Notes under the pieces: generated by a model
Seen by the model: only the letters and a program-made list of their open reading frames with translations
Databases searched by the model: none
What the model was told of the DNA's origin: nothing
Translations under genes and position numbers: made by a program
Shown here: positions 1 through 64,000 of the stretch, piece by piece
How positions within the stretch are numbered: position 1 is the first letter of the stretch
Layout: each line of letters begins with the position of its first letter
Source: Pseudomonas sp. 21
GTDB taxonomy: Bacteria; Pseudomonadota; Gammaproteobacteria; Pseudomonadales; Pseudomonadaceae
Length of the DNA: 64,000 nucleotides
Direction of reading: 5' to 3'
NCBI RefSeq assembly: GCF_000955805.1
Contig: NZ_JYOA01000005.1
Coordinates: 322,635-386,634, forward strand

Positions 1-10
1 TCGCTCCTAC
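1..10. repeat. Fragment of a REP-type repeat at window edge
   Basis: The first ten bases (TCGCTCCTAC) are identical to the outer end of the REP-type inverted repeats at 29877-29936 and 47452-47531. The rest of the element would lie before the window. With only ten bases the call rests on identity to those two complete copies. Confidence 0.45.
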
Positions 11-22
11 GAAAAGCCCGCG

Positions 23-427
23 TTATTGCGCGTATTTGCGCGTCAGCCCCGGCGGTACGCCGCTGCTGTCGGTCTCGGTCCACGGGCCTTGCGGGCCGAC
101 GCCCCAGTACCAGCCGTTGTCCCAGTGGTAGTAGGTACGCTGGCGGTAGAAGAGGTCCTTCTGGCCCTGGATCACATAGACGCCGAGGCTCGCGTCCCAG
201 CGGCCCTTGCCGCCGGGCGGCGGGGCGAACTGGGTCGGGCGCTTGGCGGCCGGCGCTGCGCTGGGCTGCGGAGTGATCGGCGCGCTGGAAGTCCTGGCCG
301 GCGGGATCGGCTTGCTCGGTTGCGAGGGCGGCGGTACGTGCGAAGGCGGTTGCTCCGGCTGCTGCGGCTGCACCACGCAACCACCCAGTACCAGCATGGC
401 GCCCAGCGCCAGCAATCTGCCCTTCAT
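23..427 (-). CDS. Small proline-rich lipoprotein, function unknown
   Basis: This 134-residue protein starts with a lipoprotein signal peptide whose lipobox is L-G-G-C, with the lipidated Cys at residue 17. Residues 18-70 are a Pro/Gln/Ser-rich low-complexity stretch that could span part of the periplasm. A compact aromatic-rich C-terminal part follows (residues ~75-134, with WDASLGVYVI and YYHWDNGWYWG). It starts 23 bases after the ccmI stop on the same strand, so it may be the last gene of the ccm transcription unit. I do not recognise a characterised family, and a link to cytochrome c maturation is only suggested by position. Confidence 0.75.
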   Translation of the reverse strand: MKGRLLALGAMLVLGGCVVQPQQPEQPPSHVPPPSQPSKPIPPARTSSAPITPQPSAAPAAKRPTQFAPPPGGKGRWDASLGVYVIQGQKDLFYRQRTYYHWDNGWYWGVGPQGPWTETDSSGVPPGLTRKYAQ

Positions 428-450
428 CGCTCAACCCTCTCTTGTCGTGA

Positions 451-1662
451 TTACTTCTGATCCGGGCTGTCGATTGTCACGCTCTGCTCGCCCGCCTGGG
501 AAGTAGACAACGAAGCACTTCGTCCGATCCATTCCCCGGCGGTGGCATTGCCGGCGCGGGAGATGCGCGCGACCAGTTGCACCTGCGGATGCTGGGAGAG
601 CTTGAGCTGCGGCATCATCGCGTCGGCGTCGCTGAGGGAAACCTCGCTGGGCAGGTCGGAGACCTTCAGGCGCTTCACCGCCAGCGGCATCGGCGGGCCG
701 CTCACGGCGCGGGCGAAGACGAACACACTGTCGTCCGGCTTGACCTGGCCCTTCACGGCCTCGGTCAGGTCGACCTTCACCTTCAGGGTCACGCCAGCGG
801 TGGCGGCGGCAACCGGCGCCTCGGGCGGAGTCTGGCCCTTCTCGACCATGCGCTGGCGAGCGCGCTCGATGCCACCGGCGATGGCGTCGCGGGACGGATC
901 GTCCTGCGGCAGCACGGTGACCAGACGGCCCCAGTAATCGATGGCGTCGGCGTACTTCTCGTCCTCGAACGCGGCGATACCGAGCAGGCCGAGGGTGGTG
1001 ACCTCCTGCGGGTCCTTCTTCAGCGCTTCGTCAGCCAGGTCGCGAACCTGCGGGCTGAGCGCCTTGTCGCCGGCGAAGTACAGCGCCTGGGCCCATTGGC
1101 CGAGCACTTCCGGCTGGCGACCGGACAGGCGCGCGGCCTGCTCGAAGGCCTTGGCGGCGTCAGCGGCGCGGTTCTGGGTCATGTAGGCGCGGCCTAGGAA
1201 ATACCAGCCTTCGGCGGAGTCCGGCTGAGCCTTCAGCGAACGCTCCAGGCGCGAGGTCATCTCTTCCATGGACTTGGGCGCGGTGGCGAACTCGCGGGCC
1301 AGCTCGACCTTGTCGCTGGCGCCCCAGTGCAGGTAGAGACCCAGGGCGAGGAACGGCAGGACCAGCGCGACTACCAGCGGTGCGGCGCGGCCAAGGCGGG
1401 AGCGACGGTCCTCGCTGGCACCCTCGGTATCGGAGAGCAGCTCGCGGGCCGCTTCGGCGCGCCCGGCTTCGAGCTGGGCGTCGTCGAGGGTCCCGGCGTC
1501 TCGCTGGGCAGTCAGTTCAGCCAGGCGCTCCTGGTACAGGGCGACGTTGAGGGCGGTACGGTCTTCCTCGGCCTGGGCCTTGCGGCCGCGCAGCAGAGGG
1601 ACGAGGAGGAATGCCAGGGCCACCAGCAACAGCAGGCCGGCGGCGAGCCAGAAATCGATCAT
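451..1662 (-). CDS. ccmI: Cytochrome c maturation protein CcmI (CycH)
   Basis: CcmI is the apocytochrome c chaperone of the System I maturation pathway. It holds the unfolded CXXCH-bearing apoprotein and passes it to the CcmF/CcmH heme ligation complex. The 403-residue protein has two N-terminal membrane segments (residues ~4-24 and ~95-113) flanking a cytoplasmic loop rich in charged residues. TPR-like helices follow (residues ~130-250, including WYFLGRAYM), then a periplasmic C-terminal domain. Length and architecture fit Pseudomonas CcmI. The start overlaps the ccmH stop (ATGA-type coupling), and it is the distal ccm gene. Confidence 0.95.
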
Positions 1663-2129
1663 TTGTCTTGGTTATCCAGCAATTGGTCGAGACGCGCCTG
1701 CTCCTCGGCGGACAGCGTGGTGGAAGTGGCAGCGGCGGGGCGACGGCGGCGCGCGACGATGGCGCCGATGACGATCACGCCCAGGCCCAGCAGCGCGGCG
1801 GGGCCGAACCAGAGCAGCCAGGTGCGCTCGCTGACTTCGGGCTTGTAGCGCACGAACTCGCCGTAGCGGTCGACCATGTAGTCGACGATCTGCTGGTTGC
1901 TCTTGCCGGCCGCCATCTGGGTGTAGATCTGCTTGCGCAGGTCGGCGGCGATCGGCGCATTGGAATCGGCGATGTCCTGGTTCTGGCACTTGGGGCAGCG
2001 CAACTCGGTGGTCAGGTCGCGGAAGCGCGCGCGCTCGGCGTCGTTGGCGAACTCGTAGGTGTCGATGGCGGCGTGGGCCATGCCGGTGAGGCACAGCCCG
2101 AGCGCGGCGGCGGCAAGCAGACGCTTCAT
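1659..2129 (-). CDS. ccmH: Cytochrome c maturation protein CcmH (CcmL)
   Basis: This is a 156-residue thiol-oxidoreductase of the heme ligation complex, which reduces the CXXCH disulfide of apocytochrome c. It has a signal peptide ending near AHA (residues 18-20). The signature [16 protein letters not shown] carries the redox Cys pair at residues 45 and 48. A single C-terminal membrane helix spans residues ~104-124. It overlaps both neighbours by four bases, ccmG upstream and ccmI downstream, which shows translational coupling. The length is that of the short Pseudomonas form, with CcmI encoded separately rather than fused. Confidence 0.97.
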
Positions 2130-2668
2130 TTGCCCTCCGCTTCGTCGACCAGGCCCTGGTAGATCGGCGCCAGCTGTTCACGCCAGACCTTCTCGTCGAC
2201 GGCGCCAACCAGCTTGTGGCGGATGATGCCGTCCTTGTCGATGATGTAGGTCTCCGGCGCGCCGTAGACGCCCAGGTCCAGGCCCAGGGTGCCCTGTGCG
2301 TCGGCGATGTTCAGCAGGTAGGGATTGTGCAGCTCCTTGAGCCACTTCTGCGCAGCGGCGCCATCATCCTTGTAGTTGATGCCGTAGATGACCACACCCT
2401 TGGCGGCGAGGTCGGTGAGCACCGGGTGCTCGAAGCGGCAGGTCGGGCACCAGGTGCCCCAGACGTTGACCAGCGCCGGCTTGCCCTTGATATCGGCCTC
2501 GGTGTAGGTCTTGCCCGGCTCGGTGACGCTGGGCAGGGAGAACGCCGGGAACGGCTTGCCGATCAGCGCCGACGGCAGTTCGCTGGGGTCCAGCCACAGG
2601 CCACGGAAGAGGAATACCGCGACGACCAGGAAGATCGCCAGGGGCAACAGCAGGATCGCACGCTTCAC
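2126..2668 (-). CDS. ccmG: Thiol:disulfide interchange protein CcmG/DsbE
   Basis: CcmG is a membrane-anchored periplasmic thioredoxin that keeps apocytochrome c and CcmH reduced, with electrons from DsbD. The 180-residue sequence has one N-terminal anchor (residues ~4-23) and a thioredoxin fold. The active site is VWGTWCPTCRFEHP, with Cys74 and Cys77, and a conserved cis-Pro region (GVYGAPETYIID) follows. It lies two bases from ccmF and overlaps ccmH, in normal ccm order. Confidence 0.97.
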   Translation of the reverse strand: MKRAILLLPLAIFLVVAVFLFRGLWLDPSELPSALIGKPFPAFSLPSVTEPGKTYTEADIKGKPALVNVWGTWCPTCRFEHPVLTDLAAKGVVIYGINYKDDGAAAQKWLKELHNPYLLNIADAQGTLGLDLGVYGAPETYIIDKDGIIRHKLVGAVDEKVWREQLAPIYQGLVDEAEGK

Positions 2669-2670
2669 AC

Positions 2671-4644
2671 TCAGGCTCCCTGTCCGGCGAGGCCCAAGGC
2701 CTCGCGTACACGCGTTTTCACTTTCAGGCGATAGCGGCGGTCCAGCGCCGCCAGTACGCCGCCCAGGGCCATCAGCAGGCCACCGAGCCAGATGAAGCGT
2801 ACGAAGGGCTTAATGTGCACGCGCACGGCCCAGGCGCCGTTGTCCAGCGGCTCACCCAGGGCGACATAGAGGTCGCGGGTCAGGCTGCCGTGGATGCCGG
2901 CCTCGGTCATCATCGAGTTCTGCACGCTGTACAGGCGCTTCTCCGGGTGCAGCGTGGCGACTTCGGAACCGTTGCGGGTCACGCGGATGGTGCCCTTGTC
3001 GGAGGTGAAGTTCGGGCCTTCGAAGTGATGGGTGCCCTCGAAGCGGAACTGATAGCCGGCCAGCTCCACCGATTCGCCCGGCGCCATGCGCAGGTCGCGC
3101 TGGGCGCTGAACTGGCTGGTCAGCACCACGCCGATGGCGCAGATGGCGATGCCGAAATGCGCCAGCTGCATGCCCCAGTAGCTGCGGTTCAGCCCCGCGG
3201 CACCGGCGATCACGCCCTTGTGGCGGACCTTGTCGAAGAAGTCACGCACACCGGCCAGCACGACCCAGGCGGCGAGCATGAACACGGTCAGCACTTCCCA
3301 GTGCAGCTCGCCGTACAGGAAGCTGCCGAGACCGCCCAGCACCACGGTGCCGATCAGCACCGGGGTGAGCATGTTGCGCAGCCAGCGGGTCGGGGTGTCC
3401 TTCCAGCGCACCAGCACGCCGACCGCCAGGGCCAGCATGAGGATGGCGATCAGCGGCACGAACAGCGCATTGAAGTACGGCGGGCCGACCGACAGCTTGG
3501 CGCCGCTGATGGCGTCGAGCACCAGCGGGTAGAGGGTGCCGAGCAGGATCATCGAGGCGGTGACCACCAGGATCAGGTTGTTCAGCAGCAGGAGGGTCTC
3601 GCGCGACCACAGGGCAAAGCCGACCTGGCTCTTGACCACCGGCGCGCGCAGGGCGAACAGCGTCAGTGAGCCACCGACCACCACCAGCAGGAAGGCGAGG
3701 ATGAACACACCGCGCTCGGGGTCCGAGGCGAACGCATGCACCGAGGTCAGCACGCCGGAACGAACCAGGAAGGTGCCCAGCAGGCTCAGCGAGAAGGCCG
3801 CGATGGCCAGCAGCACGGTCCAGCTCTTGAACACGCCACGCTTCTCGGTCACCGCCAGCGAGTGGATCAGCGCGGTGCCCACCAGCCAGGGCATGAAGGA
3901 AGCGTTTTCCACCGGGTCCCAGAACCACCAGCCGCCCCAGCCCAGCTCGTAGTAGGCCCACCAGGAGCCCAGCACGATACCGACGCCGAGGAAGGTCCAG
4001 GCCACCAGCGTCCAGGGACGCGACCAGCGCGCCCAGGCGGCGTCGAGACGGCCGCCGAGCAGTGCGGCGATGGCGAAGGCAAAGGCGACCGAGAAGCCCA
4101 CGTAGCCCATGTAGAGCATCGGCGGGTGGAAGATCAGGCCGGGGTCCTGCAGCAACGGGTTGAGGTCGTTGCCGTCCGCCGGCACCTGCGGCAGCAGGCG
4201 GCTGAAGGGGTTGGAGGTGATGATCAGGAACAGCAGGAAGCCGGTGCTGATCATGCCCATCACGGCCAGCACGCGGGCCAGCATCACTTCCGGCAACTGG
4301 CGGGAGAACACCGACACGGCGAAGGTCCAGCCGCCGAGGATCAGTGCCCAGAGCAGCAGCGAGCCTTCGTGGGCGCCCCACACGGCGCTGAACTTGTAGA
4401 ACCAGGGCAGCGCGCTGTTGGAGTTGCTGGCGACGTAGGCCACCGAGAAATCATCGTGCAGGAAGGCCCAGGTCAGGCAGCCGAAGGAGAACAGCAGGAA
4501 GGCGAACTGCCCCCAGGCTGCCGGGCGCGCCAGGCTCATCCACTGGCGATCGCCGCGCCAGGCGCCGACCAGCGGGAAGAAGGACATCACCAGCGCCATG
4601 CACAGCGCGAGGATCAGCGAGAGGTGGCCGAGTTCGGGAACCAT
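2671..4644 (-). CDS. ccmF: Heme lyase CcmF
   Basis: CcmF is the large polytopic subunit of the System I heme lyase, which takes heme from holo-CcmE and ligates it to apocytochrome c. The 657-residue protein has about 14-15 membrane helices. It carries the tryptophan-rich WWD heme-handling motif GGWWFWDPVENASFMPWL. I take the ATG at 4644 (MVPELGHLSLILALCM) rather than the longer open frame to 4779, because the extra codons run back through ccmE in another frame and look unlike protein. The ccmE stop ends at 4646-4648, one base away. Confidence 0.97.
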   Translation of the reverse strand: MVPELGHLSLILALCMALVMSFFPLVGAWRGDRQWMSLARPAAWGQFAFLLFSFGCLTWAFLHDDFSVAYVASNSNSALPWFYKFSAVWGAHEGSLLLWALILGGWTFAVSVFSRQLPEVMLARVLAVMGMISTGFLLFLIITSNPFSRLLPQVPADGNDLNPLLQDPGLIFHPPMLYMGYVGFSVAFAFAIAALLGGRLDAAWARWSRPWTLVAWTFLGVGIVLGSWWAYYELGWGGWWFWDPVENASFMPWLVGTALIHSLAVTEKRGVFKSWTVLLAIAAFSLSLLGTFLVRSGVLTSVHAFASDPERGVFILAFLLVVVGGSLTLFALRAPVVKSQVGFALWSRETLLLLNNLILVVTASMILLGTLYPLVLDAISGAKLSVGPPYFNALFVPLIAILMLALAVGVLVRWKDTPTRWLRNMLTPVLIGTVVLGGLGSFLYGELHWEVLTVFMLAAWVVLAGVRDFFDKVRHKGVIAGAAGLNRSYWGMQLAHFGIAICAIGVVLTSQFSAQRDLRMAPGESVELAGYQFRFEGTHHFEGPNFTSDKGTIRVTRNGSEVATLHPEKRLYSVQNSMMTEAGIHGSLTRDLYVALGEPLDNGAWAVRVHIKPFVRFIWLGGLLMALGGVLAALDRRYRLKVKTRVREALGLAGQGA

Positions 4645-4645
4645 G

Positions 4646-5131
4646 TCAGTTGCTCCCCTGTTGCGGCGCTGCGTTGCCGCTCTGGCTGGCTTCGTAGTGC
4701 TCCAGCTTGCCGCTGTCCTTGAGCGCCTTGGTGACTTCCGGCGGCATGTATTTCTCGTCGTGCTTGGCCAGCACTTCATCGGCGGTCAGCACGCCGGCCT
4801 CGTTGATCTTGCCCAGGGCGACGATGCCCTGCCCCTCGCGGAACAGGTCCGGGAGGATGCCGCGGTACTTCACCGTGACTTCCTTGGCGAAGTCGGTGAC
4901 CACGAACTCCACGTCCAGCGAGTCCGCCGACCGCTTGAGCGAGCCCTTCTCCACCATGCCGCCAGCGCGGATGCGCGTGTCGTGCGGAGCTTCGCCGTTG
5001 GCGATCTGGGTCGGGGTGTAGAACAGGTTGATGTTTTCCTGCAGGGCCGACAGCGCCAGGCTGACGGCGACGCCAACGCCGGCGACGATGGCGAGGACGA
5101 TGTACAGACGCTTCTTGCGGACCGGATTCAC
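4646..5131 (-). CDS. ccmE: Heme chaperone CcmE
   Basis: CcmE is a periplasmic heme chaperone that binds heme covalently through a histidine and carries it from CcmABCD to CcmF. The 161-residue protein begins at a GTG (5131), giving (M)[17 protein letters not shown] with one membrane anchor (residues ~8-29). The beta-barrel domain ends in the signature [10 protein letters not shown]. His124 is the expected covalent heme ligand and Tyr128 the conserved HxxxY tyrosine. The start overlaps the ccmD stop region, so the GTG fits the packed operon better than upstream starts. Confidence 0.95.
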
Positions 5132-5304
5132 TTGCTGGCCTCCCGGCGCAGACGACGCGCCTCTTCTTGCAGGTAACGCCGGCGCGCCACGATCGGCGAG
5201 ACGACGTTGATCGCCAGGACCACCGCGCAGATGGCGTAGGCGGACCACACATAAGGGCCATGGTGACCCATGGCGAGGAAATCGGAGAAAGACTCGAAAC
5301 TCAT
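5128..5304 (-). CDS. ccmD: Heme exporter subunit CcmD
   Basis: This small (58-residue) single-helix protein of the CcmABCD complex helps release holo-CcmE. It reads [20 protein letters not shown], with a membrane helix at residues ~18-40 and a basic C-terminal tail ([18 protein letters not shown]). The conserved MGxHGxYVWxAY pattern is typical. It overlaps ccmC by four bases and ccmE by four bases. Confidence 0.93.
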
Positions 5305-6047
5305 AGCGCGCGCTCCACCTCGGCCTTCACCCAGCTCGCGCGGGCTTCGCGCTTGAGCACTTCCAGGCGCATGCGCATCATCAGCACCACGGCGAAGAAG
5401 CAGTAGAAACCGGCGACCATCATCAGCAGCGGAATCCACATCTCCGGCGGCATCGGCGGCTTTTCGGTCAGGGTGAAGGTGGCCGGCTGGTGCAGGGTAT
5501 TCCACCAGTCCACCGAGTACTTGATGATCGGGATGTTCACCACGCCGACGATGGCCAGCACGGCGCAGGCCTTGGCGGCGCTGTCGCGGTTGGTGATGGC
5601 CTGGCCCAGGGCGATGATGCCGAAATAGAGGAACAGCAGGATCAGCATCGAGGTCAGGCGCGCGTCCCAGACCCACCAGGCGCCCCAGGTCGGCTTGCCC
5701 CAGATGGCGCCGGTCACCAGCGCGACGAAGGTCATCCAGGCACCGATGGGCGCGGCGCACTGCACGGCGACGTCGGCGATCTTCATCTTCCAGATCAGCC
5801 CGACTGCGCCCGCCACTGCCAGCATCACGTAGCAGGACTGGGCGAGGAACGCCGCCGGCACGTGGATATAGATGATCCGGAAGCTGTTGCCCTGCTGGTA
5901 GTCCGGCGGCGCGAAGGCCAGGCCCCAGACGGTGCCGGCAACCATCAGCAGGATCGCGGCGACCGCGAACCAGGGCATCCAGCGTCCGCTGATCTCGTAG
6001 AACCACTTGGGCGAGCCAAGCTTGTGAAACCAAGTCCAGTTCATCAT
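5301..6047 (-). CDS. ccmC: Heme exporter/handling protein CcmC
   Basis: CcmC is an integral membrane protein that presents heme to CcmE in the periplasm. The 248-residue sequence has six membrane helices and the tryptophan-rich [13 protein letters not shown] signature of the heme-handling-protein family. Conserved His residues flank it. It starts [17 protein letters not shown]. It overlaps ccmD downstream and is separated from ccmB by about 65 bases with no obvious promoter. Confidence 0.96.
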
Positions 6048-6112
6048 CAGGCTCTGTAATTCAAAGCTCTAGTCTGCCGCCGGTGCCGCTTCCCAGCCCG
6101 GCGATCGTTCGT

Positions 6113-6784
6113 TCACTCGCCGACGCTGATCTTCAGCCCGGCGGCGATGGCAAAGGGCGTCAGCGTCAATGCTAACGCCGTCAGGCTGGCCAGCCACAAC
6201 AGGTGCCCGGCGGTGGGCAGCCCCTGCAATGACGCCTGCAGCGCTCCGCTGCCCAGGATCAGCACCGGAATGTAAAGCGGCAGGATCAGCAGGGCCAGCA
6301 GCAGGCCACCGCGCTTGAGGCCCACGGTGAGCGCCGCGCCCACGGCGCCCAGCAGGCTCAGGATGGGAGTACCCAGCAGCAGCGACAGCAGCAGGTCTGG
6401 CAGGCAGCGCGCCGGCAGGCCCAGCATCAGGGCGAACAGCGGCGACAACAGCACCAGGGCCAGCCCTGAAACCAGCCAGTGTGCCAGCACTTTGGCCAGG
6501 ACCAGTAGGGGCAGGGGGTGCGGCGAAAGGACCCACTGTTCCAGGGAACCATCCTCGAAATCACTGCGGAACAGGCCGTCCAGCGACAGCAGCACCGCCA
6601 GCAAAGCCGCGACCCAGACCAGTCCCGGCGAGAGGTTCTTGAGCATTTCCGATTCGGGGCCGACCGCCAGCGGGAACAGCGCGATGACGATGGCGAAGAA
6701 CACCAAAGGATTAGCCAGCTCCGCCGGACGGCGGAACAGCAGGCGCGCTTCACGGGCGAGCAACAGGGTGAAGACGTTGCTCAT
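6113..6784 (-). CDS. ccmB: Heme exporter membrane subunit CcmB
   Basis: CcmB is the permease of the CcmAB ABC transporter that powers release of holo-CcmE. The 223-residue sequence is almost entirely hydrophobic, with six predicted membrane helices, and opens [20 protein letters not shown], the usual CcmB N-terminus. The start overlaps the ccmA stop by four bases. Confidence 0.96.
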
Positions 6785-7440
6785 CGCGCCGCCTCCCGTG
6801 CGTGCTGGCCCAGGTCGAGGGCGCGATAGCCTGAAGGCATGCGTTCAAGGGTGTGGTGGGTGGTCAGCACCACCAGGCCGCCGCGCTCGCAATGGCCGGC
6901 GAGGTGCTCTTCGAGCTGCGCCACGCCCTGCTTGTCCAGGGCGGTGAAGGGTTCGTCGAGGATCCACAGCGGTGGCGCGTCGAGGTACAGGCGCGCCAGG
7001 GCCACGCGGCGCTGCTGGCCGGCGGACAGGGTATGGCAGGGAACGTCCTCGAAACCGCGCAGGCCGACCGCTTCCAGCGCTTGCCAGATGGCATCGCGAT
7101 TGGCCGGCTGGTGCAGCGCGCATAGCCAGGCGAGATTCTCTTCGGCGGTGAGCAGGCCCTTGATGCCGGCGGCGTGGCCGATCCACAGCAACAGCCGGGC
7201 CAGTTCGTGGCGTTGCTCGGTGAGCGGCTTGCCGTTGAGCAGCACCTCACCGGCGGTGGGCTGCATCAGCCCGCTGAGCAGGCGCAGCAGGCTGGTCTTG
7301 CCGCTGCCGTTGGGGCCGACGATCTGTAGCATTTCGCCCGCGCCCAGTCGCAGATCGAGACGCTCGAACAGCATGCGCCAGTCCCGCTCGCAGGCGAGCG
7401 CCACGGTTTCGAGGAGGGGATGGGTCAAGGGCATCGGCAA
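6781..7440 (-). CDS. ccmA: Heme exporter ATP-binding protein CcmA
   Basis: CcmA is the ATPase of the CcmAB complex. The 219-residue protein shows a Walker A motif GPNGSGKTS (residues ~42-50), the ABC signature [14 protein letters not shown] and a Walker B motif LWILDEPF, followed by the H-loop LTTHH. It is the first gene of the ccm operon. The promoter should lie in 7441-7705, where a perfect -10 hexamer is seen at 7519-7524. Confidence 0.96.
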
Positions 7441-7518
7441 CCGTCGGGCAGAAAACAGTCAGTAGTGCAAAAACGCGGCCATACCACGCGGGCCGCCAAG
7501 CACGGCCTCGGGCGGCGC

Positions 7519-7524
7519 ATTATA
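7519..7524 (-). promoter_or_regulatory. Possible -10 box of the ccm operon promoter
   Basis: Read on the minus strand this is TATAAT, about 80 bases upstream of ccmA. No good -35 hexamer is found at 16-18 bases; the best is CTGACG, 21 bases away. The assignment is therefore weak. The rest of the 7441-7705 gap between the divergent ccmA and the plus-strand FliK-like gene shows no other clear signal. Confidence 0.3.
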
Positions 7525-7705
7525 CACAGGCGTTCCTACGCCCGACGTCAGGTTTTTCGACAGGGTGTAACGTCAAATCAGCGCACCTTGAGCCGCATCT
7601 ATCCGCAACCACCGCCCTGCCCTCCTGCCGCCGGACGGTCTAAAGTGCGCGCAACCGCCGCCGATACACTGGGCGCAACCCCGCCACGCCGCCTGCAGGT
7701 CCCCG

Positions 7706-9316
7706 ATGCCGAGTGAAATTGGCGCTTCCCGTCCGCTACCGCCTACCCCGTCGCTGCGCAGCCCGCAGAGCGCGGCCGAGCTGACGCTCAAGCTCGCGCA
7801 AAGCCTGGGCGACCTGCTGCCGCCGGGGGACAAGGCCCATGCGGAAGTGCTGGCAGTACGCGACGGGCAGGTGAATTTCCAGTTGCTGCTGCGCCTGACC
7901 ATGGCCAGCGGCCAGCAAGCCCTGGTGGTGGCGGAAAGCCCGCAGGCGCTGCCCAAGGGCAGCACCCTGCAGCTTTCGACATTGAGCCAGACCAGCCTTG
8001 CCGCCACCCTGCTGACACAACCGAGCCTCGGCTCGCTCGGCCTGGGCGGCGCCAGCCAGGCGCCATTGGGCAGTCTCGACCTCGACGTGCTGCCGGTGGG
8101 CACACTGATCCAGGGCAAGGTGGATGCCAGCCAGCTGATCGCCCTCGGCAAGGCCGAGCAGGTGGTCTACAAGGTCCTGGTGACGTTGCTCAACACGCCG
8201 CTGGCCGGGCGCCAGCTGAGCATCGAATCGCCCAACCCGCTCCCGCTCAACAGCCTGCTCAGCGCCCGCGTGCAGGACCAGCAGGCCCTGCAGTTCCTGC
8301 CGATGAACGCCCGCCTGGACCAGCTCGACCTGAGCCTGCAGCTCGGCGCCCAGCAGAACCGCCAGGGCCCGCTGGACAACCTGTTCAAGGCACTGCAGGG
8401 CGCCGGCAGCAACCCGGACATGAGCCCGGAGCTGCGCCAGTCGGTGGACAAGCTGCTCGGCGCCCTTCCGGACATCCGCCAGCTCAGTGATGCCAAGGGC
8501 GTAGCCCAGGCCTTCCAGCAAAGCGGCGCGTTCCTCGAAGGACAGTTGCTGCGCGGCGTGGAAGGCCTGCCCCTGGACCTCAAGGCCAACCTGCTGCGGC
8601 TGATTGCCCAGATACTGCCAACCCTCCAGGGGGGTACGGCAGCCGCGGTGCTGGGCAACCTGCCGGGCAGCGCCCTGGCCGGTGCCAACAACCTGGCACA
8701 GGCCATGCCGGCGTTCGTGCGCAATGCGCTGGGCGTGATCGGACAGACCAGCGGGCGCACAGCGCCACCGGTCAGCTTCCCGCTCCCCAGCCGGCTGGCC
8801 AATGAATTGGAAGAAGAAGGCGACCTCGAGTCGCTGCTCAAGCTGGCCGCCGCCGCGGTCTCCCGCTTGCAGACCCACCAGCTGGGCAGCCTGGCGCAGA
8901 GTGACGTGCTGCCCGACGGCACCGTGCTGAACACCTGGCAGCTGGAGATTCCCCTGCGGCACCAGCAGCAGATGGTGCCGATCCAGGTGCGTATCCAGCA
9001 GGAAGAAAAGGACAGCCCGGCGAGCGAACGCGAGCAACAACCACGCGAAGTGCTCTGGCGCGTGGATCTGGCCTTCGACCTGGACAGCCTCGGCCCACTG
9101 CAGGTCCAGGCCACCCTGGCCCACGGCAGCATTGGCACCCAGCTGTGGGCCGAACGCGCCGCCACCGCCAGCCTGATCGACGGCGAACTGGCCACCCTGC
9201 GCCAGCGCCTGAACGACGCCGGTCTCAGCGTGGGCGAGCTGAGCTGCCGCCAGGGCAAGCCGCCCCAGGGCGCGCGCACCGCGGTGGAACAACGCTGGGT
9301 GGACGAGACCGCATGA
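7706..9316 (+). CDS. Orphan FliK-like protein (hook-length control C-terminal domain)
   Basis: This is a 536-residue, Leu/Gln/Ala/Pro-rich protein without signal peptide or membrane helices. Its C-terminal third has the FliK/Flg_hook fold pattern. Residues ~395-500 carry a beta-rich segment (WQLEIPLRHQQQMVPIQVRI) and then LWRVDLAFDLDSLGPLQVQATL and LINDAGLSVGELSC-like elements, as in FliK C-terminal domains that sense substrate-switch state. The genuine fliK lies at 33538-34842, so this is a second, divergent copy. It is plus strand and translationally coupled (ATGA) to the FlhB-like gene at 9313. A similar gene pair sits beside ccm in other Pseudomonas. The exact role is unknown; a role in export-switch control is inferred from the partner. 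Confidence 0.8.
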   Translation: MPSEIGASRPLPPTPSLRSPQSAAELTLKLAQSLGDLLPPGDKAHAEVLAVRDGQVNFQLLLRLTMASGQQALVVAESPQALPKGSTLQLSTLSQTSLAATLLTQPSLGSLGLGGASQAPLGSLDLDVLPVGTLIQGKVDASQLIALGKAEQVVYKVLVTLLNTPLAGRQLSIESPNPLPLNSLLSARVQDQQALQFLPMNARLDQLDLSLQLGAQQNRQGPLDNLFKALQGAGSNPDMSPELRQSVDKLLGALPDIRQLSDAKGVAQAFQQSGAFLEGQLLRGVEGLPLDLKANLLRLIAQILPTLQGGTAAAVLGNLPGSALAGANNLAQAMPAFVRNALGVIGQTSGRTAPPVSFPLPSRLANELEEEGDLESLLKLAAAAVSRLQTHQLGSLAQSDVLPDGTVLNTWQLEIPLRHQQQMVPIQVRIQQEEKDSPASEREQQPREVLWRVDLAFDLDSLGPLQVQATLAHGSIGTQLWAERAATASLIDGELATLRQRLNDAGLSVGELSCRQGKPPQGARTAVEQRWVDETA

Positions 9317-9654
9317 AGAAATCCAGGAAAGCGCCGCGCCAGGCCATCGCCCTCAACTATGACGGGCAGAGCGCACCGACGCTGACTGCCAAGGGCGACG
9401 ATGAGCTGGCGGAAACCATCCTCGCCATCGCCCGCCACCACGAAGTGCCGATCTACGAGAACGGCGAGCTGGTGCGCCTGCTGGCACGCCTGGAGCTGGG
9501 CGATGCGATTCCCGAGGCGCTCTACCGCACCATCGCCGAAATCATCGCTTTCGCCTGGTACCTCAAGGGCAAGAGCCCGCTGAATGACAAGCCAGGGGCG
9601 CCGCCAGACGCGCTGCCGCTGTTGCTGGAAGGGCCGGGCTCCCGGCACCGGTAA
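9313..9654 (+). CDS. Free-standing FlhB/EscU C-terminal-domain protein
   Basis: The 113-residue soluble protein aligns by eye with the part of FlhB that follows the NPTH autocleavage site. Here it reads AIALNYDGQSAPTLTAKGDD; true FlhB (27668-28804) has FAVALQYDAEKGGAPKLLAKGND. Further matches are VPIYENGELVRLLARLELGDAIP and AEIIAFAWYLKG. It lacks the membrane domain and the NPTH motif itself, so it corresponds to the pre-cleaved cytoplasmic half. The start codon overlaps the stop of the upstream FliK-like gene (ATGA). Such orphan FlhB-like proteins can modulate the type III export switch in some bacteria; that function here is inferred. Confidence 0.85.
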   Translation: MKKSRKAPRQAIALNYDGQSAPTLTAKGDDELAETILAIARHHEVPIYENGELVRLLARLELGDAIPEALYRTIAEIIAFAWYLKGKSPLNDKPGAPPDALPLLLEGPGSRHR

Positions 9655-9660
9655 GCTTTC

Positions 9661-10158
9661 TCAGCCGCGGCACTCGCAGCCGCTGCGGGCAGGAGGAAGG
9701 TCGCTGGCCGGGGCGAAGTCACTGAACTCGCGCACCGCCTTGCGGATCGGCTGCTCGTCTTCGCTGTGGTAGAGCACCATACTGCTGGTCACCTCGCGCA
9801 ACTGCGCCAGGGAAATCGGCTTGTCCAGCACATCCAGCAACGGCACGCGGTTGGCCCAGGCCCACTGCATCAGGCCGCGCCGTTCCTCCGCACTGTAATT
9901 GCCCACCAGCAGGAACTGGCGGAAGGTGTTGCTCTGGCTCAGCGCCTTGAGGCTGAGCAGCTCGCTCTGGCCCGGGCGGAAGTCGTCGTGGATGAACAGG
10001 CTGTAGCGCTGCCGGCCAGAAAGCGCCTTGCGCACTTCGTCCAGGTTCAGGCACAGGCTCAGGTGGTAGAACTCCAGGCGATTGAGCAGCACGCTGTAGT
10101 TCAACAGCCGGCCGGGATGCGAGCACAGCACCATGGCCCGACGGGAAATGGTCGCCAT
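9661..10158 (-). CDS. Pseudo-receiver-like protein, function unknown
   Basis: This 165-residue cytoplasmic protein has alternating beta/alpha segments reminiscent of a response-regulator receiver: MVLCSHPGRLLNYSVLL, YSLFIHDDFRPGQ, RQFLLVGNYSAEERRGLMQWAWANRVPLLDVLDKPISLAQL. A Lys-Pro pair (DKP) sits near where receivers carry their conserved lysine. An acidic pair (HDD) lies mid-domain, but the canonical N-terminal DD cluster is missing, so phosphorylation is doubtful. It is convergent with the FlhB-like gene and lies downstream of the chemotaxis block. The Shine-Dalgarno GAGG lies inside a hairpin arm (10165-10190). I cannot name a function. Confidence 0.75.
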   Translation of the reverse strand: MATISRRAMVLCSHPGRLLNYSVLLNRLEFYHLSLCLNLDEVRKALSGRQRYSLFIHDDFRPGQSELLSLKALSQSNTFRQFLLVGNYSAEERRGLMQWAWANRVPLLDVLDKPISLAQLREVTSSMVLYHSEDEQPIRKAVREFSDFAPASDLPPARSGCECRG

Positions 10159-10164
10159 ATCGAT

Positions 10165-10190
10165 GGCCTCGAAAAAATTTTGACGAGGCC
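10165..10190 (-). promoter_or_regulatory. Hairpin covering the ribosome binding site of the 9661-10158 gene
   Basis: GGCCTCG and CGAGGCC form a perfect 7-base-pair stem around a 12-base A/T-rich loop. On the minus strand the 3' arm contains GAGG, eight bases before the ATG at 10158. Folding of the mRNA would hide the ribosome binding site. Confidence 0.45.
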
Positions 10191-10301
10191 AATTTAGCGA
10201 CGATATGCCGCCTTTCTTATCAGACGAGTCCTAATTGCATGTAGTGAAATTCTTACAAGCTAGAAATCCCGACAGGCGGCAGGGCGCGAAAAGGGCGACG
10301 A

Positions 10302-10319
10302 CGCGGGCTCAGTCCCGCG
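10302..10319 (-). terminator. Possible terminator after the chemotaxis operon
   Basis: CGCGGG/CCCGCG make a 6-base stem with a 6-base loop overlapping the last codons of the DUF2802 gene. On the minus strand it is followed, about ten bases later, by CCCTTTT. The T run is short and displaced, so it is a weak intrinsic terminator at best. Confidence 0.35.
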
Positions 10320-10716
10320 CCTTGCCCTGATGCAGGCGGGCGACCAGCTCGGCTTCAGCCTGGGACAGGCCGCAACTCTGGGTCAGGTCTTCGGGGCTTG
10401 CGCCCATGCCGACCAGGCGTGCGGCCTGGCTGAAGGAAAGGCTGGTGGGGTCGCGCTGCTCGATGCGCACCAGGCGCTCGGGCAGCGGCGCAACCTGTTT
10501 GTTCAGCTCGCGCAGCTCCTCGCCCATGCGGATATTGATCTGCTGGTACGACTCGATGCGCTTGCCCTGCTCCTTCAGCCGCTGCTCGAACACCGCCAGC
10601 TGCTTGGCCAGCTGCACCGCCTGGGCTTCCTGGGCACGCTGCCGGCCAGACAGCCAGACACAGGCCATCGCAAGGCCCGCGCAGGCGATACCGAGCACCA
10701 CCAGAGCGATCAGCAC
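10309..10716 (-). CDS. DUF2802 membrane-anchored coiled-coil protein
   Basis: The 135-residue protein has one N-terminal membrane helix (residues ~2-23). A coiled-coil follows (residues ~28-85, rich in Q/E/R, e.g. VFEQRLKEQGKRIESYQQINIRMGEELRELN broken across heptads). A short C-terminal helical region ends it (SFSQAARLVGMGASPEDLTQSCGLSQAEAELVARL) that looks like a winged-helix-type dimer segment. This matches the DUF2802 family found next to cheW in Pseudomonas. The GTG start lies one base after the cheW stop, so it is the last gene of the che operon. Function is unknown; its place suggests a link to the chemosensory array. Confidence 0.8.
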   Translation of the reverse strand: MLIALVVLGIACAGLAMACVWLSGRQRAQEAQAVQLAKQLAVFEQRLKEQGKRIESYQQINIRMGEELRELNKQVAPLPERLVRIEQRDPTSLSFSQAARLVGMGASPEDLTQSCGLSQAEAELVARLHQGKARD

Positions 10717-10717
10717 C

Positions 10718-11197
10718 TCAGATGCTCTCCAGCTCCGACCACTCTTCCTCGGTCATCATCTTGTCCAGCTCGACCAGGATCAGCAGTTCGCCGTTCTTGT
10801 TGCAGACGCCCTGGATGAACTTGGCCGATTCCTCGTTACCGACGTTCGGCGCGGTCTCGATCTCGGACTGGCGCAGGTAGACGACCTCGGCGACGCTGTC
10901 GACCAGGATGCCCACCACCTGCTTGTCGGCTTCGATGATCACGATGCGGGTGTTGTCCGAGACCGGCGCCGGGTCCAGGCCGAAGCGCTGGCGGGTGTCG
11001 ATCACGGTCACCACGTTGCCGCGCAGGTTGATGATCCCCAGCACGTAGCTCGGGGCACCGGGGACCGGCGCGATCTCGGTGTAGCGCAGCACTTCCTGGA
11101 CCTGCATCACGTTGATGCCGTAGGTCTCGTTGTCCAGGCGGAAGGTGACCCACTGCAGAATCGGATCTTCGGCACCTTGCGCTGACGTTTTCTTCAT
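10718..11197 (-). CDS. cheW: Chemotaxis coupling protein CheW
   Basis: CheW couples chemoreceptors to the CheA kinase in the core signalling array. The 159-residue protein is a single CheW domain with typical segments (WVTFRLDNETYGINVMQVQEV, PSYVLGIINLRGNVVTVIDTRQRFGL, VGILVDSVAEVVYL). It has a strong ribosome binding site (GAGGCGAGGGG). It follows parP in the order parC-parP-cheW also seen in other polar-flagellated gamma-proteobacteria. Confidence 0.95.
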   Translation of the reverse strand: MKKTSAQGAEDPILQWVTFRLDNETYGINVMQVQEVLRYTEIAPVPGAPSYVLGIINLRGNVVTVIDTRQRFGLDPAPVSDNTRIVIIEADKQVVGILVDSVAEVVYLRQSEIETAPNVGNEESAKFIQGVCNKNGELLILVELDKMMTEEEWSELESI

Positions 11198-11276
11198 ATC
11201 CCCTCGCCTCTTCTGGTTCCACGCCGCCTGCGGCGTGGAGGTTGTCTTTCAAATCCGGTTGCGCGCAGCCTCGGGG

Positions 11277-12215
11277 CTACAGGCGCTTGGCGGCGCCGCT
11301 GGCGATCAGTTCGGCCAGGGCCGAGACGTCGAGCAGCGCGCACATCTGGTCGATCACCGTGCCGGCCAGCCACGGGCGTTGCTGGCGCTGGCTGCGCCAC
11401 TTCACCTCGGACGGGTCCAGGCGCACGGAGCGGCTGACCTGATGCACGGCCAGCCCCCACTCGTAGCCCTGCACGGAAATCACGTACTGCAGCCCCTCGC
11501 GGTAGTCGTCGCGGTAACGCTCGGGCATCACCCAGCGCGCGGTATCGAGCACCTTCAGGTTGCCGTTCTGGCCCGGCAGGATGCCGAGGAACCAGTCGGG
11601 CTGGCCGAACAGCGGGGTCAGGTCGTGCCCCGCCAGTGGATAAATGGAGCCCAGGCAGACCAGCGGCACTGCCAGGGTCAGCCCGGCGACGTCGAACAGC
11701 AGGCACTCGAAGGGCTCGGCGGCCCACACCGGGCGGCCGTCGTCGAGCAGCTTCAGCGGCGCGGCGGGCATCTCGGCGCTGCCGGGCTGGTGCAGGTCGA
11801 TGACCTGGCCCAGTTGTGCCGACGGTTCGTCGGCAACAGGCGCTTCAATGACCGGGACCACTGTCTCGGGCACGCGCAGTTCTGCCACCGGAGTCTGGGC
11901 AACCGGCACGCGGGCGGTGACGTTCAGGCGCGCATCACGGACCTGCTCTTCGAGCACGGCCGCTTCGAATTCGTCGAGGCTGACGCTGGCTTCCGGCGCC
12001 TGTACGACGGCAGCCTGAGGCTCGGCGACCAAGGGCGCGACCGGCTCGCTGACCACCAGCGCCACCGGGGCGACCGGAGCAGGAGCAACAGCAGGAGCAA
12101 CAGGCTGCGCCACCGGTTCCGGGGCGAAGTCTTCGAAAGTGGCCTCCTGCAGCAGCGCGTCCAGGTAGGACTGCAGCGCAAGCTGGGGGCGAGTGGCGGT
12201 AGCGGAACGACTCAT
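11277..12215 (-). CDS. parP: CheW-domain array-integrity protein ParP
   Basis: The 312-residue protein has an N-terminal region (1-170) rich in Ala/Pro/Val, probably disordered. A C-terminal CheW-like domain follows (residues ~175-312, CLLFDVAGLTLAVPLVCLGSIYP, YEWGLAVHQVSRSVRL, WLAGTVIDQMCALLDVSALAELI). This architecture and its place next to a ParA-like ATPase and cheW match ParP. In Vibrio, ParP ties CheA and receptors to ParC so that arrays stay at the cell pole. The ParP assignment is by architecture and synteny, not direct sequence proof. Confidence 0.8.
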   Translation of the reverse strand: MSRSATATRPQLALQSYLDALLQEATFEDFAPEPVAQPVAPAVAPAPVAPVALVVSEPVAPLVAEPQAAVVQAPEASVSLDEFEAAVLEEQVRDARLNVTARVPVAQTPVAELRVPETVVPVIEAPVADEPSAQLGQVIDLHQPGSAEMPAAPLKLLDDGRPVWAAEPFECLLFDVAGLTLAVPLVCLGSIYPLAGHDLTPLFGQPDWFLGILPGQNGNLKVLDTARWVMPERYRDDYREGLQYVISVQGYEWGLAVHQVSRSVRLDPSEVKWRSQRQQRPWLAGTVIDQMCALLDVSALAELIASGAAKRL

Positions 12216-12327
12216 GATGGATAACCGCGCAAGGTGACTTTCCAGACTATCGGCAGCGGGCGCGCCGCTCTTGAGCGCATCCGTCGGATTCTTTTGTTCG
12301 GGCCCGCCGGCCTCGGCAACGACATGT

Positions 12328-13116
12328 TCAGGCTACCTGGCTCGCCGGCACGTGGGCCAGCAGATGCTTGAGCAACGCGCGGTAGGCGATCACGCCACGG
12401 CTGTTGCCGTCATTGCGCGAGGGCACCGTACCCAGGCGGCTGGCGTCGCGCAGCTTGGTGTCTACCGGGATGAACGCCTGCCAGAGAGTCTCCGGGTAGG
12501 TATCGCGCAGCACCCGCAGGGTGCCCAGGGATGCCTGGGTACGGCGATCGAACAGGGTCGGCACGATGGTGAACGGCAGCGCCTGCTTGCGCGAGCGGTT
12601 GACCATCTTCAGCGTGTTGACCATGCGCTCCAGGCCCTTGAGGGCGAGGAACTCGGTCTGCACCGGGATCACCAGGTGCTGGCTGGCCGCCATCGCATTG
12701 ACCATCAGCACACCCAGCAGCGGCGGGCTATCGATGATCGCGTAGTCGAATTCGTTCCACAGCTGCGCCAGGCTCTTGGCGATCACCAGGCCCAGGCCGT
12801 TCTGCCCGGGCGACTGGCGCTCCAGGGTGGCCAGCGCAGTGCTCGACGGCAGCAGGCGGATGTTCTCGTGGCTGGTGGGCAGCAACAGCGACTCCGGCAA
12901 CCCCTCGGGCACGTTGCCCTGGTGCAGGAACAGGTCGAACACGCTGTGTTCCAGGGTGTCCGGGTCGTGGCCGAAATAGCTGGTCATCGAGCCATGGGGG
13001 TCCAGGTCGACGATCAGCACGCGCTTGCCGGCATCCGCCAGCAGGCCCGCCAAGGCGATGGAGGAAGTGGTCTTGCCGACGCCACCTTTCTGGTTGGCTA
13101 CCGCCCAGACTTTCAT
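12328..13116 (-). CDS. parC: ParA-family ATPase ParC (chemotaxis array positioning)
   Basis: This 262-residue ParA/MinD-type ATPase has a deviant Walker A KGGVGKTTSS (residues ~10-19), with switch I/II motifs DLDPHGSMTSYFG and IIDSPPLLGVLMVNAM. I chose the ATG at 13116 (MKVWAVANQKGG) because it places the P-loop at the usual distance. In Vibrio and Pseudomonas, ParA-like proteins encoded in the main che cluster set polar placement and segregation of chemoreceptor arrays. It lies between motD and parP. It is distinct from FleN at 20362-21189. Confidence 0.88.
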   Translation of the reverse strand: MKVWAVANQKGGVGKTTSSIALAGLLADAGKRVLIVDLDPHGSMTSYFGHDPDTLEHSVFDLFLHQGNVPEGLPESLLLPTSHENIRLLPSSTALATLERQSPGQNGLGLVIAKSLAQLWNEFDYAIIDSPPLLGVLMVNAMAASQHLVIPVQTEFLALKGLERMVNTLKMVNRSRKQALPFTIVPTLFDRRTQASLGTLRVLRDTYPETLWQAFIPVDTKLRDASRLGTVPSRNDGNSRGVIAYRALLKHLLAHVPASQVA

Positions 13117-13168
13117 AGTGCGCGCTCCCCGGTGGCACAGCATCGGCTCAGGATCGTAGTCATGGTTC

Positions 13169-14053
13169 TCATTGCCCTGTGGCCGATGACGAAGAATTGA
13201 CGGCGCCACTGTCGGGCGCCTCGCTGGCAAGCACTGGTGCAGATTGCGTGCCAGCATGTCGCAACGCCGGGTCCGGCTGCGCCTTGCCACTGCCCACCCC
13301 GCTGATGCTGCGGCGCACCTCGAGGTTGCGGGAGATCACCAGCACTACCCGGCGATTGCGTGCGCGGCCATCCGCCGTGGCATTGTCCGCCACTGGCTGG
13401 AATTCGCCATAGCCCACCGCCGCCAGCCGACCGGCGTCGAGGCCGTCCTGGGCGAGCATACGGACGATGCTGGCGGCGCGGGCCGCGGACAGTTCCCAGT
13501 TGGTCGGGTACTGCGAATTATGGATCGGAACGTTGTCGGTGAAGCCTTCGACGTGCACTGGGTTGCGGTAAGGCGCCAGAATCCTGGCGACCTTCTCGAT
13601 GATCTCGAAGGCGGCGTCATTGGGGATGGCATCGCCGCTGGGGAACAGCAGGCTGGAATTGAGGGTGATCTCGATCCAGAACTCGTTGCCGCGCACCGAC
13701 AGCTGGTCGGTGGAGATCAGGTCGCCGAAGGCCTGGCGCACGCTGTCGGTGATCTGCTGCAGGGTATCGGGGTTGCCCTGGGCCTGGCCGTCGTCCTGCG
13801 GCTCGTTGAGCGACTGGTCCGGCTGCTGGGTGCGCGGGCGCTCCTCGCCGACGGGAATCGGGCGGATCGAACGGTCCGGCTGGTTGAACACGCCGGTCAG
13901 GGTTTCCGAGAGGATCTTGTACTTGCCCTCGTTGATCGAAGAGATCGAGTACATCACCACGAAGAAGGCGAACAGCAGGGTGATGAAGTCCGCGTAGGAC
14001 ACCAGCCAGCGTTCGTGATTCTCGTGTTCCTCATGGCGTCTGCGGCGAGGCAT
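13169..14053 (-). CDS. motD: Flagellar stator protein MotD (MotB-type)
   Basis: MotD is the peptidoglycan-anchoring stator subunit that pairs with MotC, the second stator set of Pseudomonas. Of 294 residues, ~14-42 form a membrane helix with the conserved proton-channel Asp (WLVSYADFITLLFAFFVVMYS). An OmpA-like domain follows (residues ~120-245, VEGFTDNVPIHNSQYPTNWELSAARAASIVRML and RARNRRVVLVI). The ATG at 14053 is favoured over 14059 by the spacing of GAGGGG. It directly follows motC. Confidence 0.95.
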   Translation of the reverse strand: MPRRRRHEEHENHERWLVSYADFITLLFAFFVVMYSISSINEGKYKILSETLTGVFNQPDRSIRPIPVGEERPRTQQPDQSLNEPQDDGQAQGNPDTLQQITDSVRQAFGDLISTDQLSVRGNEFWIEITLNSSLLFPSGDAIPNDAAFEIIEKVARILAPYRNPVHVEGFTDNVPIHNSQYPTNWELSAARAASIVRMLAQDGLDAGRLAAVGYGEFQPVADNATADGRARNRRVVLVISRNLEVRRSISGVGSGKAQPDPALRHAGTQSAPVLASEAPDSGAVNSSSSATGQ

Positions 14054-14069
14054 GCGCATCCCCTCCCCC

Positions 14070-14810
14070 TCAGCCGACGAAGCCTTGCAGCTTCAGCTCG
14101 ATGGAGCGCGGGTTCTCGCCTTCGGCGATGGACAGCAGGCCCTCCATCAACATTTCGCGGTAACACGACTGGCGCAGCACGATGCTCTTGAGCTTGTTGC
14201 CGATCGGCAGCAGCAGGAGGTTGGCCAGGCCGACACCGTAGATGGTGGCAACGAAGGCCACGGCAATACCGTTGCCCAGCTGGCTGGGGTCGGCGAGGTT
14301 GCCCATCACGTGGATCAGCCCCATCACCGCACCAATGATACCGATGGTCGGCGAGTAGCCGCCCATGGCCTCGAATACCTTGGCGGCGGCCAGGTCGCGG
14401 CTTTCCTGGTTGAACAGGTCGACTTCGAGGATGCTGCGGATGGCCTCGGGCTCGGTGCCGTCCACCAGCAGTTGCAGGCCCTTGCGCGCATAGGGGTCGC
14501 GCTCGGCGTCGGCGACGGTTTCCAGGCCCAGCAGGCCTTCCTTGCGCGCCGTCATGCTCCAGCCGACCACATGGTTGATGCCGCCGACCAGGTCCACCTT
14601 CGGCGGCAGGACCATCCAGCGCAGCATGGTCAAGGCGCGCTTGAGCACTGCGACCGGGGTCTGCAGCAGCGCAGCGGCCAGGGTGCCGCCGACCACGATC
14701 AGCGCCGCCGGGCCGTTGGCCAGGGCACCGACGTGCCCGCCCTCGAGGAAGTTGCCACCGATGATGGCAACCAGCGCAAGGATCAGGCCGACCAGGCTGA
14801 GGACATCCAT
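14070..14810 (-). CDS. motC: Flagellar stator protein MotC (MotA-type)
   Basis: MotC is the ion-channel stator subunit. The 246-residue protein has four membrane segments (residues ~5-25, ~32-50, ~147-170, ~180-200). A large cytoplasmic loop contacts FliG, and conserved PTIGIIGAVMGLIHVM lies in helix 3. It overlaps the cheB stop (ATGA) and precedes motD. In P. aeruginosa MotCD supports swarming and MotAB is encoded elsewhere; none is seen in this window. Confidence 0.96.
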   Translation of the reverse strand: MDVLSLVGLILALVAIIGGNFLEGGHVGALANGPAALIVVGGTLAAALLQTPVAVLKRALTMLRWMVLPPKVDLVGGINHVVGWSMTARKEGLLGLETVADAERDPYARKGLQLLVDGTEPEAIRSILEVDLFNQESRDLAAAKVFEAMGGYSPTIGIIGAVMGLIHVMGNLADPSQLGNGIAVAFVATIYGVGLANLLLLPIGNKLKSIVLRQSCYREMLMEGLLSIAEGENPRSIELKLQGFVG

Positions 14811-15928
14811 CAGCCGCAGGCCTCGGTCAGGTGGCGGCCGATGTCGTCCAGGCTGTACACCGCGTCGGCCAGGCCCGCCTTGGCGATCGCCATGGGCATG
14901 CCGTAGATCACGCAGCTGGCTTCATCCTGCGCCCAGACATGGGCACCGCCCTGCTTGAGCATGCGCGCGCCCTCGCGGCCGTCGGCGCCCATGCCGGTGA
15001 GGACCACCGCCAGGACCTTGTCGCCATAGGCCTTGGACGCGGAGCCGAAGGTCACGTCGACGCAAGGCTTGTAGTTCAGGCGCTCGTCGCCGGGGAGGAT
15101 GCGGATCGCGCCACGGGCGTCGACCATCATCTGCTTGCCGCCGGGAGCCAGCAACGCCACGCCGGGACGCAGGATGTCGCCATCCTCGGCTTCCTTGACG
15201 GTGATCTTGCACAGCTTGTCCAGGCGCTCGGCGAAGGCCTTGGTGAAGGCCGCCGGCATGTGCTGGATCAGCACCAGCGGCGCGGGGAAGTTGGCAGGCA
15301 GCTGGGTCAGGACCCGCTGCAGCGCCACCGGCCCACCGGTGGACGTACCGATGGCTACCAGCCGGTAGGGCTTACGCTTTGGGGCGGCGGAAGTCGCCGG
15401 AGCCGGAGCAGCCGGCGCGTGGCTGCCGCCCGACGAAGCGGGAGCGGCCGGGCGCGCAGTGCCGGCAGCGGGAGTCGACGCCGCCGCGGCCGGGCTCGAC
15501 GAGTACGAAGAGTACGCGGCAAAACGGCGGTTGCTCTTGGCGATGGTGTGGACCTTCTCGCACAGCAACTGGCGGACCTTGTCCGGGTTGCGCGAGATGT
15601 CCTCGAAATTCTTCGGCAGATAATCGACGGCGCCGGCGTCCAGCGCGTCCAGGGTCACCCGCGCGCCCTCGTGGGTCAGCGAGGAGAACATCAGGACCGG
15701 CGTCGGACAGCGCTGCATGATGGTCCGCACGGCGGTGATGCCGTCCATCAGCGGCATCTCGTAGTCCATGGTGATCACGTCGGGCTTGAGCGCCAGCGCC
15801 TGATCGATCGCCTCGCGGCCGTTGGTCGCCGTGCCGACCACCTGGATCTGCGGGTCAGCCGAAAGAATCTCCGAGACGCGGCGGCGGAAGAACCCCGAAT
15901 CGTCCACCACCAGGACTTTGACAGCCAT
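14810..15928 (-). CDS. cheB: Chemotaxis methylesterase CheB
   Basis: CheB removes methyl groups from, or deamidates, chemoreceptors when phosphorylated by CheA. Of 372 residues, ~1-125 form the receiver (VLVVDDSG; phospho-acceptor Asp55 in [13 protein letters not shown]). A long Ala/Pro/Ser linker follows (residues ~140-185), then the CheB methylesterase with nucleophile Ser in AIGTSTGGP and catalytic [18 protein letters not shown] and GMGADGREG. The ATG at 15928 has AGGAG five bases upstream; the in-frame GTG at 15934 would sit on that site. Confidence 0.96.
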
Positions 15929-15990
15929 AGACACTCCTGAAAAAAACTTCTTCCATCACGGGCGCGGACCTCGCGGCCCGCGCACGGCGG

Positions 15991-18210
15991 TCAGATACGA
16001 CGGGCGTAGCGCTTGAGCATGCTTGGCACGTCGAGGATCAGCGCGATGCGCCCGTCCCCGGTAATAGTCGCCCCCGCCATGCCCGGCGTGCCCTGCAGCA
16101 TCTTGCCCAGCGGCTTGATCACCACCTCTTCCTGGCCCACCAGCTGGTCGACCACGAAGCCAATGCGCTGGGTGCCCACGGAGAGGATCACCACGTGGCC
16201 CTCGCCCGGCTCGTCATGCTGCGCGCCCGGCACCAGCCAGCGCTTGAGGTAGAACAACGGCAGCGCCTTGTCGCGGACGATCACCACTTCCTGGCCGTCG
16301 ACCACGTTGGTGTTCGACAGGTCGAGGTGGAAGATCTCGTTGACGTTGACCAGCGGGAAGGCGAAGGCCTGGTTGCCCAGCATCACCATCAGGGTCGGCA
16401 TGATCGCCAGGGTCAGCGGGACCTTGATGACGATCTTCGAGCCCTGGCCCTTGGTCGAGTAGATGTTGATGATGCCGTTGAGCTGGGAAATCTTGGTCTT
16501 CACCACGTCCATGCCGACACCGCGGCCGGAGACGTCGGAAATCTCGGTCTTGGTCGAGAAGCCCGGGGCGAAGATCAGGTTGTAGCAGTCAGACTCGGAC
16601 AGGCGATCGGCCGCGTCCTTGTCCAGCAGCCCCTTCTCCACGGCCTTGGCGCGCAGCACGTCCGGATCCATGCCCTTGCCGTCGTCGGAGATCGACAGCA
16701 GGATGTGGTCGCCTTCCTGCTCGGCGGACAGCACCACCTTGCCTGAACGCGACTTGCCAGCGGCTTCGCGCTCGTCCGGGCCTTCGATGCCGTGGTCCAC
16801 CGCGTTGCGCACCAGGTGCACCAGCGGGTCGGCCAGCGCCTCGACCAGGTTCTTGTCCAGGTCGGTCTCTTCGCCGATCAGCTCGAGGTTGATCTCTTTC
16901 TTCAGGTTGCGCGCCAGGTCGCGGACCTGCCGCGGGAAGCGGCCGAAGACCTTCTTGATCGGCTGCATGCGGGTCTTCATGACCGACGACTGCAGGTCGG
17001 CGGTGACCACGTCGAGGTTGGAGACGGCCTTGGCCATCGCCTCGTCGCCGCTGTTCAGGCCCAGGCGCACCAGGCGGTTACGCACCAGCACCAGTTCGCC
17101 GACCATGTTCATGATCTCGTCCAGGCGGGCGGTGTCCACGCGCACGGTGGTTTCCGCTTCGTTGGCCGGCTTTTCTGCAGCGGCAGCGGCGGGCTTGGCC
17201 GGCGCAGGCTTGGCGGCAGCGGCCGGCGCCGGAGCGGCAGCGGGCCTGGGCGCCGGCGCTGCAGCAATCGGCTTGGCGGCCGCGACCGGCTCTTCCTTCG
17301 CGCCCGTGAACTGGCCCTTGCCGTGCAGCTCGTCGAGCAGCTTTTCGAATTCGTCGTCGGTGATATTGTCGTCGCCGCCGGCAGCCGGAGCTTCCTCAGG
17401 CCGGGTCTCGGCAACAGCCTCGACGGGAGCGGGGGTTTCTTCCTTCGCACCGGTGAACTGGCCCTTGCCGTGCAACTGGTCGAGCAGCGCTTCGAACTCG
17501 TCGTCGCTGATCTCGTCGCCAGCACCCGCGGCAGGCGTCTCGGCAACCGGGGCCGGAGCCGCGCTGACGGGCTCCTTGGCAGCGGCGCTGAACTGGCCCT
17601 TGCCATGCAACTGGTCAAGCAGTGCTTCGAATTCGTCGTCGGTGATGTCGTCGCCGCCGCTGCCAACCGGCGCAGCAGGCGCCTCGGCGGCCGGCTCGAG
17701 GGCATCCATCAGCTGTTCGAACTCGGCGTCGGTGATGTCGCCATAAGCGGCCGCAGCGGCCGGGGCCTCTGCCACGACCGGCTCGGCAACAGCCGCAGCG
17801 GGAGCTGGCGCAGGAGCGGCGTTCGGATCCGCCAGGCGCGACAGCGCGGCGAGCAGCTCGGGAGTCGCCGGCGTCGGCTCCTCCGCGTCACGCACCTGCT
17901 GGAACATGACGTTGACGGTATCCAGCGCCTGCAGCATCACGTCCATCAGCTCGGCATCCACGCGGCGTTCGCCCTTGCGCAGCATGTCGAAGACGTTCTC
18001 GGCGATGTGGCAGCACTCCACCAGCGCATTCAGCTGGAGGAAGCCGGCACCACCTTTGACGGTATGGAATCCACGGAAGATTGCGTTGAGCAGGTCCATG
18101 TCATCCGGGCGGCTTTCCAGCTCGACCAGTTGTTCGGACAGTAGCTCGAGAATCTCGCCGGCCTCCACCAGGAAGTCCTGGAGGATTTCGTCATCGGCGT
18201 CGAAGCTCAT
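15991..18210 (-). CDS. cheA: Chemotaxis histidine kinase CheA with internal repeats
   Basis: CheA is the array histidine kinase that phosphorylates CheY and CheB. Of 739 residues, ~1-105 are the P1/Hpt domain, with phospho-His49 in RGFHTVKGGAGFLQL. Residues ~140-345 are an Ala/Pro linker holding repeated acidic-hydrophobic motifs of the form DDEFEALLDQLHGKGQF. Then come the P3 dimer helices (ETTVRVDTARLDEIMNMVGELV), the P4 ATPase with N box HLVRNAVDHGIEGPDER and G boxes DDGKGMD and GRGVGMDVV, and the P5 CheW-like domain. A classical CheY-binding P2 domain is not evident; the repeats stand where it would be. Good Shine-Dalgarno GGGAG. Confidence 0.96.
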   Translation of the reverse strand: MSFDADDEILQDFLVEAGEILELLSEQLVELESRPDDMDLLNAIFRGFHTVKGGAGFLQLNALVECCHIAENVFDMLRKGERRVDAELMDVMLQALDTVNVMFQQVRDAEEPTPATPELLAALSRLADPNAAPAPAPAAAVAEPVVAEAPAAAAAYGDITDAEFEQLMDALEPAAEAPAAPVGSGGDDITDDEFEALLDQLHGKGQFSAAAKEPVSAAPAPVAETPAAGAGDEISDDEFEALLDQLHGKGQFTGAKEETPAPVEAVAETRPEEAPAAGGDDNITDDEFEKLLDELHGKGQFTGAKEEPVAAAKPIAAAPAPRPAAAPAPAAAAKPAPAKPAAAAAEKPANEAETTVRVDTARLDEIMNMVGELVLVRNRLVRLGLNSGDEAMAKAVSNLDVVTADLQSSVMKTRMQPIKKVFGRFPRQVRDLARNLKKEINLELIGEETDLDKNLVEALADPLVHLVRNAVDHGIEGPDEREAAGKSRSGKVVLSAEQEGDHILLSISDDGKGMDPDVLRAKAVEKGLLDKDAADRLSESDCYNLIFAPGFSTKTEISDVSGRGVGMDVVKTKISQLNGIINIYSTKGQGSKIVIKVPLTLAIMPTLMVMLGNQAFAFPLVNVNEIFHLDLSNTNVVDGQEVVIVRDKALPLFYLKRWLVPGAQHDEPGEGHVVILSVGTQRIGFVVDQLVGQEEVVIKPLGKMLQGTPGMAGATITGDGRIALILDVPSMLKRYARRI
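17305..17745 (-). repeat. Repeated DEFEALLDQLHGKGQF motifs within cheA
   Basis: Three near-identical copies (about 17305-17370, 17453-17518 and 17585-17650) and one shorter, more divergent copy (about 17700-17740, DAEFEQLMDALE) are separated by Ala/Pro/Glu spacers. The repeat is visible at protein and DNA level. Confidence 0.85.
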
Positions 18211-18241
18211 TCGGTGCTCCCTCTACAGCGTCAGCGGACGC

Positions 18242-19024
18242 TTAAAAACCAAGGCTGGACAACAGGTCATCGACATCGTCCTGACCGGATACGACGTCCT
18301 TTCTTGTATCGGCAGCAATCTGCGGACCTTCACCCTTGGACGATCTTTCTTTTTCCACCGCGTCGCGCATGCTCTCGTGGTCATGCTCGATACCGGCGTA
18401 ACGATCAACCTGCCCCGCCATCCAGACCAGCTTCACCAGGTTCGACTCGACCTCGGTCACCAGCTTGGTGACGCGCTTGATCACTTGCCCGGTGAGGTCC
18501 TGGAAGTCCTGCGCCAGCAGGATGTCGTTCAGGTGCGCGGAGAGCTTGCGGCTGTCCTGGGCGCTGATGTAGAGGAACTGCTCGACACGCTTGGCCAGGT
18601 CGCGGAAGGCCTCGGGGCCCAGCTCGCGGCGCATGAAGCGCGACCAGTCTTCCTGCAGCTCCTTGGCCTGGGTCTCGATGTGCATGACCACCGGGGTGCA
18701 CTCTTCCACCAGGTCCATGGTGCGATTGGCCGCTTTCTCGGTCATCGTCACCACGTAGGACAGGCGATCGGTGGCGTCGGCAATCTGCGAGACTTCCTGG
18801 GCGCGCGGGGAGCTGGGATCGATCTGGAAGTTGACGATGGCGTTGTGCAGCTCGCGGGTCAGTTTGCCTACCTCTTGGTAGAGCCCGCGATCACGCGCCT
18901 GGTTGAGCTCGGAGATCAGCTGCACGGCGGTCTGTACGTCGCCCTGCTCGAGGCAGTCGACCAATTCGCGCGCGTGTTTTTTCAGGGTCGACTCGAAGTC
19001 ACCCGCGGATTCGTTGAAATCCAT
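18242..19024 (-). CDS. cheZ: CheY-P phosphatase CheZ
   Basis: CheZ dephosphorylates CheY-P. The 260-residue, mainly helical protein has the long hairpin with the catalytic region (DRLSYVVTMTEKAANRTMDLVEE, then LAQDFQDLTGQVIKRV, which carries the expected catalytic Asp/Gln pair). The conserved C-terminal CheY-binding peptide is QDDVDDLLSSLGF. It lies between cheY and cheA on the same strand, as in other Pseudomonas. Confidence 0.95.
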   Translation of the reverse strand: MDFNESAGDFESTLKKHARELVDCLEQGDVQTAVQLISELNQARDRGLYQEVGKLTRELHNAIVNFQIDPSSPRAQEVSQIADATDRLSYVVTMTEKAANRTMDLVEECTPVVMHIETQAKELQEDWSRFMRRELGPEAFRDLAKRVEQFLYISAQDSRKLSAHLNDILLAQDFQDLTGQVIKRVTKLVTEVESNLVKLVWMAGQVDRYAGIEHDHESMRDAVEKERSSKGEGPQIAADTRKDVVSGQDDVDDLLSSLGF

Positions 19025-19043
19025 GACGCCCTCTTGGTCAGCC

Positions 19044-19418
19044 TCAGCTGCCGACCCGCTCGAAAATCTTCTCGATCTTTTCTTTCAGCACCTGAGCGGT
19101 GAAAGGCTTGACCACATAGCCGTTGACCCCGGCCTGGGCCGCTTCGATGATCTGGTCGCGCTTGGCTTCGGCGGTGACCATCAGCACCGGCAGGTGCTTG
19201 AGGCGCTCGTCGGCGCGGACCGCACGCAGCAGGTCGATGCCGGTCATGCCGGGCATGTTCCAGTCGGTAACGAGGAAGTCGAAGTTGCCGCTGTGCAGCA
19301 TCGGCAGCGCAGTGGTGCCATCGTCGGCTTCTGCGGTGTTGGTGAACCCCAGGTCTCGCAGGAGGTTCTTGATGATGCGCCTCATCGTGGAAAAGTCGTC
19401 CACGATGAGAATTTTCAT
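19044..19418 (-). CDS. cheY: Chemotaxis response regulator CheY
   Basis: CheY-P binds the FliM/FliN switch and changes motor rotation. It is a single 124-residue receiver: acidic pair ILIVDDFS, phospho-acceptor Asp52 in [10 protein letters not shown], conserved Thr (MVTAEAKR), Tyr/Lys (NGYVVKPF). The ATG at 19418 gives the standard MKILIVDD start; upstream in-frame codons are not conserved protein. About 200 bases separate it from fliA; I saw no clear promoter there. Confidence 0.97.
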
Positions 19419-19615
19419 GTTCTTGTCCAAACCTGCCTCCATCGATACCAAACGCGCCCTGGCGGGCGTGCCGTCAATTCATCGAGCGTCGTGCGCTCTT
19501 TGCTGTGGGCGCGTCAAAGGAACGTCACCCAAAAATTCGTAAGCCTATAACTTGCCTAAGGAAAATCCCTTCAGCACCGCCTCTCAGAAGCAGCCGACGC
19601 GAAACTACCCGATGC

Positions 19616-20365
19616 TCAGCGAGCGCGCCACTCCGCCAGTCGCGAACGCAGTCGCGCGGCGCACTGGCTGTGCAGCTGGCTGACGCGGGACTCGCTGACG
19701 CCCAGCACTTCGCCGATCTCCTTGAGGTTGAGTTCCTCGTCGTAGTACAGGGCCAGCACCAGTCGCTCGCGCTCGGGCAGCTTGGTGATGGCGTCAGCCA
19801 GGGCCGCCTGGAAGCGCTCGTCTTCCAGGCCATGGGATGGCTCGTTGTCGTGGTGCGATGCGTCTTCGGCAAAGCCGCCGCCCTGGTCGCCGTCCTGCAA
19901 CATGTCATCGAAGCTGTACAGACGGCTGCCCTGGGTGTCGCTGAGGATGCCGTAATAATCTTCGAGGCTCATATTGAGTTCGGCAGCAACCTCCTGATCT
20001 TTAGCGTCGCGTCCCGTGCGCGCTTCGACGGCGCGGATGGCGTCGCTGACCATGCGGGTGTTGCGGTGGACCGAACGCGGGGCCCAGTCGCCCTTGCGCA
20101 CCTCGTCGAGCATGGCGCCGCGGATGCGGATGCCGGCATAGGTTTCGAAGCTCGCGCCCTTGCCCTGATCGTATTTCTTCGCAGCCTCCAGCAGGCCGAT
20201 CATGCCGGCCTGCATCAGGTCCTCCACCTGCACGCTGGCCGGCAGACGGCCAAGCAGGTGGTAGGCGATGCGCTTCACCAGCGGAGCGTGTTTCTGGATC
20301 AGCAGTTCCTGGGAGTTGTGCGCCTGTGCCTTGCTGTACATACGCGCTCCGGAGGCCGCGGTCAT
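19616..20365 (-). CDS. fliA: Flagellar sigma factor FliA (sigma-28)
   Basis: FliA directs RNA polymerase to late flagellar promoters, including fliC, where a matching site lies at 56148-56174. The 249-residue protein has region 2 (VEDLMQAGMIGLLEAAKKYD...FETYAGIRIRGAMLDEVRKGDWAPRSV), region 3 and region 4 (LPERERLVLALYYDEELNLKEIGEVLGVSESRVSQLHSQ). It overlaps the fleN stop by four bases, so the two are translationally coupled. Activity is expected to be held by the anti-sigma FlgM, which is not in this window. Confidence 0.97.
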   Translation of the reverse strand: MTAASGARMYSKAQAHNSQELLIQKHAPLVKRIAYHLLGRLPASVQVEDLMQAGMIGLLEAAKKYDQGKGASFETYAGIRIRGAMLDEVRKGDWAPRSVHRNTRMVSDAIRAVEARTGRDAKDQEVAAELNMSLEDYYGILSDTQGSRLYSFDDMLQDGDQGGGFAEDASHHDNEPSHGLEDERFQAALADAITKLPERERLVLALYYDEELNLKEIGEVLGVSESRVSQLHSQCAARLRSRLAEWRAR

Positions 20366-21189
20366 ACGGCCGAACCCGTGGGATGTTGCACCAGGCGCTC
20401 GACGAAGAACTCCAGGTGCCCTCGTGGGTTGGCCGGCAGCGGCCAGCTGTCGACCTTCTGCGCCACCGCACGGAAGGCCAGGGAAGCCTTGCTGCGCGGG
20501 AACGCCTCATACACCGAACGCTGCTTCTGCACGGCCTTGCGCACCGACTCATCGTAGGGAATGGCGCCGACGTACTGCAGCGCCACATCCAGGAAGCGGT
20601 CGGTGACCTTGGTCAGCTTGGCGAACAGGTTGCGGCCTTCCTGGGGGCTGTGCGCCATGTTCGCCAGCACGCGGAAACGGGTCATGCCGTAGTCGCGGTT
20701 GAGCAGCTTGATCAAAGCGTAGGCATCGGTGATGGACGTGGGTTCATCACAAACGACCAGCAGCACTTCCTGGGCGGCACGGACGAAGCTCACCACCGAA
20801 TCGCCGATGCCGGCGGCGGTGTCCACCACCAGCACGTCGATGTTGTCGCTGATGTCGCTGAACGCCTGGATCAGACCGGCGTGCTGCATCGGCGTGAGGT
20901 GCACCATGCTCTGGGTGCCCGAGGCCGCCGGGACGATGCGAATACCGCCAGGCCCCTGGAGGATCACGTCACGCAGGTCGCACTCGCCCTCGATGACGTC
21001 GGCCAGCGTGCGCTTGGGCGACAGCCCCAGCAGCACGTCGACGTTGGCCAGGCCCAGGTCGGCGTCCAGCAGCATGACGCGGCGGCCGAGGTCGGCCAGC
21101 GCCAGCGACAGATTCACCGACACGTTGGTCTTGCCCACGCCACCCTTGCCGCCGGTGACTGCGATTACCTGAACGGGATGCATACCCAT
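20362..21189 (-). CDS. fleN: Flagellar number regulator FleN (FlhG)
   Basis: FleN is a MinD/ParA-like ATPase that antagonises FleQ and limits flagellar number. The 275-residue protein has the deviant Walker A GGKGGVGKTNVS, the switch motif LLDADLGLANVDVLLG and VVDTAAGIGDSVVSF. It is coupled to fliA downstream and lies ~165 bases after flhF. The pairing with flhF and fliA is the conserved Pseudomonas order. Confidence 0.97.
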   Translation of the reverse strand: MGMHPVQVIAVTGGKGGVGKTNVSVNLSLALADLGRRVMLLDADLGLANVDVLLGLSPKRTLADVIEGECDLRDVILQGPGGIRIVPAASGTQSMVHLTPMQHAGLIQAFSDISDNIDVLVVDTAAGIGDSVVSFVRAAQEVLLVVCDEPTSITDAYALIKLLNRDYGMTRFRVLANMAHSPQEGRNLFAKLTKVTDRFLDVALQYVGAIPYDESVRKAVQKQRSVYEAFPRSKASLAFRAVAQKVDSWPLPANPRGHLEFFVERLVQHPTGSAV

Positions 21190-21306
21190 ATCAATACCTT
21201 GTCTCGTCGTTCGACCGTCACGCTTCTGGCGTTTCGGCTATTCCGGTTGCAGTGCTCTACCGCCTCCGGCGCTCGCGGATCGTCTTGCAGAGCATCCGCA
21301 TCGCTT

Positions 21307-21344
21307 GGGTGGCTCAACCGGCCACCCCACGCCCCACGCGGGGC
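21307..21344. other. Tandem hairpins between flhF and fleN
   Basis: GGGTGGC/GCCACCC (7-base stem, 7-base loop, 21307-21327) and GCCCC/GGGGC (5-base stem, 4-base loop, 21331-21344) lie just after the flhF stop. There is no T run, so these are not clear terminators. They could attenuate read-through into fleN or protect a 3' end. Confidence 0.35.
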
Positions 21345-21353
21345 TCACAATCT

Positions 21354-22664
21354 TCAGCTGGCGCGACGCACCGGCTGTTGGTAAAGGCCGGCGAACATGT
21401 CCGCCATGGCATCCTCGCAGGGCTCTTCGGGCGACTGCAGGCTCACCGCACGGCTGACCAGTTGGTGCGCGCGTGCCACCTGCAGGTCGTCCGGGATCTT
21501 CGGCCCGTCAGCCAGATAGGCTACCGGTAGATGCTGGCTGATAGCCAGAGCCAGAGCTTCACCGAGGCTTCCCGCTTCGTCCAGTTTGGTCAGGATGCAC
21601 CCGGCCAGCCCACAGGAACGATAGTTCTGCCAGGCGGACTTGAGTACCTGGCTCTGGCTGGTCGCGGCCAGCACGAGGTAATTCTTCACGTTCAGGCTCA
21701 GCGAAGACAGCGCCTCGAGCTGCATGCGCAGTGCCGGATCGTTGGCGGGCAGCCCGGCGGTATCGATCAGCACCAGACGCTTGCGCGCCAGCGGCGCCAT
21801 GGCCTGGATCAGCGACTGGCCAGGGTCGACCAGGGTCACCGGCACATTGAGGATGCGACCCAGGGTCTTGATCTGCTCCTGCGCACCGATGCGGAAGCTG
21901 TCCATGGACACCAGGGCGATGCTCTGCGCGCCGTACTTCAGCACATAACGAGCGGCCAGCTTGGCCAGGGTGGTGGTCTTGCCCATGCCGGCCGGGCCGA
22001 CCAGGGCGATCACACCGCCCTGCTCCAGCAGGTCGATTTCCGGGGTATTGATCGAGCGCGCCAGGTGCGCCAGCAGCATGCGCCAGGCCTGCTTCGGGTC
22101 GGCGATGGAGGCCACGCGCTCCAGCAGGTTGCGCGACAGGTCAGCCGGCAGCCCCATGCGCTGCAGGCGACGCCACAGGCCGGCCTGTTTCGGGCGCTGG
22201 TTCTGCAACTGGTTCCAGGCGATGGAGCCCAGCTGCACTTCGATCAGCTCGCGCAGGCCGTTGAGCTCGAAGCGCATGGCTTCCAGCGCCTGCTGGCCCA
22301 CCGTGGCCGGCGCCGGGGCAACCGGCGCATCCATGGCTGCGGCCAGGGTTTCGGCAGCGCTGCGACGCGGCGCTTCGGTGCCGTACATTTGACGGTCCTT
22401 GCGCACGCCATCGGTTGCGCGGGCCGGGGCCGACAGGTCCGCCCTGGCCTGGGCGATCTTCGCCTGGGTCTTGCGCAGCTCGGCTTCCAGCGCCGGGTTC
22501 GGCTTGCTGGCGGCCACCGGTGCCTGGTAATCCAGCGCGGCGGTCAGCTCCACGCCGCCGGCGACACGGCGATTGCCGATGATCGAGGCATCCGGGCCCA
22601 GCTCGTCACGGACCAGTTTCATGGCCTGACGCATATCGGCGGCGAAGAAGCGTTTTACCTGCAT
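21354..22664 (-). CDS. flhF: Flagellar placement GTPase FlhF
   Basis: FlhF is an SRP-type GTPase that marks the pole for flagellar assembly. The 436-residue protein has a basic N-terminal domain (MQVKRFFAADMRQAMKLVRDELG), a middle N domain and the G domain with G1 VALVGPAGMGKTTTLAKLAARY, DTAG-containing LVLIDTAGLPAND and TKLDEA. I prefer the ATG at 22664 (MQVKRFF) over an upstream TTG. It follows flhA by ~15 bases. Confidence 0.97.
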   Translation of the reverse strand: MQVKRFFAADMRQAMKLVRDELGPDASIIGNRRVAGGVELTAALDYQAPVAASKPNPALEAELRKTQAKIAQARADLSAPARATDGVRKDRQMYGTEAPRRSAAETLAAAMDAPVAPAPATVGQQALEAMRFELNGLRELIEVQLGSIAWNQLQNQRPKQAGLWRRLQRMGLPADLSRNLLERVASIADPKQAWRMLLAHLARSINTPEIDLLEQGGVIALVGPAGMGKTTTLAKLAARYVLKYGAQSIALVSMDSFRIGAQEQIKTLGRILNVPVTLVDPGQSLIQAMAPLARKRLVLIDTAGLPANDPALRMQLEALSSLSLNVKNYLVLAATSQSQVLKSAWQNYRSCGLAGCILTKLDEAGSLGEALALAISQHLPVAYLADGPKIPDDLQVARAHQLVSRAVSLQSPEEPCEDAMADMFAGLYQQPVRRAS

Positions 22665-22679
22665 GGCCTTGGACCTCAA

Positions 22680-24803
22680 TCAGTTCTGCCCAACAGTGGC
22701 GACAATCGTGACTTGTTTGTTGTCCGGGATTTCCTGGTAAGCCAGCACGTTCATGGTGGGAACCGCCATCCGGGCGAATCGCGACATCATCGCGCGGATG
22801 GGACCTGCCACCAGCAGAATCGCCGGCTTGCCGAGCATCTCCTGACGCTGCGCCGCTTCAACCATCGAGCGTTGCAGCTTTTCGGCCATTCCGGGCTCCA
22901 GCAACATGCCGTCTTCGGAGCCTTGTCCGGCCTTCTGAAGACTATTGAGCAATATCTGTTCCAACCTGGGTTCCAGAGTGATCACAGGCAGCTCCGGCTC
23001 TAGTCCCACAATGGTTTGCACGATTGCGCGGGCCAGCGCGACGCGAACCGCCGCCACCATCGCGGCGGGATCTTGACTCTTCACCGCCACGTTGGCGATG
23101 GCTTCCGCGATGGTACGGATGTCGCGTACCGGCACCTGTTCCTGCAGCAGCGCCTGGAGAACCTTGAGCAGCGTCGACAGGGAAATCATCCCCGGCACCA
23201 GCTCTTCGGCGAGCTTGGGCGAAGTCTTGGCCAGCAGTTGCATCAGTTGCTGGACTTCCTCGTGGCCGAGCAGCTCGTGGGCATGCTTGTGCAGCACCTG
23301 GTTCAGGTGAGTGGCGACCACGGTGCTGGCGTCGACCACGGTGTAGCCCAGGGACTGCGCCTGGTCGCGCTGCGAGGCTTCGATCCACACGGCTTCCAGG
23401 CCGAAGGCCGGGTCCTTGCCGGCGATGCCGTTGAGGGTGCCGAACACCTGGCCGGGGTTGATCGCCAGGTCGCGGTCCGGGTAGATCTCGGCCTCCGCCA
23501 CGCTCACGCCCATGAGCGTCAAGCGATAGGCGTTGGGCAGCAGATCGAGGTTGTCGCGGATGTGCACCGACGGCATCAGGAAGCCCAGGTCCTGGGACAG
23601 CTTCTTGCGCACGCCCTTGATCCGCGCCAGCAGTTGCCCACCCTGGTTGCGGTCCACCAGCGGAATCAGGCGGTAACCCACTTCCAGGCCGACCATATCC
23701 ACCGGCGTCACGTCGTCCCAGCCCAGTTCCTTGGTCTGCTCGGCGCGCTGCGCCGGCAGCAGTTCCTGCTGGGTCTGGGCCTCCTGCTCGGCCTTCTGGC
23801 TGGCCTGGCGCTGGCGGTGCCAGATCAGGTACGCGCCGGCAGCGGCCAGGCCACCCAGGCCGACGAAGGACACGTGCGGCATGCCGGGGACCAGGCCCAT
23901 GGCGATCAGGATGGCGGCAGAGATCGCCAGCGCCTTGGGCGAGGCGAACATCTGGCGGTTGACCTGCTGGCCCATGTCCTCGGAGCTGGAGACGCGGGTC
24001 ACCATGATCGCAGCCGCGGTAGACAGCAGCAGCGAAGGCAACTGCGCCACCAGACCGTCACCGATGGTCAGCAGGGCGTAGACCTTGCCGGCGTCGCCGA
24101 AGCTCATCGAGTGCTGGATCATGCCGATGGCCACGCCACCGATGAGGTTGATGAAGAGGATCAGCAGGCCGGCGACGGCGTCACCGCGGACGAACTTGCT
24201 GGCACCGTCCATGGAGCCGTAGAAGTCGGCTTCCTGGGCCACTTCGGCGCGGCGCTTCTTGGCTTCGGCCTGCTCGATCAGCCCGGCGTTGAGGTCGGCG
24301 TCGATGGCCATCTGCTTGCCGGGCATGGCGTCGAGGGTGAAACGCGCGCTCACCTCGGAGATGCGCCCGGCACCCTTGGTGACCACCACGAAGTTGATGA
24401 TCATGAGGATCGCGAAGACCACGATACCGACGACGTAGTTGCCACCGATCACCACCTCGCCGAAGGCCTGGATCACCTTGCCCGCCGCCGCGTGGCCGTC
24501 GTGGCCGTGGAGCAGCACGACGCGGGTGGACGCGACGTTCAGCGCCAGGCGCAGCAGGGTGGCGACCAGCAGGATGGTCGGGAACACGGCGAAGTCCAGC
24601 GGGCGCAGGGCGTACACGCTGACCAGCAGGACCACGATGGACAGGGCGATGTTGAAGGTGAACAGCACATCCAGCAGGAACGGCGGAATGGGCAGGGTCA
24701 TCATCGCCAGCATGGCGAGCAACAGCAGCGGCACGCCGAGGTTGCCCCGGCTGAGCCCTACCAGATTGCTGCGAACAGTGCCGATCAGTTGCGTACGATC
24801 CAC
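22680..24803 (-). CDS. flhA: Flagellar export gate protein FlhA
   Basis: FlhA is the large export-gate protein of the flagellar type III secretion apparatus. The 707-residue protein has about eight N-terminal membrane helices (1-330) including the conserved FHIPEP loop region (FTLDAMPGKQMAIDADLNAGLI). A cytoplasmic C-terminal domain (360-707) docks chaperones such as FliS and FliT. It starts with GTG and has AGGGGA seven bases upstream. A sigma-54 element lies 83-98 bases upstream (24886-24901). Confidence 0.97.
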   Translation of the reverse strand: MDRTQLIGTVRSNLVGLSRGNLGVPLLLLAMLAMMTLPIPPFLLDVLFTFNIALSIVVLLVSVYALRPLDFAVFPTILLVATLLRLALNVASTRVVLLHGHDGHAAAGKVIQAFGEVVIGGNYVVGIVVFAILMIINFVVVTKGAGRISEVSARFTLDAMPGKQMAIDADLNAGLIEQAEAKKRRAEVAQEADFYGSMDGASKFVRGDAVAGLLILFINLIGGVAIGMIQHSMSFGDAGKVYALLTIGDGLVAQLPSLLLSTAAAIMVTRVSSSEDMGQQVNRQMFASPKALAISAAILIAMGLVPGMPHVSFVGLGGLAAAGAYLIWHRQRQASQKAEQEAQTQQELLPAQRAEQTKELGWDDVTPVDMVGLEVGYRLIPLVDRNQGGQLLARIKGVRKKLSQDLGFLMPSVHIRDNLDLLPNAYRLTLMGVSVAEAEIYPDRDLAINPGQVFGTLNGIAGKDPAFGLEAVWIEASQRDQAQSLGYTVVDASTVVATHLNQVLHKHAHELLGHEEVQQLMQLLAKTSPKLAEELVPGMISLSTLLKVLQALLQEQVPVRDIRTIAEAIANVAVKSQDPAAMVAAVRVALARAIVQTIVGLEPELPVITLEPRLEQILLNSLQKAGQGSEDGMLLEPGMAEKLQRSMVEAAQRQEMLGKPAILLVAGPIRAMMSRFARMAVPTMNVLAYQEIPDNKQVTIVATVGQN

Positions 24804-24885
24804 CCGTGATTCCCCTGCGCGTTGGCGGCCGAGGCGGCCACCGGATCAAACTTTTGACGCCCAACCGGGCATCCGCACAGGGTTT

Positions 24886-24901
24886 TGCAGGAAGCGTTCC
24901 A
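24886..24901 (-). promoter_or_regulatory. Sigma-54 promoter of flhA-flhF-fleN-fliA
   Basis: On the minus strand the sequence is TGGAACGCTTCCTGCA. It has GG and GC separated by exactly ten bases and differs from TGGCACG-N4-TTGCA at two positions. It lies ~83 bases upstream of the flhA GTG. FleQ-dependent transcription of flhA is established in P. aeruginosa. Confidence 0.7.
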
Positions 24902-24944
24902 ACTTTTTCGAAGGGCTGGAAATAGCCGATTCAGAGCGGCCGGA

Positions 24945-26225
24945 TCACCAGCGCCCGGAGGCGCCGCCACCCCCGCTGGAACCGCCACCGCCGGAATAGC
25001 TGCTGCCCCCACCGGAGGACGACCCGCCTCCCGAAGATCCCGACCCTGACCCCGAACTGCCGCCACTCATGAAGGCGACCAGGAAGGGGAAATACAGCAT
25101 GGGAATCAGCACCAGGGAATCGGGAAACACCCAGGGCCGCTGCAGGACTCCCACCGTATGGATGACGAATCCGGCGATCACCACGGCAAACCCCAGGCGG
25201 ACGGAGAACTCCACACGGCTGCGCTTCCAGGTACCGAAGGCGAGGAAGAACGGCAGGCACAGAAACACCAAGCCGATACCTGCAGCAAAGGGCACTGCCA
25301 GGCCGAAGAGCGGCACGTCGCTGCCGAACTGCGCCGCGCCCAGCGCGATGGCGGTCAGGTAAAGGACGATACCGCCCACTATCATCGCCGCCTTGCCCGA
25401 TGACGCCGCCACGGCGCCGACACCCCCACCCATCAGCAGGCAGAACGACAAGGCGAACAGCACCACCGGAGCGCTCTGCAGGCCACAGCCTAGCGCCAGC
25501 ACCATCGCCACACCCGCAGCGCCCAGGATGACCCTCTTCACGCCAAGCCAGCGGCGGCGCAGTGCGGCTCCCGCCAATGCGCCGACGCCCAGGCCGATCA
25601 ACAGCGCCCAGCCCTCCGCCGTCAGATGGAAGTCGCGACTTTCTTCCGGGAGGGTCTCGCCGTCGATCAGGCGCTCCAGCACTCCCACCGCCTGCTCGAT
25701 GCCGCCGGCGAAGTTGCCCTCGCGGAACGCCGGAACCATCTCATCGCGGATGATGCGCCCGGCAACCACATCGGGAATCGCCCCTTCCAGGCCGTAGCCG
25801 ACCTCGATGCGCATGTTCCGGTCGTCCTTGGCCACCAGCACCAGCACACCATCGTCCACCCCTTGCCGCCCCAGGCGCCATTGCTCGAAGACGCGGGTGG
25901 CGAACTGCTCGATGCTGTCCTCGCCGGTGCTGGGCAGCATCAGAATGGCGATCTGCGACCCCTTGCGCTGCTGCAGCGCCAGCAGCCGCTGCTTCATCGT
26001 AGCGATCCAGTCGCTGTCGAGGGTGCCGGTGAGGTCGGTGACGGGGCTTTCCAGCTCAGGCACCTTGATGGCAAAGGGAAGCTCGTCGTCAGCTTCCGCT
26101 TTGCCGGGCGCGGCGATGAACTCGTCCTGCGCCGGACGGGCGGCGTCGGTCGGAACCTCTGCCTGGACGCCCGCCGTACCGAGCAGGATGGCGAGCAATA
26201 GAGCACAGCGAATCCAGATGTTCAT
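24945..26225 (-). CDS. TPM-domain membrane protein with Gly/Ser-rich tail (copy 1)
   Basis: The 426-residue protein has a signal peptide (MNIWIRCALLLAILLGTAGVQA). A periplasmic TPM (YgcG-type) domain spans residues ~45-195, with the hallmark GVDDGVLVLVAKDDRNMRIEVGYGLEGAIPD. Several membrane helices follow (residues ~205-390), then a C-terminal Gly/Ser tail ending GGGGASGRW. The ATG at 26225 has AAGGA eight bases upstream. It is a paralogue of the next gene and lies between it and flhA. TPM-domain genes hold the same place in P. aeruginosa (between flhB and flhA). The biochemical role is unknown; TPM domains have been linked to membrane protein quality control or phosphatase activity in other systems. 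Confidence 0.88.
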   Translation of the reverse strand: MNIWIRCALLLAILLGTAGVQAEVPTDAARPAQDEFIAAPGKAEADDELPFAIKVPELESPVTDLTGTLDSDWIATMKQRLLALQQRKGSQIAILMLPSTGEDSIEQFATRVFEQWRLGRQGVDDGVLVLVAKDDRNMRIEVGYGLEGAIPDVVAGRIIRDEMVPAFREGNFAGGIEQAVGVLERLIDGETLPEESRDFHLTAEGWALLIGLGVGALAGAALRRRWLGVKRVILGAAGVAMVLALGCGLQSAPVVLFALSFCLLMGGGVGAVAASSGKAAMIVGGIVLYLTAIALGAAQFGSDVPLFGLAVPFAAGIGLVFLCLPFFLAFGTWKRSRVEFSVRLGFAVVIAGFVIHTVGVLQRPWVFPDSLVLIPMLYFPFLVAFMSGGSSGSGSGSSGGGSSSGGGSSYSGGGGSSGGGGASGRW

Positions 26226-26270
26226 ACCTTCATTCCTTGACAATCGCCCCAGGCAGCGCGAACCACACCG

Positions 26271-27563
26271 TCACCAACTGCCGGATGCGCCCCCGCCGCC
26301 GCTGGAACCACCGCCACCCGAACTGCCACCCGAACTGCCACCGGAGGAGCCGCCGGATGAACCACCGCCCGAGCCGGAGCGACCTCCCGCACCACCCCGC
26401 CCCGCGCCGAACACCCACAGCCCCGGCAGGGCCATGAAGGGCAGTATCACCAGCCAGTTCAGCGGCGCCGATGGCGCACCGATCGCCAAGCCCAGCAGCA
26501 GGTACAGGCCGATGAAGACCGCCAGGCGCTTGTAGAAGCCTTTGCGACTTCCCTGCGCGCTGGCCGCATTTCGGCCCTTGCGGTTCTTGCGGTTCTTGCC
26601 GGCCTTGCTTTCGCCGCGCCAGACGTCGCGCATCATCGAGATCAGCAGCCACCAGAGGCCCAATACGAACAGCGCCATGATGGGAACGGCGAGCGCGTAA
26701 ACCCACAGGGCGCCGCCGAAGTGCGGCGTCAGGAAGCCGAGCAGGATGCAGTAGGCGATCAGCCCGAGCACCGTGTAGAACACCGCCCGCGTCGTCCACA
26801 GCGCGCCGAAGGTGGCGCCGCCGATGAGCAGGCACAATGGCGTGATCGCCACGGTCGCCAGCGCGTCCTTGCCGCTGGCCAGCAGCGCCACCAGCACAAC
26901 GACCGCCACGCAGACCGCCAGTCCGCCGCGCCAGCCGATACGGCGCGCGGCCAGCAGCACGCCGCCCACGCCGCCCACAACGAAGGACGCCAGCAGCAAC
27001 CAGGCTTCCAGCGGAATATTCAACGGTTCGGGCGCGGGCTCAGGCAGCGCCTCGCCGTCGACCAGCGTGATCAACGCATCCACCGCCGACTCGATGCCGC
27101 CGGCGTAGTCGCCCTCGCGGAACGCCGGCGCCATGCGCTCGCGGATGATGCGTCCGGCCAATACGTCAGGAATCGCCCCTTCCAGGCCATAGCCCACCTC
27201 GATGCGCATCTGGTGGTCGTCCTTCGCCACGACGACCAGCACGCCATCGTCGATGCCCTTGCGGCCGAGCTTCCAGAGGTTGAAGAGCTGATTGGAGAAC
27301 GCCTCGATGCCCATCTTGCCGACGGTGGGCAGCATCACCACGGCGATCTGTGCGCCGCGCCGCTCCTCCAGGGACTTGAGCTTGTCGATCAGGCGGGCCT
27401 TGGCGGCCGGGTCGAGGGTATGGGTGACGTCCACCACGCGCTCGTTCAGCGGCAGCAGGACTCCGCCTTCGGCATCCGAAGCCGCCCAGGCGAACTGGGA
27501 ACAGAACAGGCAGAGCAGAAACCAGAACGTCGAGCGCCAGCCGGCGGAGTATCCATGAAGCAT
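26271..27563 (-). CDS. TPM-domain membrane protein with Gly/Ser-rich tail (copy 2)
   Basis: The 430-residue paralogue of the preceding entry has a signal peptide (MLHGYSAGWRSTFWFLLCLF to AWA). The TPM domain reads GIDDGVLVVVAKDDHQMRIEVGYGLEGAIPD, with REGDYAGGIESAV. Membrane helices span residues ~200-405, with a basic loop of KNRKNRKGRN inside. The Gly/Ser tail ends GGGGASGSW, nearly identical to the tail of copy 1. ATG 27563 (MLHGY) is preferred because it gives a proper signal peptide. It lies 105 bases after flhB on the same strand and 45 bases before copy 1. Confidence 0.88.
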   Translation of the reverse strand: MLHGYSAGWRSTFWFLLCLFCSQFAWAASDAEGGVLLPLNERVVDVTHTLDPAAKARLIDKLKSLEERRGAQIAVVMLPTVGKMGIEAFSNQLFNLWKLGRKGIDDGVLVVVAKDDHQMRIEVGYGLEGAIPDVLAGRIIRERMAPAFREGDYAGGIESAVDALITLVDGEALPEPAPEPLNIPLEAWLLLASFVVGGVGGVLLAARRIGWRGGLAVCVAVVVLVALLASGKDALATVAITPLCLLIGGATFGALWTTRAVFYTVLGLIAYCILLGFLTPHFGGALWVYALAVPIMALFVLGLWWLLISMMRDVWRGESKAGKNRKNRKGRNAASAQGSRKGFYKRLAVFIGLYLLLGLAIGAPSAPLNWLVILPFMALPGLWVFGAGRGGAGGRSGSGGGSSGGSSGGSSGGSSGGGGSSGGGGASGSW

Positions 27564-27667
27564 CGAAGTGTCCCTTCGCGATCCTTGCAGCCGGAGCATG
27601 CGGCCCGGCCATGAACCGCCCATGCTACTGCGGTCTGACGGACGAGATATGTCGGACGCGTCCTATA

Positions 27668-28804
27668 TCACTCGTCTCGCCGCAAATCCGGCGGGATCGG
27701 CAGGTCCGGCATCGGCCCCGGGCGCTTGCCCTTGCCGGCACGGTACTGCTTGAGCTGGTAGACGTAGGCCAGCACCTGGGCCACGGCGAGATACAGGCCG
27801 GCGGGAATCTCGTGGTCGAGTTCGGTGGAGTAGTACACCGCCCGCGCCAGTGCCGGCGACTCGAGCACGGTGACCTTGTGCTCCTGGGCGATCTCGCGAA
27901 TCTTCAGCGCCATGAAGTCGTTGCCCTTGGCCAGCAACTTGGGCGCACCGCCCTTCTCCGCGTCGTACTGCAGGGCCACGGCAAAGTGCGTCGGGTTGGT
28001 GATGACCACGTCGGCCTGGGGCACCGCCTGCATCATCCGCCGGTTGGCCATCTCGCGCTGCATCTGGCGGACCTTGGCCTTGACCTCGGGCTTGCCCTCG
28101 GAGTCCTTGTACTCGTCCTTGACCTCCTGCTTGGTCATCATCAGCTTCTTGCGGTTGTCCCAGAGCTGGAAGGGAACGTCCGCAGCGGCAATGAAGATGA
28201 TGCTGCAGGCCAGCCAGAAGGCGCTCCAGCCGACGATCCGGGCGCTGTGCACCATGGCCTGCTCCAGCGGCTCGTGGGAGATGGCCAGCAGGTCGTCCTG
28301 GTCGGACTTGAGCACCAGGATCGCCACGATCAGCACCAGCACGAACTTGGCCAGGGCCTTGAGCAGCTCGGTCACCGAGCGCACCGAGAACATGCGCTTG
28401 ATGCCCGCCAGCGGGTTGAGTCGGCTGAACTTGGGCGCCAGCGCCTCGGCGGAGAACAGCCAGCCGCCCAGGGCCACCGGGCCGACCAGCGCCGCAACGA
28501 GCAGCACCGCGAGGATCGGCCAGACCGCATCGGCGCCGATCTTGCCGCCGGCGATCAGCAGGTTGAGCATGCTCTCGCTGTTCATCACCGTGGCGCGGTC
28601 CAGCTGGAAACTACCGCGCATCAGGCGCATCAGCGCATCGGCCAGGCTCGCGCCGAACATCAGCAGGGCTCCGGCGCCGGCCAGCAGCACGGCCAGGGTG
28701 TTCAACTCCTTGGACCGAGGGAGCTGGCCCTTCTCGCGCGCCTCCCGGCGCCGTTTCTCTGTAGGTTCCTCTGTCTTGTCTTCGCTACTGTCGTTCTCGG
28801 CCAT
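27668..28804 (-). CDS. flhB: Flagellar export switch protein FlhB
   Basis: FlhB is a membrane component of the flagellar export gate that changes substrate preference from rod/hook to filament type after FliK signals hook completion. The 378-residue protein has a charged N-terminus, four membrane helices (within ~33-210) and a cytoplasmic domain with the autocleavage motif NPTH at residues 270-273 (VVITNPTHFAVALQYD). It overlaps fliR by three bases (ATGA). Confidence 0.97.
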   Translation of the reverse strand: MAENDSSEDKTEEPTEKRRREAREKGQLPRSKELNTLAVLLAGAGALLMFGASLADALMRLMRGSFQLDRATVMNSESMLNLLIAGGKIGADAVWPILAVLLVAALVGPVALGGWLFSAEALAPKFSRLNPLAGIKRMFSVRSVTELLKALAKFVLVLIVAILVLKSDQDDLLAISHEPLEQAMVHSARIVGWSAFWLACSIIFIAAADVPFQLWDNRKKLMMTKQEVKDEYKDSEGKPEVKAKVRQMQREMANRRMMQAVPQADVVITNPTHFAVALQYDAEKGGAPKLLAKGNDFMALKIREIAQEHKVTVLESPALARAVYYSTELDHEIPAGLYLAVAQVLAYVYQLKQYRAGKGKRPGPMPDLPIPPDLRRDE

Positions 28805-29580
28805 CAGCGGGCCCCCACGAGTTCGCGAAGCAGGCGCAGGCCCTCACTGGCCAGCGCCTGGTACTGAGTGAGTATCTCGGCACTGCCAATCCAGACAATG
28901 ACGAAGCCCATGATCAGGGTGAGCGGGAAACCGATCGAGAAGATGTTCAGCTGCGGCGCGGCGCGGGTCATGGCGCCGAACGCCAGGTTGACCACCAGCA
29001 GGGCCGTGATCGCCGGCAGGGCGATCATCAGGCCGGCCCCCAGGACCCAGCCGAGCTTCCCGGCCACGGTGATGAAATGGTTGCTCGACAGCCCCTCACC
29101 GACTGGCAGGGTGGTGAAGCTTTCAGCCAGCACCTCGAACACCACCAGGTGCCCGTTCATGGAGAGGAACAGCAGCGTCACCAGCATGGTGAAGAACTGC
29201 CCCAGCACCGGCACGGAAATGCCGTTGGTGGGGTCGACCATGGAGGCGAAGCCCAGGCCCATCTGCATGGAGATGATCTGCCCGGAAATGACGAAGGCAT
29301 GGAACATCAGCTGCAGGACGAAACCGAGCATGGCGCCGACGAGGATTTCCTGGGCGATGTAAACCATCGCCTTGAGGCTCAGCGCATCCACCTGCGGCAT
29401 CGGCGGCAGGTTGGGCACCAGCGCCACGGCAATGGCCACGGACAGGTACAGGCGCACACGGGTGGGCACCAGCTGGGTGCCAATGATCGGCATCACCATC
29501 AGCATCGCGGCAATGCGGAACAGCGGGAACAGGAAGGCCCCGATCCAGCCGCCGATCTGCGCGTTGCTGAGCTCGAGCAT
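28804..29580 (-). CDS. fliR: Flagellar export protein FliR
   Basis: FliR is an export-gate membrane protein forming a helical assembly with FliP and FliQ. It has 258 residues with several hydrophobic helices (IGGWIGAFLFPLFRIAAMLMVMPIIG at the N-terminus). The family region around GLGFASMVDPTNGISVPVLGQFF is present. The start overlaps the fliQ stop and the stop overlaps the flhB start. Confidence 0.97.
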   Translation of the reverse strand: MLELSNAQIGGWIGAFLFPLFRIAAMLMVMPIIGTQLVPTRVRLYLSVAIAVALVPNLPPMPQVDALSLKAMVYIAQEILVGAMLGFVLQLMFHAFVISGQIISMQMGLGFASMVDPTNGISVPVLGQFFTMLVTLLFLSMNGHLVVFEVLAESFTTLPVGEGLSSNHFITVAGKLGWVLGAGLMIALPAITALLVVNLAFGAMTRAAPQLNIFSIGFPLTLIMGFVIVWIGSAEILTQYQALASEGLRLLRELVGAR

Positions 29581-29849
29581 CAGCCGATCAGCGTCGGGAT
29601 GCTGGTGATCAGCGACTGGGTGTACTCCATCAGCTGACGCAGCAGCCAGGGACCCAGCACGATGAGGGTGAGCAGCACCACCAGCAGGCGCGGCAGGAAG
29701 CTCAGGGTCTGCTCGTTGATCTGCGTGGCGGCCTGGAACATCGCCACGATCAGGCCCACCAGCAGACTGGGCAGCACCAGGATGCCGACCATCACGGCGG
29801 TCAGCCAGAGCGCTTCACGGAACAGGTCGACGGCGACTTCGGGGGTCAT
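29580..29849 (-). CDS. fliQ: Flagellar export protein FliQ
   Basis: FliQ is a small (89-residue) two-helix export-gate subunit opening MTPEVAVDLFREALWLTAVMVG. The motif GLIVAMFQAATQINEQTLSFLPR is typical of the FliQ/SctS family. It is coupled to fliR. The gap of 106 bases to fliP holds a REP-type inverted repeat. Confidence 0.97.
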   Translation of the reverse strand: MTPEVAVDLFREALWLTAVMVGILVLPSLLVGLIVAMFQAATQINEQTLSFLPRLLVVLLTLIVLGPWLLRQLMEYTQSLITSIPTLIG

Positions 29850-29876
29850 GGTGACTCCGTTCTTTCAGGCTTGGGC

Positions 29877-29936
29877 AGGAGCGAGCTTGCTCGCGAAGCT
29901 TTTGTGCCATTCCGGTTCGCGAGCAAGCTCGCTCCT
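29877..29936. repeat. REP-type inverted repeat between fliP and fliQ
   Basis: Two perfect 21-base arms (AGGAGCGAGCTTGCTCGCGAA at 29877-29897 and its reverse complement at 29916-29936) surround an 18-base loop. The same arm sequence occurs at 47452-47531 and, in part, at 1-10. GAGCAAGCTCGCTCCTAC-type elements are abundant intergenic repeats in Pseudomonas genomes. Confidence 0.9.
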
Positions 29937-29955
29937 ACAAGAGCAGAGAGCATCG

Positions 29956-30747
29956 CTAGACCGTCCCGAAACTGCCGGCGAGCGTGCCGATGATCAATGC
30001 CCAGCCGTCCACCAGGACGAACAGCATGATCTTGAACGGCAACGAGATGATCAGCGGCGAGAGCATCATCATGCCCATCGCCATCAGCACGCTGGACACC
30101 ACCAGGTCGATGATCAGGAACGGGATGAAGATCATGAAACCGATCTGGAACGCCGTCTTCAACTCCGAAGTGACGAACGCCGGCACCAGGATGGTCAGGG
30201 GCGTGGCGTCGGCGCTGGCGATGTCGGTGCGCTTGGACAGCCGCACGAACAGCTCCAGGTCCGACTGCCGGGTCTGCGCCAGCATGAAGGCCTTGAGCGG
30301 CACTTCGGCGCGGGTGATCGCTTCCTGCGCAGGGATCTGCTCGCTCAGGTAAGGCTGCAGCGCAGTCGTGTTGATCTTGTCGAACACCGGCGCCATGACG
30401 AACAGGGTGAGGAACATCGCCAGGCCGATCAGCACCTGGTTCGACGGCGTGCTCTGCAGGCCCAGCGCCTGGCGCAGGATGGAGAAGACGATGATGATCC
30501 GGGTGAAGCTGGTCATCAGCATGACGAACGCCGGGATGAAGCTCAGCGCGGTCATGATCAGCAGGATCTGCAGGCTGACCGAGTATTCCTGCTGCCCCTG
30601 CGGGTTGGTGGTCACGGTGATCGCCGTCAGCTGCGTCGGATCGGCGGCGAAGGCCTGCGGCGCCATCAGCGCCAGCAGGGCCAGTAGCAACGGTGCGATG
30701 GCCTTGAATGCGGCGATCAGAACGGAAGAAGTCGGCGAACGGGTCAC
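29956..30747 (-). CDS. fliP: Flagellar export protein FliP
   Basis: FliP is an export-gate core subunit. The 263-residue protein has a cleavable signal peptide (ends near AFA), a periplasmic stretch and four helices with family signatures [36 protein letters not shown] (split) and [25 protein letters not shown]. The GTG start overlaps the fliO stop by four bases. Confidence 0.97.
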
Positions 30748-31220
30748 TGCGGGCGGCCCTTGTCCTTGTTCAGCAATTCCAGCAGACGCTGGGCGAATTC
30801 CGGCTGCGCCGGCTCCGATTCGGCGGCATGCACCGGCTGGCGCAGGACGTGCAGCGGGGTGATGCGGCCGGGCGTCAGGCCCAGCAGCACCTGCTCCTCG
30901 CCCACCTGCACCAGCACCAGGCGATCACGCGGGCCGAGGGACTGGCTGGAAATCAGGCGGATCGCCTGGTTGCCGCGCGGCACGACCTGCTGCACGCGAC
31001 GCACCAGCCAGGCCAGCAGGAAGATCAGGCCGACCACCAGCACCAGGCCCAGCAGCAACTGCATCAGCTGCGCGCCGGCACTGCCGGTGATGATGCTCGG
31101 CGTGGAGCTGGCGTGGACGATCGCCGGGTTGGATGCCGGCGCCTTGGCCTCCTCGCCCAGGGCGAAGAGGGACAGCCCCAGCAGCGGCAGGGCGCACAGG
31201 TTCGCGAGCAGGCGGCCCAT
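30744..31220 (-). CDS. fliO: Flagellar biosynthesis protein FliO
   Basis: FliO is a membrane scaffold for FliP assembly. The 158-residue protein has an N-terminal hydrophobic segment and a main membrane helix (residues ~50-70, [19 protein letters not shown]). A FliO-type cytoplasmic domain follows ([32 protein letters not shown]). It lies one base after the fliN stop and is coupled to fliP. Confidence 0.95.
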
Positions 31221-31221
31221 G

Positions 31222-31689
31222 TCAGCGCAGCTTCTTGATGCGTTCGCTGGGGCTGATCACGTCGGTGAGGCGGATGCCGAACTTCTCGTTCACCACCACC
31301 ACTTCGCCATGGGCGATCAAGGTGCCGTTGACCAGCACGTCCAGCGGCTCGCCGGCCAGGCGATCGAGTTCGATCACCGAGCCCTGGTTGAGCTGCAGCA
31401 GGTTGCGGATGTTGATATCGGTATGCCCGACCTCCATGGAAATGGTCACCGGAATATCCAGGATCACATCCAGGTTGGGGCCTTCCAGCCCGGCGATCAT
31501 CGGCGTCTTGGGCGCCATGCCGAACTCTTCCATCGGTGCGCGCGGTGCGGCGGGCGCGGCCGGAGCCGCAGCGCCGGCCATCATCGCGTCGATGTCGTCC
31601 TGGTTGGCGTCACCGGATTCGGAGAGCGCCGCGGCCCACTCGTCGGCCAGCGCCTGTTCTTCGGGAGTCACGTTTTCTTCATCAGACAT
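31222..31689 (-). CDS. fliN: Flagellar motor switch protein FliN
   Basis: FliN is a C-ring component that binds CheY-P and the export ATPase complex. The 155-residue protein has an acidic Ala/Pro-rich N-terminal part (1-65). The C-terminal SpoA domain reads LDVILDIPVTISMEVGHTDINIRNLLQLNQGSVIELDRLAGEPLDVLVNGTLIAHGEVVVV (in pieces). It directly follows fliM. Confidence 0.96.
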   Translation of the reverse strand: MSDEENVTPEEQALADEWAAALSESGDANQDDIDAMMAGAAAPAAPAAPRAPMEEFGMAPKTPMIAGLEGPNLDVILDIPVTISMEVGHTDINIRNLLQLNQGSVIELDRLAGEPLDVLVNGTLIAHGEVVVVNEKFGIRLTDVISPSERIKKLR

Positions 31690-31711
31690 GGTGGGTCCTC
31701 GTGGGATCCGC

Positions 31712-32683
31712 TCAGCGCAAGCGCTCGAGGGGATCGAGAATCTGCAAGGCCAGGTTGCCCTTGTGCGAACCCAGCTTGACCTTGAAGGAAGGCACGCCGT
31801 TGGCGCGCATGATCATGTATTCGGGCAGCTCCACCGGGATCACGTCGCCCGGCTGCATGTGCAGGATGTCGCGCAGCTTGAGCTGGCGGCGCACGACGGT
31901 GGCCCCCACCGGCACGCTGACGTCGAGGATGTCTTCGCGCAGGGCATTGATCCAGCGCTCGTCCTGATCGTCCACGTCGGACTGGAAGCCGGCATCGAGC
32001 ATCTCGCGGATCGGCTCGATCATCGCGTAAGGCAGGGTGATGTGCAGGTCGCCGCCGCCACCGTCCAGCTCGATGTGGAAGGTGGAGACCACCACCACTT
32101 CGCTGGGGCTGACGATGTTGGCCATCGCCGGGTTCACCTCGGAGTTCACGTACTCGAAGTTGATCGGCATCACCGCGTGCCAGGCCTCGGCGAGATCGAC
32201 GAAGGCCTGCTCGATGACCATGCGCACCACCCGCAGCTCGGTGGGGGTGAACTCGCGGCCCTCGATCTTGGCGTGGCGACCGTCACCGCCGAAGAAGTTG
32301 TCCACCAGCTTGAACACCAGCTTGGCGTCGAGGATGAACAGCGCGGTGCCGCGCAGCGGCTTCATCTTCACCAGGTTGAGGCTGGTGGGCACGTACAGCG
32401 AGTGAACGTACTCGCCGAACTTCATCACCTGCACGCCGCCCACGGCGACATCCGCCGAGCGGCGCAGCAGGTTGAACATGCTGATGCGGGTGTAGCGGGC
32501 GAAGCGCTCGTTGATCATCTCCAGGGTCGGCATGCGGCCCCGGACAATGCGGTCCTGACTGGTCAGGTCGTAGGACTTGATCGCCCCCGGCTCGACGTCG
32601 GACTCGGTTTCCACCAGACCGTCGTCGACGCCGTGCAACAGCGCGTCGATCTCGTCCTGGGAAAGTAGATCCTGCATGGCCAT
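31712..32683 (-). CDS. fliM: Flagellar motor switch protein FliM
   Basis: FliM is the C-ring switch protein with an N-terminal CheY-P-binding peptide (MQDLLSQDEIDALLHG). A middle CheC-like domain and C-terminal SpoA domain follow (GATVVRRQLKLRDILHMQPGDVIPVELPE). It has 323 residues. ATG 32683 is used; ATG 32677 is equally possible and would remove two residues. Confidence 0.97.
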   Translation of the reverse strand: MAMQDLLSQDEIDALLHGVDDGLVETESDVEPGAIKSYDLTSQDRIVRGRMPTLEMINERFARYTRISMFNLLRRSADVAVGGVQVMKFGEYVHSLYVPTSLNLVKMKPLRGTALFILDAKLVFKLVDNFFGGDGRHAKIEGREFTPTELRVVRMVIEQAFVDLAEAWHAVMPINFEYVNSEVNPAMANIVSPSEVVVVSTFHIELDGGGGDLHITLPYAMIEPIREMLDAGFQSDVDDQDERWINALREDILDVSVPVGATVVRRQLKLRDILHMQPGDVIPVELPEYMIMRANGVPSFKVKLGSHKGNLALQILDPLERLR

Positions 32684-32692
32684 GGCGGGTAC

Positions 32693-33214
32693 CTACTGCA
32701 ATACGAAATTGGTGAAAAGCACTTGCTCCACGGTCAACTGACCGGTCGCCTTCTTCGCCAGTTCCTGAAGACTGGAGGTCGCCTGCGAGCGAAGCATCTC
32801 CTTACCGACCGGCGTTACCAGGGTGTCGAAATTCTGGCTGGAGAACAGCATCACCAGCTGGTTGCGTACCAGCGGCATCTGCTCGCGCAGGGCATCCATC
32901 TGCGCCTGGTCGCGGCCCATCAGCGCAACGGCTACTTGAAGATAGCGCTGGCGGCCGTTCTGATTGAAGTTGACCACGAAGGACGGCGCGAGGATCTCGT
33001 AGACCGCCTGTTTCTTCGTCGGCTCGGCATGTTCCGCGGCCTTGGCTTCGGCCTCGTCGGGCTTGGCGCTCTTGTGCAGGAAGAACCAGGTACCGCCCAC
33101 CGACGCACCCACCGCCAGCAGGAAGGCCAGCACGATGATGATGATGAGCTTCAGCTTGCCCTTGCCGGGCGCCTGGCCATCGGGGAGAGAAGGCGTCTGT
33201 TCTTTCTTGGCCAT
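32693..33214 (-). CDS. fliL: Flagellar basal body protein FliL
   Basis: FliL is a single-pass inner membrane protein that surrounds the stator. It has 173 residues: basic N-terminus, membrane helix at residues ~22-44 (LIIIIVLAFLLAVGASVGGTWFFL), charged linker, and the periplasmic FliL domain (YEILAPSFVVNFNQNGRQRYLQVAVALM) ending in FTNFVLQ. It is the first gene of fliLMNOPQR-flhB; a sigma-54 promoter lies 50-65 bases upstream. Confidence 0.96.
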   Translation of the reverse strand: MAKKEQTPSLPDGQAPGKGKLKLIIIIVLAFLLAVGASVGGTWFFLHKSAKPDEAEAKAAEHAEPTKKQAVYEILAPSFVVNFNQNGRQRYLQVAVALMGRDQAQMDALREQMPLVRNQLVMLFSSQNFDTLVTPVGKEMLRSQATSSLQELAKKATGQLTVEQVLFTNFVLQ

Positions 33215-33263
33215 GCCAATAATCCGTCACTTTTGCGGCGCGATGCGCTGATACCGGGGTAGC

Positions 33264-33279
33264 AGCAAGGGCTGTGCCA
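33264..33279 (-). promoter_or_regulatory. Sigma-54 promoter of the fliLMNOPQR-flhB operon
   Basis: The minus strand reads TGGCACAGCCCTTGCT, a near-perfect -24/-12 element (GG-N10-GC) ~50 bases upstream of fliL. It lies within the 323-base gap 33215-33537; the rest of that gap holds the hairpin at 33425-33496 and no gene. Confidence 0.88.
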
Positions 33280-33424
33280 GTTCGGACGAGTCCTGCTGGC
33301 GACGCCGCGGATATTACAGGCTAGACGGAGGATGTCACGGGGAGGTGTAAGAATTTTCGCCTGGGACGATCCAGACAGATTGACCAGGGGGCGAATCGAG
33401 GCTGGAGCTTGATGCTCGACGCTC

Positions 33425-33496
33425 CCCTCTCCCCAGCCCTGGCTGCGCGCCCCGCTCCGAAGGGAGAGGGGCGCGCAGCCAGGGTTAGGGAGAGGG
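33425..33496. repeat. Long GC-rich inverted repeat downstream of fliK
   Basis: The 29-base arms 33425-33453 and 33468-33496 are reverse complements with two mismatches (CCCTCTCCC...CTGGCTGCGCGCCCC) around a 14-base loop. It lies 40 bases after the fliK stop and upstream of the fliL promoter. It can act as a strong mRNA end or terminator-like structure. The CCCTCTCCC end resembles the hairpin at 38334-38370, so it is probably a dispersed repeat. Confidence 0.8.
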
Positions 33497-33537
33497 CGCT
33501 ACAAGACCACGCCCATCGCTCGCAGGATCGCCAGGGA

Positions 33538-34842
33538 TCACGCGTAGTAATCCACCAGCCCCCTGCCCTGCGCCGCCGCCTGCGGGCGAATCTCGGACAC
33601 GCCACTGATCATCGGCTCGTCGTCACCGCTGCCGGTACCGCCCATGCGCCGCGAGCCGCCGCGGTCATCACCCTGCTGCTGTTGCTGCCAGCCACGGGCG
33701 GACTGGTCGGAAACGTTCACGTCCAGCTGCATGCCCTGCTGGTTGAACATCTCGCGCAGGCGGTGCTGCTGGCTGTCCAGCGCTTCACGAACGTTGGCGT
33801 TGGCACTGACGAAGTTGACCTGGGTCTGGTCGCCGGTCATGTGAATGCGCACTTCCAGGCGGCCGAGGTTGGCCGGGTCCATCTGGATCTCGGCCGACTT
33901 GAGGTTCTGCGAGGACATCCACATCACCCGGTCCACCACCTGATCGGTCCAGCCGTTCTGCTGCACCGACACGGCCTGTCCCGGCACCAGCGGGTTCACC
34001 GGGCGACTGGTCATGGCCTGCGGCGTGTTCAGCGCCTGCGTCAGCGACTCCAGGCGCGCGGCGAAGGCTTCGTTGCGCGGCATCTCCGGCTTGGCATCGG
34101 TCTGCACGTCCGCCAGCCGCTGGGTCAGGTCGACGCCATCCTTCAGCGCACCCTCGGCAAGCTTGCCTTCGGCGCCCTTGGCTGCCGCATCCGGGCTCAG
34201 CGCAGCGAGGGCGGCCGTCAGATCATTCTTGCCGCCGGCATCCAGTGGCTTGTCCCCCGACTTGGCGGCGAGGTGGCCGGTAAGCTGGGTCTGCTGCGCC
34301 TGCCCGGCCTGGTCGTCGGCGCCCACGCCGAGCGTCAGGTTCACCCCCGGAATCTCGTTGAGCTTCTGCAGGTCGCCATCGCTGCTGGCCTCGGTCAGCT
34401 GGCTGCTGCCGGTGCTGACCACCAGCGGCGGCGCCTCGGGCTCCGGCAACTGGCCGGTCATGCCGAGCATCAGCAACGGGTCGAGGGTGGCGTCGGGACT
34501 GGTCTCGGTATCCGCCACCTTCTCGTCCGCCTTGCTGGCGCCATCGGCCGGCAAGGCCTTGCCGTCCTCGGCAACCTTTGGCTGGTCGGCGGCAGCCGGT
34601 GCGCCGGCGTCCTTGCTCGCGGTGTCCTTGTCGGCACTGTCCCGCGGCTTGTCGTTCTTCGCCTTCACTGGCTTGTCGGTCCGCTCGCTGGCGGCCGGAC
34701 GCTGCTCCTTGGCGTAGACGTCGGCGAAGCTGGAACCCTTGTCGCTGCTGGTGCTCGAGGAGCCCTGGGCAGCCTTGGAGAGCGCCGTCCTGGGCCGGGT
34801 GTCAGGCGTCGACGTCAATAAAATATCCGGGGCGACAGCCAT
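33538..34842 (-). CDS. fliK: Flagellar hook-length control protein FliK
   Basis: FliK is the secreted molecular ruler that tells FlhB to switch export when the hook reaches length. The 434-residue protein has a long low-complexity N-terminal and middle region rich in Ala/Asp/Lys/Ser. The conserved C-terminal domain (residues ~290-400) includes LRVDRVMWMSSQNLKSAEIQMDPANLGRLEVRI-type sequence (MDPANLGRLEVRIHM) and REMFNQQGMQLDVNVSD. It has its own sigma-54 element (34881-34896) and lies downstream of hptB. Confidence 0.95.
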   Translation of the reverse strand: MAVAPDILLTSTPDTRPRTALSKAAQGSSSTSSDKGSSFADVYAKEQRPAASERTDKPVKAKNDKPRDSADKDTASKDAGAPAAADQPKVAEDGKALPADGASKADEKVADTETSPDATLDPLLMLGMTGQLPEPEAPPLVVSTGSSQLTEASSDGDLQKLNEIPGVNLTLGVGADDQAGQAQQTQLTGHLAAKSGDKPLDAGGKNDLTAALAALSPDAAAKGAEGKLAEGALKDGVDLTQRLADVQTDAKPEMPRNEAFAARLESLTQALNTPQAMTSRPVNPLVPGQAVSVQQNGWTDQVVDRVMWMSSQNLKSAEIQMDPANLGRLEVRIHMTGDQTQVNFVSANANVREALDSQQHRLREMFNQQGMQLDVNVSDQSARGWQQQQQGDDRGGSRRMGGTGSGDDEPMISGVSEIRPQAAAQGRGLVDYYA

Positions 34843-34880
34843 CGGAGTTCTCCGTTGATGTGAATATCCAACACGGAGAT

Positions 34881-34896
34881 AGCAAGGCGCGGGCCA
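34881..34896 (-). promoter_or_regulatory. Sigma-54 promoter of fliK
   Basis: The minus strand reads TGGCCCGCGCCTTGCT: GG-N10-GC with a full TTGCT -12 box. It is ~39 bases upstream of the fliK ATG, in the short gap between hptB and fliK. Confidence 0.8.
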
Positions 34897-34908
34897 ACTC
34901 GGAAAAGG

Positions 34909-35250
34909 TCAGGGGCGACCGGGCAACAGCAGGGTGCGGACGATGGAAAATTCGTGCTCGATCTTGCCGATCAGGCCTTGCGCGCCGGCCAGGTCGTTCT
35001 GCCGCGCGGCCTCCTCCAGGCGCTTGCACAGGCTGCTCAGTACCGAGGCCCCCATGTTGCCGCAGCTGCCCTTGAAGCTGTGCGCGGCGTGGCGCAGGGC
35101 CGGTGCATCGCTGGCGGCGAATGCCTCGCGGATGCTGCGCAGGCGCTCCTCGGAGTCGCTGAGGAAGGTTTCCACCAGGAGCGGGTACTCGTCTTCCATG
35201 ATCGACAGCAAATTGCTCAGCACGGCGCCATCGAGATGCGGCTCGGACAT
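34909..35250 (-). CDS. hptB: Histidine phosphotransfer protein HptB
   Basis: The 113-residue Hpt protein has the phospho-histidine at residue 57 in HAAHSFKGSCGNMG, the same position as in P. aeruginosa HptB. In that species HptB takes phosphate from the hybrid kinases PA1611, PA1976, PA2824 and RetS, and passes it to HsbR. This lowers HsbA activity and tunes the HsbD/FlgM/Rsm outputs. It is the third gene of hsbA-hsbR-hptB on this strand. Confidence 0.92.
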   Translation of the reverse strand: MSEPHLDGAVLSNLLSIMEDEYPLLVETFLSDSEERLRSIREAFAASDAPALRHAAHSFKGSCGNMGASVLSSLCKRLEEAARQNDLAGAQGLIGKIEHEFSIVRTLLLPGRP

Positions 35251-35305
35251 TGGGCACTCCCTGAAGGACGGCTCGCCACCCTTCAGGGGGACAAGAAGGC
35301 CTCGA

Positions 35306-37003
35306 TTATGCCTGAGCCGACCAGAAGAACTCCACGGAGACCGCCTTGCCGTCGCCCGACCACTGACAGCGGTCAGACAGCTGCCGGACCAGTGTCAGGC
35401 CGCGCCCGCAGAGGCTGCCGGCAGCCCGCTGCGAAGCCAGCACCGCGCCCACGTCGAAACCGTCGCCGCTGTCCTCCACCCGCACCAGCAGGCGCCCGCC
35501 ATCGCCGTGGGGGGCGAGGTCGAGATGGAAGCGCACGAAGCCGTCGCGCAGGGTGACCAGGCGCTTGCTGCGCTCCTGGTAGTAGCGGGCGAAGCCGGCG
35601 GCGTCGCACTTGAGCGAGGAGTCCAGGCCCATCACGCCGTGTTCCAGGGCGTTGGAGTACAGCTCGGCGAGCACGGTGTAGAGCGCACCGCCGCGCGGGC
35701 GCAGGTCCTGCACTTCCATCAGCAGCTGCAGCAGGAAGGGCAGCGGGTTGAAGTTGCGCAGGGTCGGCGCGCGGAATTCGAAGCTGGCGGACCAGTCCAG
35801 CGGGCTGCTCAGGCCGTTGTCGGAGAACGCCAGCGGCGGGCGCTGCAGCGAATCCTCGGGGACCAGCGCGATCTCCAGCATGCTGACGTCGTCCTGGGCC
35901 TCGCCGCGAAACCGCGCCACCGCCGCCTGAATGCCGTCGAACAGGCGCGACGGCGCGAGGCCCTCGCCGAACACTTGCTGCAGGCGCTCCTCACCGAAAG
36001 CTTCGCCCGCGGCATTGCGCGCCTCCAGCACGCCATCGGAGAAGAGGAACACGCGGTCGCCCTCCTCCATCGCATAGACCTCGCAATGGTCGCTGAAGGC
36101 CGACGAGTCGAGAATGCCCAGCGGCAGATGCCGCGAAACCAGCGGCTGCAGTTCGCCGCTGTCGTGGCGGTGCAGGTAGCCGTTGGGCAGGCCACCGTTC
36201 CACACCTCCACCAGGCCGCGCTGGAAGCTCAGGTTGAGCACCGCGGCGCAGCAGAACACGCCGACCGGGAGAATGCGTTTGAGCTTGGCGTTCATCTCGC
36301 GAAGGATGTCCGCCATGGGGTAGCCCTTGGCGGTCATGCCATAGAACACCTCGGCCAGCGGCATGGCGCCGATGGCGGCCGGCAAGCCGTGGCCGGTGAA
36401 ATCGCCAAGCAGCACGTGCATGCCGCCGGAGGGCTTGAACGCCGCCAGCAGCAGGTCGCCGTTGAACAGCGCGAAGGGCGATTGCAGGTAGCGGATGTTC
36501 GCCGCGTTCAGGCAGCCCGAGTGCGCCACCTTGTCGAACACCGCCTTGGCCACCCGCTGCTCGTTGAGCAGGTGTTCGTTGTGCCGGGCGATCAGGTCGC
36601 GCTGCTCCAGCACCATCCGCTGCAGGTGATGCAGGCGCCCCATGGCGCGGATCTTGGCTTCGAGGATGACGCGGTTGTAGGGCTTGGAGAGAAAGTCATC
36701 GCCGCCTGCCTCCAGGCTCTGCACCAGCGCTTCGGGCTCGCTCAGCGAAGTGAGGAAGATGATCGGGACCAGTTCTTCGCCTGCCTGCCGGCGAATCCGC
36801 CGCGCCGCCTCGAAGCCATCCATCACCGGCATCAGCGCATCCATCAGCACCAGCTGCGGGCGCTCCTGGGCGAACAGCGCGAGCGCTTCCAGCCCGTTGG
36901 CGGCGGTGAGCACCCGATGGCCCTGGCGGCTGACGATGGTCGACAGCAGCAGGCGGTCGGCGGCGTTGTCGTCGGCGATCAGGACGGTGAGGAGTTCGGA
37001 CAT
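35306..37003 (-). CDS. hsbR: Response regulator / PP2C phosphatase-kinase HsbR
   Basis: The 565-residue protein has a receiver domain (1-125; VLIADDNAADR, phospho-acceptor Asp55 in LVLMDALMPVMDG). A central SpoIIE/PP2C-type phosphatase domain spans residues ~160-390 (LLGDFTGHGLPAAIGAMPLAEVF, FLFSDGVLEARN, DDVSMLEI). A C-terminal HATPase_c/RsbW-like kinase domain follows (LAELYSNALEHGVMGLD, RVEDSGDGFD, GRGLTLVRQL). In P. aeruginosa HsbR both phosphorylates and dephosphorylates HsbA under HptB control. ATG 37003 is used; an upstream GTG (37015) is possible. Confidence 0.93.
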   Translation of the reverse strand: MSELLTVLIADDNAADRLLLSTIVSRQGHRVLTAANGLEALALFAQERPQLVLMDALMPVMDGFEAARRIRRQAGEELVPIIFLTSLSEPEALVQSLEAGGDDFLSKPYNRVILEAKIRAMGRLHHLQRMVLEQRDLIARHNEHLLNEQRVAKAVFDKVAHSGCLNAANIRYLQSPFALFNGDLLLAAFKPSGGMHVLLGDFTGHGLPAAIGAMPLAEVFYGMTAKGYPMADILREMNAKLKRILPVGVFCCAAVLNLSFQRGLVEVWNGGLPNGYLHRHDSGELQPLVSRHLPLGILDSSAFSDHCEVYAMEEGDRVFLFSDGVLEARNAAGEAFGEERLQQVFGEGLAPSRLFDGIQAAVARFRGEAQDDVSMLEIALVPEDSLQRPPLAFSDNGLSSPLDWSASFEFRAPTLRNFNPLPFLLQLLMEVQDLRPRGGALYTVLAELYSNALEHGVMGLDSSLKCDAAGFARYYQERSKRLVTLRDGFVRFHLDLAPHGDGGRLLVRVEDSGDGFDVGAVLASQRAAGSLCGRGLTLVRQLSDRCQWSGDGKAVSVEFFWSAQA

Positions 37004-37031
37004 GGCCGTTGCCACTGCAAAGCGCGCCGCG

Positions 37032-37337
37032 TCAGCTGATCTTGAACAGCTGCTCGAAATTGGAGATGGACAGCACCTTGCGCACGTCCGGGTTGCAATG
37101 CGCCAGGCTGATCTGCGCGCTCTCGCCGCCAGCGTGGTCGCGCAGCAGCAGGAGCATGCCCAGCGCCGAGCTATCGAGGTAGGTGGCGCCCTTCAGGTCC
37201 ACCACGTAGCGCTTGGGCGTCGCTTCGACACGCTCGTAGGCATTGCGGAATTCCTGGTGTGCGCCGAAATCGAAACGTCCCTGGACCACGATGGTGAGCT
37301 CCTGCCCGTCGGCGGAGGGAACGGAAGTGATGGCCAT
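37032..37337 (-). CDS. hsbA: Anti-anti-sigma factor HsbA (STAS domain)
   Basis: The 101-residue STAS-domain protein has the conserved phospho-serine region DLKGATYLDSSALGMLLLL; Ser56 aligns with the phosphorylated Ser of P. aeruginosa HsbA. Unphosphorylated HsbA binds FlgM and frees FliA, while the phosphorylated form works with the diguanylate cyclase HsbD (established in P. aeruginosa). It has a strong Shine-Dalgarno (AAGGAG) and is first in the hsbA-hsbR-hptB order. Confidence 0.93.
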   Translation of the reverse strand: MAITSVPSADGQELTIVVQGRFDFGAHQEFRNAYERVEATPKRYVVDLKGATYLDSSALGMLLLLRDHAGGESAQISLAHCNPDVRKVLSISNFEQLFKIS

Positions 37338-37585
37338 GGGATTCTCCTTATCGATCGATGGTCGCGCACGAGCTTGAAGATGTAGCAGCTAGCGATGACA
37401 GCGGCAACCTCGGCGAGCGATGGGAAACCGCCTCGCCAGACCGGTCGAACGGCACCCGCCAGGTCGATTAATGGACCACCGGTCGCCACAGACCCGACGA
37501 ATGCCTTTACCCTTTTACGCGTGCGACGCAGGACGAAGGCTCGCAAGAGGCCTTGGAGGGGTCGCACCCGCAAGCAGGGGGGAGC

Positions 37586-38302
37586 ATGTACAAGTCCATT
37601 CTCATCGCGGCCTGCGTGTTGTGCGCGGCGCCGTACGCAGGTGCCCAGGTGATGCAGCGCGAGCTGGGCGATTTCGACCTCAAGTTCGCCAACTCGCCGA
37701 CACGCAGCATGGCCCAGGGGCTGGTCCAGCCGGGCCAGGCCAACAGCGCCCAGGGCGGCCTCGACATCACCCACGACAGCGGTTGGTACGTCGGCAGCTG
37801 GACCTCGAACATCGAGCAGGAAAAGCCGCTGGAGATCGACAGCTACGCCGGCTTCAAACACCCGCTGGGTGACGGCAAGCTGGGCTACGAAGTGGGCACC
37901 CTGCGCTATAGCCGGCCGGAACAGCCCGACTACGACAGCCAGGCGCTGTATGGCGGCCTCTCGGTATTCGGCAGTCGTCTCGGCGCGGCCTACAGCGCCC
38001 AGGCCGGGCGCAGCACCACCACACTGTTCACCGACCTGGGCGTGCAGCCTGACCTCGGCTTCGACGTGACCTTCAAGTACTCCACCTACAACCTTGCCTC
38101 CCCCGTGAGCCTGAACAGCGGTGGCAGCGTCAGCGAATTCGGTGACTGGTCGGTGAACTTCAGCCGCCCCTGGAACGGCATCGACCTGAACTTCTCCTAC
38201 AGCGGCAGCAGCCTCACCGGCGGCGACTGCAGCGCCTACTCCGGGCATAACGCCTATTGCGACTCGGCGTTCATGTTCAAGGCCTCGCGGCCGTTCTTCT
38301 GA
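37586..38302 (+). CDS. TorF-family putative outer membrane porin
   Basis: The 238-residue protein has a signal peptide (MYKSILIAACVLCAAPYAGA). The body is built of amphipathic beta-strands with aromatic girdles (GGLDITHDSGWYVGSWTSNIEQ, YAGFKHPLGDGKLGYEVGTLRYSRPE, FGDWSVNFSRPWNGIDLNFSYSGSSLTG) and ends in Phe (ASRPFF), the usual terminal residue for BamA-assembled porins. This matches the TorF/TIGR02001 family. Two Cys (GGDCSAYSG, NAYCDSAF) may form a disulfide. It is divergent from hsbA and is not a flagellar gene. ATG 37586 follows GGGGGGAG. Confidence 0.82.
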   Translation: MYKSILIAACVLCAAPYAGAQVMQRELGDFDLKFANSPTRSMAQGLVQPGQANSAQGGLDITHDSGWYVGSWTSNIEQEKPLEIDSYAGFKHPLGDGKLGYEVGTLRYSRPEQPDYDSQALYGGLSVFGSRLGAAYSAQAGRSTTTLFTDLGVQPDLGFDVTFKYSTYNLASPVSLNSGGSVSEFGDWSVNFSRPWNGIDLNFSYSGSSLTGGDCSAYSGHNAYCDSAFMFKASRPFF

Positions 38303-38333
38303 GCCTGGGCATTTTCAGTCCCCGAAGCACCCA

Positions 38334-38370
38334 CACCCCAGCCCTCTCCCTCTGGGGGAGGGCTGGGGTG
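38334..38370. repeat. GC-rich hairpin after the TorF-like gene
   Basis: CACCCCAGCCCTCTCCC (38334-38350) pairs with GGGGAGGGCTGGGGTG (38355-38370) with one bulged base and a four-base loop. It stands 32 bases after the porin stop. No T run follows on either strand, so it is better read as a repeat or mRNA-end structure than as a classical terminator. Confidence 0.65.
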
Positions 38371-38487
38371 AAAGGTAAACCGAGTACCGACGGTCGGCGG
38401 CGGCGAAAGAGTCAATTTCATTCAAGAGCACCGCTGCACAAGGGGCTACTCTGCCAGTCACCACCCCACGCCCGCAGGCTCTGACCC

Positions 38488-39288
38488 ATGCTGCACCGAG
38501 TGAACTGCACCTCCGCCGCCCTGCCCGGCCTGCGCATCGTCGAGATACTCACGCAGCGCAGCTTCCCGCGCCACGCCCACGACGAGTACGGCATCGGCGT
38601 GATGCTCGAGGGCGGGCACCGCTCCTGGAGCGGCCGCGGCCAGGTCGAAGCCGGGCCCTGCGACATCATCACCGTGAACCCCAATGAGCTGCATGACGGC
38701 ATTCCCCTGCGCGGTGCGCCGCGGCGCTGGTGGATGCTCTACGTCGAGCCGACGCTGCTGGCAGAACTGGCCGGCGGGGAAATGGCCCGTCGCGAGTTCA
38801 CCCTCCCCGCCCTCGCCGACCCGCCACTTGCCCAGCGCATCGCCAGCTTGCTGCAACAGCTGCCGGGCGCTTGTGCAGATGAGGCCGGCGAAGGCGTGCT
38901 TGACCTGTTCGGCGAGTTGCTCGACCCGCGCCTCGATACGAGTGTGGTGCCCCTGCCTTCGCGGAGCGTGGCGCGCATGCTCGAACGGATTCACGACGAT
39001 CCGCGCAATGCCCCCGCGCTGGCGGAACTGGCCGGCATCGCCGGGCTGACGCCCTACGCGGCGCTACGTCGCTTCCGCCGCGAACTGGGCACCACGCCCC
39101 ACGCCTACCTCCTGCAGTACCGCGTGCGACAGGCCCACAAGGCCATCGGCGAGGGCCGCACACTGGCCGACGCCGCCCTGCTCGCCGGCTTCGCCGACCA
39201 GTCGCACATGACCCGCGCCTTCGCCCGCCAGCTCGGGCTGACGCCGGGGCAATGGCGCTCATCGTTCAGGCAACCACCAGCGCCCTGA
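38488..39288 (+). CDS. AraC-family transcriptional regulator
   Basis: The 266-residue protein has an N-terminal cupin-like sensing domain (FPRHAHDEYGIGVMLEGGHRSW, GPCDIITVNPNELHDG). A C-terminal AraC DNA-binding domain has two helix-turn-helix motifs (APALAELAGIAGLTPYAALRRFRRELG and LADAALLAGFADQSHMTRAFARQLGLTPGQWR). It is followed 50 bases later on the same strand by a LysE-type exporter, which is its most likely target. The ligand is unknown. Confidence 0.9.
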   Translation: MLHRVNCTSAALPGLRIVEILTQRSFPRHAHDEYGIGVMLEGGHRSWSGRGQVEAGPCDIITVNPNELHDGIPLRGAPRRWWMLYVEPTLLAELAGGEMARREFTLPALADPPLAQRIASLLQQLPGACADEAGEGVLDLFGELLDPRLDTSVVPLPSRSVARMLERIHDDPRNAPALAELAGIAGLTPYAALRRFRRELGTTPHAYLLQYRVRQAHKAIGEGRTLADAALLAGFADQSHMTRAFARQLGLTPGQWRSSFRQPPAP

Positions 39289-39337
39289 ATCCGCAGGCCC
39301 CACGGCCTCGCCTCTCCCACACAGGAAACCCACGGGA

Positions 39338-39955
39338 ATGAACTCAGAATTCCTGCTGACGGCGTTCGTCGTCGTATTGCTGCCCGGCACCGGCGTGCTC
39401 TACACCCTGGCTGTCGGTCTCGGCCTTGGCGCCCGCGCAGCCAGCCTCGCGGCACTGGGCTGCACGCTGGGCATGGTCCCGCAATTGCTGCTCGCCACTT
39501 TCGGCCTGTCGGTGATCCTGCAGGCCAGCGCGGCCAGCTTCCAGATCATCCGGCTACTGGGCACGGCCTATCTGCTGTTCATTGCCTGGCAGGTGTTTCG
39601 AGGCAGCGGCGCCCTGGCGCTGGATTCGGCCAGCAGCCCGCGCAGCACCCCGCAACTGGTGGGTACCGGGCTCTGGCTGAACCTGCTCAACCCCAAGCTC
39701 GGGCTGTTCTTCCTGGCCTTCCTGCCGCAATTCGTACCGGCCGGCAGCGAGGACGCGCGAGGGCTGTTCCTGGTGCTGGGCCTGGTGTTCGCGCTGATGA
39801 CCTTCGTCGTGTTCATCGGCTACGGGCTGCTGGCTTCCTGGGTACGCGATTACGTGATCGGGCGTCCGGCGGTGATGACGCTGATCCGCTGGAGCTTCAC
39901 CCTCGCCTTCGTCGCACTGGCGCTACGACTGGCTGTCGAGACGCTTGCCCCCTGA
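39338..39955 (+). CDS. LysE/RhtB-family exporter
   Basis: The 205-residue inner membrane protein has about six helices. The family N-terminus reads FLLTAFVVVLLPGTGVLYTLAVGLGLG, and the mid-protein family motif is GTGLWLNLLNPKLGLFFLAFLPQFV. The family exports amino acids or related small molecules; the substrate here is unknown. It is probably co-transcribed with, or controlled by, the adjacent AraC regulator. Confidence 0.92.
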   Translation: MNSEFLLTAFVVVLLPGTGVLYTLAVGLGLGARAASLAALGCTLGMVPQLLLATFGLSVILQASAASFQIIRLLGTAYLLFIAWQVFRGSGALALDSASSPRSTPQLVGTGLWLNLLNPKLGLFFLAFLPQFVPAGSEDARGLFLVLGLVFALMTFVVFIGYGLLASWVRDYVIGRPAVMTLIRWSFTLAFVALALRLAVETLAP

Positions 39956-39964
39956 ACACCCGTC

Positions 39965-40618
39965 CTAGCCGATCAGCCCCGCGCCCATATTGATCGCCAG
40001 CCCGAGGATCGCGGTGTTGAACAGGAAGCCGATCACCGAGTGCGCCAGCACCACTTTGCGCATCGCACGCGAGGCGACTTCCACGTCAGAGGTCTGCACC
40101 GCCACGCTGAGGGTGAAGGAGAAGTAGAGGAAGTCCCAGTAGTCCGGATTCTTCTCGCCCTCGGGGAAGCGCAGCACCGGCTCCGCCGCAGCGGCCGAAT
40201 AGAACTGTCGGGCGTAGTGCATGGTGAAGATGGTGCCGATGAGGAACCAGGACCCCAGCACCGTGCTGGCGGTAAAGGCGTAGCGGACGATCCTCTCGCT
40301 GCCGTTGGCATGCCCGGCGGTGGCCAGCTCGACGACGATGGCGACCAGGCTGGCCACGGCGGCTACGGTGACCAGCACCAGCACCGCCTCGGCGTTCTCG
40401 TCCTCGATCTCGGCCAGCCGGCGCACTTCGGCGGGCGCAGCGCGCAGGGCCAGCCAGCCGATCAGCAGCACGTAGAGCCAGGCCATGCAGTTCCAGCCCA
40501 GCAGCACGCGGGTCATGGGCGCAAACGGGTAGCACGCCAGCCCCACCAGCACACCCATGACGACGGAGCTGATCAGTCGCGGATGCGCCTGCAAAAGGGC
40601 TCGGTTCAGGCGCAGCAT
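39965..40618 (-). CDS. DUF1345 membrane protein
   Basis: The 217-residue protein has about five membrane helices and the family region [25 protein letters not shown] followed by [22 protein letters not shown]. This resembles the pore-proximal arrangement of two-helix ion channels, but no function is established. ATG 40618 ([15 protein letters not shown]) is chosen; it overlaps the 3' end of the upstream kinase-like gene by 13 bases, so the two are coupled. Confidence 0.85.
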
Positions 40619-41442
40619 GCCATGCGGTCCAGCTCGGCGGCGGCCAGGTGCGCCACACTCAGGTCGCTGTCGGCGGCCATGCCGTCGTCGAGGAACCAGG
40701 CGGCGGAGAGTCCGGCGAAAGCCAGCACCCATTCCAGCAAGCGGCGCCGGTCGACGCGCGCGTGCTCGACGATCACGTCGAGCTGACGCAGGAAGCGCGT
40801 ACGCTCGCGGGAGGTCGGCAGGTCCGGATTGCACAGCAGGTTGGCGTAGTCGAACAGCCGCTCGCCGCAGAGACGCTTGGGGTCGATGGCCCGCCAACCG
40901 CGCTCGGCGAAATCCAGAATGTTGTCATGGTGAATGTCGCCATGCAGCACGCACTGGTCATGCTCGCTGGCCAGCAACGCTTCGGCGGTTTCCAGGCAGC
41001 GCGGGAACAGGCCGCCATAGCGCACGGCGGCAGGCGCGAGATCGCGGAACCACTCGCGCAGGCCGATCACCTCCGGCAGGGGTTTTTCCCTTGGCTGGTG
41101 CAGCTTGCGCACGACATTGCAGACGATCCGGCTGGCCTGGTCGTCCTCGCCGTGCAGCGCCATGTGCATCAGCGACCGCGTGCCCTCGGCGCGCTCCATG
41201 AGGATGGTGTCGCCGTCGTAGGCATAGACCAGCGCAGCGCCGTCGCCGTCCCACCAGTCGAGCACCTTCGAACCCAGGCGCTCGTCGACGTCCAGGGCGC
41301 GCTTGAGCATTGCCGCCCGGCCCTGCCAGCGAACCGGCAACAGGTGGCTGCTCGGCGTGATGATCGGCTCGCCTTCGGCGCTGAGGCACCACAGGGAGAA
41401 GACGTGCTGGAAATCCACAGGCACGGGAGCGGGAAGCGGCAT
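40606..41442 (-). CDS. Aminoglycoside/hydroxyurea-resistance-type kinase (APH(6)/hur-like)
   Basis: The 278-residue protein has an aminoglycoside-phosphotransferase fold. The catalytic loop reads [15 protein letters not shown], with the metal-binding segment [23 protein letters not shown]. The arrangement HGD-x-H-x-x-N and AIDPK matches the APH(6)/hydroxyurea-kinase group rather than APH(3'). Many such chromosomal homologues have no proven resistance activity, so substrate and phenotype are unknown. It is minus strand, overlaps the DUF1345 gene and stands just downstream of fliJ. Confidence 0.85.
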
Positions 41443-41494
41443 GGACAGGTTCCGGTCGTGATCTGACAGCAGCCTAGCACGGCCGCGGGCCGGG

Positions 41495-41938
41495 TCAGTC
41501 GGCGGAAGGTTTCAGGCGCTGGGCGAATTCGTCGAGCTGCTTCTGCTCGTACTTGTCGGCGGCCAGGCGCGCTTCCTCGCGGTAGCGTTCCACCAGCTTG
41601 CGCAGGCCTTCGAGGCGAGCGTACTTCTCCTGCCAGATGACCCGCGCCTTGCCCACGTTGGTCTCGTGGAAAGCCACCGAGCGATTCTGCTGCTCGACGG
41701 CGCCTTCGAGCTGGGACAGGAAGCGCTGGTAGTTGATCAGCCACTGGCCGCTGACGCCCTGCTGGCCGTTGCTGATCCATTGCTGCTGGTAGTCGTAGCG
41801 GTAGCGCTCCAGCTCGGCGAGCTTGCGCTGCGCCTGCTGCAACTGGCCCTGCATCTGGCCGAGCTGGCGAGCGGCCTCGCGCTCGGCCTTGAGCGCCATG
41901 TCCACCACCGGGGCGAGGCGTTCGGCGCGGCGGTTCAT
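41495..41938 (-). CDS. fliJ: Flagellar export chaperone FliJ
   Basis: FliJ is a 147-residue coiled-coil protein that links the FliI ATPase ring to FlhA and escorts export chaperones. It is almost wholly helical with heptad pattern (MALKAEREAARQLGQMQGQLQQ, LAELERYRYDYQQQW) and a conserved C-terminal helix (LVERYREEARLAADKYEQKQLDEFAQR). It follows fliI by 28 bases. Confidence 0.95.
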   Translation of the reverse strand: MNRRAERLAPVVDMALKAEREAARQLGQMQGQLQQAQRKLAELERYRYDYQQQWISNGQQGVSGQWLINYQRFLSQLEGAVEQQNRSVAFHETNVGKARVIWQEKYARLEGLRKLVERYREEARLAADKYEQKQLDEFAQRLKPSAD

Positions 41939-41966
41939 GCGCTACACCCTCCGTGCGCAATGCTCA

Positions 41967-43322
41967 TCAGCCGGCCTTGCCGCTGACCACCGCATCCAGC
42001 AGCAGGCGGCTGTCGTCGAGGTTCTGGCTCTCGTCGAGGGCCTGGCGCAGGAACTGGCGCATGATCGGGAAGCGCTGGATGGCCAGGTCGGTCTCCGGAT
42101 CGCCACCGGCCACGTAGGCGCCAACGCTGATCAGATCGCGGCTCTGCTGGTAGCGTGACCACAGTTGCTTGAAGCGCTGGGCATCACGCAGGTGTTCGGG
42201 TGTGGTGACCTGCGGCATCACCCGGCTGATCGAGGCTTCGATGTCGATGGCCGGGTAATGGCCTTCCTCGGCCAGCCGGCGCGACAGCACGAAGTGGCCG
42301 TCGAGAACGCCCCGTGCGGCATCGGCGATCGGGTCCTGCTGGTCGTCGCCCTCGCTGAGCACGGTGTAGAACGCAGTGATGGAACCGCCGCCCTTCTCCC
42401 CGTTGCCGGCGCGCTCGACGAGACGCGGCAACTTGGCGAACACCGACGGCGGGTAGCCCTTGGTCGCCGGCGGCTCGCCGATGGCCAGGGCGATCTCGCG
42501 CTGGGCCTGGGCATAACGGGTCAGGGAATCCATCAGCAGCAGGACGTTCTTGCCCTTGTCGCGGAAATACTCGGCGATTCGGGTGCAGTACTGCGCGGCG
42601 CGCAGGCGCATCAGCGGCGCATCGTCCGCCGGCGAGGCGACGACCACGGAGCGCTTGAGGCCTTCCTCGCCGAGGATGTGCTCAATGAATTCCTTCACCT
42701 CGCGGCCCCGTTCGCCGATCAGCCCGACGACGATGATGTCGGCCTTGGTGAAGCGGGTCATCATGCCCAGCAGCACGGATTTACCGACGCCGGTACCGGC
42801 GAACAGACCCAGGCGCTGGCCACGGCCGACGGTGAGCAGGGAGTTGATCGAGCGGATGCCGACGTCCATCGGCTCGTGGATCGGGTCGCGCGCCAGCGGG
42901 TTGATGATCGGGCCATCCATCGGCACCCAGTCCTCGGCGCGCATGCCGCCCTTGCCATCCAGGGCACGGCCGACACCGTCGAGCACGCGACCGAGCATGG
43001 ACATGCCCATGGGCAGCCGGCCGGAATCCGGCAGCGGCACCACGCGGGCGCCGGGGGCGATGCCAACGAGGCTGCCCACCGGCATCAGGTAGATCTTGCT
43101 GCCGGCGAAACCCATGACTTCGGCTTCCACCTGCACGGGGTGATAGCCGCCGTCGTTGATCACCTGGCAGCGGCTGCCGACGGCGGCCTGCAGGCCTTCG
43201 GCCTCCAGCGTCAGGCCGACCATGCGCAGCAGGCGGCCTTCCACCACCGGCTGGGTCGGCAGGCTCACGGCGTCGCTGTAGCCCTGCAGGCGGCGGGCGA
43301 AGCTGACGCGGTCAAGACGCAT
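41967..43322 (-). CDS. fliI: Flagellum-specific ATPase FliI
   Basis: FliI is the F1-beta-like ATPase of the flagellar export apparatus. The 451-residue protein has Walker A in [17 protein letters not shown] and Walker B region [37 protein letters not shown] (split), with [19 protein letters not shown]. It overlaps the fliH stop by ~11 bases and is upstream of fliJ. Confidence 0.97.
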
Positions 43323-44109
43323 CGGAGCCGCCCAGATCGGCTTCGAGGTTCACATGCAGGTCTGGCTCCAGGGCGTGGGTCGCCTGGTCGCGCTGCTGCT
43401 CGAAGAGCTGCTTCACCGCCTGGGCCAGGCGCGTCTCGACAGTGGCGTCGATGCGCGAATGTTCGGTCTCGATGCGGCAGCCGCCGGGCAGCAGGCCGTC
43501 GTCCTCGATGATCTTCCAGCTTTCCTCGTGGCGGTCGCGCAGCGCTTTCACCAGTTCGAAGTCCTGCGGGTTGACCTGGATGCGGATATTGCTGGCGCCC
43601 ATGGGCAGCAGCTTGAGCGCCTCGCGCAGCACCAGGCGGATCTGGCTGGAGTCGGTGGCCAGCTCGCGCTGCACCACCTGGCGCACCACGTGGGTCACCA
43701 GGTTGAGCATGCCCTGTTCGAGCATCTGGTCCTGCTCGGCGATGGGATCGAGCAGGTGCGACATCAGGGTTTCGAGACTCTGCAGGCGCGGTTGCAGCGC
43801 CGCGTCGGCATCCTGACGCGCCTTGATCTGGCCGGCGTGGAAGCCGTCCTTCTCGCCGGTGGAAAAGCCCTCGTTGTAGGCCTCCTGACGGATCGCCTCG
43901 AGCTCGTCGAGCGTCAGCGGCTTGACCTCTTCCTCCGGCACCTCCTCGATCTGCGGCGGTTCCTCGATTTCCGGCTCGGGTTCCGGCTCGGGCTCGGGGG
44001 CCGGCCGCGCCGGGTCGAAGCTGGGCAGCGACCAGCGGTCGAAGCCCGCCACGTCGCGCGCGCGGATCAGTTCGCTGAGTTTGTCTTCGTCCTTCGCCGG
44101 CGGTACCAC
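43312..44109 (-). CDS. fliH: Flagellar assembly protein FliH
   Basis: FliH is the FliI regulator and stator-like linker to the C-ring. The 265-residue protein has [21 protein letters not shown] at the N-terminus, an acidic Glu/Pro run (residues ~37-60) and GXXXG-like helices ([25 protein letters not shown]). A C-terminal ATP-synthase-delta-like domain ends it. The GTG start lies right after the fliG stop, with GGAG nine bases upstream. Confidence 0.94.
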
Positions 44110-44110
44110 G

Positions 44111-45127
44111 TCAGATCATCTCCTCGCCGCCCTTGCCACCCAGCACGATTTCGCCGGACTCGGCCATACGGCGGGCGATGGTGAGGATTTCCTTCTGCGC
44201 GCCTTCCACTTCGCTGACGCGCACCGGGCCCTTGGCCTCCAGGTCGTCGCGCAGCAGTTCGGCGGCACGCTTGGACATGTTGCGGAAGATCTTCTCGCGG
44301 ATCGCTTCGTCCGAGCCCTTGAGGGCCAGCACCAGCACGTCCGAGGAAACCTCGCGCAGCAGCGCCTGGATGCCACGGTCGTCGACGTCGGCAAGGTTGT
44401 CGAAGACGAACATCAGGTCTTCGATCTGGCCCGACAGGTCCTCGTCGACTTCGCGGATGGCGTCCATCAGCGCGCCTTCGACCGAGCTGTCGAGGTAGTT
44501 CATGATGTCCGCCGCGCGCTTCACGCCGCCCATGGTGGTGCGGGTGGAGTTGGCGTTGCCGGCGAACTGCTTCTCCAGGATCAGGTTCAGTTCCTTGAGC
44601 GCGGACGGCTGCACGGTGTTGAGCGAGGACACGCGCAGGATGATGTCCAGGCGCACCTTGTGGTCGAAGTGGCTGAGCACTTCGCCGGCCTGGTCCGGGT
44701 CGAGGTAGGCGACCACGATGGCCTGGATCTGCGGGTGCTCGTAGCGGATCACGTCGGCCACGGCGCGCGGCTCCATCCACTTCAGGCTGTCCAGGCCGCT
44801 GGTGTTGCCGCCCAGCAGGATGCGGTCGATGAGGTTGTTCGCCTTGTCCTCGCCCAGGGCCTGGGTGAGCATCTTGCGGATGTAGCTGTCGGCGCCAACG
44901 CCCAGGCTGGTCTGGTCGCCGACGATCTCGACGAACTCGCCCATCACCTGCTCGACCTGCTCACGGTGCACGTTACGCATCTGAGCCATGGCCACGCCGA
45001 CTTTCTGCACTTCCTTCGGGCCCATGTGGCGCAGCACCTGCGCGGCATCGGTCTCACCCAGGGAGAGCAGGAGGATGGCAGCCTTGTCGACCTTGTTCAG
45101 TTTGGCGTTCATGCGCGCTTCACTCAT
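44111..45127 (-). CDS. fliG: Flagellar motor switch protein FliG
   Basis: FliG is the torque-generating rotor protein. The 338-residue protein has N, middle and C domains; the C-terminal domain carries the charged torque helix (LKGSDEAIREKIFRNMSKRAAELLRDDLEAKGPVRVSEVE in pieces). The middle domain has the EHPQ motif (IRYEHPQIQAI). It overlaps the fliF stop. An internal ATG (M6) is an alternative start. Confidence 0.97.
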   Translation of the reverse strand: MSEARMNAKLNKVDKAAILLLSLGETDAAQVLRHMGPKEVQKVGVAMAQMRNVHREQVEQVMGEFVEIVGDQTSLGVGADSYIRKMLTQALGEDKANNLIDRILLGGNTSGLDSLKWMEPRAVADVIRYEHPQIQAIVVAYLDPDQAGEVLSHFDHKVRLDIILRVSSLNTVQPSALKELNLILEKQFAGNANSTRTTMGGVKRAADIMNYLDSSVEGALMDAIREVDEDLSGQIEDLMFVFDNLADVDDRGIQALLREVSSDVLVLALKGSDEAIREKIFRNMSKRAAELLRDDLEAKGPVRVSEVEGAQKEILTIARRMAESGEIVLGGKGGEEMI

Positions 45128-46913
45128 CGGAATTGATCCAGTCCTTCACTACCTGGGCAACGCGCCCCGGGTCCTGGGCGACCAGTGTCTTGATCGCATT
45201 CAATTGTGCATCGTACCCCTCGGAGGGGCTGGGCAGCAGGATGCTGGCCGGGCCACCGAGGCTCACGCGGTCTTCGGACAACTCGCCCTCCAGACCGCCC
45301 AACTCGCCCAGGCCACCTTCGCCTGCTGCGCCACCGGCCACCAGGGCCTTGCTCTTGTTGCCCGACAGGTTGTTCAGCACCGGGCGCAGTACGCCCAGCA
45401 CCAGCACCAGGATGAAGACGATGCCCAGCACCTGCTTGATCACGTCCCAGAACCAGGGCTGCGAGTAGAACGGCGGCGACGCGATTTCATCGCCCAGCTC
45501 CGGGGCGAACGGAGCGTTGATCACGCTGACGCTGTCGCCACGGCTGGCGTCATAGCCTACCGCGTCCTGCACCAGGCGGGTGAAGCGCCCCAGCTCGTCG
45601 GCGGTCCAGGGCTGGTGGCTGACTTCACCGGTCTTCGGATCGGTGATCATGCGGTCATCCAGCACCACCGCGACGGAAAGCCGGCGCAGGCGACCCTGCT
45701 GCTGTTTGGTGTAGCTCACCGAGCGATCCAGCTCGTAGTTGCGGGTGTTCTGCTGGCGCTTGTCGGTCGGGTACGGGGCCAGTTCCGGCTTGCCGGTCTT
45801 CGGATCGATGATCGGCTGGCCGTTGGCGTCCTTCAGCGGCTGGCCCGGCGCGACGAAGTCCGCCGGCTTGTTCTGCGCAGTGGTCTGCGGTGCGCTGGCC
45901 GGGCCCGGAGGCTGGTTCGACAACGCACCCGGCACGCCCTGCGGGCCATTGCTGTTCTGCCGTTCCTCGTTGTTGCTCTGCTCGCTGCGCAGGGCCGGCT
46001 GGTCCGGGTTGAACGACTCCGAGGTGGACTCCACCGCGCTGAAGTCGACGTCCGCCGACACTTCCGCCTTGTAGCGGCCGCTGCCCAGCACTGGCGCAAG
46101 GATGCTGTGCACGCGCTGGGTGAAGTTGGTTTCCATGCGACGGGTGAAATCGAACTGCTTGCCGGCCATGGTCAGCTCGGAGAGCTCCTGCTGGTCGGAG
46201 AGCAGGTTGCCCTTCTGGTCGACCACGGTGACCTGGGATTTATCCAGTTCCGGCACGCTGGTGGCGACCAGGTTGACGATGGCCAGCACCTGGCTCGGCT
46301 CCAGGGTGCGCCCCGGGTACAGCTCGACCAGCACCGAGGCGCTGGGCTTGCGGTCGTCACGGACGAACACCGAGCTCTTGGGGATCGCCAGGTGCACGCG
46401 GGCACCCTTGACGTTGTTCAGGCTGGAGACGGTGCGCGCCAGCTCGCCTTCCAGGCCGCGACGGTAGTTGGTCGCTTCCATGAACTGGCTGGTGCCCAGC
46501 GCCTGTTCCTTGTCGAGGATCTCGAAGCCGACGTTGCTGTCGGTCGGCGCCAGGCCGGCGCCGGCGACTTTCATGCGCGCGCGGCCCAGGTCATCGGCCT
46601 TCACCAGCAGCGCGCCGGAGTTGGGCTCGATCTTGTAGCCGATGTCGGCGGCCGACAGCGCCTCGACCACCTTGTTGGCGTCGACGCCATTGAGGCTGCC
46701 GTACAGCGGCTTGTAGTCCGGCTGCTGCGACCACAGGACCATGCCGAAGCCGATGGCGATGCTGGCGGCGAGGCCGACCAGCAGGCCGACCTGGCGCAGC
46801 ACCGGCATGTCCGCGAGGTTCTCGAGGAAAGTCAGGCCGAGCAGCGGCTTTTTCGGCGCGTCGGCGCCGACCTTGGCCGGAACCTGACTGTCAACAACGG
46901 AGGCTTGGGACAT
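45120..46913 (-). CDS. fliF: Flagellar MS-ring protein FliF
   Basis: FliF forms the MS ring. The 597-residue protein has two membrane helices (residues ~38-60 and ~450-470). Between them lie ring-building motifs, with conserved GTSQFMEATNYRRGLEGELARTVSSLNNVKGARVHLAIP (split). A C-terminal FliG-binding segment follows (residues ~560-597, LNAIKTLVAQDPGRVAQVVKDWIN). It has standard length and is preceded by fliE. Confidence 0.97.
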   Translation of the reverse strand: MSQASVVDSQVPAKVGADAPKKPLLGLTFLENLADMPVLRQVGLLVGLAASIAIGFGMVLWSQQPDYKPLYGSLNGVDANKVVEALSAADIGYKIEPNSGALLVKADDLGRARMKVAGAGLAPTDSNVGFEILDKEQALGTSQFMEATNYRRGLEGELARTVSSLNNVKGARVHLAIPKSSVFVRDDRKPSASVLVELYPGRTLEPSQVLAIVNLVATSVPELDKSQVTVVDQKGNLLSDQQELSELTMAGKQFDFTRRMETNFTQRVHSILAPVLGSGRYKAEVSADVDFSAVESTSESFNPDQPALRSEQSNNEERQNSNGPQGVPGALSNQPPGPASAPQTTAQNKPADFVAPGQPLKDANGQPIIDPKTGKPELAPYPTDKRQQNTRNYELDRSVSYTKQQQGRLRRLSVAVVLDDRMITDPKTGEVSHQPWTADELGRFTRLVQDAVGYDASRGDSVSVINAPFAPELGDEIASPPFYSQPWFWDVIKQVLGIVFILVLVLGVLRPVLNNLSGNKSKALVAGGAAGEGGLGELGGLEGELSEDRVSLGGPASILLPSPSEGYDAQLNAIKTLVAQDPGRVAQVVKDWINSDE

Positions 46914-46932
46914 TACCTACGATCCTCGCCGC

Positions 46933-47268
46933 TCAAACCGGCATCTGCATGATGTCCTGGTACGCCTGCACGAGCTTGTTGCGTACCTGGGTCATCGCCT
47001 GGAAGGAAACACTGGCCTTTTGGGATGCGATCATCACCTCGGTGAGATCGACACCGCCCTGCCCCATCTCGAATGCGTTCGCCATGTCGGAGGCGACCTG
47101 CTGGGTACCGTTCACCTTGTCCACGGCCTGCCCGAGCATCTGCGAGAAGCTCGGCGCCCCCGCTTCGACCGGCGCTGCCTGCGTCGTCTTCGCCTTGGCC
47201 ATGGCCTCCATTTGCATGGAGCGCATTTCCAGCAGCAGACGATTGAACTCGATACCCTGACTCATCAC
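46933..47268 (-). CDS. fliE: Flagellar hook-basal body protein FliE
   Basis: FliE joins the MS ring to the rod and is the first rod-type protein exported. The 111-residue helical protein has the family C-terminus [38 protein letters not shown]. It is first gene of fliEFGHIJ and has a sigma-54 promoter ~58 bases upstream. Confidence 0.97.
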
Positions 47269-47325
47269 TTACCCCTCCGACTGGCCGCGGTTTTTTGACA
47301 CTGCGCGGCGCTTTGCAGAGGTGAT

Positions 47326-47341
47326 TGCAACTTGGGTGCCA
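47326..47341 (-). promoter_or_regulatory. Sigma-54 promoter of fliEFGHIJ
   Basis: The minus strand reads TGGCACCCAAGTTGCA, a complete -24 (TGGCAC) and -12 (TTGCA) element with GG-N10-GC, ~58 bases upstream of fliE. It lies in the 347-base gap 47269-47615, which otherwise holds a REP repeat and the fleR terminator. Confidence 0.92.
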
Positions 47342-47451
47342 GGTTTTAGCGGCGTGGGAAATATGCGAAAGATGGCTCTGGGGCGGGACTTTCAAGGGGA
47401 AGGGAAAACGCGCTCAAGGTCCACCCTCTCGCCCTGAGGCCGCGGCCTTTC

Positions 47452-47531
47452 TGTAGGAGCGAGCTTGCTCGCGAACTGCCTGCCTCTGGCGTCGCCGGTT
47501 GGCCTTGTTCGCGAGCAAGCTCGCTCCTACA
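47452..47531. repeat. REP-type inverted repeat between fliE and fleR
   Basis: Perfect 25-base arms (47452-47476 and 47507-47531; TGTAGGAGCGAGCTTGCTCG...) face each other across a 30-base loop. The core is the same element as at 29877-29936. It lies between the fleR terminator and the fliE promoter. Confidence 0.9.
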
Positions 47532-47564
47532 AACAGCGTTCGCCGCCTGCGCGTGAAGACCGTC

Positions 47565-47591
47565 AAGAAAAGGCCCGCACGAAGGCGGGCC
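47565..47591 (-). terminator. Intrinsic terminator of fleSR
   Basis: On the minus strand GGCCCGC-CTTCGT-GCGGGCC forms a 7-base GC stem with 6-base loop, followed at once by TTTTCTT. It begins 25 bases after the fleR stop codon. Confidence 0.9.
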
Positions 47592-47615
47592 AAGAGGGGG
47601 TTCTTAGTTCACCGG

Positions 47616-49031
47616 TCAGCTGGCGTAGAGGTAAGCCTCCACATCCATGCCGGCATCGCGCATCTGCGCAAGCTTGTAGCGCAGGGTGCGCGGGCTGATG
47701 CCCAGGCGCTCGGCGGCTTCCTTGCGGCGGCCACGCTCGCTGCGCAGGGTGTCGATGATCATCTGGAACTCGCGGCGCTTGAGGTCTTCGCCCAGTTGTC
47801 CGGCTTCGGCGGAGGCAGGCGACGGAATATCGACACTGGCGGGAACCGACGGAGCAACAGACGCCGGAACTGCCGCCAGCACCGGGCGCGGCGCCAAGCC
47901 GATAGGCGCAGTCAGGCACAGGTCGGCGGCCTGCACCTGGCCGCCCTGCTGCAGGATCAGCGAGCGCTGGATGGCGTTGTCCAGTTCACGCACGTTGCCC
48001 GGCCAGGGATGCGCCAGCAAAGCGGCGCGGGCGTCGTCGGCCAGGGTCACCGGTGCGTGGTTCATCTTGCGGGCGTACTTGGCCAGCAGGCGTTCGGCCA
48101 GCGGCAGGATATCGGCAGGGCGTTCGCGCAACGGGCGCCAGGCCAGCGGGAACACTGACAGGCGATAGTAGAGGTCTTCGCGGAAACGCCCGGCCGCCAC
48201 TTCGCCCAGCAGGTCGCGGTTGGTGGTGGCGAGCACACGGATATCGAGGCTGATCGGCTTGCGCGCACCGACGCGCTCCACTTCCCGCTCCTGCAGCACG
48301 CGCAGCAGCTTGGCCTGCAGGGCCAGCGGCATCTCGGAGATTTCATCGAGCAGGATGGTGCCGCCGTCGGCCAGTTCGAACTTGCCCGGCTGGGCGGCAA
48401 TGGCACCGGTGAAGGCGCCTTTCTCGTGGCCGAACAGGGTGGCCTCGAGCATGTTGTCCGGGATCGCCGCGCAATTGATTGCCACGAAGGGTTTGCCGAC
48501 ACGCGGCGACTGCTGGTGGATGTACTGCGCAAGGACTTCCTTGCCGGTACCGGATTCACCGGAAATCAGCACGGTGGAATCGCTGCGCGCCACACGGGCA
48601 GCCAGCTCCAGCAGTTGCTGGCTGGCCGGTTCCAGGGCTACCGGACCTTCGCCGGCACTGGCGGGAACGGCGCCCAGTGCATGGCGGGCCACCAGCTCCA
48701 GCAGCGCGCGCGGCTCGAACGGCTTGACCAGGTAATCGGCGGCGCCCTGGCGCATGGCGTCCACGGCGCGATCCACGGCGCCATAGGCGGTCATCAGCAG
48801 CACCGGCAATTGCGGGTAGCGCTTGCGGATCAGGCCGAGCAACTGGTGCCCGTCCATGCCCGGCATGTTCACGTCGCTGATCACCAGGCTGAAGCTGTCC
48901 TTCTCCAGCGCCGGCAGCGCAGCCTCGGCGCAATCGACGGCGACGAAGTCGTGCCCACCGAGCGACAAGGTATCGGAGAGGGCTTCACGAAGGGCACGGT
49001 CGTCTTCGACCAGCAGGACTTTGGCGGCCAT
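47616..49031 (-). CDS. fleR: Sigma-54-dependent response regulator FleR
   Basis: FleR, phosphorylated by FleS, activates the later RpoN-dependent basal body and hook genes. The 471-residue protein has a receiver (phospho-acceptor Asp53 in LVISDVNMPGMDG), an AAA+ domain with GESGTGKEV and the sigma-54 contact loop GAFTGA, and a C-terminal Fis-type helix-turn-helix (RRKEAAERLGISPRTLRYKL). ATG 49031 has GAGGAG eight bases upstream and starts five bases after the fleS stop. Confidence 0.97.
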   Translation of the reverse strand: MAAKVLLVEDDRALREALSDTLSLGGHDFVAVDCAEAALPALEKDSFSLVISDVNMPGMDGHQLLGLIRKRYPQLPVLLMTAYGAVDRAVDAMRQGAADYLVKPFEPRALLELVARHALGAVPASAGEGPVALEPASQQLLELAARVARSDSTVLISGESGTGKEVLAQYIHQQSPRVGKPFVAINCAAIPDNMLEATLFGHEKGAFTGAIAAQPGKFELADGGTILLDEISEMPLALQAKLLRVLQEREVERVGARKPISLDIRVLATTNRDLLGEVAAGRFREDLYYRLSVFPLAWRPLRERPADILPLAERLLAKYARKMNHAPVTLADDARAALLAHPWPGNVRELDNAIQRSLILQQGGQVQAADLCLTAPIGLAPRPVLAAVPASVAPSVPASVDIPSPASAEAGQLGEDLKRREFQMIIDTLRSERGRRKEAAERLGISPRTLRYKLAQMRDAGMDVEAYLYAS

Positions 49032-49036
49032 GGAAA

Positions 49037-50266
49037 TCACTCCTCGTGGACGACGGGTTGAGCCAGGATCAGCGGCAGGATCAGGGTGGCGCAGGTACCG
49101 ACACCGGGACGCGAGCGCAGGCGCAGCTCGCCCTGGTGAGCCTTGGCGACGGCTTTCACCACGGCGAGGCCGAGGCCGGTGCCGGTGGTCTTGGTGGTGA
49201 AGAACGGCTCGCCGAGACGCGCCAGGGTTTCGGCGCTCATGCCCGGGCCGTTGTCGCTGATGGACAGCCGCAGGCTGTTGTCACGCTGGTACAGGTGCAC
49301 CTTCAGGCGCACATCACGGCCAGCGGCCTGGATGGCGTTCTCCACCAGGTTGAGCACGGTGCCGACCAGCGTGTCGCGGTTGCACAGCAGCTCGCCGACG
49401 CGAGCGTCGCACTGCCAGCGCAGGTTCAGGCCGGCGACGTGGGATTCGGCGGCGGCGCGCAGGCTGCTGAACAGTTGGCTCGGCGCAATGCGATCCGGCA
49501 ACGGCAGCTCGCCGCGGGCGAACACCAGCATGTCGCGCACCTGGCTTTCCAGTTCGTGCAGGCGCTCCTTGATGCGCCCGGCGAATCGCTGCTGCTGCTC
49601 GACCGGCAGCTCGCCCTCGCTCAGGTGCCCGGCATAGAGCATGGCGGCGGACAGCGGAGTACGGATCTGATGCGCCAGGGAGGCCACCATGCGCCCCAGG
49701 GCGGAAAGACGTTCGTGACGGGCCAGCTGGTCCTGCAGGCGACGGGTTTCCGTCAGGTCATTGAGCAGGATGAGCTGGCCGGGCTCGCCGTTCAGCGGGC
49801 GGATGGCGATGGACACGCGGCGTCCATCGCGCAGGGAAACTTCGTGGCCGTCGTCGGCACGCGGGGCGAAGCTGCGGGCAATGACTTCACGCCAGAGCAT
49901 GCCCACCAGCGGCTTGCCCAGCAGCGCGACCGCCACCGGATTGGCGTCGCGCACCACGCCCTGGCCGTCGATCATGATGACGCCGCCGGGCAGTACATCG
50001 AGCAGGCTCTGCAGGCGGTTGGCCTGACGCTCCTTCTCTGCCAGCTCCTGCATGCGCTGCGCGCTGACCAGGGCCAGTTCGCCCTTCAGTTCGGTGACGC
50101 GGGCTTCCAGCAGGCTGTAGGACTGGTTGAGCTGGCTGGACATCTGGCTGAACAGCTCGAAAGTCTGCTCCAGATGGGCACGGCTCTGCTGCTCCACCGG
50201 CACCTGCAGCGGTTCTGCTGGCAGCTGGGGAGCAAGTTCAGTCTGGCGATTGGCGGCTGGCATCAT
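49037..50266 (-). CDS. fleS: Sensor histidine kinase FleS
   Basis: FleS is the soluble sensor kinase for FleR. Its ~409 residues comprise a coiled-coil N-terminus, a PAS domain (residues ~90-180, LDVLPGGVIMIDGQGVVRDANPVAVALLG in pieces), HisKA with the phospho-His in MVASLAHQIRTPLSAAML, and HATPase_c (NLVENAIQAAG, ISDNGPGMSAE, TGLGLAVVKAVAKAH). No membrane helix is present. Start 50266 (MMPAANRQ) is chosen because AGGA stands eight bases upstream; ATG 50281 would add five residues but has no spaced site. Confidence 0.93.
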   Translation of the reverse strand: MMPAANRQTELAPQLPAEPLQVPVEQQSRAHLEQTFELFSQMSSQLNQSYSLLEARVTELKGELALVSAQRMQELAEKERQANRLQSLLDVLPGGVIMIDGQGVVRDANPVAVALLGKPLVGMLWREVIARSFAPRADDGHEVSLRDGRRVSIAIRPLNGEPGQLILLNDLTETRRLQDQLARHERLSALGRMVASLAHQIRTPLSAAMLYAGHLSEGELPVEQQQRFAGRIKERLHELESQVRDMLVFARGELPLPDRIAPSQLFSSLRAAAESHVAGLNLRWQCDARVGELLCNRDTLVGTVLNLVENAIQAAGRDVRLKVHLYQRDNSLRLSISDNGPGMSAETLARLGEPFFTTKTTGTGLGLAVVKAVAKAHQGELRLRSRPGVGTCATLILPLILAQPVVHEE

Positions 50267-50319
50267 GCGGGTTTTCCTCATCCGTCCGACGGCGTGAATC
50301 TGTCGGTCGGATGAGTCTT

Positions 50320-50335
50320 AGCAAACCCCGTGCCT
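50320..50335 (-). promoter_or_regulatory. Sigma-54 promoter of fleSR
   Basis: The minus strand reads AGGCACGGGGTTTGCT, with GG-N10-GC and a TTGCT -12 box, ~54 bases upstream of the chosen fleS start. FleQ/RpoN control of fleSR is established in P. aeruginosa. Confidence 0.85.
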
Positions 50336-50388
50336 AAAATTTACTCGTTATATTTCAATGGCTTGAAAAAACGAGTGAGGCGAAGGCG

Positions 50389-51864
<1,476 letters not shown>

Positions 51865-51960
51865 CTTAGCTTGTCATCCCGGGCTTGAAGGCCGTACTAC
51901 GGCGGCTGACACGATCTGGCCACAGCACAATTTCCTCATGCTAGCCAGCATTTGGCCACT

Positions 51961-51989
51961 AGTTAAGTCAAAATTGTGGCTCGAGTCAA
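51961..51989 (-). promoter_or_regulatory. Possible sigma-70 promoter of fleQ
   Basis: On the minus strand TTGACT and TTAACT are separated by 17 bases, ~97 bases upstream of fleQ. The -35 box is good and the -10 matches only three of six positions. fleQ is sigma-70 dependent in P. aeruginosa. No sigma-54 element is seen in this 268-base gap (51865-52133). Confidence 0.4.
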
Positions 51990-52133
51990 ATTTATGGCGT
52001 GTTTTTTTTGGTGCGGCCCGACGAAGGGTGTTGATCCCTGTCATGGCAATTGAAGTGGAGCGTAGTTCGAAGCGGAGGCGGCGGCCACCGGCACCTGGCC
52101 GATCACCGCCGAAAGAGAGCCGATCCGGATGGA

Positions 52134-52430
52134 TCAGCCGAACATCTGGTAAACCTTGGCGCCCTGGTGCGAACGGTTGACGCGGACGATCTCGGTGGCC
52201 ACTTCTTCGCGCTGCCGGGTAACCGCCTGGACCAATTCGCGGTACAGCGCCAGCAACCCTTCGAGGCTGCGCTTGAGATCGCTGTCATCGTCCATCGGCT
52301 CGACCATGGCGGCATCCACATGCTCGCGACACTGGAGGTCGAGTTGAGCGACGGCTTCCCAGTCTTCCTGGGCCAGCGCCGCCCCCAAAGCAAGGCGGGT
52401 CTGTTCGATCTGCTGGACGGCGAGCGTCAT
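52134..52430 (-). CDS. fliT: FliT-like flagellar export chaperone
   Basis: The 98-residue all-helical protein starts MTLAVQQIEQTRLALGAALAQEDWEAVAQLDLQCREHVDAAM (in pieces) and has the size and acidic helical pattern of FliT, the chaperone for the cap protein FliD. It stands directly after fliS, as in other Pseudomonas, where the gene is often unnamed or called fleP. Sequence similarity in this family is low, so the call leans on position. Confidence 0.75.
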   Translation of the reverse strand: MTLAVQQIEQTRLALGAALAQEDWEAVAQLDLQCREHVDAAMVEPMDDDSDLKRSLEGLLALYRELVQAVTRQREEVATEIVRVNRSHQGAKVYQMFG

Positions 52431-52456
52431 GTTCGGTATCTCCTGGCAGGCCGCGA

Positions 52457-52837
52457 TCACGGAGCGATGGCGTCCCAACCTTCCTTGATGGTGCGCAGCA
52501 GGCCGGATACTTCGTCGAGAACCTCGACTTCGTTGCTGCGGTTGGCGTCGCCCAGGCGACGACTCATGTAGTCGTACAGGTTGGCATAGTTCTCCGCCAC
52601 CTCACCACCGGCTTCGAAGTTCAGCGCTTCGCGCAGGCCGGCGATGATCGCGGTGGCCTTGGCGATCAGCATGCCCTTCTGGGCGAACTGCTCGCGCTCC
52701 ATCGAACCACGAGCCTGGGCGATGCGGCTCAGGCCACCATCCATGAGCATCTGGATCAGGCGATGGGGGGAGGCGTCGTGCACCTGCGACTGGTTGTTCA
52801 CATTCTGGTACTGACGCAGTGCGGCCGAAGCATTCAT
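52457..52837 (-). CDS. fliS: Flagellin export chaperone FliS
   Basis: FliS binds the C-terminus of flagellin and prevents its polymerisation in the cytoplasm. The 126-residue helical bundle has the family N-terminus YQNVNNQSQVHDASPHRLIQMLMDG and LNFEAGGEVAENYANLYDYMSRRLGDAN. It is followed by fliT and preceded by fliD. Confidence 0.96.
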   Translation of the reverse strand: MNASAALRQYQNVNNQSQVHDASPHRLIQMLMDGGLSRIAQARGSMEREQFAQKGMLIAKATAIIAGLREALNFEAGGEVAENYANLYDYMSRRLGDANRSNEVEVLDEVSGLLRTIKEGWDAIAP

Positions 52838-52975
52838 CTGATTTCCCCTTTGATTCGCTGAACGATCAAATCGTCGATGTTCAAAGTATCGGCGCGGGCG
52901 GGAAAAGCTTTAGGCAAAAATCTGCACTGGCGTACTGCCTCGCAACCCGCGTTTCAGACACGGGCGGCTCAGAAA

Positions 52976-54376
52976 TCAGCTGTCGGAACTGCTGGTCTTG
53001 TTCAGCGCGTTCAGCGTGGTCAGCACGCTGGACTTGGTGGCATTGAGCTGAGCGACCAGGGTGTCCATGGCGGTGTACTTGGCCATGAGCGTTTCGGTCA
53101 GCTTGGTCATGCGGTTGTCCAGCTTGGTCGACTGGTCGGCCAGGTCGCTCAGGGTGTCGTTCAACGACGCCTTGCGCTGGTCGAGCAGGCCGTTGGACTT
53201 GGTATAGATATCCATGCTGCTGCTCATGCGGTTGAGCAGGCCGCCGTCACCGGTGAAGAACCCTTGCACCGACGCAAAGTTTTTCTCCAGCGCCTTGTCC
53301 AGCTTGGTGTCGTCGACGTCCAGGGTGCCATCGGTCTTGGTGGAGATACCCAGCTGGGACAGCAACTTGATGCTGCCACCCTCGGTCGACGACCCGACCA
53401 GCTGGGTGCGCAGCGTGTTGAGCAGGTTGCGGGTCATCGAGTCACTGGCCAGCGAAGCGGCCGTGGTCGTCGGGTTGCCGCTGGAGTCGGTGGTGTTGGT
53501 GACCTTGGTCAGCGAGTTGATGCTGGTGATCAGCGCGTTGTACGCCGAGACGAAGGACTGGATGGAAGTCTTCAGGCCGTCGGTGTTGGTGTCCACGGTG
53601 ACGGTCGACTTGCCCGTGGTCACCAGGTTGAGCTCCACGCCGCTGATGGCGCTGGAGATTTTGTTCACCGAACTGCTCATTTCCAGGCCGTCGATGGTGT
53701 ACTTCGCATTCGCCGCGGGCGCACTGACATAGCCGCCGGCGGTGGCCGAGGCCTTGGTGCCGGCGCCATCGATCTTGAGCACATCGAGGCTCGAGTCGCC
53801 GCTGGTGGATACGCTGATATCGCTGCCTGCACCGGTGACACTGGAGCCCAAAACCAGGCGCGGGCCGTTGGCATCAGTGATGATGTTGGCGGTGAGGCCC
53901 TGGTCCTTGAGCTGGGTGTTGATGCTGTCGCGGATGTCGGACAGGCTCGCCCCCGCCTTGACGGTGACGTTGTAGGTGCTACTGCCCTGGGTGATCGTCA
54001 GCTTGCCGGCGCCGAAGCTGGCCGACTTGTCGATGTACTGGGTAGCGACCTTGGAGCTGGTGGCCAGGCTTTCCACATCGATGGCATAGGTACCGGCGGC
54101 AGCGCCGGTGCCCAGGGTGGCGGTCAGCGCATCGGTGTTCGACGATTTCACGGCCAGGCCGGCGAAGGAGTTGGCGTCGTTGAGCTTGCCCATGGCCGTC
54201 TGGAAGGTATCCAGGGCACTCTGCAGCGAGCCGATACCGGACAGCGTGGTATTGGTCGCGGTCTTCTGGGTGGCGATCTGGTTCGATTTCGGCGCTTTCT
54301 GCGCATTCACCAAAGCAGTCACGATGGAGTCGATGTCGTATCCCGACCCTACGCCATTGATCGAAGTCCCGGCCAT
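52976..54376 (-). CDS. fliD: Flagellar cap protein FliD
   Basis: FliD forms the filament cap that folds flagellin at the tip; in P. aeruginosa it also binds mucin. The 466-residue protein has conserved termini (NGVGSGYDIDSIVTALVNAQKAPK at the N-terminus; KYTAMDTLVAQLNATKSSVLTTLNALN at the C-terminus) and a variable Thr/Ser-rich centre. It is the first gene of fliD-fliS-fliT. Confidence 0.96.
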   Translation of the reverse strand: MAGTSINGVGSGYDIDSIVTALVNAQKAPKSNQIATQKTATNTTLSGIGSLQSALDTFQTAMGKLNDANSFAGLAVKSSNTDALTATLGTGAAAGTYAIDVESLATSSKVATQYIDKSASFGAGKLTITQGSSTYNVTVKAGASLSDIRDSINTQLKDQGLTANIITDANGPRLVLGSSVTGAGSDISVSTSGDSSLDVLKIDGAGTKASATAGGYVSAPAANAKYTIDGLEMSSSVNKISSAISGVELNLVTTGKSTVTVDTNTDGLKTSIQSFVSAYNALITSINSLTKVTNTTDSSGNPTTTAASLASDSMTRNLLNTLRTQLVGSSTEGGSIKLLSQLGISTKTDGTLDVDDTKLDKALEKNFASVQGFFTGDGGLLNRMSSSMDIYTKSNGLLDQRKASLNDTLSDLADQSTKLDNRMTKLTETLMAKYTAMDTLVAQLNATKSSVLTTLNALNKTSSSDS

Positions 54377-54441
54377 TTGCCTACCCTCCTGTCCAAATTT
54401 CTGGCGGTTTTCTGATTGCCGCCTGCGTCTTGTGACGCTTC

Positions 54442-54458
54442 ATTCAAGAATCGCGCCA
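54442..54458 (-). promoter_or_regulatory. Candidate sigma-54 promoter of fliDST
   Basis: The minus strand reads TGGCGCGATTCTTGAAT: a good -24 box, ten-base spacing and a -12 that reads GA instead of GC. It is ~66 bases upstream of fliD. It is weaker than the other sigma-54 sites in the window. Confidence 0.45.
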
Positions 54459-54490
54459 GAGCTCTCGAATTCGATGACTCTCAACCGAGA

Positions 54491-54832
54491 TCAGGCGCGT
54501 TCACTGAACAGCAGATTACCCGCTTCCTTCAGGCTTTCTGCCAACTTGAGCGCAACTTCCGAAGGTATCTGGCGGATCACCTCGCCGGTATCGGCGGCCA
54601 CCACCTTCACGACGGTTTCGCCGCTGGCGTCATCCACCGAGAACTCCAGGTTGCGTTGCACCGACTGGGCCTGCTCGCGCAGACGGCTGACGGCTTCGTT
54701 CAGGCTGCGACGGTTGTTGGCCGCCGGCGATTCCTTGGCGCTCTGCGGCAAGCTGTTGCCGCTGGCCGGCTTGCTGCCCGCGGCGGCGTTGTCGGCCGGT
54801 CGCAGGGTGTTGATTCCGAGGCTGGTATCCAT
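54491..54832 (-). CDS. flaG: FlaG protein
   Basis: The 113-residue protein has the FlaG domain in its C-terminal half (LNEAVSRLREQAQSVQRNLEFSVDDASGETVVKVVAADTGEVIRQIPSEVALKLAESL in pieces). FlaG affects filament length in some bacteria. It lies between fliC and fliD, just past the fliC terminator, so expression may come from read-through. Confidence 0.93.
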   Translation of the reverse strand: MDTSLGINTLRPADNAAAGSKPASGNSLPQSAKESPAANNRRSLNEAVSRLREQAQSVQRNLEFSVDDASGETVVKVVAADTGEVIRQIPSEVALKLAESLKEAGNLLFSERA

Positions 54833-54858
54833 CAGGCATTACCCTCCGAATGCAAAGC

Positions 54859-54885
54859 AAGGAAGGGCGCAGGGCGCCCTTCCTT
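54859..54885 (-). terminator. fliC terminator
   Basis: There is a perfect 12-base stem (AAGGAAGGGCGC/GCGCCCTTCCTT) with three-base loop 26 bases after the fliC stop. On the minus strand it is followed by GCTTTGC, a short and imperfect T run, so partial read-through into flaG is likely. Confidence 0.75.
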
Positions 54886-54910
54886 TCCGTTTTTGCCTTG
54901 CGGCAACCCC

Positions 54911-56068
54911 TTACTGGAGCAGCTTCAGGACAGCGGAAGGCAGCTGGTTGGCCTGGGCCAGTACCGCGGTGGCGGCCTGTTGCAGGGTCTGCTGCTTGGT
55001 CATCTCCGCGGTTTCTGCGGCGAAGTCCACGTCCTGGATGGTGCTGCGTGCAGCGGTGGCGTTCTCGGACACGTTCTGCAGGTTCGAGATGGTGCTGTCC
55101 AGACGGTTCTGGATGGCACCCAGCGCGGAACGCTGAGTATCGATCTGCTTCAGGGCGGCGTCGATCACCTGGGTAGCCGATTGAGCGCCCTTGGCAGTGG
55201 TGATGTCCAGTTGCTGCACGGTGAAGGCGGAGCTGGTGGCGGTGGCAGGGGAGCCTGCACCTGCGCTGACCAGACCGGCACTGGCAACCACACCGGCGTT
55301 GAAGTCGGAGCTGGAGGTCAGGGTGATGACCGGGGCAGCACCTGCGCTGGCTGCGCTGTTGACTGCAGCGACACCGCTGACGTTGGTGTTGATCGCGCCA
55401 ACGATGTCGTTGACGGTGGCGCCCTTCTCGTAGGACACAGCAGTGCCGTTGATGGCAATGGTGCCGGCGGTGGAAGCCAGGCCGGCGCTGTCGAAGGTGA
55501 TACCGCTCAGGTTGGCCGAGGCCAGCTGCGAGGAGCCTTTCAGCGCGGTGGCGCTCATGTCGCTCAGGGTGAAGCTGACGGTTTCGTTGGCGTTGGCGCC
55601 GACCTGGAAGGTCAGGGTGCCGTTGGTGCCGGCAGTGCCGTCGAGCAGCTTGATGCCGGAGGTGCCGCCACCGAAGGTGGTGGTCTTGGAGATACGGGTC
55701 AGTTCAGCGGTCAGCGACTTGAACTCCTGGTTCAGGGAAGTCTGGTCTTCGCTGCTGTTGGAACCGTTGGCGGACTGCAGGGACAGTTCGCGCATACGCT
55801 GCAGGATGTTGGTGGACTCTTGCAGAGCACCTTCAGCGGCCTGGGCGATGGAGTTGGCGTCCTGGGCGTTCTTCACGGCTACGTTCAGGCCGTTGACCTG
55901 GCTGGTCAGACGGTTGGAGATCTGCGAGCCGGCGGCGTCGTCCTTGGCGCTGTTGATACGCAGGCCGGTGGACAGACGGGTCATGGAAGTGTTCAGGTTG
56001 TTGGCGGCCTTGGTCAGGTTCTTTTGAACCGACAGCGAGGCGATGTTGGTGTTGACGGTAAGAGCCAT
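54911..56068 (-). CDS. fliC: Flagellin FliC
   Basis: FliC is the filament subunit. The 385-residue protein has conserved N-terminal ([50 protein letters not shown]) and C-terminal ([40 protein letters not shown] in pieces) D0/D1 domains. A short Ala/Gly/Thr/Ser-rich variable centre spans residues ~170-290. It is closer in size to a-type than to b-type (PAO1) flagellins. It is driven by a sigma-28 promoter. The divergent genes that follow may glycosylate its Ser/Thr-rich centre. Confidence 0.97.
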
Positions 56069-56147
56069 GACGAATTCCTCGTATTAGGGCTAAGTGGCCT
56101 CCCTGCCGCGATTTGTTTCGAAATGGCGTGGAGAACCTTCGTTAGGG

Positions 56148-56174
56148 TTATCGTCCCAACTCGGGGGGGCTTTA
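56148..56174 (-). promoter_or_regulatory. Sigma-28 (FliA) promoter of fliC
   Basis: On the minus strand TAAA and GACGATAA are separated by exactly 15 bases; the consensus is TAAA-N15-GCCGATAA, so only one base differs. It ends 80 bases upstream of the fliC ATG. The spacer contains a run of seven C. Confidence 0.88.
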
Positions 56175-56216
56175 ATTTTTTTTCGAAGAATTTTCAGGAA
56201 GGCCATTTCTGCCCGC

Positions 56217-56232
56217 TGGCCCCAATCTTGCT
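56217..56232 (+). promoter_or_regulatory. Sigma-54 promoter of the glycosyltransferase genes
   Basis: The plus strand reads TGGCCCCAATCTTGCT: GG-N10-GC and a full TTGCT -12 box, 44 bases upstream of the ATG at 56276. It lies back to back with the fliC sigma-28 promoter. Confidence 0.75.
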
Positions 56233-56275
56233 GTACCCACGCAAAGCGCCAAACTGCCGCCACATGGAACCGCTC

Positions 56276-57913
56276 ATGTCTGAACAAAACGATCGGGCCG
56301 AAATACAACGCATCGCCCATGCCCTCCAGCAGGCAGAACTAGCCGACGACATGCCTGGCCAGGTGCAGCTGTACGAACGCCTGGTAGCCATCACGCCCCA
56401 GGTCGCCCTGATTCATGCCAAGCTCGGCCACCTCCACTTACGCCTGAAACAACCGCAATCCGCCCGCCCCTATATTGAAAGGGCACTCTCGATGCCGGGC
56501 GACGACAAGGTGGATGCCGAGATCTTCGATCGCATGGCTGAAACGGCCGAGTTCAGCGATCAGCTCGCGCAGGCGCGCAGCTGGTATCAGCAACGTCCGA
56601 ACCTCTGGCGCTTCAAGCTCTACATCAATGCCCTGCAAGCAGGACAGCAGAATGAAGAAGCGGAGCAGCTTCTGCTGGAGACCCTGCAGGGCAAACTCGA
56701 TGCCAGCCAGCAGACCTGGATTCTCTGTGCGCTGTCAAAGCTCTACTTCGACACCGGCCGTTACCATGATTGCATCGCCTGCTGCCAGCTGGGCCTGGAA
56801 GCCTCGCCGGACGACATACGCCTGCACTTCAACATGGCCACGGCACTGGAGCAGGTAGGGCGATATGAAGATGCCTTCCGGCACTACCGGGTAGTACTGG
56901 ACAAGGATCCTCAGCACGTGGGCACCCACAACAATCTGGGCCTGCTGATGCTGCGCCTGAAGGAGTTCGAGGCAGGCTGGCCGCACTACGAGTGGCGCTG
57001 GCCAGCCAGCCAGCAGAACCAGCAGCAGGTATTCAACATTCCCCAGTGGCAAGGCGAGTCGCTCCAGGGCAAGTCGCTGCTGGTGTGGGCTGAGCAAGGC
57101 ATTGGCGACCACATCATGTTCGCCAGCATGCTGCCCAGTCTTCTGGCGTTGGGCGGCAGGATATGTTTCGAGAGCTACGCAAGACTCGACCCCATCCTCA
57201 AGCGCAGCTTCCCGCAGGTCGAGTTCATTCGCCGCGAACAGTCAGGCACAGTCAACGACGGGGTGCAGATGCTGTATCGGCAGCACTGGCCGCACTGCGA
57301 CTTCCATATCCCTATGGGCAGCCTGGGCCGCTGGCTTCGCCCGAACGTGCCTTCCTTCGCGGGCACGTCGGGGTATCTGAAGGCCGATCAAGCCGGCGCC
57401 CGGGCCAAGCGCGAGGAATACGAAGGACTTTTCCCCGGCAAGCGTCTGATCGGTCTCTCCTGGCGCGGCGGCACCAACGTGTCCAACGATATGCAGAGCC
57501 GCCGCATCACCATGTCCGAACTGGCCCGTCTGTCCAGTCTGCCGGATGTGCAGTTCATCAACCTGCAGTACGGCGACACCCTGCTGGAGCGCTACGAGGC
57601 ACAGATCCTGGGTCTGAACATCCACCACGACCCGAGCGTGGATCCGCTGACCAACATGGACGCCCAGGCCGATCAGCTGGCAGCGCTGGATGCAGTGTTG
57701 AGCATCGACAACACGACTGTGCACCTGGCCGGCGCCCTGGGTATTCCGACCTATGTACTGCTTCAACTTAATCCCAACTGGCGTTGGGCCCTGAATGACG
57801 TCCAGAGCTACTGGTACCCAACGGTCCATCTCGTGCGCAACACGGAGATCGGCAAGTGGGGCAAGGTGCTGGACAAGGCCGTCACCGCCATGCGCGACAA
57901 CGGCCACCTCTGA
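56276..57913 (+). CDS. TPR-containing glycosyltransferase (probable flagellin glycosyltransferase)
   Basis: The 545-residue protein has about six TPR-like helical pairs in the N-terminal half (residues ~1-225; e.g. LGHLHLRLKQPQSARPYIERALSMPG, LHFNMATALEQVGRYEDAFRHYRVVLDKDPQHVGTHNNLGLLML in pieces). The C-terminal half resembles the GT9/GT41-type fold (SLLVWAEQGIGDHIMFASMLPSL, RLIGLSWRGGTN, LDAVLSIDNTTVHLAGALGIPTYVLL). It is divergent from fliC and shares its intergenic region. Acceptor and sugar are unknown; flagellin is the natural candidate by position. ATG 56276 is favoured by an upstream GGA; ATG 56264 is possible. Confidence 0.85.
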   Translation: MSEQNDRAEIQRIAHALQQAELADDMPGQVQLYERLVAITPQVALIHAKLGHLHLRLKQPQSARPYIERALSMPGDDKVDAEIFDRMAETAEFSDQLAQARSWYQQRPNLWRFKLYINALQAGQQNEEAEQLLLETLQGKLDASQQTWILCALSKLYFDTGRYHDCIACCQLGLEASPDDIRLHFNMATALEQVGRYEDAFRHYRVVLDKDPQHVGTHNNLGLLMLRLKEFEAGWPHYEWRWPASQQNQQQVFNIPQWQGESLQGKSLLVWAEQGIGDHIMFASMLPSLLALGGRICFESYARLDPILKRSFPQVEFIRREQSGTVNDGVQMLYRQHWPHCDFHIPMGSLGRWLRPNVPSFAGTSGYLKADQAGARAKREEYEGLFPGKRLIGLSWRGGTNVSNDMQSRRITMSELARLSSLPDVQFINLQYGDTLLERYEAQILGLNIHHDPSVDPLTNMDAQADQLAALDAVLSIDNTTVHLAGALGIPTYVLLQLNPNWRWALNDVQSYWYPTVHLVRNTEIGKWGKVLDKAVTAMRDNGHL

Positions 57914-57933
57914 CCCGACCGCAGGACAAGACC

Positions 57934-59247
57934 ATGAAGTGTTGTGTGATCATCCCCGTAGGCCCCGGCCATCAGGACATCGTCAGCCGCGCGAAGGACT
58001 CGGTGGCCCGAGCGGTCGCGCATGGCCAGGGACTCTTCGACGAAATCCAGGTACTGGAGATGGATGACAGCCAAGGGCTCCTCGGCCGTTCCCACGTCCG
58101 CAATCTGGCAGTCAAGGAAGCCGGAAATCGTGGTATCGACTGGCTGTTCTTCCTCGACGCCGACGATGTGATGTGCCCCAGCGCCTTTGTTGACGTCGCT
58201 AGTCTGCTGCCGACCCATGACGCCATTTGGGGAGCCATTTTCGTCGCCGATCTGAAGGCGGGCCAGGTATCACGGCGCGAGAACCAGATCAGTCCGATCG
58301 ATAGCCTGGAACAGGTACTGTTGAACGACCCCTACCTGACCCTGCAGATGGGCCACTTCGTTCGCCAGGGCGTGGCAGAGGCGAATGCCTTCGATACCGA
58401 ACTCGATACCGGCGAAGACTTCGACTACTACCTGCGCCTCTGGAAGGACCAGCGCTGCATCAAGATCGACACCCCGTTGTTCCTGAACATCCGCGGGCAG
58501 CACTCGACCGGCCCACGTGCAGCCAGTGGCAACGACTGGCGCAAGGCGATCAACCAGGTGTTCGCCGCCTTCTGCCGCAACAACGATGTGGTGGCGTCGA
58601 TCCCGCTCAGGGAAGGCAGCCTCTCCCTGCGCCTGAGCAATACCCTCGACCCGATCCAGGCTTTGCTTGCCCAGGAGCGCCTGCATGACGGTGAAGAGTT
58701 GATTGAAGTGCTGCGTCGGCTTCCCCAGGACGCACGGCTGATCGACGTGGGCGCCCACCTGGGCAGCCACTCGCTGTTCCTGGTGCTCGCCGCCCACGCG
58801 GCTTCCCTGGACAGCTACGAAGTGGACCCGGAACTGGCCGAGTACCTGGAGTACAACCTGCGCCTGAACGACCTGGACCCGGAACGCTATCGGGCTCACC
58901 AGGCCATTGTCGGTGCGGGCCCGAACAACCCGGACAAGGCAGAAAGCCTGTTTGGCCGCATGGACCTGAAGGACTACAGCCAGCCGCTCGGCCATGCACT
59001 GGACGCCCTGCACCCCGATGCTGGCTGCCACCTGCTGCGGATTGATCGACCCGGCCTGGAGAGCGGCATTCTTCGCGGTGCCGCCCGACTGATCGAGAAG
59101 AACCGTCCGCTGATCCTGGCGCGCGCGATGAATGACAACAAGGGCAGGCTCATCGCCTGGAGCGAAGACAACGGCTACCAGGTAGCGCGGGTGTTCGAAT
59201 ACTCGCTCAGCAGCAATTACCTGCTGGTGCCGAACGAAGGGGCCTGA
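57934..59247 (+). CDS. GT2 glycosyltransferase fused to FkbM-type methyltransferase
   Basis: This is a 437-residue two-domain protein. Residues ~1-215 are a GT-A (GT2-like) glycosyltransferase (KCCVIIPVGPGHQDIVSRAKDSVARAV; metal/nucleotide-sugar acidic motif WLFFLDADDVM; TGEDFDYYLRLW). Residues ~235-437 are a SAM-dependent FkbM-family methyltransferase (RLIDVGAHLGSHSLFLVLAAHAA, DSYEVDPELAEYLEYNLRLND, CHLLRIDRPGLESGILRGA). It starts 20 bases after the TPR glycosyltransferase, with AGGA eight bases before the ATG. It probably adds and O-methylates a sugar on flagellin; this is inferred. Confidence 0.85.
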   Translation: MKCCVIIPVGPGHQDIVSRAKDSVARAVAHGQGLFDEIQVLEMDDSQGLLGRSHVRNLAVKEAGNRGIDWLFFLDADDVMCPSAFVDVASLLPTHDAIWGAIFVADLKAGQVSRRENQISPIDSLEQVLLNDPYLTLQMGHFVRQGVAEANAFDTELDTGEDFDYYLRLWKDQRCIKIDTPLFLNIRGQHSTGPRAASGNDWRKAINQVFAAFCRNNDVVASIPLREGSLSLRLSNTLDPIQALLAQERLHDGEELIEVLRRLPQDARLIDVGAHLGSHSLFLVLAAHAASLDSYEVDPELAEYLEYNLRLNDLDPERYRAHQAIVGAGPNNPDKAESLFGRMDLKDYSQPLGHALDALHPDAGCHLLRIDRPGLESGILRGAARLIEKNRPLILARAMNDNKGRLIAWSEDNGYQVARVFEYSLSSNYLLVPNEGA

Positions 59248-59255
59248 TCCCGATC

Positions 59256-59288
59256 GCCGGGGAGGCCCCCCTGGGGGTCACGCCCGGC
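59256..59288. terminator. Possible bidirectional terminator between convergent genes
   Basis: GCCGGG (59256-59261) pairs with CCCGGC (59283-59288), and an inner GC-rich segment GGCCCCCC/GGGGG can extend the structure. It spans the 30-base gap between the GT2-FkbM gene and the convergent methyltransferase. No T run is seen. Confidence 0.35.
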
Positions 59289-59883
59289 GGCGGTAGACGT
59301 GCACGGTCAGGCGCACATCGCGCCCGACATTGAAAGCCGGCGTGTCATAGCGGGCATACACGGCCTTGCCATATCTTTCCAGCTCGAAGCCCTGACGCAA
59401 CATGGCGCCTACGTAGGCCTCCGGATCGCGGTTGAAGATCGGCGGATTACCGTCGCGGCGCCAGCGCTCATCCATCACCTCCCCTATCACCACACGGTCC
59501 ACGGCCGCACAGATCGGCGCCAGGAATCGCCCCAGCTCCTCGTCCGGAATGTGGCAGGCAACGGTGTAGATCAGGGCGGTTCCCGACTTCGGCAGTTCGG
59601 CTCCCGGCTCGATGCATTCGAAGCGATAGCCCGGATGGTTTTCCCGCGCCGTGCTGACCGCCGAAACGTTGACGTCCACGCCCAGGTAGCGGTCGCTGGG
59701 GAAAGCCTTGCACAGGCGCCCGTAACCGCAGCCGACTTCGAGCACACCATCGCTGGCATCGATGACTTGGCTGAGCATCAACCGAACGTCGAAGCCCTCG
59801 GGAAATTCGCCACCCACATCAGGGATGACGTGCCTCAGGCCTTCGGCATTCCAGAACGCCGCCAGGTCTTCAAGGGTTGCCAT
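59278..59883 (-). CDS. Class I SAM-dependent methyltransferase
   Basis: The 201-residue protein has the class I methyltransferase core: motif I GVLEVGCGYGRLCKAF, motif II YLGVDVNVSAVSTAREN, and the motif IV region GTALIYTVACHIPDEELGRFL. It follows flgL by 23 bases on the same strand and is convergent with the GT2-FkbM gene. It may therefore be expressed with flgK-flgL while acting with the modification genes. Target unknown; a modified sugar or flagellin is a plausible guess. Confidence 0.85.
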   Translation of the reverse strand: MATLEDLAAFWNAEGLRHVIPDVGGEFPEGFDVRLMLSQVIDASDGVLEVGCGYGRLCKAFPSDRYLGVDVNVSAVSTARENHPGYRFECIEPGAELPKSGTALIYTVACHIPDEELGRFLAPICAAVDRVVIGEVMDERWRRDGNPPIFNRDPEAYVGAMLRQGFELERYGKAVYARYDTPAFNVGRDVRLTVHVYRRRA

Positions 59884-59906
59884 GCTTCTTCTCTCCCGAT
59901 CTTCAA

Positions 59907-61502
59907 TCAGAGTTTGTTGAACAGACTGAGCTGGCTGATCCGCGCGAACGCCGCCTGGGCGGCTTCGAGCATGGTCTGCTGCAGCACCAGCTGCGAGGTC
60001 GCCGCGGCCATGTCGGTATCACGGATCGACGACTGCGTAGTGGTGTTGGTCAGCGCCAGGCTCTGGTTCTCCTGGTTCAGCACATCGATGGTGTTGAGCC
60101 GCGCGCCAATGGACGACTGGGTCGCCAGCACCTGGTCGCTGGCCTTGTCGAGGTTGGTGAGCGCAGTCGCGACCATGTTGCGGATATTCAGCTGCGCCTG
60201 CGGATCCCCACTGGTAGAGGTATCCAGCGCGGTCCGCAGATCGCCGATGGTATTGAGGATGTTCTGCCGCTCCGGCGAGTTGGCGGTGACGCTGAACTGG
60301 TCGCCGGCAGCCGGCGCTGCGCTGATGCTCATGTCGACGCCGGCCACGGTGACGGTCTGCGGGAAGGTCGCGCCGAGGGTTCCGGTGGACAGCGGCGAAG
60401 CGCCCTGGCTGGTGGGCAGGGCATAGACCTCGTAGGCGGTGGCACTGGTGAACTTGAGCTGCACGCCGCTGCTGGGGAACTGCGTGGTATAGGCCGTGTT
60501 GTTGCTCACCGAGGCCGAGGTGATCTGTGCCATCGAGGTGTTGGTCGCGCTGCGCTTGATCGACAGGCTCTCCGGCGCCGCGCCGAAGCTGAAGCTGTAG
60601 CCGCCCACCAGGCTGTCCATGGTGCTGGCGTCATCGGTCTTCTGCAGCGAGACGTCGAGCTGGAACTGCGCACCGCGGAAGTTGATGGCGTTGCTGTCGG
60701 TGGAAGTCGCGTCATACACGCCGTTGGTGGTGGCTTCGCTGGTGACGTCGTTGCCGTTCTTGTCGAGGATCTGGTACTGCGTTCCACTGAGCACGTTCAG
60801 CGTGTAGGGCGCACCGTTGCGGAAACTGGCGTTGTAGCTGCTGTCGCTGGTCACGTTGCCCTGGGACAGGAATGCGCGCTGCACACCATCGGCATTGGGG
60901 TTGCTGGCCAGCGAGCTGGTGGTGCGGCTGGCGTTGGCCGCCATCTCGAAGATGCTCCAGCCGTTGTCGTTGGTCGACAGCGTCAGGTTGTCGGAGATCT
61001 GCAGCTTGAGGGAGCTCTGGTCGCCCTGGTAGCTGAAGCTGCCGTCGGCGTTCTGCACGAAGGGCTGCACGGTGCTCTTGCTGCCGGAGAACAGGTAGTT
61101 GCCACTGGCGTCCTTGCTGTTCATGAGGGTCAGCAGCTGGTTCTGGATCTCGCCCAGTTCATCGCTGATGGCGCCGCGGTCCTCGTCGGTCATCGAGCCG
61201 TCGCCGGCGCGCAGCGTCAGTTCGCGGGCGCGCTGCAGGGCGGTGGTGATGGAGTCGAGAACGCTCTGCTCCTGGTTCAGGCTGTTGGTCGCGGAGGTCA
61301 TGTTGCCGCTGTACTGGGTCAGCAGCGCCTGCTGCTGTTCCAGCTGCAGCAGACGCGCGGCGCCGACGGGGTCGTCCGCCGGGGTCTGGATGCGCGTGCC
61401 GCTGGAGATCTGCTCCTGCAGTTTGGCCAGGCTGGCATAGCCGCGGTTGTAGTTGTCGATGTTCGAATTGAAGATCTGCGGGGTGGAAATTCGCACAACC
61501 AT
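59907..61502 (-). CDS. flgL: Hook-filament junction protein FlgL
   Basis: FlgL joins hook to filament with FlgK. The 531-residue protein has flagellin-like termini (MVVRISTPQIFNSNIDNYNRGYASL, SSGTRIQTPADDPVGAARLLQLEQQ; C-terminal SQLVLQQTMLEAAQAAFARISQLSLFNKL in pieces). It is longer than the ~440 residues of P. aeruginosa FlgL, because of an expanded central domain. It follows flgK by ten bases. Confidence 0.95.
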   Translation of the reverse strand: MVVRISTPQIFNSNIDNYNRGYASLAKLQEQISSGTRIQTPADDPVGAARLLQLEQQQALLTQYSGNMTSATNSLNQEQSVLDSITTALQRARELTLRAGDGSMTDEDRGAISDELGEIQNQLLTLMNSKDASGNYLFSGSKSTVQPFVQNADGSFSYQGDQSSLKLQISDNLTLSTNDNGWSIFEMAANASRTTSSLASNPNADGVQRAFLSQGNVTSDSSYNASFRNGAPYTLNVLSGTQYQILDKNGNDVTSEATTNGVYDATSTDSNAINFRGAQFQLDVSLQKTDDASTMDSLVGGYSFSFGAAPESLSIKRSATNTSMAQITSASVSNNTAYTTQFPSSGVQLKFTSATAYEVYALPTSQGASPLSTGTLGATFPQTVTVAGVDMSISAAPAAGDQFSVTANSPERQNILNTIGDLRTALDTSTSGDPQAQLNIRNMVATALTNLDKASDQVLATQSSIGARLNTIDVLNQENQSLALTNTTTQSSIRDTDMAAATSQLVLQQTMLEAAQAAFARISQLSLFNKL

Positions 61503-61512
61503 TTCAGCCTCC

Positions 61513-63510
61513 TCAGATGTTGTTGATCAGGGTGTCGAAGAGCGTCTGCGCGGTCTTGATGATCTGCGCGGAGGCCGTGTAGTACTGCTGGAACTTGACC
61601 AGGTTGGCCGCCTCTTCATCGAGGTTCACCGCCGACAGCGAGTCGCGGCTGCCTTGCGCCTGGGTCAGCACCGCCTCGGTGGCGGTGGCGTCGAGCTTGG
61701 CCTGGTTGGCCGTGGCGCCGACGGTCTCGGTCAGGCTGCTGTAAGCGCCGGTCAGGCTCATGCCGCTGCCGCTGCCCGTGCCGCTGCCGACGGTCTTGGT
61801 GGTCTGCAGGTCGATGAGCTTTTGTGCGTTGGTGTTGTCGGCATCGCCATTGCTGTTGAAGGCCACGCCGAAGCTGTCGCCGTCTGCTGGATAACCGGCG
61901 ATGGTGGTCTGGAAACTGAACGACGGCGAGCCCGGCACCGTGATGCTGATGTCGTTGCTCTGGCCCGGCACGATGTTGCCGGTGCCCAGCGAGTTACCCG
62001 CGGAGTCGTAGATGGTGTAGCCCTGGGTGCCGCCGCTGGCCGCATCGAAGACCAGCTTCACCGGCAGGCCGGCCTTGATCGAGGCGCCCAGCGCGGTGCC
62101 GTTGCTGGCATCCAGCTGGCTGGTCAGGGTGGTGCCGCTGATGGTGCCGCTGCCTTCATTGCCAGTGGTGGTGCTGGCGACGACCGGCGAGGCGAAGGCC
62201 AGGCGGTTGGAGTCGGTCATGGTGACCGAGATGTCCGAGGCCGCAGTGCGGGTCGGGATCACCGTGAAACGGTCGCCCGCCTGCACGGTACCGACACTCT
62301 GCTGGCTGATGCTGAAGCCGTCGAATTCCTTGGGCGGGTTGTCGGTCAGGTCGCCGCTGCCCAGCACCGTGCCATCGGAGGAGCGCTTGATGGTGTAGCC
62401 GGTGGCGGAGGTGAAGGTCACCTCGTAGTCGCTGGTGGTCAGCGCGCTGCTGTCGGTGATGTTGACGTTGAGGTTGCCGGTGCCGGTGTTGTGGGTGTTG
62501 GCCAGGCTGCGGTTGCCGATGACGCTGGCGTCATTGATGTCCTTGAACAGCTGCGCGCCGAAGTTGCCGTTCAGGTCCAGGCCCTGGGCGAGCTGACTGT
62601 TGAAGGTGTCGGCAAGGACGATGGCCATGCGCCCCAGTTCGTTCTGGGTCGTGTCCAGCACATCGCTGCGGTAGCGCAGCAGGCCGCCCATCTGGCCTCC
62701 GGTGACCACCGAGGTGACGTCCATGGTCGAGCTGCCGGAGCTCAGGCTCAGGCTGAATTGCGACGGGTTGTTGGCGCTCGGGCCGGCGGTCAGGGTGGAG
62801 GAGTTGGCGCCCACCACCAGCGGCTGGCCGGAGCCCAGGTAGAGGTTGAGGCTGCTGCCCTGCTTGACCACGCTGACGCCGATCATGTCGGAAAGTTGCA
62901 GCACCGCCTGGTCGCGCTTGTCCTGCAGGTCGTTGGCGCTGGCACCGCCGGCCTCGGCCGCGATGATCGCCTGGTTGTACTGGGCGATGGTCTTGGCCAG
63001 GTCGGTGACCTGCCCGGCCAGGCTGTCCATCTGGGTGTTGACGTAGCTGTTCTGGGTGCCCAGCTGGGTGGAAATCGAGTTGAAGCGCTGCGCCAGGTTC
63101 GCCGCCTGGGTCAGCACCAGCTGGCGCGAGGCGGCATCGGTCGGCGTTGCGGCAGCGGTCTGCAGCGAGGCGAAGAAGTTCTGCATGACCTTGGACAGAC
63201 CGGTGGTGCTGTCGGACAGCAGCGAGTCGATCTGGTTGACCTGGGAAAGGTAGGTCTGCGCATCGCTGTCCACCGAGGTGGCGCCACGCAGCTGGTTGGC
63301 CAGGAACTCGCTGTACATCCGGCGGACGTCCTGCACCGTGGTGCCGGTGCCGACGTAGTACTGCCCCGCGAACTGCTCGGCGGAGGTCACCTGCGACGTC
63401 GTCTGGCGGGTGTAACCAGCCGTGTTGACGTTGGTGATGTTGTTGCCGGTGGTGCTCAGCGCCGCTTGCGAGGCATTGAGGCCGGACAGTCCGATGGATA
63501 AGAGGCTCAT
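61513..63510 (-). CDS. flgK: Hook-filament junction protein FlgK
   Basis: FlgK is the first hook-filament junction protein. The 665-residue protein has the family N-terminus SLLSIGLSGLNASQAALSTTGNNITNVNTAGYTRQ (split). The C-terminus reads NLDEEAANLVKFQQYYTASAQIIKTAQTLFDTLINNI (split). A Ser/Thr/Gly-rich middle region lies between. It lies between flgJ and flgL in the normal order. Confidence 0.97.
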   Translation of the reverse strand: MSLLSIGLSGLNASQAALSTTGNNITNVNTAGYTRQTTSQVTSAEQFAGQYYVGTGTTVQDVRRMYSEFLANQLRGATSVDSDAQTYLSQVNQIDSLLSDSTTGLSKVMQNFFASLQTAAATPTDAASRQLVLTQAANLAQRFNSISTQLGTQNSYVNTQMDSLAGQVTDLAKTIAQYNQAIIAAEAGGASANDLQDKRDQAVLQLSDMIGVSVVKQGSSLNLYLGSGQPLVVGANSSTLTAGPSANNPSQFSLSLSSGSSTMDVTSVVTGGQMGGLLRYRSDVLDTTQNELGRMAIVLADTFNSQLAQGLDLNGNFGAQLFKDINDASVIGNRSLANTHNTGTGNLNVNITDSSALTTSDYEVTFTSATGYTIKRSSDGTVLGSGDLTDNPPKEFDGFSISQQSVGTVQAGDRFTVIPTRTAASDISVTMTDSNRLAFASPVVASTTTGNEGSGTISGTTLTSQLDASNGTALGASIKAGLPVKLVFDAASGGTQGYTIYDSAGNSLGTGNIVPGQSNDISITVPGSPSFSFQTTIAGYPADGDSFGVAFNSNGDADNTNAQKLIDLQTTKTVGSGTGSGSGMSLTGAYSSLTETVGATANQAKLDATATEAVLTQAQGSRDSLSAVNLDEEAANLVKFQQYYTASAQIIKTAQTLFDTLINNI

Positions 63511-63544
63511 GGTCTTTCCTTAGCGCAGTCCTTTGTACAGGGCT

Positions 63545-64000
63545 TCACAGTGTGCGAGTCGGGGCGTCGGCCATCGCGACGGTCTGGTAGACCTGCATCT
63601 GCCTGGCGATCTGGTTCACCTTGCGCGCGTACTGCGGGTCGGTGGCGTAGCCGGCGCGCTGCAGTTCCTTCATGAACTGATCCGGGCGCGCGGCGGAATC
63701 CAGCGCGCCCTGGTAGCGATCGTTGTTCTGCAGGAAGCTGACGTAATCCTGGAAGCTCTGCTCGAAGGAGTTGTAGGCACGGAACGAAGCAACTTCCTTC
63801 ACTTCCTTGCCCTTCTCGAATTCGGTGGTGGTGGCGCGGGCGGAGTCACCCTTCCAGCTCGAGCCGGTCTTGATGCCGAACAGGTTATGGCTGCTGCTGC
63901 CGTCGCGCTGGGCAATCATCTTCTTGCCCCAGCCGGTTTCCAGCGCGGCCTGGGCCACCAGGTAGCGCGGATCGACGCCGATGCGCTTGGCGGCGCGTTC
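63545..64000 (-). CDS. flgJ: Peptidoglycan hydrolase FlgJ, C-terminal part (cut by window end)
   Basis: The last 151 residues of FlgJ are visible; the gene continues past 64000. The glucosaminidase domain is clear: AKRIGVDPRYLVAQAALETGWGKK (split) with the catalytic Glu, SSHNLFGIKTG, EVASFRAYNSFEQSFQDYVSFLQNN, and LQRAGYATDPQYARKVNQI. FlgJ degrades peptidoglycan to let the rod through and also caps the rod; the rod-cap domain is outside the window. Confidence 0.96.
   Translation of the reverse strand, partial: ERAAKRIGVDPRYLVAQAALETGWGKKMIAQRDGSSSHNLFGIKTGSSWKGDSARATTTEFEKGKEVKEVASFRAYNSFEQSFQDYVSFLQNNDRYQGALDSAARPDQFMKELQRAGYATDPQYARKVNQIARQMQVYQTVAMADAPTRTL

Follow-up and report, generated by a model that had tools for sequence, protein, structure and literature searches.

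A GT2–FkbM fusion protein with an apparently eroded methyltransferase half in the fliC–flgL island of a Pseudomonas

The 64,000 bp stretch of Pseudomonas sp. 21 DNA analyzed here (the window) carries, between fliC and flgL, a gene that fuses a GT2-type glycosyltransferase to an FkbM-type methyltransferase, and both this fusion and the three-gene island that contains it are real. A preliminary description of the locus proposed that the fused protein adds a sugar and methyl-caps it in one step; that claim is weakened by the sequence comparisons below and we consider it doubtful, in that the FkbM half has lost residues that control domains keep, evolves faster than the transferase half and is accompanied by a separate, conserved methyltransferase (MT3). 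The main point of interest is an apparent reciprocal decay of the FkbM-type and MT3-type modules: two arrangements were found (in five plus two genomes), and by their sequence motifs each combines one canonical with one degenerate methyltransferase module.

The layout of the window locus is given in Table 1. The fusion frame on the + strand begins with ATG, ends in a stop codon and encodes 437 aa, and the two motifs that the preliminary description placed in one polypeptide, DADD and VGAHLGS (residues 272–278), are both in it. The description of a compact three-gene island also held, since the TPR glycosyltransferase (TPR-GT), the fusion and MT3 lie side by side between fliC and flgL. The TPR-GT matches TPR families in its N-terminal part (best E 2.6e-14) and a heptosyltransferase profile weakly in its C-terminal part (E 0.006), and it is a candidate for the first (protein O-) transferase. 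The island is without any sugar-synthesis gene; at other places in the genome there are two copies of rmlA and one of rmlD that score over cut-off. A promoter pattern scan gave nothing usable: no FliA site matched, and the stricter sigma-54 pattern matched once, within flgL at 59932. Outside the window, contig C40 of the same genome has a second flagellin (open frame of 319 aa) and a second FlgL-like gene (coordinates of this second set, 362813–363199 on the − strand and 380040–380441 on the + strand; L004, L001), which suggests that a second flagellar set is present; many other members of the genus show similar second flagellin/FlgL matches.

Table 1. Features of the fliC–flgL island and its borders (window coordinates)
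Feature	Position	Strand	Evidence
fliC, flagellin, 385 aa, presumed substrate	54911..56068	-	Pfam Flagellin_N E 1.1e-40, Flagellin_C E 1.5e-27
TPR glycosyltransferase (TPR-GT), 545 aa	56276..57913	+	TPR part at the N-terminus, likeness to glycosyltransferases in the C-terminal part
Fusion, GT2/GT-A half, residues 1-225, strongly conserved	57934..58608	+	GT-A fold, low dN/dS
DADD motif (DxD-type), residues 75-78	58156..58167	+	invariant in 7/7 aligned sequences, window included
Fusion, eroded FkbM-type methyltransferase half, residues 226-437	58609..59247	+	class I methyltransferase fold
SAM motif I, DVGAHLG, residues 271-277, largely kept	58744..58764	+	alignment
RIDRPG, residues 369-374; FkbM family has KxDx[E/Q/D]G here	59038..59055	+	alignment
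MT3, separate SAM methyltransferase, 201 aa, adjoins flgL	59278..59883	-	Methyltransf_25 E 5.6e-6
flgL, hook-filament junction protein, other slot border	59907..61502	-	Flagellin_N E 1.2e-23

The assignment of the two halves to GT2 and FkbM-type families, also made in the preliminary description, is borne out by two predicted folds and whole-length homologues in other genomes, and the profile matches are weak. The window fusion matches Glycos_transf_2 (PF00535) with E 0.0036 and 17.7 bits, under the cut-off of 23.3; among its relatives L031 (17.4) and L038 (22.6) are also under this value, and L036, L042, L039 and L030 are over it. For the second half the match to FkbM (PF05050) is barely over the cut-off (E 1e-4, 22.8 versus 22.7 bits) and that to TIGR01444 just under it (E 4e-9, 37.0 versus 37.7 bits), and several of the fusion orthologues outscore the window protein on the family profiles. 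In the predicted structure (the best of five models with pLDDT 77, the range over the five being 43–77, and with values under 50 at residues 188–200, 238–252, 275–277 and 333–351) residues 1 to ~220 adopt a GT-A fold like that of TarS, TarP, SpsA, RmlT and WrtF (Z 16–18), and residues ~220–436 the fold of a class I SAM methyltransferase (YhhF, Z 16.6; RsmD, 15.2; also HI0767 and Trm5, all within Z 15–16.6). A sequence search of solved structures with the window fusion gave no relative up to E 1, and the same search with its 620-aa relative L039 gave the FkbM structure 2py6 (E 0.008) and two tRNA methyltransferases (E 0.44).

The two-domain frame is present over its whole length in six other genomes at 47–92% identity, and thus it is neither a chance open reading frame nor a frameshift artefact. 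A scan of named genomes found it in Pseudomonas nicosulfuronedens LAM1902 (92%) and Pseudomonas sp. S31 (47%); LAM1902 (L029) and genome G007 (L031) give the same identities and were counted once. Whole-genome searches of 25 genomes of the genus located a whole-length fusion in six, the window's own included (57–100% identity), and among 398 genomes of the family, 20 have any match at E ≤ 0.001 and only the same six have a whole-length one. A phage origin of the fusion was considered and set aside, as none of 50,697 phage records was matched at 1e-5 in a tblastn search.

The FkbM halves of these proteins differ greatly in how well they fit the family. Their TIGR01444 scores are 90.7 (L039), 76.6 (L030), 50.0 (L038), 46.9 (L042), 46.4 (L031) and 40.7 bits (L036), the window protein having the lowest, and in the alignment L039 and L030 read LLKIDVEG and LLKVDAQG, respectively, where the other five fusions read LLRIDRPG, LLRVDRRG or LLRIDRRG. 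The family's KxDx[E/Q/D]G, which follows strand 4, is thus R[I/V]DR[P/R]G in all five members of what we call the window clade (the window protein and four relatives). In 55 control FkbM domains (29 of 46 non-window matches plus 26 of 39 matches from outside the family, those with a locus) the E/Q/D position is kept in all 53 that are readable (E in 42, Q in 8, D in 3) and is never P or R, a comparison that favours the canonical motif because the controls are best hits, retrieved by their similarity either to a canonical domain or to Pfam's profile. The two unreadable controls are L068 and L074; L067 has S in place of the K and L100 has E in place of the last G. At 25 conserved columns the window protein keeps 16, the clade 15–18, L039 and L030 22 each, and 37 controls 19–25; these 37 were chosen from the 55 with the filter KxDx[EQD][GE], and are thus uninformative on the KxDx[E/Q/D]G motif itself. 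K369, P297, E397 and the acidic or amide residue of that motif are lost in 5/5 clade members, and D371, E376, E296 and most of motif I are retained in the alignment. The four clade relatives are still over both FkbM cut-offs (PF05050 scores of 23.0–36.3, and TIGR01444 as well). A change of DVGAN to DVGAH was dropped as a sign of inactivity, since 5 of 26 other FkbM domains also read DVGAH. Because RIDRPG replaces KxDx[E/Q/D]G, we regard the second half of the window fusion, on alignment evidence, as FkbM-derived rather than as a functional FkbM enzyme; it has most likely lost its activity as a sugar methyltransferase and would now be a structural or docking module or have some other role.

Evolutionary rates, estimated by a simple pairwise method in which the pairs are not independent, also separate the two halves. 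Pairwise dN is larger for the methyltransferase (MT) half than for the transferase (GT) half in 20 of 21 fusion pairs, the exception being L039–L030, both of which are canonical, where the MT/GT ratio is 0.82 (0.58–1.12); in the six clade pairs that were bootstrapped (of ten) the ratio is 2.0–6.4 with intervals above 1. For MT3, dN is lower than for the MT half in six of these six pairs and lower than for the GT half in five. Within the clade (10 pairs) dN/dS is 0.13–0.47 for the MT half and 0.04–0.19 for the GT half, and between the clade and L039 it is 0.46–0.90 and 0.20–0.46, respectively. The MT half is thus still constrained, with most of its change lying between the canonical and eroded forms, and the values point to relaxed or changed constraint on a domain that keeps its predicted fold and most of its SAM motif. 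Exchange of the whole domain as the source of the MT-half divergence is disfavoured, since dS between L039 and the clade is similar in both halves (GT 0.46–1.14, MT 0.68–1.26, a rough clock in such G+C-rich genes).

Purifying selection on the MT half implies that it has some function, which might be to methylate through an altered acceptor site. The fusion would then be a working bifunctional enzyme whose GT2 half adds a sugar and whose FkbM half methylates it, with MT3 placing a second methyl group and the odd residues fitting a new acceptor. We consider this reading possible but on the unlikely side: the largely kept SAM motif I, E296, D371 and E376, the persisting selection, and the precedent of Clostridioides difficile GT2 (CDR20291_0242), a single fused protein proposed to add and methylate rhamnose (PMC5207246), speak for it, but the four losses shared by the whole clade, an FkbM score for the window protein that misses the NCBIfam cut-off and only just reaches that of Pfam, and the faster pace of the MT half argue against it.

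MT3 is a better candidate methyltransferase than the fused FkbM half. It is 86–96% identical in the four clade relatives, with its EVGCGYGRLC motif intact, and in searches of 298 genomes of the family strong matches (441–454 bits) occur in exactly the five genomes that have an eroded fusion; all other matches in this set are under 31 bits, and none is in G008, the genome of L039. L039 and L030 (from strain S31) are longer fusions (620 and 619 aa, respectively) that have the canonical FkbM domain and ~180 aa extra at the C-terminus, and no MT3 gene was found in the 21-kb L030 locus, which was the extent of the search in S31. By hhalign this extra domain is a homologue of MT3 (probability 91.8, E 7.5e-7, 26% identity, from shallow alignments with Neff of 1.1 and 1.5); it lacks MT3's glycine-rich SAM motif, and is predicted to have a methyltransferase fold (Z up to 10, from a weak model with pLDDT 66). 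The structural matches listed for it are proteins of the SAM-methyltransferase type, most of them by title.

This reciprocal pattern could mean that the two modules form an active–inactive pair in which one catalyzes and the other holds the substrate or partner, MT3 being active and the FkbM half a helper in the window lineage and the reverse being true in the 620-aa relatives. The canonical FkbM domains of L039 and L030, the MT3-homologous, methyltransferase-like domain without a SAM motif at their C-termini, and the lack of an MT3 gene in the whole G008 genome and in the L030 locus are consistent with such pairing. We nonetheless think it unlikely, as contact between the modules is unsupported, the canonical relatives are only two in number, and the alignments and the C-terminal model have the shallowness and weakness given above. 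That the FkbM-type and MT3-type modules are a fixed pair, exactly one of them catalytic in each lineage, with roles that have switched and a dead partner kept fused as a helper, so that the dead FkbM half links sugar transfer to MT3 by serving as a docking platform, is a proposal we would likewise back with little confidence.

What occupies the slot between fliC and flgL differs among the 25 genomes of the genus. The two genes were located in all 25, and the islands were typed from the fetched stretches between them. The TPR-GT, a 435–437-aa fusion and MT3 are present in five (G000, which is the window's genome, G007, G017, G002 and G023), and a TPR-GT with the 620-aa fusion in one (G008). Four (G018, G009, G024 and G005) have a TPR-GT, a TPR-methyltransferase and another small methyltransferase, the domains having been scanned in L032 and the same layout read from open reading frames in the other three; in these islands (L032–L035) the protein that combines TPR and class I methyltransferase domains is ~530–570 aa long, and the small methyltransferase, 216 aa, is a different one, which BLASTP matches to MT3 at E 0.006 only. 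Eight more (G019, G011, G012, G010, G013, G004, G015 and G022) have an island with one protein of 1171–1824 aa, which we label “FgtA-like” by size and place; glycosyltransferase families were found in all seven of the eight that were scanned, and no homologue of the TPR-GT, the fusion or MT3 was found in these eight islands at E ≤ 1e-4. Unlike these, the window slot has no glycosyltransferase of over 1000 aa. The preliminary description set the island apart from the a-type and b-type islands of P. aeruginosa; the sequence comparison bears out such a difference for the eight giant-protein islands of the genus. In six genomes less than 0.6 kb separates the fliC and flgL matches, and in G006 the two genes are on different contigs and the slot is untyped, a whole-genome search there finding neither the fusion nor the TPR-GT. 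The slot is thus hypervariable and houses three or more kinds of island. In S31, which is not among the genus set, the slot (L030) holds a TPR-GT, the 619-aa fusion and a further open reading frame, this last encoding 309 aa between the fusion and flgL (11956–12885, − strand) and, by its start, presumably resembling a 3-oxoacyl-ACP synthase III. The 1824-aa protein of the G015 slot (L047, 2142–7616, + strand) is another transferase–methyltransferase fusion of different build, with a methyltransferase at ~95–255, a WbsX-type domain at 572–912 and a GT2 domain at ~1209–1389. Stretches like the MT half of the fusion also occur in open frames of 1753–1890 aa in four other Pseudomonadaceae genomes (G016, G020, G183 and G368; L011, L012, L017 and L018). 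The G016 and G020 frames were set aside as island relatives, because they are far from fliC or on another contig and have the canonical FkbM motif (L057, L060).

Flagellin is taken as the substrate of the island from the position of the genes, which leaves room for the view that the island modifies something else, for example another surface glycan, and that its flagellar neighbours are there by chance. We judge this very improbable: among the 25 genus genomes all six whole-length fusions are between fliC and flgL, and so are all ten whole-length TPR-GT matches from the whole-genome search (the window's own included), the partial, weaker TPR-GT matches elsewhere being two (G007:C35 and G011:C20), and the same slot holds other glycosyltransferase islands in eight further genomes (domains checked in seven). 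The P. aeruginosa genes pa1088–pa1091 are, we assume, also located between flgL and fliC. In PAO1, mutants in these genes have altered flagellin glycans (PMC11833859).

The island genes do not appear to share one history. Compared with L038 (G002), the window shows 95% identity in FlgL, 86% in MT3, 80% and 61% in the GT and MT halves of the fusion, respectively, and 55% in the TPR-GT; the last is the most divergent island gene between the window and L038 or L042 (54–55%, with FlgL at 92–95%), which looks like a sign of gene-level replacement inside the island. The TPR-GT of L039 is 78–83% identical to those of L036, L038 and L042, which have the eroded fusion and MT3, and 55% identical to the window's, so that closely related TPR-GTs occur with both arrangements. 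The window's FlgL was compared with those of other genomes (ten proteins in all) and is most similar to the one from L032 (96%), and because L032 has the TPR-methyltransferase cassette this suggests cassette exchange between species.

Our preferred reading, to which we would give about an even chance, is that the TPR-GT initiates a glycan on flagellin, which is then lengthened by the GT2 half and methylated by MT3, and that the FkbM half has lost catalysis or taken on another task. The island would glycosylate flagellin in the cytoplasm, where the TPR-GT, by analogy with Caulobacter FlmG, would bind it through its TPR part and place the first sugar on Ser/Thr; the GT2 half would then attach a further sugar, using a nucleotide-sugar whose synthesis is encoded outside the island. 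A candidate donor is dTDP-L-rhamnose, which is likely available because rmlA and rmlD are present. MT3 would methylate the resulting glycan, and the FkbM half would serve as a structural or docking module or in a new role.

Fused transferase–methyltransferase genes in flagellin islands tend to be read from their domain names as one-step enzymes. The window case shows that a methyltransferase half can erode and yet still match FkbM profiles, and it turns attention to MT3. The window and 620-aa lineages amount to a natural experiment in which related TPR-GTs accompany opposite methyltransferase arrangements, and if the reciprocal pattern holds they offer a clear system for asking how methyltransferase domains persist, and what use is made of them, once they are inactive.

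Among the matches listed from a search of the open-licence literature, from which subscription papers are mostly absent, there was no description of this island and none of an eroded methyltransferase in a flagellin transferase. Transferase–methyltransferase fusions in flagellin islands are themselves already known, from C. difficile and the Enterobacteriaceae, and FkbM genes are reported in the flagellin islands of Geobacillus (PMC5109656) and Dickeya (PMC7575072). The window TPR-GT resembles, by description, Caulobacter FlmG, a modular flagellin O-glycosyltransferase of 596 aa whose N-terminal TPR part binds flagellin and whose C-terminal part is a glycosyltransferase (PMC7591256); like FlmG, the 545-aa window protein has its TPR first. 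Again by description, the PAO1 b-type island pa1088–pa1091 is like the window's in that Pseudomonas flagellin glycan genes include a methyltransferase (PA1088) and a fused transferase (PA1091), but PA1091 joins a GT2 glycosyltransferase to a phosphotransferase (PMC11833859), and the window island has no such giant. The flagellin islands of 194 Enterobacteriaceae strains are reported to contain GT41 (SPINDLY-type) glycosyltransferases fused to methyltransferase domains, plus one GT2 example (PMC4875605); these are likewise similar by description, but in the window the methyltransferase is joined to a GT2 domain and the TPR transferase is a separate protein. A further similar protein is C. difficile type B flagellin GT2, which has a glycosyltransferase (Pfam 00535) and a methyltransferase domain in one protein encoded near fliC, as the window fusion does, and for which the authors propose rhamnose addition and monomethylation (PMC5207246). 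Its methyltransferase domain is Pfam 08241 rather than FkbM, the other genes of its island differ from the window's, and the available part of that paper reports no eroded domain, whereas the window fusion has one.
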